From positions 1 to 48,319 of the forward strand of contig JAQVMB010000011.1 in the NCBI GenBank assembly GCA_028703835.1: a stretch of 48,319 nucleotides of DNA, given 5' to 3'. This DNA is from Candidatus Peribacteraceae bacterium. Its GTDB lineage: Bacteria > Patescibacteriota > Gracilibacteria > Peribacterales > Peribacteraceae. Positions 1 through 48,319 of this stretch are shown one piece after another (the stretch's first letter is position 1; each line of letters starts with the position of its first letter). Below the pieces are notes generated by a model, which saw only the letters and a list, made by a program, of their open reading frames with translations, made no database searches and was not told where the DNA came from. The translations under genes were made by a program, and so were the position numbers.

Positions 1-1
1 G

Positions 2-106
2 CCCAAGGATACCTTCCATTTGTACCTCAAAGAGTGCGAATGGAGATTCAACAACGGCTCACCCAGAAATCTTCTCTTGTCTCTGCGGAAAATCCTCAAT
101 GACTGA
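2..106 (+). CDS. IS1595/ISXO2-like transposase, C-terminal end (partial)
   Basis: Frame 2 is open from the window edge to a TGA at 104-106 and gives 34 residues. It contains FHLYLKECEWRFNN, which resembles the end of the DDE domain of IS1595-family (ISXO2-like) transposases. The catalytic residues lie outside the window, so intactness of the element cannot be judged. The family call rests on this short tail alone. Confidence 0.6.
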   Translation, partial: PKDTFHLYLKECEWRFNNGSPRNLLLSLRKILND

Positions 107-118
107 AAAAAGTCCTAG

Positions 119-170
119 GCCAGCCCCTTATCAATTATCAATTTTCAATTATCCATTCTTCATTTCTCCA
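119..170. repeat. AT-rich word repeat (TCAATT/TTTCAATT)
   Basis: The spacer before purP is made of overlapping variants of short words such as TCAATTATC and TTTTCAATT. The same word family occurs in the spacer at 12315-12385. An upstream ATG at 99 could read it as a purP N-terminal extension, but that extension looks like translated repeat rather than protein. Confidence 0.6.
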
Positions 171-172
171 TC

Positions 173-181
173 TGCTACACT
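173..181 (+). promoter_or_regulatory. Extended -10 before purP
   Basis: TGC-TACACT ends 7 nt before the ATG at 189. There is no -35 match at the usual distance and no Shine-Dalgarno, so transcription probably starts at or next to the start codon (leaderless mRNA). Confidence 0.55.
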
Positions 182-188
182 TTCTCCA

Positions 189-1340
189 ATGGATACCAAT
201 GATCTCCTCAAAGGCTACGATCTGAAGAAGCTGACGGTGGGAGTGCTCGGCGGCCATAGCGCGCTCGATGTTTCGCACGGCGCGAAGCAGTGGGGATTCG
301 ACACGGTGTGCGTGGCGCGGAAGGGTCGGGAGAAAACATACGCGCAGTATTTCAAGACGCGTGGCGAGAAAGGATGCATTGATGAAGTGGTCACGGTGGA
401 CCAGTTCGACGGCGTGCTGGACGAGAAGGTGCAGGAGCGGTTGCGGGCGATGAACACGGTCTTCGTCCATAACAGGTATTTCTGGGTCTATTTCAAAGAC
501 TTTTCAAAGGTGGAGAATGATTTCAACGTCCCTGTCTTCGGCTCGCGGACATTGCTGAAGCTGGAGGAGCGCGACCAGCCGTACAACCAGTATCACCTGC
601 TGAAGGACGCGGGCATCCGCACGCCGAAGCTGTATGAGCGGTCAGCGGTCAGTGGTCAGCGGTCAGTGATCGATCGGCCCGTACTCGTGAAAGCCTCAGA
701 GCCGGCGCGTGGTTACGAGAGGGCGTTTTTCGCGGTTTCTTCCGAAGAAGAATACGAAGAGACGGGGCGACGGTTGGAGAAAGAAGGCAAGATCGGGAAG
801 AACTGGAGAGAGGCAACAGTCGAGGAGTTCGTGGTCGGGGCGCCCGTCAATTTCAACTACTTTTATTCGCCGCTCACGAAGGAGCTGGAGCTGCTCGGGA
901 CGGATACGCGCCGTCAGACCAATCTGGACGGTTTCCTGCGCATGACGGCGCAGGACCAGGCGGTTGCCCGCAAGCACGTGCCGTTGAAGATGATCGAGAC
1001 GGGGCACATCGCCTGTACGGTCAAAGAATCGATCCTCGAAAAGGCGTTCGACCTGGGCGAGAAGTTCGTCGCAGCCACACAGAAGCTGCCCAAGGCGCTC
1101 GATCCGTCCGGCAAAGGCATCATCGGGCCGTTTGCGCTGCAGGGGGCCGTGGTGGCGGAGGAAGGGAAGGAGGACATCGTCATTTTCGACGTCAGTTTGC
1201 GGATTCCCGGTTCTCCGGGCGTCAGTGCGACTCCCTATTCCGGGTACCTCCACGGCCGATCAATGAGCGTCGGGGAGCGGTGCGGGATGGAGCTTCGTTC
1301 TGCCGTGGACCATGGTCGGTTGGAGGAGGTGGTGACGTGA
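189..1340 (+). CDS. purP: PurP-type ATP-grasp formate-dependent ligase
   Basis: The 383-aa product resembles the archaeal-type PurP family (DUF1246 plus DUF1297 ATP-grasp halves), which makes FAICAR from AICAR, formate and ATP in purine synthesis. The N-terminus has VGVLGGHSALDVSHGAK. The C-terminal part has DPSGKGIIGPFALQ, FDVSLRIPGSPG and TPYSGYLHGRSMSVG, matching the conserved end of PurP. Length fits the family (about 360 aa). I chose ATG 189 over ATG 99 because the extra 30 residues come from an AT-rich repeat and a -10 sits 7 nt before ATG 189. Residues around 151-160 (SAVSGQRSV) are encoded by a tandem GGTCAGY repeat and look like an insertion. A divergent paralogue with another amide-forming role cannot be excluded. 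Confidence 0.8.
   Translation: MDTNDLLKGYDLKKLTVGVLGGHSALDVSHGAKQWGFDTVCVARKGREKTYAQYFKTRGEKGCIDEVVTVDQFDGVLDEKVQERLRAMNTVFVHNRYFWVYFKDFSKVENDFNVPVFGSRTLLKLEERDQPYNQYHLLKDAGIRTPKLYERSAVSGQRSVIDRPVLVKASEPARGYERAFFAVSSEEEYEETGRRLEKEGKIGKNWREATVEEFVVGAPVNFNYFYSPLTKELELLGTDTRRQTNLDGFLRMTAQDQAVARKHVPLKMIETGHIACTVKESILEKAFDLGEKFVAATQKLPKALDPSGKGIIGPFALQGAVVAEEGKEDIVIFDVSLRIPGSPGVSATPYSGYLHGRSMSVGERCGMELRSAVDHGRLEEVVT
640..667 (+). repeat. Four tandem 7-bp GGTCAGY units inside purP
   Basis: GGTCAGC, GGTCAGT, GGTCAGC and GGTCAGT follow each other without spacing inside the purP reading frame. The same word occurs in the spacer at 4932-4958 and at the end of the GH57 gene near 38930. Confidence 0.85.
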
Positions 1341-1454
1341 GTGTGGATGGTGGACACGTCAGTCTGACTCCGGCTTTAGAGAGATAATTTGGAGACTCTG
1401 GAGTCACCCTTACCAAGCTGGCGCCGTCCTCTCGGGTCTCATATAATCCAAAAC

Positions 1455-1745
1455 ATGGAAGAATTCGGGGAAGTTCGGCAAGTAATCAATGATGCTGAAG
1501 GAGATATTCAGCAAGAATAAACAAACGGAAGCGGCAATCCGTGGCTCGCGTGTTTTGGCTCGGTATTGGCAATGATGAGAAGTACGTTAGAGCTTCATAA
1601 CGATGGGGATGCAGCTCAATCAATTCATGCTCGATTGGATCAACTCGTGACAAGACGTAATCAAGTGAAAGAGGAGCATGGTTGGAATCCTCCACAAGCA
1701 ATCAAGGAAGCGTTGTTGAGTGATTTGAAAAGAATTCTCGAATGA
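1455..1745 (+). pseudogene. AT-rich small ORF or degraded gene
   Basis: The purP to tRNA-Ala spacer is visibly poorer in GC than its neighbours. One frame starts MEEFGEVRQVINDAEGD at 1455, stops at 1518-1520, and reopens. From ATG 1572 it runs 57 residues to TGA 1743-1745, a charged and helical sequence. The stretch between reads better in another frame (EAAIRGSRVLARYWQ), which suggests frameshifts in a once longer gene. There is no Shine-Dalgarno or clear promoter. I do not recognise a family. The 57-aa piece could still be a real small protein. Confidence 0.35.
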
Positions 1746-1793
1746 TTTGCATGTTGATTATCAGGTTTCGGGTCGCTTTGGACGAGCACGTAT

Positions 1794-1868
1794 TGGTGGA
1801 GCTGAGGGGACTCGAACCCCTGGCCCCCTGCTTGCAAAGCAGGTGCTCTACCACTGAGCTACAGCCCC
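1794..1868 (-). tRNA. tRNA-Ala(TGC)
   Basis: The minus strand folds as a cloverleaf of 75 nt. The acceptor stem GGGGCTG pairs with CAGCTCC (one G-U), the anticodon stem is CCTGC/GCAGG with loop TTTGCAA (anticodon TGC), and the T-arm has GGTTCGAGTCC. The 3' CCA is encoded. Confidence 0.97.
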
Positions 1869-1989
1869 ATCGTTCATTATTGTAGAGCAAAACGAAGGTG
1901 TCGCGAAGGGCAATGGAGCGTGATGAGGACAGTTTTGTTGTCCCGGAAAGCGGGAAGGGTAAAATGGTTAGAAATTCCCCCCTCCTTTC

Positions 1990-2418
1990 ATGCCCGTTCG
2001 CAAAAAGAAGAAGGTGTCCAAGAAGAAGCCCCTAAAGAGAAAGAAAGCAAAGGCCGCGACCAAGAAGCGGAAGCCGATGAAGAAGTCTGCTAAGAAGCGT
2101 GGGGTTGCGAAGAAGAGAAAGGTTGTGTCGGCGAAGAAGACGGCTGTGCGCGCCGCGCGGGTTCAGGCCATCAAGGAGAAGGTGCTCGGGAAAGTGACGC
2201 ACTACTACGACCGCATCGGGGTGGCCATCGTGCAGGCGACCTCTCCGTTCGGCGTCGGCGACACGGTGCTCTTCCGGCGCGGGGAGCAGGAGATCGCGCA
2301 GCCGGTCGGTTCCCTGCAGATCAACCATCAGCCGGTCGGTAAGGTGAAGAAAGGGCAGGTCGTCGGCTTGAAAGTGGATGCGCCCGTGCACGAGGGGTCG
2401 AAGGTCTTTGCGACGTAA
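1990..2418 (+). CDS. Translation elongation factor-like beta-barrel with Lys/Arg-rich N-terminal tail
   Basis: The 142-aa protein has two parts. Residues 1 to about 60 are almost only Lys, Arg, Ala and Ser (for example VRKKKKVSKKKPLKRKK), like a histone H1-type tail. Residues 65-142 match small 'translation elongation factor-like' proteins related to EF-Tu domain II: LGKVTHYYDRIGVAIV, then GVGDTVLFRR, LQINHQPVGKVKKGQVVGLKV and a final strand. Family members usually consist of the barrel alone, so the basic tail is the unusual part and suggests nucleic acid or ribosome binding (inference). There is no Shine-Dalgarno. A TAAAAT hexamer lies about 24 nt upstream at 1960-1965. Confidence 0.7.
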   Translation: MPVRKKKKVSKKKPLKRKKAKAATKKRKPMKKSAKKRGVAKKRKVVSAKKTAVRAARVQAIKEKVLGKVTHYYDRIGVAIVQATSPFGVGDTVLFRRGEQEIAQPVGSLQINHQPVGKVKKGQVVGLKVDAPVHEGSKVFAT

Positions 2419-2540
2419 TCGTCGCTTTGCGAAGCCATATTTCGGTCTTTCCATTCCGCGCTCTTGATGTTAAATTAACTTTCCAGGGCTGTCCTGGTTG
2501 TTCCTTGTTCCAGTGGCTCCATTGAAGGAGGTGCGTTGCG

Positions 2541-2792
2541 ATGGATGGCAGTACGAACGGTGTCGTGTTCACGATCGAAGACGGCTGGCTCGTGGGAGAG
2601 AATTCCACGGACCGGCCCATGGTCGTTTCGTACCTGACGGGCGTTGTTCCCGCGCGGGGAAAGGGCGGATCCATTACCTGTCACGACATGCTGGCGGAAC
2701 TCCGGCCCGGCGAGAAGCTCCGGCTGGCGCGCCTGCATGCGCAAGCGCGTACCGTGTTGGACGATGCGCTGTTCCCTTCGTCGGAAGGGTGA
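2541..2792 (+). CDS. Hypothetical small protein with strong Shine-Dalgarno
   Basis: This 83-aa protein is soluble and has no domain I recognise (MDGSTNGVVFTIEDGW...). The start is well supported: AAGGAGGTG at 2525-2533 lies 9 nt before the ATG, one of the few clear Shine-Dalgarno sequences here. It is monocistronic and is followed by an inverted repeat at 2808-2833. Confidence 0.6.
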   Translation: MDGSTNGVVFTIEDGWLVGENSTDRPMVVSYLTGVVPARGKGGSITCHDMLAELRPGEKLRLARLHAQARTVLDDALFPSSEG

Positions 2793-2807
2793 TGGTGAGC
2801 CCCTGTC

Positions 2808-2833
2808 CTGCAGCCTCCTCCGGGGGGCTGCAG
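2808..2833. terminator. Hairpin between convergent genes
   Basis: CTGCAGCC (2808-2815) and GGCTGCAG (2826-2833) form a perfect 8-bp stem with a 10-nt loop. It lies between the stops of two convergent genes. The T-rich stretch after it on the plus strand is weak, so it is a possible terminator or mRNA 3' stabiliser. Confidence 0.45.
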
Positions 2834-2842
2834 ATTATTGTC

Positions 2843-3091
2843 TTACGGCGCCACCGCCTGGTGCGTTCCGGGGAAGAGGTAGAGGAGGGGCGAGAAGAGG
2901 GCGTCCGTGGTGCCCGTCAGTTCCGCGATCGACCAGAAGAACAGGAGGACGGCGCAGAAGATGATCAGGTTGTACACGCCGCCGACTTTGTTCATCCAAT
3001 CCGCTTCGCCGATCAGGTCTCCCACGCGCTCGCGATACCGGAGCAGGAAATACGCACCGATGATGCCGATGATGCTGAGGAAGTAGCGCAT
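2843..3091 (-). CDS. Small two-helix membrane protein after thioredoxin
   Basis: The 82-aa protein has hydrophobic segments at about residues 3-18 (FLSIIGIIGAYFLL) and 40-57 (YNLIIFCAVLLFFW). It has no cysteine pair and no family I recognise. It starts 4 nt after the thioredoxin stop, so both are probably one transcript. A redox role is only suggested by position. Confidence 0.6.
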   Translation of the reverse strand: MRYFLSIIGIIGAYFLLRYRERVGDLIGEADWMNKVGGVYNLIIFCAVLLFFWSIAELTGTTDALFSPLLYLFPGTHQAVAP

Positions 3092-3095
3092 GGCG

Positions 3096-3416
3096 TCAGG
3101 CGATGGCCGCGTCGATTTCTTTCTTCATGTCTTCCTTGGACCGGGCGCCGATGAACGATTTCTTCGCTTCGCCGTCCTTGAAGATGATGAAGGTCGGGAT
3201 GCTCATCACGCTGAACTTCCCGGGCGTGTCGGCATTCTCGTCCACATTCATTTTCACGAACTTCACGCTCTCGCCGTACTCTTGGGCGAGTTCGTCGATG
3301 ACGGGACCCATGATCTTGCACGGGCCGCACCAGGGAGCCCAGAAGTCGAGGACGACCGGAACGGGGGATTTTGCCACTTCGGTGTCGAACTGCGCGTCGG
3401 AGATGTCGTGTGCCAT
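3096..3416 (-). CDS. trxA: Thioredoxin
   Basis: The 106-aa protein is a full-length thioredoxin. The redox site WCGPC has its cysteines at residues 30 and 33, preceded by VVLDFWAP; the cis-proline loop SIPTFIIFKDG follows around residue 75. It has no signal peptide, so it acts as a cytosolic dithiol reductant. A TATACT hexamer lies about 24 nt before the ATG on the minus strand. Its partner thioredoxin reductase is not in this window. Confidence 0.96.
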   Translation of the reverse strand: MAHDISDAQFDTEVAKSPVPVVLDFWAPWCGPCKIMGPVIDELAQEYGESVKFVKMNVDENADTPGKFSVMSIPTFIIFKDGEAKKSFIGARSKEDMKKEIDAAIA

Positions 3417-3470
3417 GAGGAGAGTGGTTACGGGAAGAAAGTATACGGATTATGAGGGGAGATTCCAAGT

Positions 3471-3589
3471 CGGTGGTAGGTAGTAGGTGGTAGGTGGTAG
3501 GTTATGGAATCGGAAAGACTTCTCTTCTTCTTTCTCTATATTTCTTGACTACCCTACAATCTACTACCTACAACCTACTACCTAATCTC
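3471..3589. repeat. Inverted pair of GGTAGTAGG / CCTACTACC word repeats
   Basis: The left arm (3471-3505) is made of GGTGGTAGG, TAGTAGGTGG and TAGGTGG words. The right arm (3549-3589) is made of CTACTACCTAC and CCTACTACC words, roughly the reverse complement. The spacer is about 43 nt. It fills most of the gap between thioredoxin and pgi. Confidence 0.8.
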
Positions 3590-3591
3590 CG

Positions 3592-4875
3592 TCACTCCGT
3601 CCTTCCTCTCGCCAGGATATCCTTCGTGATCGTCTTTCCCGTTTCCACGGCGGGTTGTCCGTAGGGGTCGATGCGGTAGAGCTTGCCGAGGAATATCACT
3701 TCGGCCAGGAGCAGGAAGAACAACTGTCCCAGGTGGTAGCTGTCCAAGCGCGTGAGGGAGATCGTGGCGTGCGGCCGCTTCATGCTCGTCAATGCCTGGC
3801 TGGTGCCTTCATAACAGGCGTCGAGGAGCTGCCCCATCGTCTTGCCGGCCAGGTACCGGTACGGGCCTTCCAGCTGTTCGGGGAGGAAGAGGCGCGGTTT
3901 CTCGAGTTCGCGGATGAAGAGGTGCCACATGCGGCGCGGGCCGGCCATCCATTGCTGCAGGAGCGAGTGCTGGTCCTGGGTGCCGATGGCCGCGAGCGGG
4001 ATGGGGTTGGCCGTTTCTTTCTTCCCCAGGCTTTCGGCGATGAGTTGCTGGTTCCAGCGGGCGAGGGATTGGAGCCGTTGGCTGTACGGCATGATCACGC
4101 GGACGTTGTAGCCGCGTTTGGTGTCCAGGATGAACTGCGTGCTGGCGAGGAGAGCGGCGGGATTGTCTTCCATCTGCACTTGCTGGCAGAGGGTGTCCAT
4201 TTCCTTCGCCCCGCGCGCGAAGCCGTCCAGGTCGCCGCCCAAGAGCGCGAGCGGAAGAAGCCCGACGGGCGTGAAGATGGAGAAGCGGCCTCCCACTGCG
4301 GACGGGATGGGCAGCAGGGGAACGCCCTGTTCCAGGCAGAAGTCGTGCAGGGTGCCTTTCTCGGGGTCCGTGAGGGCGATGACGCGTTCCGCCGCACGGT
4401 CTTTGCGCGCTTTCTGCAGCTGTTCCCAGCAGAGGAAGAAGACGCTCATGGGCTCCAACGTGTCTCCCGATTTGCTGGCGACGACGACGAGCGTGGATTT
4501 CCAATTGATGATGGAGAGGTATTTCTCCAGGAAGGCGGGGTCGATGGAATCGAGGATGATGCACTCCAGGGTGTCCGGCCCTTCGAAGGCTTCCTGGATG
4601 ACGCGCGGCCCCAGCCCCGACCCGCCGATGCCGATCCATACCACGGTCGTCACACCCTCCGCTTTCACGCGGATCGCCGCCTCCTTCACACGCTCGATCA
4701 ACTGCTTGTTGTACGGGTCCATCGACCAGGCGTGCTCGCCCCGCGCCCGCTCCGCCAGCCAGTCCTGGATGTAGCGGCGCATGGAGGTCCGCAGGCTCGA
4801 CAATTCCTGGTCCGGGATGCCCATGGTCGGCGTGATGGACTTCGCGAGCGCAGCGGTGATATCCACGTGCAGCAT
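3592..4875 (-). CDS. pgi: Glucose-6-phosphate isomerase
   Basis: The 427-aa enzyme interconverts glucose 6-phosphate and fructose 6-phosphate. Phosphosugar-binding SIS segments are clear: VWIGIGGSGLGPRVI near residue 80, SKSGDTLEPMS near 134, GGRFSIFTPVGLLPL near 200, GTQDQHSLLQQ near 305 and QPAVETGK near 405. Length fits the shorter bacterial class of about 430-450 aa. TATAAG ends 9 nt before the ATG on the minus strand. It stands alone between two repeat-filled spacers. With the GH15/GH57 operon at 36.8-41.5 kb it would feed glucan-derived glucose phosphate into central metabolism. Confidence 0.96.
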   Translation of the reverse strand: MLHVDITAALAKSITPTMGIPDQELSSLRTSMRRYIQDWLAERARGEHAWSMDPYNKQLIERVKEAAIRVKAEGVTTVVWIGIGGSGLGPRVIQEAFEGPDTLECIILDSIDPAFLEKYLSIINWKSTLVVVASKSGDTLEPMSVFFLCWEQLQKARKDRAAERVIALTDPEKGTLHDFCLEQGVPLLPIPSAVGGRFSIFTPVGLLPLALLGGDLDGFARGAKEMDTLCQQVQMEDNPAALLASTQFILDTKRGYNVRVIMPYSQRLQSLARWNQQLIAESLGKKETANPIPLAAIGTQDQHSLLQQWMAGPRRMWHLFIRELEKPRLFLPEQLEGPYRYLAGKTMGQLLDACYEGTSQALTSMKRPHATISLTRLDSYHLGQLFFLLLAEVIFLGKLYRIDPYGQPAVETGKTITKDILARGRTE

Positions 4876-4931
4876 ATGAGGAACCTTATACCACTTCCCG
4901 CGCGGAGGTGGTACAGCATCTGGGGAGTGGC

Positions 4932-4958
4932 CAGCTTTCAGCTGTCAGCGGTCAGCAG
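4932..4958. repeat. CAGCTTTCAGC/GGTCAGC word repeat
   Basis: The gap between pgi and ruvA is built of CAGCTTT, CAGCTGTCAGC and GGTCAGC words, the same family found inside purP (640-667) and at the GH57 gene end (38917-39020). Confidence 0.7.
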
Positions 4959-4962
4959 TTCG

Positions 4963-5541
4963 TTACAATGCTCTCAGTGCCGCCGCGACGCGTTCTTCCG
5001 TGGATTTCAGGTCGGCGGGCAGGCGTTTGAGGGCGTCGACGGCGGACGAGGAATCGTAGCCCAGCGACGTGAGCGCCGCGATGGCGTCCTGGTCGTACTC
5101 GCTTCGCAGGTCGCCCGTCGTCGCCGCGCCGAAGATGCCGGGGTGCCGTTCGAGGAGCGCGCGGAGTTCCACGACCAGCTTTTCCGCGGTGCGCTTGCCC
5201 ACGCCCTTCACGTTCTTGAGGATGCCTCCGTCCTGTTCCTGCGCCGCCTGGAGGAGCAGGTTGCGGGGAACGGCGCAGAGTTCCAGGCCCAGTTTGGGGC
5301 CGACGCCTTGCATCTTGATCAATTCCTCGAAGAGGAGCTGTCCCTGCCTGTCGGGGAAACCGAAGAGATCGAAGCGGTCTTCGCGGATGTAGGTGGATGT
5401 CCACAAGGACGCATGTTGCGCTTCTTCCAGCTGTTCCCATGCGTCGAGGGGAACGGCGACGCGGTAGCCGACCCCCTGCACGTCCAGCATCACTTCACCG
5501 ATGCCGAGCTTGTGGACCGTGCCGCGGAGGTGGGCGATCAT
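4963..5541 (-). CDS. ruvA: Holliday junction helicase subunit RuvA
   Basis: The 192-aa protein starts MIAHLRGTVHKLG and has the OB-fold segment VMLDVQGVGYRVAVP. A helix-hairpin-helix core follows (LIKMQGVGPKLGLELC, KNVKGVGKRTAEKLVVELR). A C-terminal three-helix domain (SEYDQDAIAALTSLGYDSSSAVDAL) contacts RuvB. RuvA binds four-way junctions and loads RuvB for branch migration. Length is normal (about 190-200 aa). ruvB and ruvC are not adjacent. Confidence 0.96.
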   Translation of the reverse strand: MIAHLRGTVHKLGIGEVMLDVQGVGYRVAVPLDAWEQLEEAQHASLWTSTYIREDRFDLFGFPDRQGQLLFEELIKMQGVGPKLGLELCAVPRNLLLQAAQEQDGGILKNVKGVGKRTAEKLVVELRALLERHPGIFGAATTGDLRSEYDQDAIAALTSLGYDSSSAVDALKRLPADLKSTEERVAAALRAL

Positions 5542-5547
5542 GACGGG

Positions 5548-5556
5548 AGCATAGCA
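5548..5556 (-). promoter_or_regulatory. Extended -10 before ruvA
   Basis: On the minus strand TGC-TATGCT ends 6 nt before the ruvA ATG at 5541, with no Shine-Dalgarno in between. This fits a leaderless transcript. Confidence 0.5.
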
Positions 5557-5593
5557 TGGCTCGGGGCGTGTGAAGGTTTTTCGCGCAGCGTGG

Positions 5594-5708
5594 GAAGGGA
5601 TTGGGGATTAGAGACTGGAGTATTAGGGCCCCTTCCAATGGAGCGTTGCATGAAAACGTCTCCTGCTTACCAGTGGCCCTAATCTCTAATATTCCAATCC
5701 CTAATCCC
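5594..5708. repeat. Inverted pair of GATTAGAGA/GGAATATT word repeats
   Basis: The left arm (5594-5630) has GGGATTGG, GGGATTAGAGA and GGAGTATTAGGG. The right arm (5673-5708) has CCCTAATCTCTAATATTCC and repeats the same words in reverse complement. The middle holds a smaller hairpin (GGAG.CGTT / AACG.CTCC). The same words recur at 11427-11463. Confidence 0.8.
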
Positions 5709-5748
5709 AATGGCCGAAGGAATGAATGATGACAGATAACGTATAATC

Positions 5749-5757
5749 TGATATAAT
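5749..5757 (+). promoter_or_regulatory. Extended -10 before the M23 peptidase gene
   Basis: TGA-TATAAT ends 10 nt before the ATG at 5768. A second TATAAT lies at 5742-5747. Either would give a leader of at most about 14 nt, too short for a Shine-Dalgarno. Confidence 0.55.
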
Positions 5758-5767
5758 ATACACACAA

Positions 5768-6985
5768 ATGCACACCCATAAACGTTTCCTGGTTTTGACG
5801 CTTCTCTGTGCCGTGCTGGCGCCGCTGGCGGGTTCGGCCACGCTTCTCTCGAGTGTTTCGTTGAGCGGGAACGAGGAATTCAACGAGCTTCTCAGTCTCG
5901 CCGATGCGTCGTACCGCAAGCGCAGCGCCGTGGGGAAAGCGGAGGACGCGGCGCGGGCGGCCGTGGAAGAGGCGTCGGCGAAGGTGACGGCTTTGTCGCG
6001 TGAGAAGCGGGCGGTGCGCCTGCGTTTGGCGGAAGTACGCAAGCAATGCGCGGACATGCGGTCCCAAGTGCTTGTGATGGAACGCGAGCACGAACGGTTG
6101 GCGCGTCTGGATGATCGTCCCGCCGGGGCGGACATGCGGACGGCGGCCCCGTCGTTCCTGCGCATCGCATGGCTCGGCCCCGAAGCGGAAATGTTCGCGC
6201 CTCTTCCCCGTGAATCCCTGCTCGTGCAGCAGCGCGAAACGACCGGAGATTTTTTGGGCCGTTTGCGTACCTGGGCGGACGCGGCGGAACAGGAGGCGCT
6301 GGCGCTCGCCGCGCAGCGGGAAGAATTGCTGGCGGCGTACCATGCGGCCGATCGGGAACTCGATGCGGCGAATGCTTCCCTCCGCTCCAGTGAAGCGCGT
6401 GACCGCGAGATCCGACGCCAAATCGCCCAAGTTCATGGGGACGTGCTGCGGCTGCAGGCCGAATTGGAACGCATCGATGCGCGCATCCGCCGCAAGGCCG
6501 AGCGGGAGCTGCTCGAAAAGGGATTGCTGACGCCCGAAGAAGCGCAGGAGCGCAGCAAGCGTACGACCGGCACCGCCCAGTTCGTCTGGCCGGCGCAGGG
6601 TCCCGTCACCGCATGGTTCCATGATCGGTCGTATCAGTCGAAATTCGGCGTGCCGCACGAGGCCATCGACATCGCCCGCCCCCAGGGAAGTCCCGTCGCG
6701 AGCGCGGCGGAGGGCGTCGTGTTCCTGGTGCGCGACGGGGGAGCGACGGGCTACACTTACGTCCTCATCGGCCACCGCGGCGGGTATGCCACCCTCTACG
6801 GCCACCTTTCCTCCGTATTCGTCGTCGCGGGGCAGGACGTGCAGGCGGGACAGGTGATCGGACGCAGCGGCGGCCAGCCGGGAACGCCGGGCGCCGGCTA
6901 TCTCACGACCGGAGCGCACGTCCACTTCGAAGTCATCCGGCAGGGGAGTAACATTGATCCCTTGACGGTATTGCCGAAGAGATAG
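5768..6985 (+). CDS. Secreted coiled-coil M23 (LytM) peptidase, EnvC/NlpD-like
   Basis: The 405-aa protein starts with a signal peptide (RFLVLTLLCAVLAPLAGSA). A long helical coiled-coil region covers about residues 40-255. A C-terminal M23 domain begins near 265: VWPAQGPVTAWFHD, the zinc-ligand motif HEAIDIARP, GGYATLYGHLSSV and TGAHVHFEV. The zinc ligands (H..D, HxH) are present, so it may be an active D,L-endopeptidase cutting peptidoglycan cross-bridges. The architecture resembles EnvC-type division or cell-separation factors; FtsEX is not in this window. It is monocistronic. Confidence 0.9.
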   Translation: MHTHKRFLVLTLLCAVLAPLAGSATLLSSVSLSGNEEFNELLSLADASYRKRSAVGKAEDAARAAVEEASAKVTALSREKRAVRLRLAEVRKQCADMRSQVLVMEREHERLARLDDRPAGADMRTAAPSFLRIAWLGPEAEMFAPLPRESLLVQQRETTGDFLGRLRTWADAAEQEALALAAQREELLAAYHAADRELDAANASLRSSEARDREIRRQIAQVHGDVLRLQAELERIDARIRRKAERELLEKGLLTPEEAQERSKRTTGTAQFVWPAQGPVTAWFHDRSYQSKFGVPHEAIDIARPQGSPVASAAEGVVFLVRDGGATGYTYVLIGHRGGYATLYGHLSSVFVVAGQDVQAGQVIGRSGGQPGTPGAGYLTTGAHVHFEVIRQGSNIDPLTVLPKR

Positions 6986-7009
6986 ACAAATCAGGTGATA
7001 GTACGGCAG

Positions 7010-7037
7010 TTGACAAATACATAAAACATAATAAAAT
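7010..7037 (+). promoter_or_regulatory. Consensus-like sigma70 promoter
   Basis: TTGACA (7010-7015), a 16-nt spacer and TAAAAT (7032-7037). This is the best -35/-10 pair in the window. It would give a leader of about 80 nt before the gene at 7123, which also carries a Shine-Dalgarno. Confidence 0.7.
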
Positions 7038-7122
7038 GCATGTTTAGTCGGTTCGTTCTTTCCATCCTCGGTCTCGGGTTCCAATTGAATGGAACCCCCA
7101 CTTCCACGAAAGGAACGGTCGT

Positions 7123-7443
7123 ATGTCTTGCTTGTGCATGAGCGACATTGCCGCTGCTGCCGTCATCCTGTCCCTGCGCGCCAAGATGGTCTGGGGAATG
7201 GTGTTCCTCGGCCTCGCGGCTGTGCTGTCCATTTGTGCTTTGTCCCAGCACCAACTCGGTTCCTGGGACTTCGTGCCGGGCCCAATCTGTGCTTGCGGCC
7301 TGCTTCTCGTCTGTTATGGGTTTGAGGAGCGGCCGGAGCATCCGACTGTCTGGTTCGAAGTGAAGCGGGTGGTTGCGCAAATCTGCGGCGCGGCAGTGTT
7401 TCTCATCGGAATGGGTTACGCCACCGTCATCTTCGGTGGCTAA
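7123..7443 (+). CDS. Small multi-helix membrane protein
   Basis: The 106-aa protein has about three hydrophobic helices (MVWGMVFLGLAAVLSICAL, ICACGLLLVCYGF, ICGAAVFLIGMGYATVIF) and several cysteines. I recognise no family. The start is supported by AAAGGAA at 7109-7115, 7 nt before the ATG. The promoter at 7010 and terminator at 7474 make it a self-contained transcription unit, more conventional in signals than most genes here. Confidence 0.65.
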   Translation: MSCLCMSDIAAAAVILSLRAKMVWGMVFLGLAAVLSICALSQHQLGSWDFVPGPICACGLLLVCYGFEERPEHPTVWFEVKRVVAQICGAAVFLIGMGYATVIFGG

Positions 7444-7473
7444 TTCCATCCTCGGTATCGCCGAACCGATTTG

Positions 7474-7510
7474 TGCGCGAGGGGTCGAGACCACCCTTCG
7501 CGCATTTTTT
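7474..7510 (+). terminator. Rho-independent terminator
   Basis: A 12-bp stem (TGCGCGAGGGGT with ACCCTTCGCGCA, one G-U) closes a 7-nt loop and is followed by six T. The rsmI stop on the other strand lies within the T-run. Confidence 0.9.
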
Positions 7511-8255
7511 ATTGTGCCCCCACGACGACCACGAACTCTCCTTTCTTCGTGATGTTCGTTGCGAGAGAGGGGAGCCCGGCGACGGTGGTCGAGAGGATTT
7601 CTTCGTGCATTTTCGTCAATTCCCGCGCCACCACCACTTTCCGGTCGGGTTGTTCCTTCAATGCCTCCGCCAACTCGTTCAACGTCTTTTCGATGCGGTG
7701 AACCGATTCATAGAAGACGATCGTCCGTTCCTCATTCCTGAACGAATCGAGGAGTGTTTTCCGTCCTTTCTTTAACGGGAGGAAGCCGAGGTACAGGAAT
7801 TGGTGGATCGGAAGGCCGGAGACCGAAAGAGCTGTCAAAAATGCGGACGGGCCGGGGATGGATTCAATCGCGATGCCCATGTCGCGCGCTCTCGAAACGA
7901 TCACGAAGCCGGGGTCGGAGATCCCGGGTGTGCCGGCGTCGGAGACGAGCGCCAAGTGTTCGCCGCGCTGCAGTCTGCCGAGGATGTGGGCGATCTTTCC
8001 TTCGTCGCTGTAGCCGTGGAGACTGATCAGTTCCTTTTTCGGTGTGTCACCCTGAGCTCCGTCGAAGGGCGACACACCGCGTGCCATGGTTCGACGGGGC
8101 TCACCATGACACGCTTGGATATTCAATTGTTTAAGTAAATTGCCCGTCACGCGGGTGTCTTCACAGATGACGGCATCGGTCTTCTTCAGCGTTTCGATGG
8201 CGCGGAGGGTGATGTCACCCAGGTTTCCTATCGGTGTTGCGATGACGGAGAGCAT
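7509..8255 (-). CDS. rsmI: 16S rRNA (cytidine-1402-2'-O)-methyltransferase RsmI
   Basis: The 248-aa SAM-dependent tetrapyrrole-methylase-fold enzyme 2'-O-methylates C1402 of 16S rRNA. Family motifs: LSVIATPIGNLGDITLRA at the start, CEDTRVTGNLL near 31, ALVSDAGTPGISDPG in the middle, SIPGPSAFLTALSVSGLP and FYESVHRIEKTL. I chose the ATG at 8255 because family proteins begin just before VATPIGNL; the longer frame to 8333 adds unrelated residues. Residues about 48-72 are encoded by a 73-bp palindromic repeat and lie where other RsmI proteins have a short link before the ISLH/ISYH segment. The enzyme appears otherwise complete. Confidence 0.93.
   Translation of the reverse strand: MLSVIATPIGNLGDITLRAIETLKKTDAVICEDTRVTGNLLKQLNIQACHGEPRRTMARGVSPFDGAQGDTPKKELISLHGYSDEGKIAHILGRLQRGEHLALVSDAGTPGISDPGFVIVSRARDMGIAIESIPGPSAFLTALSVSGLPIHQFLYLGFLPLKKGRKTLLDSFRNEERTIVFYESVHRIEKTLNELAEALKEQPDRKVVVARELTKMHEEILSTTVAGLPSLATNITKKGEFVVVVGAQ
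8041..8113. repeat. 73-bp palindromic element inside rsmI
   Basis: One arm starts GTGTCACCCTGAGC and ends GAAGGGCGACAC; the other reads GGTTCGACGGGGCTCACCAT then GACACG. It closely matches the spacer element at 32844-32916. Here it is read in frame as part of RsmI. Confidence 0.88.
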
Positions 8256-8438
8256 GCGTTGTAGGATAGGCGTTCGAAGGCCTAGGGGGAAGACGAGGGC
8301 TTCTTGCCTTCCGGAACGTACGTAATATATCAAGAAAACAAAATGACATTTTTGGCTAATATAAGGCCAGATGCAGCCATCATCCCTTTCCTCCCGACGG
8401 ATTTTCGCTATCCTCCTTGAGACCCCCGCGTTTTCCTT

Positions 8439-11066
8439 ATGGCTGATTCACCCAAGAACCCCGGCAATACGCAGCAACCGCTCTCCGGCGGCGGCGAGAC
8501 GATTTCGTCCATCGGGCGCATCGCGCCCCGCCCCATCGTCACGGAGATGGAGGAGAGTTACCTGAACTACGCGATGAGCGTCATCGTCTCGCGCGCGCTC
8601 CCCGATGCTCGTGACGGTCTCAAGCCGGTGCACCGCCGCATTTTGAAAGCGATGCAGGAAGAAGGACTCACGCCGTCGCACCGCTACTCCAAGTGCGCGG
8701 GTGTGGTCGGGGAAGTGCTCAAGAAATATCACCCCCACGGCGATTCATCCGTGTACGACGCCCTCGTCCGTCTCGTGCAGGATTTCTCCATGCGGTATCC
8801 GCTCGTCGATGGCCAGGGAAACTTCGGATCCATCGACGGGGACAGCGCCGCCGCCTACCGCTACACCGAGTGCCGCCTGCAGAAGATCGCGATGGAGCTC
8901 CTGACGGACATCGAGAAGGACACGGTCGATTTCACTTCCAACTACGACGCGACGCGCAAGGAGCCCGTCGTGCTGCCCGCCAAGATCCCGAACCTGCTCC
9001 TCAACGGCACCGTCGGCATCGCCGTGGGCATGGCCACGAACATCCCGCCGCACAACCTCAACGAGCTCATCGACGCAACGTTGCATTTGGTGGAGACCCC
9101 GACTGCGACCGTGGAGGACCTCCTCCAGTTCGTGCAGGGGCCGGATTTCCCCACCGGCGGCATCGTCTACAACAAAGAGACGCTGCGCCAGGCGTATCTG
9201 ACGGGTCGGGGGAGCGTGGTCATGCGCGGGAGGGCGGAGATCGAGGAACAGAACGGCCGCTACCAGATCCGCATCAGCCAGATCCCGTACCAGGTGAACA
9301 AGTCCTCGATGATCGAGCGCATGGCGGAACTGGTGACGGAGAAGATCATCCAGGGCGTCTCCGACATCCGCGACGAATCCGACCGCGACGAGAACGTCCG
9401 CATCATCATCGAGCTGAAGAAGGACGCCTATCCGCAGAAAGTCCTGAACCAGCTCTTCAAGCTCACGGACCTCCAGACCAGCTTCGGTTACAACATGATC
9501 GCGCTGGCGGACGGCATCCAGCCGCGGCTCCTGAATTTGCAGGAACTCCTGCAGATCTTCATCGAGCACCGCCGGGTCATCATCACGCGCCGCATCACCT
9601 TCGACCGCGACCGCGCCAAGGAGCGCGCCCACATCCTCGAAGGCCTCTCCATCGCCCTGGACCACATCGACAAGGTGATCGAGACCATCAAGAAGAGCGA
9701 GACGAAGGAGATCGCGAAGGAGAACCTCATGAAGAAATTCAAGCTGACGGACATCCAGGCGGATGCCATCCTCCAGATGCGTTTGCAGACGCTGGCTGGC
9801 CTGGAGCGCAAGAAGATCGAGGACGAGCTGGCAGAGAAGCTCAAGTTCATCGCCGAGTGCGAGGCGATCCTGAAGGACAAGAAGAGGATCGACAAGATCT
9901 TCCGCAAGGAGCTGGAGGACATCAAGGCCACGTACGGCGACGTCCGCCGCACGACCGTGGTGCCGTTCGAAGTCGGCGAATTCAGCGCCAAGGACACCAT
10001 CCCGAACGCCCCGATGATCGTCACGCTCACGCGTGCCGGGTACGTGAAGCGACTCTCGCCCCTGCAGTTCCGCGCGCAGCATCGCGGCGGGAAGGGGGTG
10101 ATCGGCATGCAGACGAAGGACGACGACGAGGTGCTGTCGCTCCTGCACGTGATGAACCACGATGACGTGCTGTACTTCACGAACACAGGACGCGTGTTCC
10201 GTTTCCCCGTGTACGAGCTTCCGCAGGCGGGACGCGCGGCGAAAGGCCAGGCCATCGTCAACTTGCTGCAGTTGCAGCCCGAAGAGCGCATCACGGCGAT
10301 GCTCAAATCCGACCTGACGGACAAGAAGTTCCTCTTCATGGCCACGAACCGGGGGACCGTGAAGCGGACGGAGGTGGCGGAATTCGAGAATATCCGCCGT
10401 TCCGGCCTCATCGCGCAGAAGCTGCCGCCGGGCGACGAATTGCAATGGGTGGTGGCGACGAGCGGCAAGGACGAGCTCTTCCTCCTAACCCGCAAGGGCA
10501 AGGCCATCCGCTTCAAGGAAGACGACGTGCGTTCCATGGGCCGCGCGGCGGCGGGCGTGCGCGGCATCAAGCTGGGGGCGGGCGATTACGTGGTGGAGGC
10601 GGCGCTCATCCAGGACCCGTCCAAGAGCAACCTGCTCGTCGTGATGGAGAACGGACTCGGGAAGATGACGCCCGTCACGGAGTACCGGTTCCAGGGAAGG
10701 GGAGGGACCGGCGTGAAGGCGGCGCAACTGACGGCGAAGACCGGTGACATCGTCGGCGGTGCGGTGTTGCAGCCGGGAGACACCGGCGACCTGCTGTGCA
10801 TTTCCAAGCTCGGCCAGATGATCCGCATGAAACTGTCGGACATCCCCAGCCGCGGCCGCGCCACGCAGGGCGTGATCGTCATGCGCCTGAACGCCAAGGA
10901 CAAGGTGGCGACGATGAGCGTGGTGATGGAGGACAAGGAGAGCGAGGAGGCGGTGCTGCAGGCGGCGGCGGAGCTCCGCGAGGAGGAAGTGGAAGCCATC
11001 GAGAAGGAGGAGCGGCGCGTGAAGCGCGCGGCGAAGGCCGCGTCGAAGGCGGCGGAGACGAAATGA
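8439..11066 (+). CDS. gyrA: DNA gyrase subunit A
   Basis: The 875-aa protein is a full-length type IIA topoisomerase A subunit. The breakage-reunion domain has the catalytic tyrosine in RYTECRL (Y142), [13 protein letters not shown] (the positions matching E. coli S83 and D87 are S and D) and a helical tower and coiled coil. The C-terminal beta-pinwheel contains QHRGGKG, a near-match to the GyrA box QRRGGKG, which favours gyrase over ParC. A short basic tail rich in Lys, Arg and Ala ends it. There is no Shine-Dalgarno before the ATG, and the promoter is not clear. gyrB is not in the window. Confidence 0.96.
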
Positions 11067-11093
11067 CACGGCCAATAATCATGCATGGATGAT

Positions 11094-11121
11094 GTAGAGA
11101 CGCGGCATGCCGCGTCTCTAC
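11094..11121. repeat. 28-bp perfect palindrome after gyrA
   Basis: GTAGAGACGCGGCA is followed directly by its exact reverse complement, centred on GGCATGCC. It starts 27 nt after the gyrA stop and has no T-tract, so it is a repeat or 3' stabiliser rather than a standard terminator. Confidence 0.85.
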
Positions 11122-11194
11122 GGATACCCGTTGCGTGCCATATTTCCATACGGAATCCGCCGCCTTCGCCTGTTGCAATCCGTCTGATTGTCTG

Positions 11195-11200
11195 TACACT
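11195..11200 (+). promoter_or_regulatory. -10 before rpmE
   Basis: TACACT ends 9 nt before the ATG at 11210, with no Shine-Dalgarno. This fits a leaderless ribosomal protein mRNA. Confidence 0.5.
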
Positions 11201-11209
11201 ACGTCGGCT

Positions 11210-11422
11210 ATGAAGACCGGTATCCATCCAGAGGTATTCAAAGACGCCAAAACGACCTGCGCCACGTGCGGGACCGTCTATCTGATCCCGGGAACGGTGA
11301 AGGAACAGAGCGTGGAAGTGTGTCGCAGCTGTCATCCGATCTATACGGGCAAGGCCCAGAAGGAAGCGCGCGGCGGCCGCGTGGAACGGTTTAGGAAGCG
11401 CATGGCGGCGGGGCAGAAGTAG
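11210..11422 (+). CDS. rpmE: 50S ribosomal protein bL31 (zinc-binding type)
   Basis: The 70-aa protein begins MKTGIHPEVFKDAKTTC, the normal bL31 start. Two cysteine pairs (TCATC at 17/20 and CRSC at 38/41) form the zinc site, and SCHPIYTGK and GGRVERFRKR are conserved. Starting at 11135 would add 25 unrelated residues, so ATG 11210 is used. A weak hairpin (ACAGCA/TGCTGT, 11481-11499) followed by TTTC lies downstream. Confidence 0.95.
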   Translation: MKTGIHPEVFKDAKTTCATCGTVYLIPGTVKEQSVEVCRSCHPIYTGKAQKEARGGRVERFRKRMAAGQK

Positions 11423-11426
11423 AGTT

Positions 11427-11545
11427 GGGGGATTAGAGATTGGAATATTGGAGATCAGGAATGGAGGTTGATACTGCCTCACAGCATTTTCTTTGCTGTT
11501 TCTTGAACTTGTGTTGCGCCCGACTATTCCAGTATTCCTCTTCTG
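11427..11545. repeat. GATTAGAGATTGG word repeat with inverted partner
   Basis: The left arm 11427-11463 (GGGATTAGAGATTGG, GGAATATTGGAGATC) shares words with 5594-5708. The right arm 11521-11545 (CTATTCCAGTATTCC) is a shorter inverted partner. They flank a weak terminator-like hairpin. Confidence 0.65.
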
Positions 11546-11556
11546 AATGCCAATAA

Positions 11557-11583
11557 CTGGCACTCACATTCCCGGAGTGCTAT
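11557..11583. promoter_or_regulatory. CIRCE operator
   Basis: GGCACTC, a 9-nt spacer, then GAGTGCTA matches the CIRCE consensus (TTAGCACTC-N9-GAGTGCTAA) in nearly all core positions. It lies directly upstream of hrcA and overlaps the extended -10 (11578-11586), so bound HrcA would block polymerase. Confidence 0.88.
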
Positions 11584-11586
11584 ACT
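11578..11586 (+). promoter_or_regulatory. Extended -10 before hrcA
   Basis: TGC-TATACT ends 6 nt before the hrcA ATG. Its TGCTA is shared with the right half of CIRCE. Confidence 0.6.
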
Positions 11587-11592
11587 GCCCCC

Positions 11593-12309
11593 ATGAACGA
11601 CCGTCAGAGCAAGCTCCTCTCCGCCATCATCGACCAGTTCATCCAGACCGCCCTGCCGGTGGGTTCGAAACGCCTCCTGGAGAGTTGCGATTTCTGTGTT
11701 TCCTCGGCCACCATCCGCAGCGAAATGGGCGTACTGGAGGATGAGGGGTTCCTGGAGCAGCCCCATATTTCCGCCGGGCGCATCCCGACGGCGAAGGGGT
11801 ACCGCATGTTCGTGAAGCAGTTCATGGAGCCGTCCGCGGCGGAGAAGAAAGTGCGGCTGCAGTTTGACGGGTTGCGGGAGCAGTACTTCCGGCGCAAGGA
11901 CCAGGAGTTCGCGTACGAGGCGGTGGCGCTCCTTTCGCACATGATTCCCTATGTCGCCTTCGCGACGGTGCCGCACAAACCGGGGGTGTATTTCATGGGC
12001 TTGGCCAATGCTCTGCGACAGCCCGATTTCCAAGCCAACCCGCTCCTCGCTTCCGCCGTCATCGAAGTGCTGGAACAGCGGCTCACGGATCTTCTGGGGA
12101 AGGTGGAGGTGGACGACAACATCCGTTATTACATCGGCGAGGACCACATTCTCCAGCAACTTCAGAGCTGCAGCATGATGGTGACGGAGTACCAGCTGCG
12201 CGGCCGGAAGGGGGTGGTTGGTATCCTGGGGCCGCTTCGGATGGATTACGCGTATAACACCGTAGCGCTGGAGCTCGTTGCGGATCTGCTCCGTTCGTCC
12301 CATTCCTGA
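11593..12309 (+). CDS. hrcA: Heat-inducible transcription repressor HrcA (compact)
   Basis: The 238-aa protein carries the HrcA winged helix: LPVGSKRLLE, VSSATIRSEMGVLEDEGFLE and QPHISAGRIPTAKGYRMFV. The C-terminal part has IRYYIGED, LQSCSMMVTEYQLRGRKG and GILGPLRMDYAYNTVALELV, as in HrcA. The family is usually about 340 aa, so roughly 100 residues of the central dimerisation/inserted region are missing. CIRCE in front of its own gene supports the assignment and autoregulation. No chaperone gene follows; groES/EL and dnaK would be expected elsewhere with further CIRCE sites. Confidence 0.92.
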   Translation: MNDRQSKLLSAIIDQFIQTALPVGSKRLLESCDFCVSSATIRSEMGVLEDEGFLEQPHISAGRIPTAKGYRMFVKQFMEPSAAEKKVRLQFDGLREQYFRRKDQEFAYEAVALLSHMIPYVAFATVPHKPGVYFMGLANALRQPDFQANPLLASAVIEVLEQRLTDLLGKVEVDDNIRYYIGEDHILQQLQSCSMMVTEYQLRGRKGVVGILGPLRMDYAYNTVALELVADLLRSSHS

Positions 12310-12314
12310 GGGGA

Positions 12315-12385
12315 ATGAAAATGCAAAATGCACAATGCAAAATGTTTTCATTTCTCATTTTCAATTTTGCATTTTGCATTAATTC
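12315..12385. repeat. Inverted pair of TGCAAAATG / CATTTTGCA words
   Basis: The left arm has ATGAAAATGCAAAATGCAC and further TGCAAAATG copies. The right arm has CATTTCTCATTTTC and TTTTGCATTTTGCATT. Together they form a long imperfect AT-rich hairpin just after hrcA. It may also act as a terminator. Confidence 0.8.
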
Positions 12386-12400
12386 ATCCTTGAGTAACGC

Positions 12401-12406
12401 TATACT
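12401..12406 (+). promoter_or_regulatory. -10 before the TraG/VirD4-like gene
   Basis: TATACT (within CGCTATACT) ends 6 nt before the ATG at 12413. No Shine-Dalgarno is present. Confidence 0.5.
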
Positions 12407-12412
12407 TCACGT

Positions 12413-15106
12413 ATGCCCAAGGCACAGAAAGAAGTTCTGCTGAGGATCAGGCCGTCTCTCCCCGATCCGGATGAATCGAGTGCGGCGCGCGGTCCGCTCA
12501 TGATGGAATCGGTCCTTTCCGCCATCCATTCCATTCGCAAGGGCTACGGCCCCGTCTCCTTTGAAGTGGCGACCTGCGAAGGGAAAATTGCCCTGTACGT
12601 CCGTTCCAGCGAACGGGCGGCGGCACTGGTGGAGAGCCAGCTCTATGCGCAGTACCCGGATGCGGAAATCGAACAGATCCCTTCGCAGACCCTGGATGCG
12701 CGGGAAGGGGAGAAGGTCTTCTCGAGCGAGCTCGTCCTGACGGGACCGGAAGTGTATCCCATCAAGCGTTATCCCCAGTTCATCGACCTCGCCTCGCGCC
12801 AGCACGTCGACACCATCGCCGGCATCACGTCGGCGCTGGTCCGCTACAAAGGCCCCATGCGCGGACATGTCCAGTTCGTGCTCCAGCCCGTCGGCCCGCG
12901 TTACCGTCGCCGCGCGTTGGCGTTCATCCCGTTCCTGCGGCGAGGATTGCCCAAGCATTCACCGGTCTACGCCGTTTTCTTCTCGAAAATCCATTTGGCC
13001 AAGGGTTGGCGTCGGTGGGCGCTCTTCCCCCTCGATATGCTCCTGGGGGGATGGCGCACGTGGTTCTCACGTCCCACATTGTCATTCATGTCCGGGGCGG
13101 AGGAGTCCACGGACGATCCCGACGAGGAGGCGCGCGCGGGGATGCGCACCCATGACCGCGAGGATCCGGAGACCGCGGCTGTGGACAAGGTGAACCGTCT
13201 TCTCTTCCTCTCCACGATCCGCGTCAGCGTCGTCGCCCGCGTGGCGGAAACGGCCGCAGCGGAAGCGAAGGTGGAGGAAATCGCTTCCAGCTTCCGCCAG
13301 TTCACCCTGCCGCAGTGCAACGGCTTCGCTCCGCGTCCGGTCCGCGTTCTCTCCGCGCTTCCGAGCGGCCTTGCCGCGCGTCCGTTCGTCCTCTCGGTGG
13401 AGGAGGCGGCCACGCTCTGGCACGTGCCGAACATCCTCGTGAAGACGCCCAACTTCGACTGGGTTGTGAGCAAGAAGCTGGAACCGCCCGTCGACCTGCC
13501 CGTCGTCTCGGAAGCGGAGCCGGACCTGACGGTCCTCGGAGAGGCCGTGTTCCGCGCCGAGCGCCAGAAATTCGGCATCCGCACCGACGACCGCCGCCGG
13601 CACATGTACATCATCGGAAAGACGGGCATGGGCAAATCGACGCTCCTGGAGAACATGATCTTCTCGGATATCCATGCCGGGAAAGGCGTGGCGGTCATCG
13701 ATCCGCACGGCGACCTCGTGGAGGCGACGCTGCGTTTCATTCCCGCCAGCCGCAGCAACGATGTCATCCTCTTCGATCCCTGCGACCGCGAGTTCCCGGT
13801 GTCGTTCAACATGCTCAACTGCCCGGATCCCGCGCAGCAGGAGCTCGTCGCGTCCGGCCTGATGAGCATCTTCAAGAAGCTCTGGCCGGAGGCCTTCTCC
13901 GGGCGCATGGAGTACATCCTCCGCAATGCTCTCTTGGCGCTCATCGAAGCGGAAAACAATTCCATGCTGGGCATCATGCGGATCTTCGTGGACGACGCAT
14001 TCCGCGGGAAGATCCTGGAGCACGTGAAGAACCATCTCGTGAAGAGTTTCTGGGAGGACGAGTACACGGGATGGTCGGACAAGTACCGCACGGAAGCCAT
14101 CGCGGCCATCCAGAACAAGATCGGGCAGTTGCTCTCCGCCCCCCTCATCCGCAACATCGTGGGGCAAGTGCAGTCGAAGGTGGATATCCGCCACGCGATG
14201 GACACGGGGAAGATCATCCTGATGAACCTGAGCAAGGGGAAGCTGGGGGAGGATAACAGCGCGTTCCTGGGCTCCATGATGGTCACGAAGTTCCAGTTGG
14301 ACGCCATGAGCCGCGCGGACGTACCCGAGAAGGAGCGCAAGGACTTCTACCTGTACGTCGATGAATTCCAGAACTTCGCGACCGAATCCTTCGCCACGAT
14401 CCTCTCGGAGGCGCGGAAGTACCGCCTCAACCTGACGATGGCGAACCAGTATGTGAACCAGCTCATCATCGGGGACAAGAGCACGCAGCTGCGGGACGCC
14501 GTCTTCGGCAACGTGGGGTCGCTCACGTGCTTCCAGGTGGGCTCCGACGACGCGGAGCCGCTCTCCGAGCAGTTTGAGGAGATGGTCCTGCCCAAGGACA
14601 TCCTCAGCCTTCCCAAGTACCACGCGTACATGCGCCTGATGGTCCAGGGCATCCCGAGCAAGCCGTTTTCCGTGAGTACCCTGCCGCCCCCCGTTTTCGA
14701 GCAGGACGCGAAGCGCGTGGAGATCATCCGCAAGCTCTCCCGGGAGCGTTATGCCGAGCGGGTGACGGCGGTGGAGGACAAAATAACCAAGTGGATCGCG
14801 AGCGGCCGTACGGCGCAGAAAGGTGCGAAGGTGAATGAGAAGGCGAAGGAAAAGGAGGAGGAAGAGCTGAAGAAAGCCAAGAAGAAGGGGATGACGCTGG
14901 AGCAGTACCGCGCTTGGCGGGACCGGGAATTGTGCGTCAACGAATTCAACGCATTGCGGAAGAAGGAGTTCCTCGGGGAAACATTGACCGTGTCGGAAAA
15001 GGAGTCGATGGAACGGTTCCGCAGGCAATTGGAAGCCACGGGGGGTGTGCCGCCTCCGAGCAAGACGTTGCTCCAGGCGAAGGAGGCTGCCGTCAAGAAA
15101 GCCTGA
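12413..15106 (+). CDS. TraG/VirD4-family conjugation-type ATPase with long N-terminal region
   Basis: The 897-aa protein has an N-terminal region of about 390 residues with no motif I can name. An FtsK/TraG-type ATPase core follows: Walker A IGKTGMGKSTLLENM near 402, VAVIDPHGDLVEA, and Walker B FYLYVDEFQNF near 645. A C-terminal charged coiled coil rich in Lys and Glu (about 790-880) ends it. VirD4-class proteins couple DNA to type IV secretion, and this variant (DUF87/TraM-recognition type) is common in CPR genomes, where its role is unclear. There is no obvious transmembrane anchor and no neighbouring type IV secretion genes, so DNA transfer, DNA uptake or a pilus-linked role all remain open. 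Confidence 0.82.
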   Translation: MPKAQKEVLLRIRPSLPDPDESSAARGPLMMESVLSAIHSIRKGYGPVSFEVATCEGKIALYVRSSERAAALVESQLYAQYPDAEIEQIPSQTLDAREGEKVFSSELVLTGPEVYPIKRYPQFIDLASRQHVDTIAGITSALVRYKGPMRGHVQFVLQPVGPRYRRRALAFIPFLRRGLPKHSPVYAVFFSKIHLAKGWRRWALFPLDMLLGGWRTWFSRPTLSFMSGAEESTDDPDEEARAGMRTHDREDPETAAVDKVNRLLFLSTIRVSVVARVAETAAAEAKVEEIASSFRQFTLPQCNGFAPRPVRVLSALPSGLAARPFVLSVEEAATLWHVPNILVKTPNFDWVVSKKLEPPVDLPVVSEAEPDLTVLGEAVFRAERQKFGIRTDDRRRHMYIIGKTGMGKSTLLENMIFSDIHAGKGVAVIDPHGDLVEATLRFIPASRSNDVILFDPCDREFPVSFNMLNCPDPAQQELVASGLMSIFKKLWPEAFSGRMEYILRNALLALIEAENNSMLGIMRIFVDDAFRGKILEHVKNHLVKSFWEDEYTGWSDKYRTEAIAAIQNKIGQLLSAPLIRNIVGQVQSKVDIRHAMDTGKIILMNLSKGKLGEDNSAFLGSMMVTKFQLDAMSRADVPEKERKDFYLYVDEFQNFATESFATILSEARKYRLNLTMANQYVNQLIIGDKSTQLRDAVFGNVGSLTCFQVGSDDAEPLSEQFEEMVLPKDILSLPKYHAYMRLMVQGIPSKPFSVSTLPPPVFEQDAKRVEIIRKLSRERYAERVTAVEDKITKWIASGRTAQKGAKVNEKAKEKEEEELKKAKKKGMTLEQYRAWRDRELCVNEFNALRKKEFLGETLTVSEKESMERFRRQLEATGGVPPPSKTLLQAKEAAVKKA

Positions 15107-15147
15107 AATACGCTCGAAATTTCATGCGGAACGGTTATTCTGGGGGG

Positions 15148-15513
15148 ATGAGGAAAGAGGATGTGCTTCGGACCGTGAGTGAGGCGGATCCTCCGATTCC
15201 GGCGGCGTTCCAATCCCTTCGGTTTACACTGTTGCCGCATTGCAGGGTGGAAGTGGCGGGGGCGTTCATCGCGTCCCGCGCATTCGTGGACTATGTGCGT
15301 CTGCGCCTGGAAAATGCCTTGGCTCATCGTGCGTGCGGTGCATCTATGCATCCCTGTGATTGCGACCTGTTGGAGTCGGAGCTTGCGTGCATCGAAAGGG
15401 ATATATCGGCCCATCTTGGGGATTCTCCCGCCGGTACCGTGTTTCGCCTGCTCATGGCATCCCGCGAGCAGGCGCTTGAGAAAATCCGACGGCTTGTGGA
15501 GAAGGGGTGGTGA
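15148..15513 (+). CDS. Hypothetical protein
   Basis: This 121-aa frame (MRKEDVLRTVSEADPP...) is soluble, has several cysteines and a helical C-terminus (FRLLMASREQALEKIRRLVEKGW). I recognise no family. An in-frame ATG at 15124 would add eight residues; neither start has a Shine-Dalgarno. It lies 41 nt after the TraG-like gene and before the hairpin at 15525, so it could be cotranscribed with it. Confidence 0.5.
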   Translation: MRKEDVLRTVSEADPPIPAAFQSLRFTLLPHCRVEVAGAFIASRAFVDYVRLRLENALAHRACGASMHPCDCDLLESELACIERDISAHLGDSPAGTVFRLLMASREQALEKIRRLVEKGW

Positions 15514-15524
15514 CGGTTCAAAAA

Positions 15525-15550
15525 AAAGACCGAACCTGCGTTCGGTCTTT
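15525..15550. terminator. Bidirectional Rho-independent terminator
   Basis: AAAGACCGAA (15525-15534) and TTCGGTCTTT (15541-15550) form a perfect 10-bp stem with a 6-nt loop. On the minus strand it is followed by a strong T-run (A15520-15524 on plus); on the plus strand the T-tract is weaker. It can end the gene at 15148-15513 and also a transcript arriving from the right. Confidence 0.88.
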
Positions 15551-16130
15551 GTATTTGTGTTTCTCCATCAGCTGAGCAAGCACGAGGCTTCGGAGCGTGA
15601 ATGGAGAGAGGAGGGGAGGAGCCCTCTGTTCTTTGCCCTGCTACGGTTCTTGTTTCTCCTCGCAACCGGACGAGGTCCCCGGACCGGTTCGCCATGAGGT
15701 TCAGAGGAACCAAAGGGAACACTGGGGAGGAAGGGGGGCGTCCGCCATCACATCCTCGGTGACGTCGGGCGACGTTGCAGAGCAGAGAGGGGAACGGCCA
15801 CGAGAGCAAGACGGTCGCTATGCCCAGGATGATGCAAAAGATATTTTGCGATAAGTGGCCGGGAGGAACGTTTGCGGGGCCGTGACCATTCCTCTCTCTG
15901 CTGACGATGGTGGGAAGGAGCGAAAGAAAGTCCTGTTTGTCTGTACTGTGTCTGTTGGCGATCTCTTCATCGGAAGAAATCATGTCATCTTAGGCGTTAC
16001 ATTTTTTTGTGCAAGATTTAGATGTGGTTTAAGCCAATAATTGGTATGCGAATACAAAATGTGCACATGATATGACATCGAAAATTCTTGCGCTGTTTTC
16101 CGTTTTCCTCTTCACGAAAGAGCTTCTTAG
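15551..16130 (-). other. Gene-poor segment; possible minus-strand ncRNA unit
   Basis: No frame here looks like a real protein. On the minus strand, TTGCAC, a 16-nt spacer and TAAGAT (about 15985-16012) form a plausible promoter, and the terminator at 15525-15550 has its stronger T-run on this strand, giving a possible transcript of about 460 nt. Inside it, GAGAGAGGA (near 15890-15898) can pair with TCCTCTCTC (near 15605-15613) and close a domain of about 290 nt. Local hairpins occur too (GCAAAA/TTTTGC near 15835-15850; AACCGG/CCGGTT near 15663-15690). I do not find core motifs of RNase P RNA, tmRNA or SRP RNA. Confidence 0.35.
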
Positions 16131-16223
16131 CTTGTAGCTTGTTAGTTTCTTAGGAACAGGGTATTACCTCCACTCTCGTTCCTTCTCTTTGTACTTCCAA
16201 TCCTAATAAACTAAGAAGCTGAC
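16131..16223. repeat. Inverted AGCTTCTTAG / CTAAGAAGCT word repeat
   Basis: The left arm (16131-16154) has AGCTTCTTAGCTTGTAGC and TTAGTTTCTTAGG. The right arm (16195-16223) has CCTAATAAACTAAGAAGCT. They flank about 40 nt just after the stop of the next minus-strand gene. Confidence 0.75.
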
Positions 16224-16236
16224 CGTCCGGAGTTCA

Positions 16237-16794
16237 CTATTCTGCGTACAGGAAATATTTCATCGTCACTTCCTGCGGGTTTTCCAGGAAGCGAAGGAGT
16301 TCCCCTTTGCCATCAACAGCGACGAACGTGTTGATGTGCGTCACGCCGAAGCGGGACCGCAGTTCCTTTTCCTTGTCGTAGTCCACGTGGTACGCAGGGA
16401 TCACGAACGGGCGGCTTTCTCCCCACTGTCGCAGCATTTTAACCATGTTTTGGCAGCGGGTACTCCAGTCGGAACAGAAGAAGAGGGCGGCAGGCTGCCC
16501 TTTGCCGAGGGAGCCCGCACTGTACGGTTGCAGCGGGAACGTGCCCGTTATTGCCGAAGAAGAGGAGCTGGACACCGAACGCTCGCCGGCTTCGCGCTTC
16601 CGCCATTCCAGGCGCATTTGACGGCGCGTATCGCGGGAGGAGAGCGGAGCTTTCCGCAGGGAGCTGTTGCTGCTGGCGCTGTAGCCCGCTTGCTTCGGGA
16701 TTTCCAATTGGTAGAGATCCGCACGCACGGCGAGAGCCGGAGGTACGGCGGCGGCGAAGAGGAGGGCGGCGGAGAGGAAGGAGGAGGGGCGCAT
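16237..16794 (-). CDS. Exported thioredoxin-like protein
   Basis: The 185-aa protein starts with a signal peptide (SSFLSAALLFAAAVPPALAV), then a low-complexity Ser-rich stretch, then a thioredoxin-like fold: AALFFCSDWSTRCQNMVKML, PAYHVDYDKEKELRSRFGV and HINTFVAVDGKGELLRF. The cysteines are six residues apart rather than in CxxC, so a classical disulfide reductase function is doubtful. ATG 16794 was chosen because it starts the signal peptide; the frame to 16830 adds 12 residues. Confidence 0.65.
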   Translation of the reverse strand: MRPSSFLSAALLFAAAVPPALAVRADLYQLEIPKQAGYSASSNSSLRKAPLSSRDTRRQMRLEWRKREAGERSVSSSSSSAITGTFPLQPYSAGSLGKGQPAALFFCSDWSTRCQNMVKMLRQWGESRPFVIPAYHVDYDKEKELRSRFGVTHINTFVAVDGKGELLRFLENPQEVTMKYFLYAE

Positions 16795-16893
16795 GGCGCG
16801 AGTGTCTCCTTTTCCGCCGCGTGGCGTCAAGCGCCGGCGGAACGCGATACGTCAGTTCGGATTGCGGTGAGCGTCTGCCCGTTGCCTTGCCGC

Positions 16894-18162
16894 TCAGGCC
16901 CAATGCATCGGATCGATTCCGGGACACGGGAAGCTCTTGCAGAGCTCCTCGACTTCGCCCTTGATCCGGGCAAGCGCGTTCTCATCGGTCGCATGCGTGA
17001 CGGCTTCGTTCATCCAGTCCCCGATCTTCGCCATCTCCGCCTCCTTCATGCCGCGTGACGTGACGCAGGGAGTGCCGATGCGGATGCCGGCGGGGTTGGC
17101 GGGCGGGCTGTCGTCGAAGGGGATCGTGTTCATGTTCGCTTCGATGCCGGCCTTCTCCAATGCCACGGAGGCATCTTTGCCCGAAATACCCTTCGATTTG
17201 GTCGTTTCCATCAGGATGAGGTGATTGTCCGTGCCGCCGCTGATGAGGCGGAACTTGTGGGTCAGCAGGCGGTCCGCGAGCGCTTTCGCGTTCTTCACGA
17301 TCTGGCCGGCGTAGGCTTTGAACTCGGGTTTTTCCGCTTCCTTGAAAGCCACGGCGATGGCAGCGGTCGTCTGGTTGTGCGGGCCGCCCTGCAGTCCGGG
17401 CATGATGGCCTTGTCGACGGCTTGGGCATATTGCGCTTTGCAGACGATGAGTGCGCCGCGGGGTCCGCGCAGGGACTTGTGCGACGTGGTGATGCCCGTG
17501 TCGGCCGCCGGAAAGGGGCTGGGGTGGGCGCCTCCGAGGATGAGACCGGTGATGTGGGAAATGTCGGCGTGGAACACGGCACCCACGTCGTCGCAAATTT
17601 CCCGGAACTTTTCCCAGTGGATCGTGCGGGGATAGGCGGTGTAGCCGGCGACGATGATCTTCGGTTTCACTTCTTTCGCCAGTTTCCAGATGGCGTCGTA
17701 ATTGAGCATTTCCGTCTGCGGATCCAGTTCGTATGGCGCCGAATGGTAGATTTTGCCGGAGAAATTCACTTTCCACCCGTGCGTGAGGTGGCCGCCGTGG
17801 GGGAGTGTGAGGCCCATGATCGTTTCGCCTTGCTGGAGCACCGCCCTGTACACGGCCATGTTCGCGGGGCTGCCGGAATACGGCTGCACATTGGCGTGGT
17901 CCATGCCGAACGCTTTCTTGGCGCGTTCAATGGCGATGGTTTCGATCTTGTCGGTGAATTCCTGCCCCCCGTAGTACCGCTTTCCCGGATACCCCTCCGA
18001 GTATTTGTTCGTCAGCACGCTGCCCGATGCTTCCAACACTGCGGAGGATGCGTAGTTCTCGGACGGGATCAGGCGGATCGTATTCCACTCGCGCTTCTCT
18101 TCACCGATGATCAAGTCGCGGATCTCCGGATCGGTCTTCTGCAGGGCGGGCAGATAGGACAT
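16894..18162 (-). CDS. glyA: Serine hydroxymethyltransferase
   Basis: The 422-aa PLP enzyme converts serine and THF to glycine and methylene-THF. Conserved segments: LIPSENYASSAVLEASGSVLTN, YSEGYPGKRYYGG, VQPYSGSPANMAVY, HADISHITGLI, the PLP-lysine loop TTSHKSLRGPRG, and GLQGGPHNQTTAAIAVAF. ATG 18162 gives the usual start (SYLPALQKTDPEI); the frame to 18279 adds residues unlike the family. It lies 38 nt after the 5-formyl-THF cyclo-ligase gene on the same strand, forming a one-carbon folate pair. Confidence 0.96.
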   Translation of the reverse strand: MSYLPALQKTDPEIRDLIIGEEKREWNTIRLIPSENYASSAVLEASGSVLTNKYSEGYPGKRYYGGQEFTDKIETIAIERAKKAFGMDHANVQPYSGSPANMAVYRAVLQQGETIMGLTLPHGGHLTHGWKVNFSGKIYHSAPYELDPQTEMLNYDAIWKLAKEVKPKIIVAGYTAYPRTIHWEKFREICDDVGAVFHADISHITGLILGGAHPSPFPAADTGITTSHKSLRGPRGALIVCKAQYAQAVDKAIMPGLQGGPHNQTTAAIAVAFKEAEKPEFKAYAGQIVKNAKALADRLLTHKFRLISGGTDNHLILMETTKSKGISGKDASVALEKAGIEANMNTIPFDDSPPANPAGIRIGTPCVTSRGMKEAEMAKIGDWMNEAVTHATDENALARIKGEVEELCKSFPCPGIDPMHWA

Positions 18163-18200
18163 GTGGTGGAGGGGGAAAAGGACAAGATGATGGGGCTGGT

Positions 18201-18854
18201 TCAAGAATACTCCCCCATATGTTGTGTATGCAAAGGGGGAGGATCCGGGACGGAAGCGCGGCATTCGTTTGGGTGCCACTCCGGCAAACAGTGTTTCTCC
18301 GGTGTGATGACGGCATCCATTTTTTGATCATGAGTTTCCGCGGGAACCGAATCCCTGATCTGGCATGAAAAGATGATACCCCAGAAGCTCGTCCGCGGAT
18401 TGGCTGTGCGCTGCCGTGCGATCCAGCGGTCGTAGCCGCCCTTTCCCCTGCCCAATCTGTTTCCATTGCCATCGAAAGCGCGTCCGGGAACAAGGACGAG
18501 GGAGAGCGTGGACGGGTCGGGGGAAGGGGCGGATGCCGACGGTTCCGGTATGCCGAAGGCGCCTGCCTGCAGTTCGTCCAAGTTTTCGACGGCGTGGAAT
18601 GTGATGCCCCCGCCGTCGTAACGCGGGAGATAGAGCAGGTGCTTTTCATCGAGACATGTCCGCAGGAGAGGGCGGATGTCCGGTTCGTCGGGGAGGGGTG
18701 CGAAGGCGCCGATTGCAATGGGGGCGCGGGGGAGAAGTGTCTCCAAGCGCCGGCAGAGCATTGTGCCCTGCCGGTTTTTCTCTTCGTCGGTCATGGCTGC
18801 AATGGCCTGAACCATGCTCCGTCGTAGCGTTTCTTTCTCGTCTACAATGCTCAT
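18201..18854 (-). CDS. 5-formyltetrahydrofolate cyclo-ligase
   Basis: The 217-aa enzyme (MTHFS family) converts 5-formyl-THF to 5,10-methenyl-THF using ATP. The nucleotide/folate loop LVLVPGRAFDGNGNRLGRGKGGYDRW is typical, with an N-terminal helix EKETLRRSMVQAIAAM and a C-terminal VPAETHDQKMDAVITPEK. About 25 residues after that are extra and rich in Pro and His. Pairing with glyA makes sense, because 5-formyl-THF arises as a side product of SHMT and inhibits it. Confidence 0.9.
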   Translation of the reverse strand: MSIVDEKETLRRSMVQAIAAMTDEEKNRQGTMLCRRLETLLPRAPIAIGAFAPLPDEPDIRPLLRTCLDEKHLLYLPRYDGGGITFHAVENLDELQAGAFGIPEPSASAPSPDPSTLSLVLVPGRAFDGNGNRLGRGKGGYDRWIARQRTANPRTSFWGIIFSCQIRDSVPAETHDQKMDAVITPEKHCLPEWHPNECRASVPDPPPLHTQHMGEYS

Positions 18855-18861
18855 AGGGGAA

Positions 18862-18870
18862 AGCGTAGCA
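18862..18870 (-). promoter_or_regulatory. Extended -10 before the folate operon
   Basis: On the minus strand TGC-TACGCT ends 7 nt before the ATG at 18854. No Shine-Dalgarno is seen. Confidence 0.5.
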
Positions 18871-18930
18871 GAGACGTCCTGGTTTCCAGGAGCACTTGCG
18901 AAGGTAAGTTGCATTACGTAACATTCCCAC

Positions 18931-19518
18931 ATGGAATCAAATTCATCCTCTCCGCCCCCATCGATCTCGAAGGGCTTTTCCGATGAAGCGATGGCGGCTC
19001 GTCGGCAGTTTGCAGCGGAGGTGACCGCTCAAAACGCGGCGTTCGTTCAATCGGTCTTTCAGCAGCACGGCGTGGGGACGGCGGACTGGAAGGCTTTCCT
19101 TGCGCGTTTCACGCATACTCTTCAGCAGATGGGGGAGGGTTCTTCCGAGGAGGGGACGACCATGGCTCGCGATCTCTGTCTTCTCTTCCGCATCGGTCAT
19201 TCGTGCGAGGGCATTCCGCGGGATGTCGCTCAATTACTGAGAGATATGGCGTCCCACTATTCCGAACGTCTGTACCAGGCATCTTGCCAAGCATATTTCT
19301 TCATTCATGAAAGCAATGCCTCCGATATTCTTCTCTTCCCGGATGAATTGAAGCGACGCTTGGAGGAACTCGTCGCGGCGTTGGCCGAAGCAGGTATTTT
19401 GCTGCCGGCTCCGCCGCCGTCCCTCGCTTCGGAGTCGGTAACGGTCGGAGTGCAGGAGCAACAGGCGGAAATGGCGGAGGTGCTCGACAGCATTTCTATC
19501 GTGGCTGCCCAGGCGTGA
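18931..19518 (+). CDS. Hypothetical soluble helical protein
   Basis: The 195-aa protein is mostly helical, with a Ser/Pro-rich N-terminus and an acidic C-terminus. I recognise no domain and see no signal peptide or membrane segment. TAACAT ends 6 nt before the ATG, again without a Shine-Dalgarno. It is convergent with dnaX, whose stop is 14 nt away. Confidence 0.55.
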   Translation: MESNSSSPPPSISKGFSDEAMAARRQFAAEVTAQNAAFVQSVFQQHGVGTADWKAFLARFTHTLQQMGEGSSEEGTTMARDLCLLFRIGHSCEGIPRDVAQLLRDMASHYSERLYQASCQAYFFIHESNASDILLFPDELKRRLEELVAALAEAGILLPAPPPSLASESVTVGVQEQQAEMAEVLDSISIVAAQA

Positions 19519-19531
19519 ATCCGGCAAGACG

Positions 19532-21049
19532 TCAGAATATCTCGCCCACCGCTTCCGCCATGTCCACCAAGTTCGTATCCGCGAGGGGCGTGACGCCCCT
19601 TTCCTCTTCCGCGGTACATTCCAGGCGTACCGGGCGTTTGAATTGCTGCTGGAGCAGCTGCTCGACGCTGCGGATGGCGTCATTCTGCCGCACGCGTTCC
19701 TTATGGAATATCGAACCGAATGTCAGGGTGATGCCCTTTGCGGTCACGCCCGTCACGCGGCCGTTCTTCAGAGACATCTTGAGGGCGGCGGGGGTGGCTT
19801 GCTGCACAATGGACGGCCACAGGGCTTGGACGGCGGCCAGCGTGAGGTCCGGTGCTTCGAGAAGGGATGATTCCACGGCTTTTTCCTTGGCGTGTTCGGC
19901 GACGTCGGCGGTTACGTGTTCTGTTGCATTTGTTTTTTTATGTTTTTCGGCGCCGGAGGCGTCGGCAGCAGGCTGGGACGCCTGCTGTTGGGAGGCCTGT
20001 GCAGTCTTTTTGGACGGTTTGATGAGTTCTTTTTTTGCGGGGTCATTGTTGATTTCACAGAGCGAGAGAAGGGCGGATTCGAGCACGAGGCCGGGGAGGG
20101 GGGCGATGCGCAGGTCCCGCACGGCGACAAGGAGCGCATCCATCATGCGGATCAGCCGGTCGACGGGCTCATTCGCTTCGATGGACGTATGGAGCCGCGT
20201 GCGGAGGTCCGCGAGGAGCTGGCGCACGAACACGTCGAGCGGCATGCCGGTCTGTTCGATGTCCTGCACGATCCGGATGACCTCTTCCCGCTTGCCGCTG
20301 TCGAGCGCTTCGAAGAGCGTATCCACGTGCTCCTGTCCGGAGGTTCCCACGCGTTCCTGCACGTCTTCCAGCGTGATCTTCTCGAGCGAGCGGAGCTGGT
20401 CGAGGAGTGAGATGGCGTCGCGCATGCCTCCCTGCGCATGGCGGGCGATGGCGCGCAGGGCCATGCGGTCCACCGTGATGTGCTCCTGGTCCGCGATGTA
20501 CTGGAGGCGCCGCACCAAGTCTTCATCGCGGATCTGGTGGAACGCGAAGCGCTGGCAACGGGACTGGATGGTGGGGGGGATCTTCTGGAGTTCCGTCGTG
20601 GCCAAGATGAAGAAGGCGTAGGCGGGCGGTTCTTCCAGCGTCTTCAGGAGGGCGTTGAAGGCTTCGCGGGTGAGCATGTGCACTTCGTCGATGATGTAGA
20701 CCTTGGCGCGCGCCACGACGGGCGAGAACTGGATCTTTTCCACCAGGTCCCGGCTGTCCTCGATGCGGCGGTTGCTCGCGCCGTCGATTTCGATGAGGTC
20801 GACGATCGAGCCGTCCACAACGCCTTTCTCGATCTGGCGGCGCAATGTCTCGTCCGTGATGCCGGCGGTGAGGATGTGCTTGGCGAGGATGCGGGCGATG
20901 GAGGTCTTGCCCGTCCCGCGCGATCCGGCAAAGAGGTACGCGTGCGCCAGCTTGTCCTGCTGCACGGCGTTCTCGAGTGTGGTGACGATGTGGTCCTGCC
21001 CCACCACGTCGGCGAAGGTCTGGGGCCGGTACTTTCCGTACAAGGACAT
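19532..21049 (-). CDS. dnaX: DNA polymerase III subunit gamma/tau, lacking the zinc module
   Basis: The 505-aa clamp-loader ATPase has YGKYRPQTFADVVGQ, Walker A AGSRGTGKTS (41-50), Walker B VYIIDEVHML (117-126), sensor 1 FFILATTE, SRC (163-165) and a domain III that ends near residue 335. A low-complexity Ala/Gln/Lys linker and a tau-like C-terminal domain (LWPSIVQQATPAALKMSL) follow. The usual four-cysteine zinc module between Walker A and the EIDAASN segment is replaced by a cysteine-free stretch (HILTAGITDETLRRQIEKG). An A7 run at codons 338-340 could allow slippage to a shorter gamma form. ATG 21049 starts the conserved SLYGKYRP; the open frame to 21625 is repeat-derived. Confidence 0.94.
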   Translation of the reverse strand: MSLYGKYRPQTFADVVGQDHIVTTLENAVQQDKLAHAYLFAGSRGTGKTSIARILAKHILTAGITDETLRRQIEKGVVDGSIVDLIEIDGASNRRIEDSRDLVEKIQFSPVVARAKVYIIDEVHMLTREAFNALLKTLEEPPAYAFFILATTELQKIPPTIQSRCQRFAFHQIRDEDLVRRLQYIADQEHITVDRMALRAIARHAQGGMRDAISLLDQLRSLEKITLEDVQERVGTSGQEHVDTLFEALDSGKREEVIRIVQDIEQTGMPLDVFVRQLLADLRTRLHTSIEANEPVDRLIRMMDALLVAVRDLRIAPLPGLVLESALLSLCEINNDPAKKELIKPSKKTAQASQQQASQPAADASGAEKHKKTNATEHVTADVAEHAKEKAVESSLLEAPDLTLAAVQALWPSIVQQATPAALKMSLKNGRVTGVTAKGITLTFGSIFHKERVRQNDAIRSVEQLLQQQFKRPVRLECTAEEERGVTPLADTNLVDMAEAVGEIF

Positions 21050-21057
21050 GGGGGAGA

Positions 21058-21063
21058 AGTATA
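21058..21063 (-). promoter_or_regulatory. -10 before dnaX
   Basis: On the minus strand TATACT ends 8 nt before the ATG at 21049, with only C/T-rich sequence between. This is consistent with a leaderless mRNA. Confidence 0.5.
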
Positions 21064-21106
21064 GATCGTCGGGCGGGAGGGTGCACGACATTCCTCCTTT
21101 GGGGAA

Positions 21107-21236
21107 AGGATCCAGGAATGCAGGGCACCAGGAATTCAAGGAAGAAAACAAGACATCAAGGTCCCAAGAATCAAGGAATCCTTGAGATCCTGTTTCTTGG
21201 GATCTTCCCTGTATTCCTGCAATCCTGAAATCCTGA
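21107..21236. repeat. Inverted AGGAATTCAAGG / CCTTGA word repeat
   Basis: The left half has GGATCCAGGAATGCAGGG, ACCAGGAATTCAAGG and TCCCAAGAATCAAGG. The right half has CCTTGAGATCCTG, TCTTGGGATC and CCTGTATTCCTGC. The arms meet at AAGGAATCCTTG. It fills the gap between the divergent dnaX and dsbA-like genes. Confidence 0.8.
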
Positions 21237-21296
21237 CCCCTTCTTTCCTTTGGCTTCGATTGAGCCCGGGCGCTTTTTCTGGCATGCTTTGATCCT

Positions 21297-21914
21297 ATGA
21301 AAAAAACAATTGCTTTCCTTTCCCTCTCGCTCCTCTTGGCCGCATGCGGCGTGGATACGACGGGTATTGCGTCGGAGTCCGCCAAGCCTCCCCGCGGCAA
21401 TCCCGCCGCACGGGTGGTGATCACCGAGTACGGTGATTTCGAGTGTCCCGCATGCCGGGTGGCGCATACGCTCATCACGCAGCCGCTGATGCAGAAGTAC
21501 GGGTCGCAGGTCCGGCTGGATTTCAAGCAATTCCCGCTCCTCACCCTCCATCCGCTTGCCATGTCGTTGGCGGAGGCGTCCGAATGCGCCGCCGACCAGG
21601 GGAAGTTCTGGGAGTTCGTCGACACCGTCTATGACCGACAGCTGGCGTTGGATCGCGAGCAGAAGGAAATGACGGCGGCCGACATCGAGCCGTGGGCGGC
21701 CGGCCTCGGCCTGGATATGGAACTTTTCGGTCGTTGCACGTCTTCGCACATCAAGCGGCAGGCCATCATGGCCGAGTTTGATGCCGGCCGGCAAGCGGGG
21801 ATCGCGGGAACGCCCACGTTCCTCGTGGAGGGAAAGAAGGTGAATAACGACCTTGCGGAGTTGAGTGCCGCCGTCGAGGAGGCGCTCAAGAATGCCGCAC
21901 CCCGCGCACTCTGA
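21297..21914 (+). CDS. DsbA-family thiol oxidoreductase lipoprotein
   Basis: The 205-aa protein has a lipobox (LSLLLAAC, Cys at 17) and then a DsbA/BdbD-like fold: VVITEYGDFECPACRVAH with CPAC as active site, KQFPLLTLHPLAMSLAEA, and AGIAGTPTFLVEGKKV carrying the cis-proline. It would be an exported, lipid-anchored disulfide oxidoreductase. The C-terminal domain is short and typical. CATGCT lies 8-10 nt upstream of the ATG. A hairpin with four T follows the stop. Confidence 0.9.
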   Translation: MKKTIAFLSLSLLLAACGVDTTGIASESAKPPRGNPAARVVITEYGDFECPACRVAHTLITQPLMQKYGSQVRLDFKQFPLLTLHPLAMSLAEASECAADQGKFWEFVDTVYDRQLALDREQKEMTAADIEPWAAGLGLDMELFGRCTSSHIKRQAIMAEFDAGRQAGIAGTPTFLVEGKKVNNDLAELSAAVEEALKNAAPRAL

Positions 21915-22037
21915 TCATGCATCGTGTTGGGGGTGTGGCATTTGTTTCGCGCCCCTCCCCTCACTCGGTCTCCTCCCCCCTGTCGTGGGAGAGAAGCAGC
22001 TGAAACGTTCAGGCGTTTTCCCCGCCATTTGTGCGTC

Positions 22038-22064
22038 GGATGCAGTGCTTACTGCATTCCTTTT
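22038..22064 (+). terminator. Terminator after the dsbA-like gene
   Basis: GGATGCAGT (22038-22046), loop GCTT, and ACTGCATTCC (one extra base) followed by TTTT. It overlaps the stop of the convergent DM13 gene. Confidence 0.6.
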
Positions 22065-22656
22065 AGAGTTGCGCGAACGACGAGAGCCGCTTGAGCCGGG
22101 GGTCGTACAGCACGACGCTTCGCATGTCTTCGGGCTTTTCCAGGATTGCGGGAAGCAGGTATTCCTGTGCGCCGTACGGCGATTCGAGACGGCCGATTTC
22201 CACGCTCGTCGCATCGGGGAAGGCCGCGTCGCGCGGATCCGCCATGGCGGAGAGGTAGATGCGCAGGCTCGGGCCGGGGAGCGCGTGGAAATCCGAGGAG
22301 AAATACAGCGTCCGGTCCAGGAGAAGGACCACCCCGGTCGTCTCATCCGCCACCGTATTGAACGGGCCCCGTTTTCCCTTGTTTCGTTCCAGGGATGCTT
22401 CCTGTGCGCGCCGCAGCGCATTCGTGCGCACATCATCCACGATCGAGCGCATTTGCGGGTCTTTCAGGACGTCGGGTTCGCGCAGGTGGATGTTCACCAT
22501 TTTCTCCGTCAACTCCGACCAGTACCGCTCGGCGTAGAGGGGGTTGTGCAGGAGTTCCTCCCACCGCACGTTCGATCGGTCCGTTCCCGCCGCAGTGCAG
22601 GCGGCGAGGAGGAAAGGGAGGAGGAAGAGGACGGCGGAGGAAGGGGCATTTTTCAT
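22063..22656 (-). CDS. DM13-domain lipoprotein
   Basis: The 197-aa protein starts with a lipoprotein signal (SSAVLFLLPFLLAAC). Its C-terminal half matches the DM13 domain: TTGVVLLLDRTLYFSSDF, GPSLRIYLSAMADP, VEIGRLESPYGAQEYLLP and DMRSVVLYDPRLKRLSSFA. DM13 domains are thought to take part in redox or electron transfer at the cell surface, but the conserved cysteine found in many members (VxWC) is replaced here by YDP. It is convergent with the DsbA-like lipoprotein. ATG 22656 sits right before the signal peptide. Confidence 0.75.
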   Translation of the reverse strand: MKNAPSSAVLFLLPFLLAACTAAGTDRSNVRWEELLHNPLYAERYWSELTEKMVNIHLREPDVLKDPQMRSIVDDVRTNALRRAQEASLERNKGKRGPFNTVADETTGVVLLLDRTLYFSSDFHALPGPSLRIYLSAMADPRDAAFPDATSVEIGRLESPYGAQEYLLPAILEKPEDMRSVVLYDPRLKRLSSFAQL

Positions 22657-22732
22657 GGGAGAAAGGGGAGAACTGCAGGGGGGATGCAAAGGATATCATA
22701 TCAAATCTGTTGTATTTCTGCCGCTTCGCGTA

Positions 22733-22775
22733 CGCCCCCTCACCCCGCCCTCTCCCCCTTCGGGTGGAGAGGGGG
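22733..22775. repeat. CCCCTCACCCC/CCCTCTCC hairpin repeat
   Basis: CCCTCTCC (22748-22755) and GGAGAGGG (22766-22773) form an 8-bp stem inside a C-rich stretch starting CCCCCTCACCCCG. It lies in the spacer between the DM13 gene and the 609-aa orphan. The rest of that 285-nt gap shows nothing else convincing. Confidence 0.7.
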
Positions 22776-22941
22776 ACAAGGAAACACATTTCTTCCCCGG
22801 AGCGCGATGCGGTTGAAGCGCCACGGATCAGGTTATTTTGGTATCATACGGCTCCGCAATCAATGCAAGAACATGCGGCGGCTCCGTCGGCGGCATTACC
22901 GCTCCGCTTCCTTCCGCACTGCCGCGAGGCGAGGAACCGCA

Positions 22942-24771
22942 TCAGTTTCGTGACGGTTCGGGCATCCCGGTCACGGGAGAACGGCTGTATTCCACGTCGC
23001 CGTTTTGCGTGAAGAGGATATTGCGCTTTTCCATCTCCCGACAGAGCCGTTTCAGGCGGGGGTGTGTGTCCAGCACCATGCCTTCTTGGATGGCGTATGA
23101 ACCGGGGTTGTCCCCTTCGAGCGGGATCAGGGCGGTCCAGTACCAGAATTTCCAGTTGCGCCTGTTGCGCCAAAATTTCTGGGCGTTCGTTCGTGCGCTC
23201 TCCTCTTTGCTGAAGATGATTTGCGGGGCGGCGATACGCTCCTGGTCGCGGATGGCCGCTCCCGTATTGTTGGCGCCTGTCGTTTCGTTGGCTTCCCATC
23301 CCTTTTCATTGTGGCCGTTCTCGATGCGACCGGGCGTCTGCAGCCTCGCTTCCTCCCTCCATTGCATTTCGGTGCGGGTATCCACGTTGCGGTTTCGGTG
23401 CAGCCAGACGCGGTTGTAGTACCCCGAGCACATCGCGCGGAAGGTGTCGTACCCCAACCGCATGCATTCCGCATGGAAGAGCCGTTGCGAGGGGGGTATC
23501 GATCCCAAGAGCGCGCGCGCTTCGTCGACCACTTCCCGGTCGTTCGGCTTCTTCTCTTTCGATTCTTTCCGGGGAGGGCGATGTTCCTGCAGGAAGCGTT
23601 CCATGGAGAGCAGCTTCGCCGCATTCAAGGGGGACAAATGGCCCTGCTTCGCCGTTTCGATCAGCTCCTCCGCTTCCTCCCAGTCCTTCGTATCCAGCGC
23701 GTGGCGGATGGAGATGAAATCTTCCCGCTCCTTGGCGATATCGATGAAACGCCTGTCCGCCTCCTTGAGGTAGCTGTCGCGCTGTCCGCTGTTCCATTCC
23801 CAGAGGAAGACCTGCATGCTCACGAAATTGAAGCTCATGGGCGTTCCTTCCTTCTTTCGCCGTTCCTCGAGACTGACGAACTCGCGGATTCGCGGCCAAT
23901 TGGCGAGGAGGTTCCGGAGGAAGGTCGCATTGATTTCCTGTTTTTTCTCGGGTGCGGCTTTCTGCAGGATCTGTTCCAAGCGGCTGCGAATGGTTTGGCG
24001 TACCACGGGCAGTCCCAAAGCCGCGATGCGGTCTTGCACCTGCGACCGCAACATTTCGATCTCCCGCCCGTTTTGCGGTGTACGTTCCTTGCGTGCCGCA
24101 GCATTGCGGAGGAAGGCCAGTGCGCGGTCGACGATGGGGCGTCGGGTAAGATAATCCAGTGTTCCGGCCATGAATTTCGGATCATGGAGATCCTTCAGGT
24201 CGGGGTGATTTCGTATGTCCTTGTCCTGTAAACCCAGTTCCTTCTCCAGTTTTCGCGCCTCCTTGTATTCCCGGGCGATACGCTCCCAGTTCCTTGCGAA
24301 GGCACGGAGTGTCTGTGCTTCCGGATCCTCGCGCTCGCCCGCGATGAAATCCCGCTTCTCCAGCCACTTCTTCTCTTTCATCTTCCTGCGCCATTTGGCT
24401 GCCTTGTCGCTGCGGATCCATTTCGCCCGCTCAGCTGTTTCGATCACGCCCAAGGCGCGCAGTCCCAGCTCCTCGGCTTCTTGCACGAAACGGGGGACGT
24501 ATTCCTCGCGGTATTGTTCCAACACCTTCGTCTTGTCCGCCTCGGACTCGGCGAAGCGCAGGGCCTCTTCGGTCAGCCCTTTCTCGAAGTATTCCTCGGC
24601 GTCCTCGCGGGACATCGCAGTTTGCTGGTCCATGGCACACGCCAAAAGCGCCGCGCGGCATTCCGCCCGGATGGCGTCCCGCCGATCTCGTTGCCATACT
24701 CCGTCCCGTTCCGTTTCCGCGGGGGCGCGGTCGATGAAGCGGTCCGACGGCGAGAGTACCTGCGTGGTCAT
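22942..24771 (-). CDS. Large charged helical orphan protein
   Basis: The 609-aa protein is strongly charged and almost all helical, with many Arg, Glu and Lys and repeated Trp residues. It has no signal peptide, membrane segment or motif I know. A low-complexity basic stretch (RPPRKESKEKKPNDRE) lies near residue 400. The C-terminal part has NRRNWKFWYWTALIPLEGDN, which could be a folded domain. ATG 24771 was chosen because TACAAT ends 9 nt before it; the frame to 24864 overlaps the upstream divergent promoter. A cytosolic scaffold or nucleic-acid-binding role is only a guess. Confidence 0.6.
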   Translation of the reverse strand: MTTQVLSPSDRFIDRAPAETERDGVWQRDRRDAIRAECRAALLACAMDQQTAMSREDAEEYFEKGLTEEALRFAESEADKTKVLEQYREEYVPRFVQEAEELGLRALGVIETAERAKWIRSDKAAKWRRKMKEKKWLEKRDFIAGEREDPEAQTLRAFARNWERIAREYKEARKLEKELGLQDKDIRNHPDLKDLHDPKFMAGTLDYLTRRPIVDRALAFLRNAAARKERTPQNGREIEMLRSQVQDRIAALGLPVVRQTIRSRLEQILQKAAPEKKQEINATFLRNLLANWPRIREFVSLEERRKKEGTPMSFNFVSMQVFLWEWNSGQRDSYLKEADRRFIDIAKEREDFISIRHALDTKDWEEAEELIETAKQGHLSPLNAAKLLSMERFLQEHRPPRKESKEKKPNDREVVDEARALLGSIPPSQRLFHAECMRLGYDTFRAMCSGYYNRVWLHRNRNVDTRTEMQWREEARLQTPGRIENGHNEKGWEANETTGANNTGAAIRDQERIAAPQIIFSKEESARTNAQKFWRNRRNWKFWYWTALIPLEGDNPGSYAIQEGMVLDTHPRLKRLCREMEKRNILFTQNGDVEYSRSPVTGMPEPSRN

Positions 24772-24780
24772 GGGGGTGGG

Positions 24781-24786
24781 ATTGTA
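24781..24786 (-). promoter_or_regulatory. -10 before the 609-aa orphan
   Basis: On the minus strand TACAAT ends 9 nt before the ATG at 24771; the gap is C-rich with no Shine-Dalgarno. Confidence 0.45.
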
Positions 24787-24840
24787 ACATGCCGCGGCGG
24801 GGCGGGCGTTTTTTTCTCCGCTTTCCTCCCGGGCACTCTG

Positions 24841-24849
24841 TGCTACGCT
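24841..24849 (+). promoter_or_regulatory. Extended -10 before dcd
   Basis: TGC-TACGCT lies 20 nt before the ATG at 24870. The leader would be about 13 nt and has no Shine-Dalgarno. Confidence 0.45.
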
Positions 24850-24869
24850 GCTTCTCCCGCCCATTCCCC

Positions 24870-25451
24870 ATGATTCTCTCCGACCGGGATATCCGCAAAG
24901 CGCTTGAGAAAGGCCTGTTGAAGGTCGAGTCTTCCCAGCCGGAACTCTTCCGCCACATCCATGCTTCCAGCATGGACCTGCGGCTGGGCAACGTCTTCAA
25001 GCTCTACGAGCACAGCAAGTTTGCCATTCTCGATCCCAAGAAGCCGGAGACGTTCACGGGCAACATGCGGACGATCACCGTGACGGAGGGGGAGCCGTTC
25101 ATCGTCCAGCCGGGGGAGTTCGTGCTGGGGGTGACGCAGGAAACGATCACGGTCCCCGATGATCTGGTCGTGCGGGTGGAAGGGCGCAGTTCTCTGGGGA
25201 GGCTCGGCATCATCATCCATTCCACCGCCGGGTTCGTGGATCCGGGGTTTTCGGGGACGATCACGCTGGAAATCAGCAACCTGAACCGCCTGCCCGTGGC
25301 GCTCTATCCGGGGATGCGCGTGTGCCAGATCGCGTTCGAGCAGATGAGCAGCCCCGCCGAGCAGCCGTACCACAAAAAACCGGGGAGCAAGTACCAGGGG
25401 CAGGTGCTGCCGGAGGAGAGCAGGCTGTCGCTGGATCCGGAGTTCCAGTGA
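24870..25451 (+). CDS. dcd: dCTP deaminase
   Basis: The 193-aa enzyme deaminates dCTP to dUTP (or, in bifunctional members, to dUMP). Landmarks: MILSDRDIRKALEKGLL, HASSMDLRLG, VRVEGRSSLGRLGIIIHSTAGFVDPGFSGTITLE with the catalytic Glu and substrate-binding Arg/Ser residues, and GSKYQGQ at the C-terminus. Length matches the trimeric dCTP deaminase/dUTPase superfamily. ATG 24870 fits the family start; the frame to 24789 adds unrelated residues. Confidence 0.95.
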   Translation: MILSDRDIRKALEKGLLKVESSQPELFRHIHASSMDLRLGNVFKLYEHSKFAILDPKKPETFTGNMRTITVTEGEPFIVQPGEFVLGVTQETITVPDDLVVRVEGRSSLGRLGIIIHSTAGFVDPGFSGTITLEISNLNRLPVALYPGMRVCQIAFEQMSSPAEQPYHKKPGSKYQGQVLPEESRLSLDPEFQ

Positions 25452-25790
25452 ATCATCTTTCATTGTGTTGAGAGACGAGGGTGTGAAATGTTCTTTTTCC
25501 ACCTTTTTCCGGCGAAAAAGGTGGAGCCAAAACGCCGACGCGCCAGAACTCCTCAACCCGGCCCCGTGTCTCCTCGCCGGCTCCTCCAAGGTTTCGGAGC
25601 CGTCTCGTCGGCAAACCGCCCCGCATCGCGGGGCGCAGGGCCTTCCCCTTCACCCCCCGTGGCGCGCCACCTCTCCATGAATATTCATGATTGTAGGCGA
25701 CCGGGGTCCGTCTCACTTTGCTCGACTACGCCATGGCTATTGCCAGTCCATTTGTCATTACGGCGAAATGCCGAAGGCACGAAAGCCGGA
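25452..25790. repeat. Repeat-rich spacer without a gene
   Basis: No plausible gene is seen. The segment holds several perfect hairpins: CCACCTTTTT/AAAAAGGTGG (25499-25524), GGCTCC/GGAGCC (25579-25601) and CGCCCCGC/GCGGGGCG (25617-25635). The first could stop dcd transcripts. The composition and hairpin density suggest a composite repeat element. Confidence 0.6.
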
Positions 25791-25866
25791 TGGTGGGCGG
25801 CATAGGAGTTGAACCTACGACCTTTCGGATGTGAACCGAACGCTCTAACCACTGAGCTAGCCGCCC
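25791..25866 (-). tRNA. tRNA-Val(CAC)
   Basis: The minus strand forms a 76-nt cloverleaf. The acceptor GGGCGGC pairs perfectly with GCCGCCC, the anticodon stem is TTCGG/CCGAA with loop TTCACAT (anticodon CAC), and the T-arm has GGTTCAACTCC. The CCA end is encoded. Confidence 0.96.
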
Positions 25867-25980
25867 GTGCGGGGAAGCATACCGATCCGCCACCCTGAGG
25901 ACAACCGGCTGTTCAAGCGGAATCGGCACTGCACAGCCGTTCTTCCCTCCTGATTCGCGTGCGGTTGCGGAGGAAGTTGA

Positions 25981-25986
25981 TATACT
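25981..25986 (+). promoter_or_regulatory. -10 before the histidine kinase
   Basis: TATACT ends 11 nt before the ATG at 25998. No Shine-Dalgarno is seen. Confidence 0.45.
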
Positions 25987-25997
25987 CTGCTCTTCGT

Positions 25998-27671
25998 ATG
26001 CCTTCCCGCAAGAAGACGCCGCGCCCCAAGGTCTATGTCCATAAGGGGCTGTTCGGCTACCCGTCGACGACGCGGAAGCTCAAGCCCCGCAACGGGCGGG
26101 AGGCGCGCGTGCATCGCAGGAGAGCGGATACCGATATGGAGGCGCAGCTTCGTTTGCTCGCGGAAGCGTTGCCGCAGATCGTGTGGACGGCGGATCCCGA
26201 CGGCTTTCAGGACTACTTCAACGGCCGCTGGTTTTCCTTCACGGGGTTTTCCGAGCGCGAAACGTACGGGGGGAAATCGGCGCTCCACCCCGATGATTTT
26301 TCCGTGTATGTGGAGCGCTGGTCGCGCGCGCTCCGTTCGGGAAAAGCATACGAAGCGGAGTATCGTTTCCGCCGTGCGGATGGCATGTATCGCTGGCATC
26401 TCGTCCGCGGCCTTCCCGTCCGGGAGGGAAAGCGCATCGTGAAATGGATCGGCACGTTCACGGATATCCAGGATCAGAAGCAGGCTGCCGAGCGTTTGCA
26501 TGCTCTTAACGAGGAATTGGAACGTCTTGTCCTGGATCGCACGCGCGAGATCGAAGTGCTGCGCGCCAGGGACCGTGCGAACTTGCAACGCCTGACGGAT
26601 GTCATGGAACACCTCCATGCGGGCGTGGTCGCTTCGGACGAACATTTCAGGATCATCCATTGCAACAAGGAATATGCCGACATGTTCCGATTGGGTGACC
26701 CGCAGTCCGTCGTCGGAATGTCGGGATGGGAGCTGCGCAAGCGCGTCGCGGAATCATTTTTCTTTCCCGATGCGGTGATGCAGAGGATGAATGCCGTCTC
26801 CGAGGACCGAAAGCCGTCATTCGGGTTTGCGATTCCGCTCAAAGACGGACGGATCGTCGGCAGGGACTTCATTCCCGTGTTCGATCATGGCGTGTTCCGG
26901 GGGCACGTGGTGGTGTACCGGGATATCACGCGGGAAAAGAAGATCGATGCGGCGAAATCGGATTTCATGTCCTTCGCGTCCCACCAGCTGCGCACCCCTC
27001 TTACGGCGGTCCGATGGGCGCTCAGCCGCCTCAAGAAATCATTCCCTCCGGAGCAGGAATCGGCTGCATCGTTGCTCAATGCCGCGCATCTGGCGGCCAA
27101 GAACATGGCGGAGACCATCAACACCATGCTCTCCGTCTCACGCATCGAGGCGGGGACCGTTTCCCTCGCTCTCTCCGACATTCGTTTGCATGCGCTTCTC
27201 CTGGAGGTGCGAGACTCCTTCCGGGCGGATATCCGGCAGCGGAAACAGCGTGTCATTGTGCGTTGCCCGGTTTCCCTTCGCTTGCGTTCGGATGCCAAGC
27301 TTCTCAAGGAGATTCTTTCCAACATCCTCAGCAATGCGTTGAAGTATTCGCCCGAACGTTCCGCAATCGACTTGATCGTGACAACGGGACGCGATCGCGT
27401 TCGCTTGGAGGTGCGCGACCGGGGCTTCGGCATTCCCGCGCACGAGAGAGAGAAGATTTTCGGCAAGTTTTACCGGGGCGAAAACGCCGTCCAAGCGCTG
27501 TCGGAAGGAAGCGGGCTCGGGCTCTATCTCGTTTCGCTGCTCTTGCGCAAGTTGCGGGGCGACATCGCCGTTGCGTCGGAAGAAGGGAAGGGGACCGTCT
27601 TCACGTTGTCATTTCCGCGCGTGCTCCGCGAGGATCCGGAAGCGGGGGCGGATGCGTTTTTTTCCTCATAA
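25998..27671 (+). CDS. Soluble PAS-domain sensor histidine kinase (orphan)
   Basis: The 557-aa protein has a basic N-terminus and a first PAS domain at about 50-165 (PQIVWTADPDGFQDYFN ... GTFTDIQDQKQAAE). A short coiled coil and a second PAS at about 200-315 (LHAGVVASDEHFRIIHCNKEY) follow. The kinase core has H-box SFASHQLRTPLTAVRWAL (His near 328), N-box ILSNILSNALKYSP, G1 DRGFGIP, F-box IFGKFYRGE and G2 GSGLGLYLVSLL. There is no transmembrane segment, so it senses a cytosolic signal. No response regulator is adjacent; its partner must be elsewhere. Confidence 0.92.
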   Translation: MPSRKKTPRPKVYVHKGLFGYPSTTRKLKPRNGREARVHRRRADTDMEAQLRLLAEALPQIVWTADPDGFQDYFNGRWFSFTGFSERETYGGKSALHPDDFSVYVERWSRALRSGKAYEAEYRFRRADGMYRWHLVRGLPVREGKRIVKWIGTFTDIQDQKQAAERLHALNEELERLVLDRTREIEVLRARDRANLQRLTDVMEHLHAGVVASDEHFRIIHCNKEYADMFRLGDPQSVVGMSGWELRKRVAESFFFPDAVMQRMNAVSEDRKPSFGFAIPLKDGRIVGRDFIPVFDHGVFRGHVVVYRDITREKKIDAAKSDFMSFASHQLRTPLTAVRWALSRLKKSFPPEQESAASLLNAAHLAAKNMAETINTMLSVSRIEAGTVSLALSDIRLHALLLEVRDSFRADIRQRKQRVIVRCPVSLRLRSDAKLLKEILSNILSNALKYSPERSAIDLIVTTGRDRVRLEVRDRGFGIPAHEREKIFGKFYRGENAVQALSEGSGLGLYLVSLLLRKLRGDIAVASEEGKGTVFTLSFPRVLREDPEAGADAFFSS

Positions 27672-27726
27672 GGTTGCGGCGGAAGCGCAGGTACAGTATG
27701 GTTGACCACTCTCTTTGCCATTTCTC

Positions 27727-29013
27727 ATGAAAGAGATCGCCGAGCAATACCGGATTCCCGAAGACATCCTCACGTACACGAAGGCGATGGTCGAACGGCC
27801 GAGCTGGTACGATGCGCGGACGGGGCAGACGGAGGTCAAGATGCATGATTACATCGAAGGGGTGTTGCGGGCGCACGGTCATGAGCCGACCGTCCTGTTG
27901 GTGCCCGGCGGGGTCAACCGGCGGGTGACGGTGGCGTTGCGGGGAGACCGCAGCGCTCCTGCGCGGTATTTCCTGGGACATACCGATACCTATCATCCCC
28001 GGCACGGAGATCCGGATGGGACACCCGAAGACATGTGCCGATTCCGGGTCAACGAAGTGCGCCGTCGCCTGGAAGGGGTGGGAGTGGGGGATATGAAATT
28101 GGGGGATGCGCAGATCCTGCATGCTTTTCTCCATGCGGATGTTCCCGAAGGCATGCAGCTCGGAGCCGTGTGGGTGCCGGATGAAGAGCTCAATTCGTTG
28201 GGGATGATGGCATTCATCCGGGCCGTGAAAGCCGGCATATTGCCGTATCCGTCCCTGGGTATTTTCTCCACGGAGATACCGACGAATTTCTTCAATCTGC
28301 GCAAAGGGCAGGTCGCAGTCGTTTCCGGACGACCGGGGCATGTGAAGTATCGCGGGGAAGTGCGCACGCCCAGCAGTCACGGGAGCAAAGACACTGTCAA
28401 TGCGCATGGCGTCTATGTCGATTTGTATCGTTTATTCCGCAAGAAACTCACGGCGGAATCCCGGCAGGATATGCCGCCCGAAGCATTGAAAGTTTGGGGT
28501 GTCCAGTACGGGTGTGTCAGCGCGGCAAGCGATATCATGACGAACGTACCCGGCTGCGAGTTCGTCTGGGGGCACATGAGCTCCCGCTTCAGCATTCCGG
28601 AATCGGAAGTGCTCTTTGAACGTTGGCGGATGGAAGCGGTGAAAATGCTGCGCTCACGGCATGCACGCCGTGAGCGTGGAGGCATGAAGGATGCAACCAT
28701 CGAGGTGCAGCTGGAGCGCATTCCCCAGGATCAGGCCACTTCGTACGATCCCTATTTCATCGATCCGGTGGAACATCCGGATTGTCTGGCGCAGAAGGTT
28801 GCATGCATTCTTGATGAGCATCTTGGCAAGGTTGCGGGCGTGGTGGGGCGAGGGAAATCGACATCCGATGCCAATCTGGCGCGGGCCGCGGGTTTCGATG
28901 TGGCGGAATCTTCCGCGCGTGTGAACGCGTATCACAACCCGCGTGAAAACGTCATGCTGGAAAGCATCGCTCCCATCAACCATCTCCTGATGCGTTTGGC
29001 CCAAGAATCATGA
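27727..29013 (+). CDS. M20/ArgE-DapE-like metallohydrolase
   Basis: The 428-aa protein has M20-family metal-site segments: YFLGHTDTYHP (His and Asp ligands), GVGDMKLGDAQ, VWVPDEELNS (the catalytic Glu pair region), GRGKSTSDANLARAAG and, near the end, AYHNPRENVMLESI (His ligand). It would hydrolyse a peptide or acyl-amino-acid amide bond; the substrate cannot be read from sequence. ATG 27727 is used; the frame extends four codons to a TTG. A 26-bp perfect inverted repeat lies inside the gene at 28651-28676. Confidence 0.78.
   Translation: MKEIAEQYRIPEDILTYTKAMVERPSWYDARTGQTEVKMHDYIEGVLRAHGHEPTVLLVPGGVNRRVTVALRGDRSAPARYFLGHTDTYHPRHGDPDGTPEDMCRFRVNEVRRRLEGVGVGDMKLGDAQILHAFLHADVPEGMQLGAVWVPDEELNSLGMMAFIRAVKAGILPYPSLGIFSTEIPTNFFNLRKGQVAVVSGRPGHVKYRGEVRTPSSHGSKDTVNAHGVYVDLYRLFRKKLTAESRQDMPPEALKVWGVQYGCVSAASDIMTNVPGCEFVWGHMSSRFSIPESEVLFERWRMEAVKMLRSRHARRERGGMKDATIEVQLERIPQDQATSYDPYFIDPVEHPDCLAQKVACILDEHLGKVAGVVGRGKSTSDANLARAAGFDVAESSARVNAYHNPRENVMLESIAPINHLLMRLAQES
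28651..28676. repeat. Perfect inverted repeat inside the M20-like gene
   Basis: CGCTCACGGC (28651-28660), loop ATGCAC, GCCGTGAGCG (28667-28676). It encodes an Arg-rich stretch (RSRHARRERGG) between two conserved parts of the protein. Confidence 0.8.
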
Positions 29014-29163
29014 AGCATGCCCCACAACCTTCCTTCGGCTGCGGTATGTTCCAACCAATCTTCAAGCGGTTGCATGCCCTTCGACAGGAGGACATCTATC
29101 GCCGAATAGTGACCATTCACCATTTGCCCGTCATGTGATCATACGCTCCGTTGTTCTCCCCCC

Positions 29164-30519
29164 ATGCCTTCCGGTCCACGCCTTCCACATCGGTCACGTC
29201 GTCCCGAACTCACCTCGCCGGGAGGAGTTGTGGAACAGATGTATGACAAGGTGTGTACTTGTTTGAAAATGCATGAAGGGTTGCGGCTCAGCTTGTCTGA
29301 GGAGGATATGCAGCAATTTTCCATACGCATTGCAGCCGTGCTCCTGCAGCAGCACACAGGATTCCGGGCGGGTAGACGAGCAGTGAAGCGAAAGATGAGA
29401 CAAGAAGACCCGGACGAAGCGGCACATATCGTGGAGGCTGCGCACATGATGGCGCGTGAGGAAGAAGCGCGAGAGGCGGGCGGAGAGACGATGAAAACAT
29501 TGCGTCTCAGCGGCTCGGAACGCATGTTGTACGAAAGGAAGGGGTTGGAGCCGGAACCGTATTATGCGATTCACCTTATCCGCGGGCAGATCGTGAAAGT
29601 GCTCGAGATGCGTGACATTCTCAACCAACTTCAAGCCCTGAGAAATGACAATATTCTTCCGCCCCCGCAATACGACCGTACGGCGTTCGCACGTCCCGTT
29701 CCGAAGAGCGACACGGCGGCTCCCGCCCGTCTCTGGGCGCGCCGGCAACAGGTGTTTGCCGCGGAACAAACAGCAAGAGCGTTCTTGGCACTCCGGCGGA
29801 ATCCACGGGATACGGAGCAATATGAGGCCATTTTCGAGCATATCCGGAGCAAAGGGATATTGCTTGATCAGAGCGTCACGGAGGAGAGTATTGCGAAGCG
29901 GCAGCAGCAACCCCAGTGGCGTTTGTATGAAAGTGGTGGAATGGCGCAGATGGCAGAGAATGTTTATTACCCCTCCTTTGTCGCAGATATGCATTTGCAT
30001 GTGGCACGGGATCTCCAGGAAGTCCCCCCTATTCTGCAATTACCGGACCAGAACAACGGTGACCGTCTATTCTGGGGGCACGACGTTCTCCGGTACATCC
30101 AGCACAGGCCGTACAGCGTGGCCGTGGTGGAGGACGTTTGCGTGGATCCACGCCAAAGGCATCGCGGATATGCCTCCGCGCTCTATCAAGCTGCGGAAGA
30201 AGATATCGCAGCCATGAACGCAGGACGTCGGCGCCACATCCATTACCTGTTTGCGGAAGTGGTGCAGATCGTTGATCTTCTTGTGGACGGGCGATCTGTT
30301 CTCGGGGGGCTTCCGCCCGATGTCCGGCAAGCGTTGCCCCCCCTTATCAACCAACCGGGACGCGCGAAGCACGTCTTGAGTGATCAGCGCCCGTTTGAGC
30401 TGGCGTGGATTCGGAAAGACAGGAAAAATGTCACGCTTTCCCCTGCCGACAATCCGGAAGGATATCATTTGGAATTTGACTTGAAGTGGTTCACGTTCGT
30501 GAAGAAGACGGGTGGGTAG
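29164..30519 (+). CDS. Orphan with GNAT-like acetyltransferase C-terminal region
   Basis: The 451-aa protein has an N-terminal two-thirds that I do not recognise, helical and charged. From about residue 315, YSVAVVEDVCVDPRQRHRGYASALYQAAEEDI matches GNAT motif A: a beta strand, then RQRHRGYASAL as the acetyl-CoA pyrophosphate loop. The rest (LAWIRKDRKNVTLSP... FDLKWFTFVKK) could finish the fold. There is no signal peptide. TACGCT lies 16 nt before the ATG. The substrate is unknown; the family call depends mainly on motif A. Confidence 0.6.
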   Translation: MPSGPRLPHRSRRPELTSPGGVVEQMYDKVCTCLKMHEGLRLSLSEEDMQQFSIRIAAVLLQQHTGFRAGRRAVKRKMRQEDPDEAAHIVEAAHMMAREEEAREAGGETMKTLRLSGSERMLYERKGLEPEPYYAIHLIRGQIVKVLEMRDILNQLQALRNDNILPPPQYDRTAFARPVPKSDTAAPARLWARRQQVFAAEQTARAFLALRRNPRDTEQYEAIFEHIRSKGILLDQSVTEESIAKRQQQPQWRLYESGGMAQMAENVYYPSFVADMHLHVARDLQEVPPILQLPDQNNGDRLFWGHDVLRYIQHRPYSVAVVEDVCVDPRQRHRGYASALYQAAEEDIAAMNAGRRRHIHYLFAEVVQIVDLLVDGRSVLGGLPPDVRQALPPLINQPGRAKHVLSDQRPFELAWIRKDRKNVTLSPADNPEGYHLEFDLKWFTFVKKTGG

Positions 30520-30543
30520 CGGGTTATTTCCCGGGCATTTCGC

Positions 30544-30549
30544 TACACT
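30544..30549 (+). promoter_or_regulatory. -10 before the pseudouridine synthase gene
   Basis: TACACT (within CGCTACACT) ends 6 nt before the ATG at 30556, without a Shine-Dalgarno. Confidence 0.5.
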
Positions 30550-30555
30550 CTTCCC

Positions 30556-31236
30556 ATGCCCCTGAATCCCGATCGCATCCTCTACGAAGATGAGCATTTT
30601 CTGGCAGTGCAGAAGCTGTCCGGCGAATTGGTCGTGCGGGGGGCGGGGAAGCTGGGGAAGTTGCCGCTGCTGGATTTCCTCCGACAGGACCATCCGGGGC
30701 TGCGGCCGCTCCACCGCTTGGATTTCGAGACATCCGGCGTGGTGCTCTTCGCGAAAACGAAGGAGGCCTACGAAGCGGCGGTGCCCGCGGGGAAAGGGGA
30801 CGATGCGGAGGTGCCCTGGACGAAGTCATACGTAACGCTCCTGGCAGGCAAGGTGAAGCGGGATCACGGGGAGATTTCCACGCCGCTGCCGGCGCGGTCG
30901 GGGAGGGGGCTCATTCCCGCGCTTACCCGTTTCAAAGTCCTGGAGCGGTTCCTCAATGCCACATTCGCGGAGGCGCAGATCGAGACGGGGCGGCACCACC
31001 AAATCCGCCGCCACTTCGCCAAGATCGGGCATCCGTTGGCCGCGGACCAAGAGTACGGCGACCGTAAGTTCAACCGCGTGTTCATCCAGGAACTCCGGTT
31101 CCATCATTTCTTCCTTCACGCGTCTTCCCTTTCCTTCATCCATCCGTTCACGAAGCAGCCGGTACGGATCGAAGCGCCGGTGCCCAAGGCGTTCCAGGCG
31201 GTGCTGAAGAAATTGCGGAAGGCGGTAGGTGAATGA
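30556..31236 (+). CDS. RluA-family pseudouridine synthase
   Basis: The 226-aa enzyme isomerises uridine in RNA. The catalytic motif HRLDFETSGVVLFAKT (Asp near residue 57) is intact, with KSYVTLLAGKV, and the later RFKVLERF ... FAEAQIETGRHHQIRRHFA and HPLAADQEYGD. There is no S4 domain, so it is a short RluA/RluC-like form; which rRNA or tRNA position it modifies cannot be told. An ATG overlapping its end (31229) opens another frame but does not appear to be a gene start. Confidence 0.92.
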   Translation: MPLNPDRILYEDEHFLAVQKLSGELVVRGAGKLGKLPLLDFLRQDHPGLRPLHRLDFETSGVVLFAKTKEAYEAAVPAGKGDDAEVPWTKSYVTLLAGKVKRDHGEISTPLPARSGRGLIPALTRFKVLERFLNATFAEAQIETGRHHQIRRHFAKIGHPLAADQEYGDRKFNRVFIQELRFHHFFLHASSLSFIHPFTKQPVRIEAPVPKAFQAVLKKLRKAVGE

Positions 31237-31283
31237 CAGTTACGTCTCCTTGTCTTCCTGCCATTCACCGATACAATTGCCTG

Positions 31284-31303
31284 CCAATTCTTTACAGAAT
31301 TGG
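31284..31303. promoter_or_regulatory. Perfect 8-bp hairpin in the leader of the next gene
   Basis: CCAATTCT, loop TTAC, AGAATTGG. It lies 47 nt after the pseudouridine synthase stop and 51 nt before the next ATG, with a TACAAT a few bases upstream. It could be an operator or a leader hairpin; the T-tract is too poor for a clear terminator. Confidence 0.4.
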
Positions 31304-31354
31304 TTGTTCCGTGGCATATCGGCTGGTTCGATCCATTTTTCAGGAGTACGTGTC

Positions 31355-31753
31355 ATGAGATGGTGTATCGGAATCATGGTCTGTTCCTTGATGGTCGCCG
31401 GGGGTGCGTTTTACCACGAGCATCGTCCGGAGAGTATCACGCATTTCTCCGTTGGCGACATCGTGATCGAAGACGGTGGTGGCATGTCCAGCATTCCGAG
31501 CGGCACAGAAGAGAGTTGGTTTGCCGTCAAAGGATGTTCTCTGGAACATGCCCGCCAAGCCTTCCGGGATGCAAAATTCCCGCTTGCCGAGCAGGACAGC
31601 ACGCCTTGGGCCGTGAATCTCTCGGGGAAACATCCCTTCCGCTCCTTGCGCATCACTGCGCGCGGCGTCGTGGACGTGGAGCTGGATGCCCGGGGTTCCG
31701 TTTCCGCGCAGCAATTGCATGACCTTGCGCGGCGACTGTACTGGGGGCGGTGA
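31355..31753 (+). CDS. Small exported protein of unknown function
   Basis: The 132-aa protein begins MRWCIGIMVCSLMVAGGAFY, an N-terminal signal or anchor helix, followed by a small mixed domain (ESWFAVKGCSLEHARQAFRDAKFPL). I recognise no family. The start is supported by AGGAG at 31342-31346, 8 nt before the ATG, one of the rare Shine-Dalgarno cases here. A strong terminator follows. Confidence 0.6.
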   Translation: MRWCIGIMVCSLMVAGGAFYHEHRPESITHFSVGDIVIEDGGGMSSIPSGTEESWFAVKGCSLEHARQAFRDAKFPLAEQDSTPWAVNLSGKHPFRSLRITARGVVDVELDARGSVSAQQLHDLARRLYWGR

Positions 31754-31778
31754 GAGAACCGCCGAAGGTCATGGGATT

Positions 31779-31808
31779 CCCTGCCCCTCTCGGGGGGCAG
31801 GGGTTTTT
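31779..31808 (+). terminator. Rho-independent terminator
   Basis: CCCTGCCCC (31779-31787) pairs with GGGGCAGGG (31794-31802), followed by G and five T. It separates the small exported protein gene from trpS. Confidence 0.88.
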
Positions 31809-31833
31809 CGGATCCGATTCTATTTCCGTTCTC

Positions 31834-31842
31834 TGCTATAAT
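31834..31842 (+). promoter_or_regulatory. Extended -10 before trpS
   Basis: TGC-TATAAT, a perfect extended -10, ends 6 nt before the ATG at 31849. No Shine-Dalgarno is possible in the 6-nt gap. Confidence 0.65.
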
Positions 31843-31848
31843 TCCCGC

Positions 31849-32835
31849 ATGCCTCCGTCTCCTGCTTTGCCGCTTCGCGTCCTTTCCGGCATCCAGCCTT
31901 CCGGCCAGCTCCACATCGGGAATTACTTCGGTTCCATCCGGCCGAACTTGTCGTATCAGGGCAAAGCGGAGCAGAGTTTCTTCTTTGTGGCCGATCTGCA
32001 TGCGATGACGACGGTGCAGGACGGCAATGCGCTGCGGCGTGCGCGGGAGGACATCATCCTGGATTACCTCGCCTGCGGCTTCGATCCGGCAACGTCCGTC
32101 CTCTACTTCCAATCCCAGGTTCCGGAGCATACGGAACTGATGTGGATCCTCTCGACGCTCACACCGATGGGTCTGCTGGAACGGGCCGTGAGCTACAAGG
32201 AGAAGGTGGAGAAGGGGATCGCGGCGTCGGCGGGCCTCTTCACGTACCCGGTGCTCATGGCGGCGGATATTTTGCTGTACCAAGCGAACCTTGTTCCGGT
32301 CGGCAGGGACCAGAAGCAGCACCTGGAGATCACGCGGGACCTCGCCATCAAGTTTAATAACGCCTTCGGAGACACGTTCACGGTCCCCGAGCCGCTCATC
32401 CGCGAAGATGTCGCCGTCGTGCCCGGGGTCGACGGGCAGAAAATGAGCAAGAGTTACGGCAATACCATCCCGCTCTTCGGCGATGAGAAGGCCGCCAAGA
32501 AGGCGATCATGGGCATCGTGACGGATTCCAAGGGCATGAATGACGCGAAGGATCCGGAGACATGCATCATCTACCAGATCCATAAGCTTTTTCTCGATGC
32601 GGCGGGGCAGAAGGCGTTGGCGGATGAATACAGAAATGGACTTCCGTATGGTGAGGGGAAGAAGAAGTTGCTGCAGGCGTACAGCGATTTCTTCGGTCCG
32701 ATGCGCGCGAAGCGGGAGGCATTTGCGGCGAAACCGGACCTTGTCCGGCAGATCACGGAGGAGGGGGCGGCGAAGGCGAAGCGTGTTGCGGAAGAGACGA
32801 TGAGGAAAGTGCGGAAGGCCGTTGGATTGTTATGA
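31849..32835 (+). CDS. trpS: Tryptophanyl-tRNA synthetase
   Basis: The 328-aa class I synthetase charges tRNA-Trp. The HIGH-type motif is QPSGQLHIGNYFG (16-28) and the KMSKS loop is GQKMSKSYGN near 197. FVADLHAMTT, ILSTLTPMGLLERAVSYKEK, GLFTYPVLMAADILLYQANLVPVGRDQKQHLE are also typical. Length is normal for the compact bacterial form. ATG 31849 is fixed by the -10 box 6 nt upstream; the frame to 31750 runs through the terminator. Confidence 0.97.
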   Translation: MPPSPALPLRVLSGIQPSGQLHIGNYFGSIRPNLSYQGKAEQSFFFVADLHAMTTVQDGNALRRAREDIILDYLACGFDPATSVLYFQSQVPEHTELMWILSTLTPMGLLERAVSYKEKVEKGIAASAGLFTYPVLMAADILLYQANLVPVGRDQKQHLEITRDLAIKFNNAFGDTFTVPEPLIREDVAVVPGVDGQKMSKSYGNTIPLFGDEKAAKKAIMGIVTDSKGMNDAKDPETCIIYQIHKLFLDAAGQKALADEYRNGLPYGEGKKKLLQAYSDFFGPMRAKREAFAAKPDLVRQITEEGAAKAKRVAEETMRKVRKAVGLL

Positions 32836-32843
32836 TGGAAAAG

Positions 32844-32916
32844 CGTGTCACCCTGAGCCCGTCGAAGGGCGACACGCGCAGAAACGTGTATGGTTCGACG
32901 GGCTCACCATGACACG
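32844..32916. repeat. 73-bp palindromic element between trpS and maf
   Basis: It opens GTGTCACCCTGAGCCCGTCG, then GAAGGGCGACAC, and ends GGTTCGACGGGCTCACCATG followed by ACACG. It is the same family as the element inside rsmI (8041-8113), here outside any gene. Confidence 0.88.
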
Positions 32917-32930
32917 TTTCTCCTCTCCTT

Positions 32931-33518
32931 ATGCTTCGCAATCGCCTCATCCTCGCCTCGGCCAGTCCCCAGCGGAAAATGCTCCTGGAAGGGCTTGGAT
33001 TGACGTTCGATGTGATCGTGCCGCATGGCGTGGACGAGCAGGCGCATCCGGAGCTCACGCCCGGGAAGCGGGCTCTGGGGTTGGCTCGTTTGAAGGCAGA
33101 GGACGTCGCGGCTCGTTCGGGAGGTTCGTGGGTTATAGGCTGCGATACGCTCGTCGTTTCGCCGGACGGGCAACTCTTCGAGAAGCCCGCGGACGAAAAG
33201 GACGCGCGGCGCATGATCGCCGCCCAGAGCGGGCGCACGTCGGTCGTGCATTCCGGCCTTTGCCTGCTGTCGCCGGACGGGAAGCGTGCGGAGGGCGTTT
33301 CGTCGTCACAGGTCACGTTCATGCGCATGTCCGCCGCGGACATCGATTGGTGGATAGCCACCGGACAGTGGAAAGACCGTTCGGGTTCCTTCCAGATCGA
33401 CGGATTGGGACAATTGATGATCGAGGAAATCAAAGGAGACTGGACGAGTATCGTCGGATTCCCGGTGTTCCTGTTCGGGAAGCTCCTGAGGGAGTTGAAA
33501 GCTCCGTTTCTGGTCTAG
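32931..33518 (+). CDS. maf: Maf-family nucleoside triphosphate pyrophosphatase
   Basis: The 195-aa protein shows Maf signatures: LILASASPQRKMLLEGLGL at the N-terminus, VIGCDTLVVSPDGQLFEKP with the catalytic Asp, SGRTSVVHSGLCLLSPDG and GSFQIDGLGQLMIEEIKGDW near the C-terminus. Maf proteins hydrolyse dTTP/UTP or modified nucleotides to monophosphates and have been linked to division control. It lies 14 nt after the palindromic repeat. Its TAG stop overlaps the TAG stop of the convergent gene within CTAG. Confidence 0.93.
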   Translation: MLRNRLILASASPQRKMLLEGLGLTFDVIVPHGVDEQAHPELTPGKRALGLARLKAEDVAARSGGSWVIGCDTLVVSPDGQLFEKPADEKDARRMIAAQSGRTSVVHSGLCLLSPDGKRAEGVSSSQVTFMRMSAADIDWWIATGQWKDRSGSFQIDGLGQLMIEEIKGDWTSIVGFPVFLFGKLLRELKAPFLV

Positions 33519-34312
33519 TGTTTGCCGAATACAAATTGTTCAAGCTCCCCGAAGATCGGTTTCGTCGTGGCGACGCAGAGCACGCCCCCGCGCTGGTCGG
33601 AGAGGTCTTTCAGTTCGAGTTTGGCCCGACCGCCCGCTTCCCGGACAAGGAAACAGCCTGCCGCCGCATCCCACAGATGGGGGCCGTTGAAGAAGAGGCC
33701 GTCATTGTGGCCGAGGAGGATTTCTCCGAATTCCATCGCTGCGCAACCGTAGTTCTGGAGGCCGGCGCATTTGGGGAAACGGAGCGTGACGGGGTTCTCC
33801 TCGTAGTTTTGGATCGTGTTCGTGCAGAGGATGGCGTCATCCATGCTTTCCGTCGGACGGAGGAGGACGGGTTCCCCGTTCACGGACACGCCGCCGCCCC
33901 GCGATCCGGAGAAGGTCAAGTTTTTGGCGGGCAACACCATCATTCCGACGACGATTTCTCCCTCCTGCTCCAGAGCGACAATGGTGCCGAAGTCATCCTT
34001 CCCATGAATGTAGGGCGTGGTGCCGTCCAACGGATCGATGATCCATCGGAAGGGGGAATCAGGGTTGCTGAGACCGTCGGATCCTTCCTCTTCCGCAAGG
34101 ATGCGATGAGCGGGAAAGACGCTTCGGATTTCCCGGATGACGGCTTCCTGCGCCGCTTGGTCCACATCCGTGACGAAATCCGCGCGTCGTTTCGATCGGA
34201 TCTGCAGGGCACTGCCGCCTTTCCGCTTCCGCATCGCGATATCAGCGCCGGCCTCCGCCGCCCGTCGGGCGACGTCGAGGGCTTGCCGGAGGTCGAAGGG
34301 CGCCTTGTTCAT
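33515..34312 (-). CDS. Inositol-monophosphatase-family phosphatase
   Basis: The 265-aa protein has all FIG/IMPase metal sites: DFVTDVD (45-51), LAEEEG (72-77), IIDPLDGTTPYIHG (91-104) and WDAAAG (214-219). It could act on inositol phosphate, 3'-phosphoadenosine phosphate (CysQ-like), histidinol phosphate or fructose 1,6-bisphosphate; sequence alone does not decide. Its ATG overlaps the TGA of the upstream small acidic gene by 4 nt, indicating translational coupling. Confidence 0.88.
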   Translation of the reverse strand: MNKAPFDLRQALDVARRAAEAGADIAMRKRKGGSALQIRSKRRADFVTDVDQAAQEAVIREIRSVFPAHRILAEEEGSDGLSNPDSPFRWIIDPLDGTTPYIHGKDDFGTIVALEQEGEIVVGMMVLPAKNLTFSGSRGGGVSVNGEPVLLRPTESMDDAILCTNTIQNYEENPVTLRFPKCAGLQNYGCAAMEFGEILLGHNDGLFFNGPHLWDAAAGCFLVREAGGRAKLELKDLSDQRGGVLCVATTKPIFGELEQFVFGKH

Positions 34313-34491
34313 TTGATCTCGTCTTCGATGGGATCGTGCCCTTCCCCGATGCGCTCCCCGATGTCATCGCCCATGTTGTAGTTGCCCGTTTCCCCGATTT
34401 CTACTTGGTCTTCGGGCTTCTTCTTGTCGTCATCGTCTCCCGGTCCGTTCTTCTTCCGTCCTCCGCCGATGGTGGATGCGTGGGATGTCAT
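34309..34491 (-). CDS. Small acidic protein coupled to the phosphatase gene
   Basis: The 60-aa protein is very hydrophilic, with a GDDDDKKK run and an acidic tail (GEGHDPIEDEIK). It is probably disordered. I recognise no family. The assignment rests on a TACAAT box 6 nt before the ATG and on the ATGA overlap with the phosphatase start. The frame can be extended to 34611 but that would bypass the promoter. Confidence 0.5.
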   Translation of the reverse strand: MTSHASTIGGGRKKNGPGDDDDKKKPEDQVEIGETGNYNMGDDIGERIGEGHDPIEDEIK

Positions 34492-34497
34492 GTCCGT

Positions 34498-34503
34498 ATT
34501 GTA
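34498..34503 (-). promoter_or_regulatory. -10 before the acidic protein/phosphatase operon
   Basis: On the minus strand TACAAT ends 6 nt before the ATG at 34491, the same geometry as other leaderless candidates. Confidence 0.5.
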
Positions 34504-34561
34504 CCCGAACCATCGTGAAGCCGACCAGTTTCCATTGTATTTGGCGCAATCGGTTGGATAC

Positions 34562-35254
34562 CTACAGCGGATGCAGCCGGTACTGCCGCAGCATGCGTCG
34601 GGCATCCTCAAATACCGGGTATGTCCGTTCCACTTCTTTCCAGTAGGCGCGGGAATGGTTGCGTACCTTGCGGTGCGCGAGCTCGTGCACGATCACGTAG
34701 CGCAGGAGCGGCGGGGGCAGGAAGAGCAGGCACGTATTGAGCATGATGTCCCCGCGCGCCGAACAGCTGCCCCACTGCGAGGAGGCGAAGGCGGTGCGGA
34801 CGGACCGGATGGGGACGCGCAGCGTCTCTGCGTTCACGGCCTCCACCGCGCGGCGCAACTCTGTAATCTTCCGTTCGCCGAGCAGGCGCCAAAGGAGGCG
34901 ATGCAAGGTCCGGCGGTGGAGGCCGGGGCCCACGTCGATGCGCCATCCGTCCTCCGTCCTCTTGGCGCGTGTTTTGTTGCCGGAGAGCAAATCGACGGTG
35001 TATTCCCTTCCCGATGCGAGGCGCAGCCGGAGGCTCGTTTCTCCTTCCAGCAGCGGCCGGAACGGATCGATCACGGTTTTTCCGCGTTCCCGCAGGAGGA
35101 GTTTGCCCATACGTCGCAGCAGACTCTCGATGTGCGCCCGTTCCTCTCGTGCCGAGAGGCCGCACGCCAGACGGATGACGATGGTTTCTCCCTCCAACAA
35201 GCCGCGGGAGGTGCGGTTGGCGGAACGTTCGATACGGTGGGAAGGTCTGTGCAT
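34562..35254 (-). CDS. YgjP/WLM-type metallopeptidase (DUF45)
   Basis: The 230-aa protein has the zinc motif HELAHRKVRNHSRAYW near residue 200 (HExxH with a third His in NHS), and before it FASSQWGSCSARGDIMLNTCLLFLPPPLLRYVIVHEL, typical of YgjP-like M48-related peptidases. The N-terminal half has the beta-rich region found in the family. It has no signal peptide, so it acts in the cytosol; substrates in this family are little known. ATG 35254 is preferred over 35287. Confidence 0.85.
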   Translation of the reverse strand: MHRPSHRIERSANRTSRGLLEGETIVIRLACGLSAREERAHIESLLRRMGKLLLRERGKTVIDPFRPLLEGETSLRLRLASGREYTVDLLSGNKTRAKRTEDGWRIDVGPGLHRRTLHRLLWRLLGERKITELRRAVEAVNAETLRVPIRSVRTAFASSQWGSCSARGDIMLNTCLLFLPPPLLRYVIVHELAHRKVRNHSRAYWKEVERTYPVFEDARRMLRQYRLHPL

Positions 35255-35316
35255 GCGGGGCGAGAGTACACAGGGAAGAACCGACAAGCACGTTTTCCTT
35301 TCCGTTTTCGCCGTTG

Positions 35317-36069
35317 TCAGGATGCCGGGACGGAAGAGGCTGTTCCGGCCGTATCGAGGCAGGAGGGCAAGGCTTGCAGCGTGGCCAGCAGCCCCGCCAC
35401 GTCGGCGTTATCCGTTGCCAGGGAGGCGCGGAGTGTGGCTTCTCCCTCCGGCAGGCAGGCAGGCGGGTCGGTGATTTCGTCGAGCAGGAGGGCGTACCAC
35501 GAGAGCAGGCGGTCTCCCCGCAGGAGCGTTCGCGCGTCCGACAGGGGACTGCGGTACTTTTCCTGCAGCCTTTGCCGTGCCTGCAGCACGTCTTCCTGCC
35601 GGTCATACACGCCGCTGTCGAACGCGAAGACGAGCGTGCCGATGGCTTCGGTGAGTTGGTCCGACCGGACGAGGACATCGTTGCGACGCGGTTCCGTCGC
35701 TTCCACCAGGGAACGGACATAGTCCTTCTCGCGGCGGAGGAACTCCCGCTCCAGCGTCAGCGATCCGCGGTAGCAGCGGACGAGCGTGGGTACTTTGGCG
35801 TCCCGGTTCGCACGACGAAGGTCTTCCCTGCAGGCGCGCTGTTGTTCCATGCGATCCCGCACATAGGCGGAACGGACGGTTTGCCACTGGGCATCCCTTT
35901 TTGCAATCGTTCCGAGGATGTCACGGAGCGTTGCGGCGCGCTCGGCGCGTTGCGCCGCCACTGATCCCGTGCCCGATGCGGGGGATGATGAAGGGGGTTC
36001 CTGTGCGCCGGCCATGGTGACGATGAGCAGGGGGCCGAGAAGGAAGAGGAGGAGGCGCATGGGTTTCAT
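35317..36069 (-). CDS. Exported helical orphan protein
   Basis: The 250-aa protein starts with a signal peptide (MRLLLFLLGPLLIVTMAGAQ). The remainder is helical with many Arg and Glu and a few cysteines (ACREDLRR, VRCYRGS, ACLPEGE, SCLDTAG) that could form disulfides outside the cytosol. I recognise no family. Its start overlaps the end of the preceding gene by 4 nt (ATGA), so both are coupled. Confidence 0.6.
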   Translation of the reverse strand: MKPMRLLLFLLGPLLIVTMAGAQEPPSSSPASGTGSVAAQRAERAATLRDILGTIAKRDAQWQTVRSAYVRDRMEQQRACREDLRRANRDAKVPTLVRCYRGSLTLEREFLRREKDYVRSLVEATEPRRNDVLVRSDQLTEAIGTLVFAFDSGVYDRQEDVLQARQRLQEKYRSPLSDARTLLRGDRLLSWYALLLDEITDPPACLPEGEATLRASLATDNADVAGLLATLQALPSCLDTAGTASSVPAS

Positions 36070-36716
36070 CGGTTACGGCCGTCCCGGCCGGAGAGCTCGG
36101 TGTACTGCAGGAAGCGGAAGGTGGAGAGGATCTGCTCCTGCTCCGTCAGGATGTCTTCCGGGTCCACGATGCCCATCTGGAGCGCGGCGGCCAGGACAGG
36201 GTTCTTGCGGGAGGTCAGCACGGTGGCGCGCACCATAACGTGGCGAGGATCATCCGTTTGGAACGGAAAATTGCGCACGAAGAGATACTCTTCCGAGAGG
36301 CCCCGCAGGTCTTCCGTCGTGAAGGGGGACGTGGTGAGAGCGAACGTTTGTCGGTCCAGAACTTTCCAGCCTGCGAGGTGCATTTCGGGATGGATTTCTT
36401 CGCGGGGGGATCCCCGGAACTTCTCGAATACGATGGTGTCCGTCACACCGTCCGCTGCCGGCTTCGTGGAGCGCAATTCCACCTGCTGGTCGTTCTCAAC
36501 CAGCTCATACCAGGCAGGGTAGCGGAACTCGAAGGCGAGGCCGGTATTCCGGAATGTTCGCCACTCTTCGGTCTCCACGTCCGACGGGCACTGCACGATG
36601 TCCGCTCCGCCCAAGGACGCGACGGCCTGCGATCCGTTCCGTAGCAGCGCGCCTCCCCTGGCCATGAGGCCGATGCCGAGGACCAAGCCGACCAGAAAGG
36701 AGACGAAAGTACGCAA
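36066..36716 (-). CDS. Membrane-anchored orphan protein, TTG start
   Basis: The 216-aa protein has an N-terminal anchor (FVSFLVGLVLGIGLMARGG) and then an extracytoplasmic domain beginning FRNTGLAFEFRYPAWYELVEN, which resembles the start of PsbP-like domains found in surface proteins of uncultured bacteria; this similarity is tentative. The first plausible start is TTG at 36716. A TACACT lies about 24 nt upstream. It is coupled to the downstream exported protein gene. Confidence 0.6.
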   Translation of the reverse strand: MRTFVSFLVGLVLGIGLMARGGALLRNGSQAVASLGGADIVQCPSDVETEEWRTFRNTGLAFEFRYPAWYELVENDQQVELRSTKPAADGVTDTIVFEKFRGSPREEIHPEMHLAGWKVLDRQTFALTTSPFTTEDLRGLSEEYLFVRNFPFQTDDPRHVMVRATVLTSRKNPVLAAALQMGIVDPEDILTEQEQILSTFRFLQYTELSGRDGRNR

Positions 36717-36815
36717 AAGGGAGAGGTGGAACGTGCGCCAAGTGTACGAGAAACGGCGGCTCCGTCACCAGTGCTGCCCTTTACGGGAGGCGCTTCTGTG
36801 ATGCGGCATCGTCTT

Positions 36816-38873
36816 TCATTGTTTCTTTTGCAGCAATTCCTGTTCCTTTTCCAAGTAGCGCAGGACGGTGTCCACGTACGTCGAGTGGCTCCAGGTGAGC
36901 GGCGCCACGGAGAGGGGCGCGCCCGTCAGGGGGTGGTACTGCTCCGCGAGGATACCCGTGCCGGACGCGCGTTTCGCCGCCCATTGCAGCGCTTCCTTCG
37001 GGGCGGCCAAGTCCTCGGGTTTCTGCGCGATCGCGATCTTCCACTGGGCGAGCCAGAGCGTGGTGATGATCCACGGGTTGCCCGGCATGCCGATGGTGGT
37101 GGGGATCACCTCCTGGTAGTGGTCGTCCGGGTAGCGGGCCAGCCCGCCGATGCCGATCTTCACCGTGAGCGCCCGTTCCAGCTGCCGCATGGTGGAAACG
37201 ACGCGTGGGTCATTCGGCGGCAGGATATCCAGGAGCCAGACGGCGACGATGCTCGCGTCCGGCGCAAGGTCTTTCGACACGGTTTGCCCGTCTTTGCGCC
37301 GGATGGATTTGACGAACCGTTGTTCCTGTTCGTCGAAGAGGTGGAAGAGCAGGGCTTGCCGCATCTTGTCGGCCGCCTCCTGGAAGCGGTCCGCATGCGT
37401 GTGGTGCCCCAAGATGCCGGCGATCCGCGCCGCGGCATGCAGGCCCGCGACGGTGCAGGCCGTCGTGTAGGTAAAAATGCCGCGTTTCTCCTCCCAGGGG
37501 TCGTAACTGGCCAGCGGGAGGCCCGTTTGCTCCTCGCGGAACTCGTACAGAAACTGCGCCGCTTTCTTCACGAAGTGCTCGTACATCTCTTGCAGGAATT
37601 CGAAGTCCTGCTGCCGCTCGAAGTGTTTCCAGATGGCATGGATGACGAGCGCCGTCTCGTCTTCCTGGATGGGCAGCTGCGGTTCGCCGTCCTTGAACCA
37701 GGGATGCCAGGAGGAGCCGACGGACCCGTCGGGGTTGTACTTATGGAGCAGGTAGCCGTCGGGCATTTGGATGTCCGCACAGAATTGGAAGAATTTCCGC
37801 GTCACTTCCCCGTAGCCCGCACGGTCGAGTGCCAGGGATACGAACGCCCCGTCCCGCGGCCAGACGTACGTGTACGTGTCGCGGTTGAACGCCATGATGT
37901 CCGCGTCCGCCGCCGCCACGACGCCGCCGTTGTGGTCCACGTGGGTCCGGATGATCAGGAGACTGCGCTTGAAGAGATCCACGAGATCCGCGCCCAAGGA
38001 GCCGAAGTTCCATGCGGTCTTGTTCACCCAGCTCTTCCAGTAGTTGTGGCAGTTGCGGTGGAGGCGTTCCGGCGTTTCCCGGATGACCGTTTCCTGCAGC
38101 TTCATCACTTCGTCGAGCGATTTGCCGACGCAGACCCACAGGACTGCCTGCGTCTCGCCCGTGGCGGGGACCGCGCAGTGGAGGCCCACCGTGGAATCTA
38201 CTGATCCCTGTTCGATGGGATTGCCGGAGAGTTCGCCGTCCTCGGCGTCCTTCCAGGTTCCTTCGAGTCCCCGAAAGTGCGATTTTCCCACCGTGAAGGA
38301 AGAGAGTCCTCCGGTCGCCAGCGTCTCGCGGCTGCGGAGGATCGAGGCGTACCGTTCCCCCTTCCACGGGGCTTGCGCCGGGGGGCGGGTGACGTCGGGC
38401 GTCCCGCCCACGAGCACGTAGCGCGTTTGCCGGAAGTGGATGACGCTGTTCGTGTACGGCTCGTAAAAGGCGGTGTCTTTCTGCTTGTCGCCGTAGAGGA
38501 AGAAATCATGGTTGAAGAAAATGCGTGCTTCCTTCGCCTTGCCGTCGCGGCTGCGCAGGAAAAAGTGGCGCAGGAGCACGTTGTGGACGGGATGCACGTA
38601 GTCCAGGATCGTGAGGGAGAGACCCAAGCCTTCGTTTTCAAGGATGGAATTCCCCACCAGCGATTCACGGTCGTACCGCGGCGTGATCTTCCAACTGCCG
38701 TCATTCAGCCAGGAGAATCCCCGGTCCTTCACGAAGATGCCCACGCGGTGCAGGTGACCGTACGTGGTCTGGTCTTCCATTCCCACGAAGGGGAAGTAGA
38801 AGTCCCGCATCTGCAGGGACTCGTCGAAGGTGGCGAGGAGGGTGCCGTTGCCGATGACGAGGGATCTTGGCAT
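36816..38873 (-). CDS. GH15 glucoamylase-type glycoside hydrolase
   Basis: The 685-aa protein has an N-terminal beta-sandwich (about 1-270: NGTLLATFDESLQMRDFYFP) and a catalytic alpha/alpha barrel. Barrel segments: TYVWPRDGAFVSLALD near 338, YNPDGSVGSSWHPW, LASYDPWEEKRGIFTYTTA near 456 with the likely acid Glu, and TGILAEQYHPLTGAPL near 643 with the likely base Glu. GH15 enzymes release glucose from alpha-glucans or trehalose. No signal peptide, so it acts on internal glycogen-like polymer. It is third in the operon with GH57 and a glycosyltransferase, 24 nt after GH57. Confidence 0.92.
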   Translation of the reverse strand: MPRSLVIGNGTLLATFDESLQMRDFYFPFVGMEDQTTYGHLHRVGIFVKDRGFSWLNDGSWKITPRYDRESLVGNSILENEGLGLSLTILDYVHPVHNVLLRHFFLRSRDGKAKEARIFFNHDFFLYGDKQKDTAFYEPYTNSVIHFRQTRYVLVGGTPDVTRPPAQAPWKGERYASILRSRETLATGGLSSFTVGKSHFRGLEGTWKDAEDGELSGNPIEQGSVDSTVGLHCAVPATGETQAVLWVCVGKSLDEVMKLQETVIRETPERLHRNCHNYWKSWVNKTAWNFGSLGADLVDLFKRSLLIIRTHVDHNGGVVAAADADIMAFNRDTYTYVWPRDGAFVSLALDRAGYGEVTRKFFQFCADIQMPDGYLLHKYNPDGSVGSSWHPWFKDGEPQLPIQEDETALVIHAIWKHFERQQDFEFLQEMYEHFVKKAAQFLYEFREEQTGLPLASYDPWEEKRGIFTYTTACTVAGLHAAARIAGILGHHTHADRFQEAADKMRQALLFHLFDEQEQRFVKSIRRKDGQTVSKDLAPDASIVAVWLLDILPPNDPRVVSTMRQLERALTVKIGIGGLARYPDDHYQEVIPTTIGMPGNPWIITTLWLAQWKIAIAQKPEDLAAPKEALQWAAKRASGTGILAEQYHPLTGAPLSVAPLTWSHSTYVDTVLRYLEKEQELLQKKQ

Positions 38874-38897
38874 GAGGCGGATCGGGGAGGGTGGAAG

Positions 38898-40277
38898 TTA
38901 ACTCTTACGCGGGGAAGCTTTCAGCTTTGAGTGGTCAGCGGCCGGCTTGTGTAGGTGTTGCTTTTGCAATCGGCTGACTTTGAGTCTTGCTGACGGCTGG
39001 CTGCTGACAGCTGTCCGCTCCTCCGTGGCATCAGCAGCTGCCGCTACTCTCTGTTTAAGGTCGCACAGGGCGTGGCTGTACCGCCGGTACGCTTCATAGG
39101 GAGAATCGTACGGACTGAAGTACTTGTGCACGTCCCCGTCGCTCCAGTATTTGGTCGACATGTAATAAAAGTGGTCCGAGGTCTGGAGACGGCGCCAGAT
39201 GTCCAAGAGAAGGGGATTGCCAGTTTCTTTCACCTGCCGCTCCAAAGCATAGACGGCATCGATGGCGGCGCTCTGAATGCGGTTTCCCTGCCATGCGGAG
39301 AGATCGCGTTCCGAGTCCGCCCATGAGATAAAGCTGTGAACGTCATATTCATGGGTGTGCTCGTGTTCCCATGCTTCGATGGTCTGGGAGGGGGTGGCGG
39401 CCTTGATGCCACGTTCCTGCCAGACGCGCGGAAGCGCCCGGAGAAAATCGAAGATGCCGGTGTCCGCCCACTGATGTTCGCCGAACGTTTCGTAGTCCAT
39501 GAAGAGGTTGACGGTGTGGCCGCCGCTGCCGGTAAGCCAGTCGGTGAAGGTATCCGCATGCAGCGGGAACCCCACCCAGGATTTGTCGGAGAAGCGGAAC
39601 GCGACGTCGTCGGAGAGGCGGTAGTTTTTGAGGAGGATGTGGATGTCCTGTGCGCGGCGGGAGAGGGGACGAATCTTCCGCACCGCTGTTTCAATGGAGC
39701 GGGGGAGACGGAATTGGGGCGGGACGAAGAGGTCATTGGGGCTGCGTCCGCGAAGGAGGTGATCCGCACCTTCGGCGATGATCCCGCGGAAGCCCATGAG
39801 GCGGGCGATGTGCGCAAGTTCATTGCGGTAGATCAGCTCCGTATTGCGGAAGACCTGCGGCGTCTGCCCGAAGAGTTCCTGGATGGTCTGCACATGCTTG
39901 CGGACTTGCAAGGCGAATTCCTCCACGGATTTCAGGGAGGAGAGCGAGTGGTAATACGTTTCCGCCAGGAATTCCACCTTGCCCGTGTGGGCGAGCTGCC
40001 GGAAAGATTCCAGCACGTCTTCGCCGTACTCGCGGCACTGGTCCAGGAAGACGCCCGAAAGGGAGTAGGCGATCTGGAATTCCGGGTACTGTTGCACCAG
40101 TTCCAACATGAGGCGGTTCGCCGGCAGATAGCACTTCTCCGCCACCTTGCGGAAGATCGCACGGTTTTTCTCCGCGTCGAAGTAATCAGGTTCACCCTGT
40201 CCGATGTCCGAGATTCGGAGGTCGCGGAGGCGGTACGGCTGGTGGACCTGGAAGTAGAAAGTGACGAGAGGCGCCAT
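38898..40277 (-). CDS. GH57 alpha-amylase-type glycoside hydrolase
   Basis: The 459-aa protein starts LVTFYFQVHQPYRLRD, the GH57 HQP motif. Further landmarks are LAETYYHSLSSL, FRNTELIYRNELAHIARLMG, GIIAEGADHLL and LFMDYETFGEHQW with the conserved Asp. GH57 enzymes are alpha-amylases, 4-alpha-glucanotransferases or branching enzymes; this form resembles the alpha-amylase subgroup. No signal peptide. The last 45 residues or so (from EERTAVSSQPSARLKV) are read from the CAGC-type spacer repeat and are probably not part of the fold. It begins 3 nt after the glycosyltransferase stop. Confidence 0.92.
   Translation of the reverse strand: MAPLVTFYFQVHQPYRLRDLRISDIGQGEPDYFDAEKNRAIFRKVAEKCYLPANRLMLELVQQYPEFQIAYSLSGVFLDQCREYGEDVLESFRQLAHTGKVEFLAETYYHSLSSLKSVEEFALQVRKHVQTIQELFGQTPQVFRNTELIYRNELAHIARLMGFRGIIAEGADHLLRGRSPNDLFVPPQFRLPRSIETAVRKIRPLSRRAQDIHILLKNYRLSDDVAFRFSDKSWVGFPLHADTFTDWLTGSGGHTVNLFMDYETFGEHQWADTGIFDFLRALPRVWQERGIKAATPSQTIEAWEHEHTHEYDVHSFISWADSERDLSAWQGNRIQSAAIDAVYALERQVKETGNPLLLDIWRRLQTSDHFYYMSTKYWSDGDVHKYFSPYDSPYEAYRRYSHALCDLKQRVAAAADATEERTAVSSQPSARLKVSRLQKQHLHKPAADHSKLKASPRKS
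38917..39020. repeat. CAGCTTT/GGTCAGC word repeat covering the GH57 3' end
   Basis: Left part: TTTCAGCTTTGAGTGGTCAGC; right part: GCTGACTTTGAG, GCTGACGGCTGGCTGCTGAC and AGCTGTCC. The words run in both orientations and match 4932-4958 and 640-667. Here the repeat forms the final codons of the GH57 gene. Confidence 0.7.
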
Positions 40278-40280
40278 GGT

Positions 40281-41510
40281 TCAGCGGGTGGAATGATGAA
40301 TGAGATCCGTGTAGATCGAACGCAACTTGTGAGCCTGGTTCTTCCAGGAGAGGCGGCGGAGGATGCGTGGCGCTTCCGCTTTCAGCTGCGCGGAGAGCGG
40401 TTCCTCGCGGAGGATTGTGATGATGCAGTCCGCCATCTTGTCCGTGTCCCAGTAATCCACTTTGAACGCGTGGTCCAATACCTCCGCCACGCCCGATTGC
40501 TTGCTGACGATCACCGGCGTGTCGTGCGCGATCGCCTCGAGAGCCACCAGTCCGAAGGGTTCGGAGAGCGAGGGCATCACGAAGCAATCGGCCGCTTGGT
40601 ACAGCGCCCGCACATCTCTGCCGTGCACTTTTCCGGTGAAGATGACATTGTCCTGCAATCCCATCTCGCACGCGCGGTCGATGAGGAAGGGGAGCATGGG
40701 GCCGTCTCCCGCCATGACGAATTCCACGTCCGGCATGAAAACGCGAACGCGTTTGGCCACTTCCAGGAACTGCAACGGGTTCTTCTGCACCGTCATGCGG
40801 CCGAGGAAGAGAATGAGCGGATGTCTCTTCTTCCCGTGCTGCGACAGGATGGCGGGTTTCACCATGTCATGGGGCTGGTCATGCCCGTTGTGGAGTACCG
40901 TGATCTTGCCTACAGAGATCCCGTAGTGTGAGACGAGCAGGTTCTTGGTGTAGGCGCTCACCGCGACGATCCGGTCGGCCATTTGGAGTCCCCGTCGTTC
41001 CTTCCCGGCGATCCATTCGTTGGGATGGAAATCGGTCCGGTCGAACTCGGTGGCGTGGATGTGTGTGACGAGCGGTTTGTCGTGGTGTTTCGCGGCACGG
41101 ATGCCCGCTTCGTAGGTCATCCAGTCATGGCAGTGGACCACGTCGGCATGGATGTTCTTCGTCATCTCCACGCTCAACGCCGTGAACTGTTCCACGGCCT
41201 GACCGAGGTCATGGCCATAGAGGCTGCTTTCTTCCTTCGGCAACGAATGAGTCAGGATGCGCTGTTCGTACGTCCATTCATCGTCGTACGGGTTGAGCAA
41301 ACTCGGAACCAGGACGGATTCCCGCATCTCGTCCGTGGGGAACACGACGTGCATGTTCTCTTCCGGTTGGGCGTTGCTATGCGGAAGGACGAGTGTCACC
41401 CGCACGCCGTTCTTCAGGAGGCCGCGGACGAGGCCCTGGCAGGCGACGCCCAGCCCTCCCAAGTGTTTGGGCGGATACTCCCAGCCGAACATGAGGGTGT
41501 GCAATTTCAC
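40281..41510 (-). CDS. GT4 glycosyltransferase, glycogen-synthase-like
   Basis: The 409-aa GT-B enzyme has an N-terminal HTLMFGWEYPPKHLGGLGVACQGL, the G-rich acceptor loop of glycogen synthase-like proteins. It also has VVHCHDWMTYEAGIRAA, RIVAVSAYTKNLL, ILFLGRMTVQKNP and the C-terminal SEPFGLVALEAIAHDTPV, the EX7E nucleotide-sugar site near residue 320. With GH57 and GH15 downstream it most likely builds an alpha-1,4-glucan. It could use ADP- or UDP-glucose. A TGGTATAAT promoter lies about 50 nt upstream, with a hairpin TTCGCC/GGCGAA in the leader. Confidence 0.9.
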   Translation of the reverse strand: MKLHTLMFGWEYPPKHLGGLGVACQGLVRGLLKNGVRVTLVLPHSNAQPEENMHVVFPTDEMRESVLVPSLLNPYDDEWTYEQRILTHSLPKEESSLYGHDLGQAVEQFTALSVEMTKNIHADVVHCHDWMTYEAGIRAAKHHDKPLVTHIHATEFDRTDFHPNEWIAGKERRGLQMADRIVAVSAYTKNLLVSHYGISVGKITVLHNGHDQPHDMVKPAILSQHGKKRHPLILFLGRMTVQKNPLQFLEVAKRVRVFMPDVEFVMAGDGPMLPFLIDRACEMGLQDNVIFTGKVHGRDVRALYQAADCFVMPSLSEPFGLVALEAIAHDTPVIVSKQSGVAEVLDHAFKVDYWDTDKMADCIITILREEPLSAQLKAEAPRILRRLSWKNQAHKLRSIYTDLIHHSTR

Positions 41511-41560
41511 GTGGGTGTTCGTGTGTGTTTTTCGCCTTCGTACGGCGAAGAAATCAAATT

Positions 41561-41569
41561 ATTATACCA
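41561..41569 (-). promoter_or_regulatory. Extended -10 of the alpha-glucan operon
   Basis: On the minus strand TGG-TATAAT lies 50 nt before the ATG at 41510. The leader contains a small hairpin (TTCGCC at 41531-41536 with GGCGAA at 41544-41549), unlike the leaderless genes nearby. Confidence 0.6.
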
Positions 41570-41704
41570 GAAAAATGCTTCGCCGTGGAGGCTCTGGGTA
41601 TTGCAAACATTCAAAAGTGGTTTGTTATAGGTAACTTTTCAAATGAATGGCTGCCGGAAGCCTCTTTTGAGAATTACATCTTCGTCGCGTACCCTATGGT
41701 GTAC

Positions 41705-43003
41705 ATGGCACTCCATCCCCTTGCGGCCGCGCTCAATGACACGCTGTCGGGTGAGGGGTCGCGCGCAGGTTTCATGCTCTCCCGGAGAGGAAAAGAGTTG
41801 TATTTTCCGGAAGGCGGCATCGTCGCGCAGGGGCAGGAGGCGTGCGGTTCAGCGCTGAACGCGACATTGGGTATTGCGCTGGAGGATGCGGAAAACCCTC
41901 TTTGCCTTTCTTCGATCGCCGATGCCGTCAGCCTGCCGTCCCGTGCCGTGTTTTCCTATGCGCCGAGCGCGGGTGTCTTGGCGCTGCGAACGGCGTGGGT
42001 GGCGCACCAGCGTGAACGGAATCCCGCACTCCGTTTTCCTGTCAGCCTTCCGGTCGTGACATCAGGTCTCACGCATGCACTTGCCATCGCAGCCCGTCTC
42101 TTCGCAGATGAAGATGACGAGGTCATGCTCTTCGAGCCCGCATGGGATAATTACCAACTTCTGTTCGGGAGCGAATGCGGAGCCCGCTTGCGGCCGGTTC
42201 CCTTGTTCCACGGGGGTTCTTTGAATGTCGACGGCCTTCGTTCCGCGCTTAACGCAGCGGGAAACAAGTGCATCCTCCTGCTCAATTTCCCCAATAATCC
42301 CACGGGCTACACGCCGACGGATGCGGAGGCTCGTGCGCTGGCCGTCGCTGTCCGGGAGCGGGCGGAGCGCGGAGCAGACACGGTCGTGCTCGTGGACGAT
42401 GCCTATGCGGGTCTCGTGTATGAACAAGGTGTGTTTCGCGAGTCCATGGCTGTCCTGCTGGGGGATCTCCATGAGCGCGTGCTCGTCGCGAAAATCGACG
42501 GCGCTTCCAAGGAAGAATTTGCATGGGGGCTCCGCATCGGGTTCCTCACGTTCGCCGGCAAAGGTTTGACGGAGGCGGGGATGCATGCGCTCGAACAGAA
42601 AGCGGCGGGCGCGGTGCGCGCGAGCGTGTCGGGATCATGCAACCTGTCACAGCACCTGTTGCTGAAGGCGTTCGCTTCGCCGGAGTATGCCGCGGAGAGG
42701 AGGGCGCATGCGGCAACGTTGGAACGGCGTTACCACGCGTGCGTCCGCATACTGGGAGAGCGGCGTCGCCATGACCTCTTCGAAGTGTTGCCGTGCAACA
42801 GCGGATACTTCCTCTGCCTGCGTTTGACGGACGGTATTCTTGCCGATCGCGTTCGGCTCCTTCTCTTGGAACGATTCGGAACGGGCGTGATCGCGTTGCC
42901 GGGGAACCTGCTGCGTATCGCGTTCTCCGCCGTGCCCGAGGATCAGATTGCGTTGCTGTTTTCGAACATTGTCAGCGCATGCGAAGAGGCATCGGGAACG
43001 TAA
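41705..43003 (+). CDS. PLP-dependent class I/II aminotransferase
   Basis: The protein (432 aa from ATG 41705) has a fold-type I aminotransferase core: VVTSGLTHALAIAARLFAD, LNFPNNPTGYTP, VLVDDAYAGLVYEQG and KIDGASKEEFAWGLRIGFL, where the Lys of ASKEE is the likely PLP Schiff base. It resembles aspartate/aromatic aminotransferases; the substrate is undecided. The open frame runs back to 41525; ATG 41696 is an alternative start, and TACCCT lies 9 nt before 41705. The operon promoter on the other strand sits about 140 nt away, so the two are divergently transcribed. Confidence 0.85.
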   Translation: MALHPLAAALNDTLSGEGSRAGFMLSRRGKELYFPEGGIVAQGQEACGSALNATLGIALEDAENPLCLSSIADAVSLPSRAVFSYAPSAGVLALRTAWVAHQRERNPALRFPVSLPVVTSGLTHALAIAARLFADEDDEVMLFEPAWDNYQLLFGSECGARLRPVPLFHGGSLNVDGLRSALNAAGNKCILLLNFPNNPTGYTPTDAEARALAVAVRERAERGADTVVLVDDAYAGLVYEQGVFRESMAVLLGDLHERVLVAKIDGASKEEFAWGLRIGFLTFAGKGLTEAGMHALEQKAAGAVRASVSGSCNLSQHLLLKAFASPEYAAERRAHAATLERRYHACVRILGERRRHDLFEVLPCNSGYFLCLRLTDGILADRVRLLLLERFGTGVIALPGNLLRIAFSAVPEDQIALLFSNIVSACEEASGT

Positions 43004-43219
43004 GGTTTCCTGCCGAACGGATCAGAGTCGATGCGCCAATTTTCTGATGCATGATTTGCCTGTTTCTTTGCGGGTGAGAATGTGAGGTGCACGGTTGTCC
43101 TGTTTCTTTCATCAACAGCTCCTTTCATGCGTCCATTGCGATGACGAGTGGACGTTCGTTTCATTTCGGTATGGTTTTTCGCGTATCGGTGAAGGCAGTT
43201 CATTCGGTTCTTTCTTTGT

Positions 43220-43293
43220 GGGAGGGGGGGTCGGCAGGAAGGGGAGGGGGTAGTGGAAATGGGAGAGGGGCATGGAGGAAGGGGGAGGGGGGG
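43220..43293 (+). other. G-rich tract, potential G-quadruplex
   Basis: At least eight runs of three or more G occur within 74 nt, including GGGAGGGGGGG, GGGGAGGGGG and GGGGGAGGGGGGG. It lies in the 314-nt gap between the convergent aminotransferase and FAD/Rieske genes. The rest of that gap (43004-43219) shows no gene or clear terminator. Confidence 0.75.
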
Positions 43294-43317
43294 TCTGTGC
43301 GTGAGAAAGAGGTTATT

Positions 43318-44874
43318 CTAGGAATGATGTCGTCGTTCCGCTCGTTGTTTTTCTTCCTGGAGATCCTGGATGGACGGTCCGTTGAGTGCGAGGCCTTTGG
43401 CGCTGAAGCGCGAGCCGTGGCAGCCGCAGTCCCAGGTTTTTTCGAACGCGTTCCAGGAGAGCGGGCATCCCCTGTGCGGGCAGAGGGCGGAGCGGACGTG
43501 CAGTTCACCCTTTTCATCGCGGTAGACGGCAAGGGGAGACCCCCCCTCTTGCTGCAGCACCGCTCCCGTTCCGGGCGCCGGTGTTTCGGGTGAGATATCC
43601 GGTTGTCTTCGGAAACGTCGGGCGAATTGTGCCAGCGTATGCATGTTCTCGCGGGCATACGCGCCCAGCGCTTTGGCCGCGGCTCGTCCCGGGTCGTAGA
43701 GATCGGCCCAAGGATTCTTTTTTCCCATGATGAGATCCGACAGGAGCAGCCCGGCGATCGTGCCGTGGGTCATGCCCATGCCGGAGTCGCCGGTGGCGAT
43801 GTAGATATGACGGGAACCCGGTTTCCGTCCGATCATCGCAAGGCCGTCCACGGTTTCCATCACTTGCCCCGACCAGCGGTAAGAGACGGCGTTCGCCATG
43901 GGGAATCGCTCCCGCGTCCACATCTCCAGGCGGTCAAACAGCACCGCCGCAGGCTCATGTTCCTCCCCCGAGCGGTGGTCTTCGCCGCCCGTGATCAGCA
44001 GGTCACGGCCGTCTTTCCGTATCTGCGTGCGCACGTAATGGTAGGGATCCGCTGTGTCCCAGAACAGGGCCGGCTCGACGGATCCCGCCGGGACGTCGAG
44101 GCCGATGACGTAGGTGCGGTACGGCGCCTGCTTGGCGTAGATGGCAGCATTGTCGATGATGGGGCAGTTGGTGGCCAACACGGCCGCTTTGCAGGTGACC
44201 ATCCGGTTCTCGGACGTGCGGACCGCGATCGAGCCATCATTTTCTTCCACGCCGCTCACGTGCGTGCCGGTGTACACATGCCCGTGGTGGCGTTCGATTT
44301 CTTCCCCGAGGCCGCGAAGGTAGTGCAGGGGATGGAATTGCGCTTGCCGGGGAAAGTGCAGGCAGGGGCCGGTGTCGAATGCCGTGACGGGGGCGTTGCG
44401 GAGGAATGCGACGTTGCCGAGGCCCGCCTGTCCTGCGGCGGCTTGTTCCTGTCGCAAGAGCTCTTCTTCGTGCCCCGGCGCGAGGAACAGGTAGCCGTCC
44501 ACGCGCAGGAAATCACAATCGATCCCCAAGCCGCGCACGTGGCGTTCGATGAAATCGATGGCGGCGGTGTGGCTCTCCGCGGCGAGCCGGGCTCCCTCCC
44601 TGCCGCGGTGCTTTCGGATGTCCAGGTAGCGGTCATCCAATGCGTTGCTCAGGTGGGCGGTCGTCCGTTCGGTCTGGCCGCTCCCGACGGTGCCGTGGTC
44701 CACCACCATGACGTTTTCCCCTTCCTGCAAGAGCCGGAGGGCCGTGGTGAGCCCCGCGATACCCGCGCCCACGACGCAGACATCGGTTTCCCTGTCATCT
44801 TCCAGCGGGTGGAGCGGCCAAGCGGGGGCCGTATCCATCCAAGGGGAACGGCTCTGTCCGCCGTGGCGAGGCAT
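43318..44874 (-). CDS. FAD-dependent oxidoreductase with C-terminal Rieske 2Fe-2S domain
   Basis: The 518-aa protein has a DAO-type FAD fold: VCVVGAGIAGLTTALRLL near 33, VVDHGTVGSGQTERTTAHLS, YRWSGQVMETVDGLAMIG and IYIATGDSGMGMTHGTIAG near 365. A Rieske domain at about 430-505 has ligands CPHRGCPLSW and DCGCHGSRFS (CxH...CxxH). Proteins of this architecture are found in many bacteria; their substrates and partners are largely unknown. No signal peptide. The Rieske centre would pass electrons between FAD and an external carrier. It appears monocistronic. Confidence 0.92.
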   Translation of the reverse strand: MPRHGGQSRSPWMDTAPAWPLHPLEDDRETDVCVVGAGIAGLTTALRLLQEGENVMVVDHGTVGSGQTERTTAHLSNALDDRYLDIRKHRGREGARLAAESHTAAIDFIERHVRGLGIDCDFLRVDGYLFLAPGHEEELLRQEQAAAGQAGLGNVAFLRNAPVTAFDTGPCLHFPRQAQFHPLHYLRGLGEEIERHHGHVYTGTHVSGVEENDGSIAVRTSENRMVTCKAAVLATNCPIIDNAAIYAKQAPYRTYVIGLDVPAGSVEPALFWDTADPYHYVRTQIRKDGRDLLITGGEDHRSGEEHEPAAVLFDRLEMWTRERFPMANAVSYRWSGQVMETVDGLAMIGRKPGSRHIYIATGDSGMGMTHGTIAGLLLSDLIMGKKNPWADLYDPGRAAAKALGAYARENMHTLAQFARRFRRQPDISPETPAPGTGAVLQQEGGSPLAVYRDEKGELHVRSALCPHRGCPLSWNAFEKTWDCGCHGSRFSAKGLALNGPSIQDLQEEKQRAERRHHS

Positions 44875-44932
44875 GGATTGGAGAGGGAAAGGCCGGCAAG
44901 AACAACGGCTCCCGCGGCCGATGCGGGATGTC

Positions 44933-45178
44933 CTACGGCGCCGTCCGGAACATCTTGATGATGGCCAGGAGGAGGACCGCGCCGATGATGGAGGTGATCA
45001 GCGAACCGACGAACCCGTACGTGGTCACGCCCAAGAGGTCGAAGATGTAGCCGCCGATGATGGCCCCGATGATACCGACGACGATGTCACCGACGAGGCC
45101 GAAGCCGTGGCCTTTCACGACCTGTGCGGCGATCCACCCGGCGATGAGGCCGACGAGGATGAATGCGATGAGATCCAT
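44933..45178 (-). CDS. GlsB/YeaQ/YmgE-family membrane protein
   Basis: The 81-aa protein has three hydrophobic helices and the family glycine pattern: AFILVGLIAGWIAAQVVKG, GLVGDIVVGIIGAIIGGYIF and GSLITSIIGAVLLLAIIKM. Members, also called transglycosylase-associated proteins, are linked to stress responses, but their molecular activity is not established. The next gene upstream on the strand is about 200 nt away. Confidence 0.92.
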   Translation of the reverse strand: MDLIAFILVGLIAGWIAAQVVKGHGFGLVGDIVVGIIGAIIGGYIFDLLGVTTYGFVGSLITSIIGAVLLLAIIKMFRTAP

Positions 45179-45379
45179 ATGCGGACGAGGAGAAGGAATG
45201 CGTCATTTCTGACGAAAAGCCCGCTATCCGCTTACCGCGAAATCATTGACGCTGTTCCCTGATCATTTCTATTGCTAAAGCCGTTTCTCTCTTTGCATGC
45301 AAGCAACGAGGGCATTGTTGATCTGGTTCCCATTCGCAAATTTCGAAGAGGCCGGTCTTTTCAGAGAGGAATTCATGCT

Positions 45380-45655
45380 CTATTTCGTCTCTTTCGGCTC
45401 TTGCGGCGGGCGCTTTCTTTTCAGTTCTTCATACGTCGCATAGTACGTATCACCGGCGTCGCCGACGAAGCCGAGCGCCTTCTTGAGGATGCGTGTGAGA
45501 CGGCTTTTGGTCGTCGATGGTTGCAGGGGTGAAGCGGAGGGTTGTGATGCCGCTTTCCGCATCGTCCGGAACCCCCATTCTCCCAGCCGATCCATGCCGT
45601 GCTGGAGGTGCGCGAGGCCGTTGCCGATGAGACGTGCAGTTGCGGATCGTTTCAT
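45380..45655 (-). CDS. Hypothetical basic protein
   Basis: The 91-aa protein is rich in Lys, Arg, Ser and Pro, with a short helical middle (RLTRILKKALGFVGDAGDTYYATYEELK). I recognise no family. Support comes from TGC-TACGAT ending 7 nt before the ATG. The 200 nt between this gene and the GlsB gene hold nothing clear. Confidence 0.5.
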   Translation of the reverse strand: MKRSATARLIGNGLAHLQHGMDRLGEWGFRTMRKAASQPSASPLQPSTTKSRLTRILKKALGFVGDAGDTYYATYEELKRKRPPQEPKETK

Positions 45656-45662
45656 GCAAGTG

Positions 45663-45671
45663 ATCGTAGCA
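45663..45671 (-). promoter_or_regulatory. Extended -10 before the 91-aa gene
   Basis: On the minus strand TGC-TACGAT ends 7 nt before the ATG at 45655, without a Shine-Dalgarno. Confidence 0.5.
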
Positions 45672-45722
45672 CAGCATGATGATCGGTTGCGGTATTAACC
45701 CATGAATTTGCGTATTTGAGAC

Positions 45723-46232
45723 ATGCGGATTCTTCCTTTTTTCGAAAGAATCGTTTCTTACGGTCGTCTCATCATGCGGGAATTCATGCATGTGAATCGC
45801 CTTCTCCTGATGGCAGCGCTTCATTTCATAGCCATGTACGTGCTTATGTACGCCATGGTCGATCGTTTCGGGAACATCTTTCCCAATCTCAATAACTTCT
45901 ACATGGCGGGCATCATGACATCCCCCATGCTGCTCATTGAAGGTTTTCTGATGGGGTCCATGTACCGTAACAAGCGCGCGCTGTACGCAGTGATGGGGGC
46001 GAGTGCGGCGGTATTTGTCGTATGTTTTACTTTCATACGGTTGCAGACCGCCATCGGCGACAGGGAGTTCCTTCGTTCTATGATTCCCCATCATGCCGGG
46101 GCCATCTTGATGTGCGGGAAGGCGCCCCTCGAAGACGCGGAACTGCGGGAGCTCTGCCGGTCCATCATCCGGTCCCAACAGGCGGAAATCGACCAAATGA
46201 AACGGATCATGGAACGATTGGATGCCGGGTAG
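45723..46232 (+). CDS. DUF305-domain membrane protein
   Basis: The 169-aa protein has about three membrane helices (LLLMAALHFIAMYVLMYAM, MLLIEGFLMGSM, LYAVMGASAAVFVVCFTF). A C-terminal DUF305 segment follows: FLRSMIPHHAGAILMC, then LCRSIIRSQQAEIDQMKRIM. The HH pair is characteristic; DUF305 proteins are ferritin-like helical bundles, often near metal-handling genes, though none is here. An inner ATG at 45774 is an alternative start. Confidence 0.85.
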   Translation: MRILPFFERIVSYGRLIMREFMHVNRLLLMAALHFIAMYVLMYAMVDRFGNIFPNLNNFYMAGIMTSPMLLIEGFLMGSMYRNKRALYAVMGASAAVFVVCFTFIRLQTAIGDREFLRSMIPHHAGAILMCGKAPLEDAELRELCRSIIRSQQAEIDQMKRIMERLDAG

Positions 46233-46254
46233 TTGTATTGCCGGTTCGTTCGGG

Positions 46255-46329
46255 TGGAGCGGGCGAGCGGAATCGAACCGCCCTTCCCAGCTTGGAAGGC
46301 TGGTGTAATAGCCACTATACGACGCCCGC
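46255..46329 (-). tRNA. tRNA-Gly(TCC)
   Basis: The minus strand gives a 75-nt cloverleaf: acceptor GCGGGCG with CGCCCGC, anticodon stem CCAGC/GCTGG with loop CTTCCAA (anticodon TCC), T-arm GGTTCGATTCC, discriminator T and an encoded CCA. Confidence 0.96.
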
Positions 46330-46487
46330 GCTGTTGTGAAGAAACCGGGGAGAGTATAGGTCAGTTTGGGGAGTTGTGAAGCTGTCTTGCAGCCCGGGAA
46401 TGCGCTCCTTTTCACCTTTCTCTCTTGTGTTCAAGATGGGAATGGATACACTGCGGTTCTTCTTTTTCCCCCGTGTTTATGTTGCAC

Positions 46488-46661
46488 ATGAATGGTCCGG
46501 AAGGCGCCTCCGCTTTGTTTGCTTCCGGGGCTTGGGACAGGCCGGATGGAGAGCCGTCCTTTCAGCACGGCCTCATCGAGACGACGCACGCGATCGAAGC
46601 TCTGATGAACAAGAGGACTCCAGCGGATTTGGAACCTCCCGTCGAGAGGCACGCAGACTGA
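46488..46661 (+). CDS. Possible small protein
   Basis: A 57-aa frame (MNGPEGASALFASGAWDRPD...) in an otherwise empty gap between tRNA-Gly and yidD. ATG 46479 would add three residues. I recognise no family and see no Shine-Dalgarno; support is weak. Confidence 0.3.
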   Translation: MNGPEGASALFASGAWDRPDGEPSFQHGLIETTHAIEALMNKRTPADLEPPVERHAD

Positions 46662-46685
46662 CGCACGTGATATTTTCGTGCGTTG

Positions 46686-46976
46686 TCACGGTATTCTTTT
46701 CGCAAGTGCCCGCAGTTTCGCATCGCTCGGTTTCCGCCACGGGTGGCACGTGAGGACGCGCATGGTTCCCAGCAGCGTCCCCAGGACGAAGCCGCGTTCG
46801 CGGATTTGTTCCAGCGTGTACATGGAACAGGTCGGATCATGGCGGCAGTAGCCGTAGGCGTAGAGATGGCGCAGCGGCCCGTGGTCGGGAGAGAGCGTCT
46901 GCTGGTATCCGCGGAGGAGGAGGATCGCGGCGTTGCGGGGCAGGTGCCAGAGCGTGCGAAAGAGTGTTCGTACCAT
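46686..46976 (-). CDS. yidD: Membrane protein insertion efficiency factor YidD
   Basis: The 96-aa protein carries the YidD signature: LLRGYQQTLSPDHGP, then GYCRHDPTCSMYTLEQIRERG and, near the end, RVLTCHPWR. The three conserved cysteines are present. YidD is a small amphipathic protein that helps YidC insert membrane proteins. ATG 46976 fits the family; the frame extends to a GTG at 47000, which is only 2 nt after a TACAAT box (47003-47008) and so is unlikely. yidC and rnpA, its usual neighbours, are absent here. Confidence 0.88.
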   Translation of the reverse strand: MVRTLFRTLWHLPRNAAILLLRGYQQTLSPDHGPLRHLYAYGYCRHDPTCSMYTLEQIRERGFVLGTLLGTMRVLTCHPWRKPSDAKLRALAKRIP

Positions 46977-47048
46977 GAATCGCTTGATCGGGAATTGCAC
47001 CTATTGTAGATGCGCAGTACCATCTCCCGTAATCATTTCCCGCGTTCC

Positions 47049-47315
47049 ATGCCGCCCATCACGTCCGTCGACGTCCTCATGTTCCTCTACATCCTGGTGG
47101 GGATCATGCTCGTCGTGGTGCTCTACCACGCCTTGTTCCTCTTCGTGGATCTGCGGCGGGTGATGAAGCGCGTCGAGCGCCTCACGTCCCAGGTGGAGCA
47201 GGTCATTTTGAAGCCGCTGGCCATCGCAGACCAGGCGTTGAACGCCATCATGGAGCTCTTCCAGCACGGCGCGAAGAAGAAAGGCAAGAACTTCGATCAC
47301 CGGAAAGTCGACTGA
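47049..47315 (+). CDS. Small single-helix membrane protein with coiled coil
   Basis: The 88-aa protein has one N-terminal membrane helix (VLMFLYILVGIMLVVVLYHALFLFV), followed by a heptad-like stretch (RVMKRVERLTSQVEQVILKPL) and a basic tail. It is similar in layout to DUF948-type proteins. It ends 3 nt before the next gene, so both form an operon. ATG 47010 would add 13 residues. Confidence 0.6.
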   Translation: MPPITSVDVLMFLYILVGIMLVVVLYHALFLFVDLRRVMKRVERLTSQVEQVILKPLAIADQALNAIMELFQHGAKKKGKNFDHRKVD

Positions 47316-47318
47316 CCC

Positions 47319-47654
47319 ATGCCGAAAAACGTTCCTTCCCCGGAGGCCAGGCTCACCGATTCCCTCGACCGGTTGAACGGCACCATCGAGACGTTGCCGC
47401 GGAAGTACCGACATATCCTGTCGCCGGGGCGGAACCTCATTTTTTCGTTCCTGCGCGGCATTGCCAGCGGACTGGGCGTTTTGGTGGCGGTGGCGATTAT
47501 CGTGCCGCTCCTCGTCACGTTCCTTCGCAGCGTCAATTGGGTGCCGATCATCGGCAACTTCGTCAATGATGTCGCCGAGCAGATGGAACAGGCGCGGGTG
47601 GAGCGGGGGAGCGGGCGCGGCAGCATGCGTTCCCTCAACGGGGAACTCAAATGA
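47319..47654 (+). CDS. DUF5665-like membrane protein
   Basis: The 111-aa protein has a pattern typical of DUF5665: IFSFLRGIASGLGVLVAVAIIVPLLVTFLRSVNWVPIIGNFV, one strong membrane helix followed by the IPxIG turn, and then a helical tail (VNDVAEQMEQARVE). The function of the family is unknown. The gene directly follows the single-helix protein gene and overlaps the stop of the convergent gene by 8 nt. Confidence 0.75.
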   Translation: MPKNVPSPEARLTDSLDRLNGTIETLPRKYRHILSPGRNLIFSFLRGIASGLGVLVAVAIIVPLLVTFLRSVNWVPIIGNFVNDVAEQMEQARVERGSGRGSMRSLNGELK

Positions 47655-48156
47655 TGGACTGCTTATCGATGAAGACGCGGATGAAGAGCCGCTTCAGCAC
47701 GTCGATGGATGCTTCGAACAGCTCCTTGAGGAGCGCGTTCAGGCGGCGGATGCGCGCGTAGATCTGGTTCAGGCGGAATGCCTCGCCGGGGCGTGAGCCG
47801 CGGCCGTTCTTGCGTGCGATTCTTCGCAGGTGGTTCACTTCCTGTTCGATGTGTTTCGCGAGTTGCCGCTGGAGGGTCGCCGTATCCGACGGCATCGTGG
47901 CGATGGCGATGTCGCGCGCCGATTGTCCCGCGGATCCCTGTCCCGCCGCCAAGCCGGTGCCTGCGCTCGCGCCGCCCAAATCGCCGGAGCGGTCTTCGCC
48001 CAGGAGTTCACTCACGCGTTCGGGGGCGGCCTGGAGGGCATCCACCATTTCCGTGATGGCGCGCAGCGTCTTCGGCTGGCTGACCACCAGCTTCGTCGTC
48101 TCCACGGATGCGTTTTTTGTGGGCCCTTGTTCAGGGGAGGTTCGGAGAGCCATCAT
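47647..48156 (-). CDS. Hypothetical helical protein
   Basis: The 169-aa protein has a Gly/Ala/Ser-rich centre (GGASAGTGLAAGQGSAG) linking two helical parts. The second (LQRQLAKHIEQEVNHLRRIA ... LNALLKELFEASIDVLKRLFI) looks like a long amphipathic helix pair. I recognise no family. ATG 48156 and 48153 are both possible; the frame to 48189 overlaps the transposase stop. A TTGACT lies upstream at the border of the insertion sequence. Confidence 0.55.
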   Translation of the reverse strand: MMALRTSPEQGPTKNASVETTKLVVSQPKTLRAITEMVDALQAAPERVSELLGEDRSGDLGGASAGTGLAAGQGSAGQSARDIAIATMPSDTATLQRQLAKHIEQEVNHLRRIARKNGRGSRPGEAFRLNQIYARIRRLNALLKELFEASIDVLKRLFIRVFIDKQSII

Positions 48157-48185
48157 TGCTATTTTCTCTTTTTCTAGCGGAAAAG

Positions 48186-48317
48186 TCAATTGTTGTTAGG
48201 TTGCAGCATTGACCTTACACAAGAGGATTCGGGAAGAAGGGCTTCGCAGACCACCTGAGCGGGGGTCTTTTTCTGCATGCCCATGCCGAGGTGGATCTTG
48301 TGGTAGTTGTACCAGAC
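48186..48317 (-). CDS. IS481/IS3-type integrase-like transposase, C-terminal end (partial)
   Basis: The minus strand is open from the window edge to TGA at 48186-48188 and gives 43 residues. VWYNYHKIHLGMGMQKKTPAQ matches the end of the rve integrase core in IS481/IS3-family transposases. The catalytic DDE part lies outside the window. Confidence 0.75.
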   Translation of the reverse strand, partial: VWYNYHKIHLGMGMQKKTPAQVVCEALLPESSCVRSMLQPNNN

Positions 48318-48319
48318 GA

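Follow-up and report, generated by a model that had tools for sequence, protein, structure and literature searches.

A conserved, pseudoknotted RNA predicted to be a stand-alone gene in Candidatus Peribacteraceae

Known structured RNAs and the Peribacteraceae locus

Among the well-described structured RNAs of bacteria, RNase P RNA and tmRNA have a housekeeping distribution, a similar length to the RNA presented here and pseudoknots, and 6S RNA is a stand-alone RNA with its own promoter. The function of OLE, ROOL and GOLLD is incompletely known, and their families are present in Rfam. These large ornate bacterial RNAs have been described as forming homo-oligomers (PMC12286853). In our window (the whole stretch of 48,319 nucleotides that was analysed), the gap between listed open reading frames (ORFs) covers positions 15514-16236, with a plus-strand ORF ending at 15513 on the left and the stop of a minus-strand ORF at 16237 on the right. 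The segment that the initial annotation called gene-poor is thus an intergenic stretch between listed ORFs, and the RNA of about 460 nt proposed there is now predicted to measure 462 nt (Table 1). The RNA folded better than 100 out of 100 dinucleotide shuffles (z -3.5), and the predicted length across copies ranged from 356 to 667 nt, with a median of 556.5 (46 measured).

When 4227 families of Rfam 15 were searched at gathering score, the window gave only three tRNAs, all elsewhere, and neither the RNA nor 20 homologous loci gave a match (0 matches); the RNA is a previously uncatalogued one. A permissive scan over 14900-16400 returned 10 hits far below gathering scores (best E 0.39). We did not find the RNA among the matches listed in literature searches on noncoding or structured RNAs of Peribacteria, Peregrinibacteria, the Candidate Phyla Radiation and Gracilibacteria, and in PMC11109978 the terms Peribacter, Peregrinibacter and Patescibacteria occur 0 times. 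Like OLE, ROOL and GOLLD, it is a large and highly structured bacterial RNA; unlike them, it has no Rfam match, is shorter, and was found in one bacterial family, without a match in phages, plasmids or viral contigs.

The missing features of RNase P RNA, tmRNA and SRP RNA noted at first inspection agree with the lack of any model match at the locus. With RNase P RNA and tmRNA it shares a housekeeping-like distribution, length and pseudoknots, but both of these are encoded elsewhere in the window's genome, G000: RNase P RNA (RF00010) had its sole match there on contig C35 (167.9 bits) and tmRNA (RF00023) matched on contig C32 (82.2 bits); ARAGORN detected in the window three tRNAs only and no tmRNA. 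The likeness to 6S RNA lies in the stand-alone gene with its own promoter, whereas the architecture differs and a separate, weak 6S match (RF00013, the sole one in G000, 34.3 bits, below the cut-off) was obtained on contig C38, away from the locus. The reading of the RNA as a diverged housekeeping RNA, such as SRP RNA, is therefore opposed by the presence of these three (6S weakly) elsewhere in the genome, and we consider it very improbable. In its favour, both SRP models (RF00169, RF01854) were without a match in all 24 genomes searched at E <= 0.001, and the secF and trigger factor genes adjoin one recurring site of the RNA, a neighbourhood reminiscent of bacterial SRP RNA. However, SRP RNA was also undetected in the nine of these 24 genomes that lie outside the family and do not have this RNA, and since it is missed inside and outside the family alike, its absence does not point to this RNA. 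The same models matched 11/14 and 6/14 control genomes, and the SRP RNA of G000 and its relatives is presumably too divergent for them; a search of the 24 genomes with an SRP signature pattern (up to two mismatches) gave 3 hits, against 5 for a reversed control pattern, and was thus uninformative. Moreover, no SRP-like apical hairpin was recognised by eye in the fold, and each genome with the RNA has between one and three copies of it.

Transcription signals and secondary structure

The minus-strand promoter TTGCAC-N16-TAAGAT proposed in the initial annotation was retained, as its layout occurs above chance: the arrangement TT[GC]NNN-N16-19-TANNNT followed by GATTT was found upstream of 55/65 copies, in comparison to 5/1300 shuffles. 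A simple scan had reported no promoter because TTGCAC matches only three of the six positions of its -35 consensus, and the scan needs four. Further upstream, a palindromic element at a fixed distance was present in 46/58 copies and in 0/1160 shuffles. In this comparison the matrix had been derived from the very sites that it scored, and the copies share common ancestry; their half-sites are complementary at only 4.4 of 7 positions on average. The element of the window copy has three mismatches relative to a perfect palindrome. A perfect GAATACA-N3-TGTATTC was also noticed away from the RNA, at 13617-13633 of locus L156 (G065:C4), between a gene for an EamA-type transporter and a pair resembling AdoMet decarboxylase and deoxyhypusine synthase; this may be another target of the putative regulator. 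At the other end, the hairpin of the terminator is perfect, as first described, with the longer T-run facing the minus strand, and by a loose rule a T-run follows all 65 of the 65 copies having at least 150 nt of sequence.

Table 1. Positions of the predicted RNA, its transcription signals and its structural elements in the window
Feature	Position	Strand	Basis
Predicted ncRNA transcript, 462 nt	15520-15981	-	conserved start GATTT after -10 box to end of terminator T-run
-35 box TTGCAC	16009-16014	-	TTGC in 46/55 matching promoters
-10 box TAAGAT, spacer 16	15987-15992	-	TANNNT, spacer 16 (29) or 17 (26), 55/65 copies
Upstream palindromic element GTGCACATTTTGTATTC (family consensus GAAYACA-N3-TGTATTC)	16050-16066	-	51-55 bp before -35, 46/58 copies
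5′ hairpin GATTTCTTC..GAAGAGATC	15960-15981	-	strands coevolve
Conserved, apparently unpaired 5′ motif, consensus about TCCTTCACACCACCG	15905-15922	-	alignments
Helix A, 5′ strand GCAGAGAGAGGAATGGTCACGG	15880-15901	-	strand-pairing tests
Helix A, 3′ strand, about 20 nt ending CCTCTCT	15784-15803	-	pairing tests; position read from sequence
Conserved core, covariance model R1	15611-15783	-	163.5 bits; window copy among the model's 60 sequences
Helix B, 5′ strand GCTCTGC	15777-15783	-	98.8% of cells paired, two-sided changes in 4/6 pairs
Helix B, 3′ strand GCAGGGC	15635-15641	-	covariation test
Helix C hairpin	15739-15772	-	two-sided changes in 11/11 pairs, 91.6% of cells paired
Helix D, 5′ strand TCCCC	15725-15729	-	100% of cells paired, two-sided changes in 3/5 pairs
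Helix D, 3′ strand GGGGA	15676-15680	-	covariation test
Helix E, 5′ strand GTGTTC	15717-15722	-	two-sided changes in 6/6 pairs, 84.5% of cells paired (weaker)
Helix E, partner GGCGAAC	about 15687-15693	-	
Pseudoknot stem 1, hairpin CCTCGT..GCGAGG	15658-15675	-	94.5% of cells paired
Pseudoknot stem 2, loop strand CGGTT	15664-15668	-	columns 164/181 pair
Pseudoknot stem 2, downstream strand AACCG	15644-15648	-	covariation test
A-rich crossing strand AGAAACAAG, nearly invariant	15649-15657	-	model and alignment
Helix G hairpin GAGGGCTCCTCCCCTC	15611-15626	-	two-sided changes in 5/5 pairs, 94.4% of cells paired
3′ stem-loop region, helix H	15563-15604	-	GGCTCAG/GATAGCC in most relatives, divergent in window copy
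A/C-rich spacer AAACACAAATAC	15551-15562	-	before terminator throughout alignments (not counted)
Intrinsic terminator, 11-bp stem, T8 tail	15520-15550	-	window sequence, alignment

In the fold obtained by sequence comparison, the RNA begins with the 5′ hairpin, continues through an A/C-rich spacer and a conserved CUUCACACCACC-type motif, for which no partner was found, and then carries a variable arm on helix A. Next comes a multibranched core that is closed by helix B; it contains hairpin C, the D/E stem and the H-type pseudoknot, whose crossing strand is A-rich. Hairpin G and hairpin H follow, and another A/C-rich spacer leads to the terminator.

The covariation of the core was examined in an alignment (A2) of 100 loci fitted to R1, a model of 174 positions built from 60 sequences; the alignment comprised 70 distinct rows, leaned towards the model and had the pseudoknot added by hand. 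Two-sided changes were seen in 35/44 pairs and in 457 cells, as compared to 127 in shuffled alignments, and 92.9% of cells were paired, in comparison to 78.3% after shuffling and 41-49% in slid structures, with the caveat that kin sequences may beat shuffles even when unstructured, and that slid versions tend to score below any structure that was drawn from the sequences under test. None of 500 shuffles (0/500) was as high on any covariation measure, and the check for covariation in relatives, on which the proposal of an RNA had been made to depend, was thereby passed.

Pairing outside the core was assessed by tests not tied to R1. For the 5′ hairpin (n=56), the pairing of a copy's own strands was equalled in 0/5000 permutations with the GATTT part and in 4/5000 without it. 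The strands of helix A, tested in the 66/68 copies with enough upstream sequence, paired to an extent reached in 341/3300 shuffled upstream regions, and the inner extension of this helix coevolves (n=64, 0/5000 permutations as good). The inner strands of helix H coevolve as well (n=49, 0/5000); its outer part was marginal (237/5000, n=34) and was rejected.

One element of the first description did not hold, namely a 9-bp pairing of GAGAGAGGA with TCCTCTCTC that would close about 290 nt. The letters are present (15890-15898 and 15604-15612), but the helix is not conserved: a 3′ site like its partner was found within the 25 nt after the core in only 1/68 distinct copies, the window's own site not being counted because it straddles the core end. 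The 290-nt closing helix was therefore rejected; its 5′ strand pairs instead with CCTCTCT at 15784-15790, and the conserved helix A spans about 118 nt in the window copy.

The main rival to a scaffold is a regulatory small RNA, in which the CUUCACACCACC-type motif and the A/C-rich spacers would bind target mRNAs by base-pairing and the core would only stabilise the molecule. We regard this as possible, at odds of roughly one in four. In its favour, the 5′ motif is conserved, two internal partners were tested and unsupported, and the motif could equally be an antisense seed. The observed mean for its pairing with the 3′ GGAGG region (44 copies) was reached by 1748/2000 permutations, and the value for the loop of helix C (52 copies) by 2128/5000; in both tests the position of the motif was set by a pattern and may be incorrect for some copies. 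In a scan with the helix C loop, the 5′ motif was the best upstream site in only 2 of the first 44 copies. A dedicated promoter with an upstream element would also suit such a regulator. However, the CCUU part of the motif is inconstant (CATTCACA variants), and conservation is strongest in two features that would be superfluous in a simple antisense RNA, namely the folded core and the A-rich crossing strand.

In the pseudoknot, the pair of columns 164/181 is UA in 33 rows, CG in 30 and unpaired in 4, and the outermost pair fails in 33/70 rows. The consensus comprises stem 1 (CCTCGN/NCGAGG), stem 2 (NGGTY/RACCN) and an A-rich strand AGAAACAAG of 9-10 bases; loop 1 is about one base long and loop 2 is absent. 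In an H-type layout of this kind, the groove of stem 1 usually accommodates the last strand. This H-type pseudoknot with its A-rich crossing strand, the multibranched core and the nearly invariant bases could also belong to a ribozyme or a ligand-binding RNA, with the pseudoknotted core as the active or sensing site. We find this reading unlikely, as the RNA belongs to no Rfam family at gathering score, and the absence of a co-directed downstream gene in 49 of 50 typed cases indicates that it is not a riboswitch.

That the locus holds no RNA gene, and is either protein-coding or a spacer that is rich in hairpins by chance, is hardly credible. A 219-aa ORF is indeed open on the minus strand of the window (15324-15983), but each of the six frames was open in at most 4/63 copies, so no reading frame is conserved, and the covariation described above is likewise against it. 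With its promoter and terminator, covarying helices and no conserved ORF, the RNA is, as judged by comparative sequence analysis, a gene of its own. The stand-alone minus-strand RNA of the initial annotation is thus supported by conservation, heavy covariation, a conserved promoter, the T-run and the lack of a conserved frame.

Distribution and genomic sites

A BLAST search with positions 15520-16075 (minus strand) found the RNA in all 24 family members among 40 genomes (weakest best E 4.3e-5), several of which carried a second copy; in the 16 genomes outside the family no match surpassed E 0.0018. With R1, the RNA was detected in 71/74 family genomes, passing the proposed check for conservation in relatives, with 109 copies in total: one copy in 35 genomes, two in 34 and three in 2. 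Among family genomes with a completeness of at least 90% and a contamination of at most 5%, it was detected in 56/57. In the rest of the class it was found in 0/279 genomes (class total 71/353, all in the family), and in a sample of the phylum in 16/379, again all in the family; these family, class and phylum scans were run with stricter filters, by which weak matches can be lost. A 25-base pattern from the core, searched over 84,980 genomes, gave 53 stretches, of which 48 carry a Peribacteria, Peregrinibacteria or Peribacter name in their titles; two are titled Patescibacteria group, another two unnamed bacterium, and the remaining one Uhrbacteria. The last of these (L094, JACRJW010000048.1) is a clear copy on a short contig that shared no common gene with the gathered loci at E 1e-8 and one fragment weakly at 1e-3; it may result from mis-binning or transfer. 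The RNA as part of a mobile element was rejected, as positions 15560-15820 had no match in phages or plasmids and the exact core pattern occurred in 0 viral contigs.

The three of 74 family genomes without a match indicate that the RNA may be dispensable or may diverge beyond the model. Genome G069, listed as 100% complete, had no R1 match under the stricter filters and none in locus L176 beside its VirD4-like gene, and is a possible case of loss. In G002, site I (L012/L055, G002:C11, about 55273-55555) has only the 5′ half, with the core missing, and looks like a decayed copy.

Two genomic sites recur. At site I, that of the window copy, glyA lies upstream and is co-directed with the RNA, and the genes for a VirD4/TrwB-like ATPase, hrcA and gyrA are convergent with it; at site II, where the second copy of G000 is located (C12:11329-11504), the secF and trigger factor genes lie upstream and are divergent, and genes for a TPR protein and a PfkB kinase are convergent. 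The VirD4-like, SecF, trigger factor, TPR and PfkB proteins were named by Pfam or NCBIfam, the HrcA match was just under the cut-off, and glyA and gyrA were named by eye. In the window a listed plus-strand ORF (14914-15513) lies between the VirD4-like gene and the terminator of the RNA, and in several genomes a gene without a Pfam match (C14) lies between the RNA and secF. Among 68 distinct copies, site I accounted for 22 and site II for 33; the other 13 lay elsewhere or were untyped. In seven genomes (G003, G021, G041, G050, G070, G071, G073) two copies point towards each other over a distance of about 26-33 kb. The two sites do not hold cleanly separate paralogues, as the site labels need 13 changes on the tree (shuffled mean 29.1, minimum 2), with the bootstrap unsettled.

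The nearest typed downstream gene was convergent in 49/50 copies and co-directed in one (L006), and 18/68 copies had no typed gene within 2.5 kb downstream. The convergent arrangement indicates that the RNA is not a cis-regulatory leader, and its recurrence at two sites whose neighbours are unrelated favours a product that acts in trans. When the surroundings of the VirD4-like gene were scanned with filters off in 10 outgroup loci from other families, no score exceeded 10 bits (E 0.26). Ten family loci at the same gene were chosen for having no copy or a weak one: one was matched (L185, 54.6 bits), one weakly (L183, 17 bits, E 0.0039) and eight were unconvincing. As the outgroups keep the VirD4-like gene without a convincing match to the RNA beside it, the latter seems to have arisen, or to have become recognisable, within the family. 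In five class members (G032, G034, G036, G105, G174), the VirD4-like protein is broken by 4-22 in-frame TGA codons, a pattern compatible with translation of TGA as an amino acid there.

Proposed role in Ca. Peribacteria

The gene, its strand, fold, promoter, terminator and distribution are supported by the comparative data. As the best explanation, at a probability of about 0.55, we propose a stand-alone gene for a trans-acting structured RNA, whose pseudoknotted core would scaffold one or more proteins in a general cellular process of Ca. Peribacteria. The level of the RNA would be set by an activator-type protein bound to the palindrome, which lies about 80 bp before the start, and the pseudoknotted core together with the single-stranded spacers would bind one or more proteins, so that the RNA may act in trans as a ribonucleoprotein. 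The scaffold role is suggested by the architecture. A more novel reading, which we put forward only tentatively, is a lineage-specific ribonucleoprotein or catalytic RNA with a core job in Ca. Peribacteria, retained by almost all genomes at one or both of the recurring sites or elsewhere, and switched via the palindrome by a regulator of its own.

The alignment and the model would ease annotation, searches of metatranscriptomes and probing in the test tube. What emerges is an RNA family with a covarying fold, a pseudoknot, a promoter element and two recurring sites, found throughout an entire family of tiny, uncultured Candidate Phyla bacteria. Its presence in nearly all sampled members, in one to three copies, suggests that it probably performs a basic job: such bacteria have small genomes, and an RNA that they retain in up to three copies is probably of use to them.
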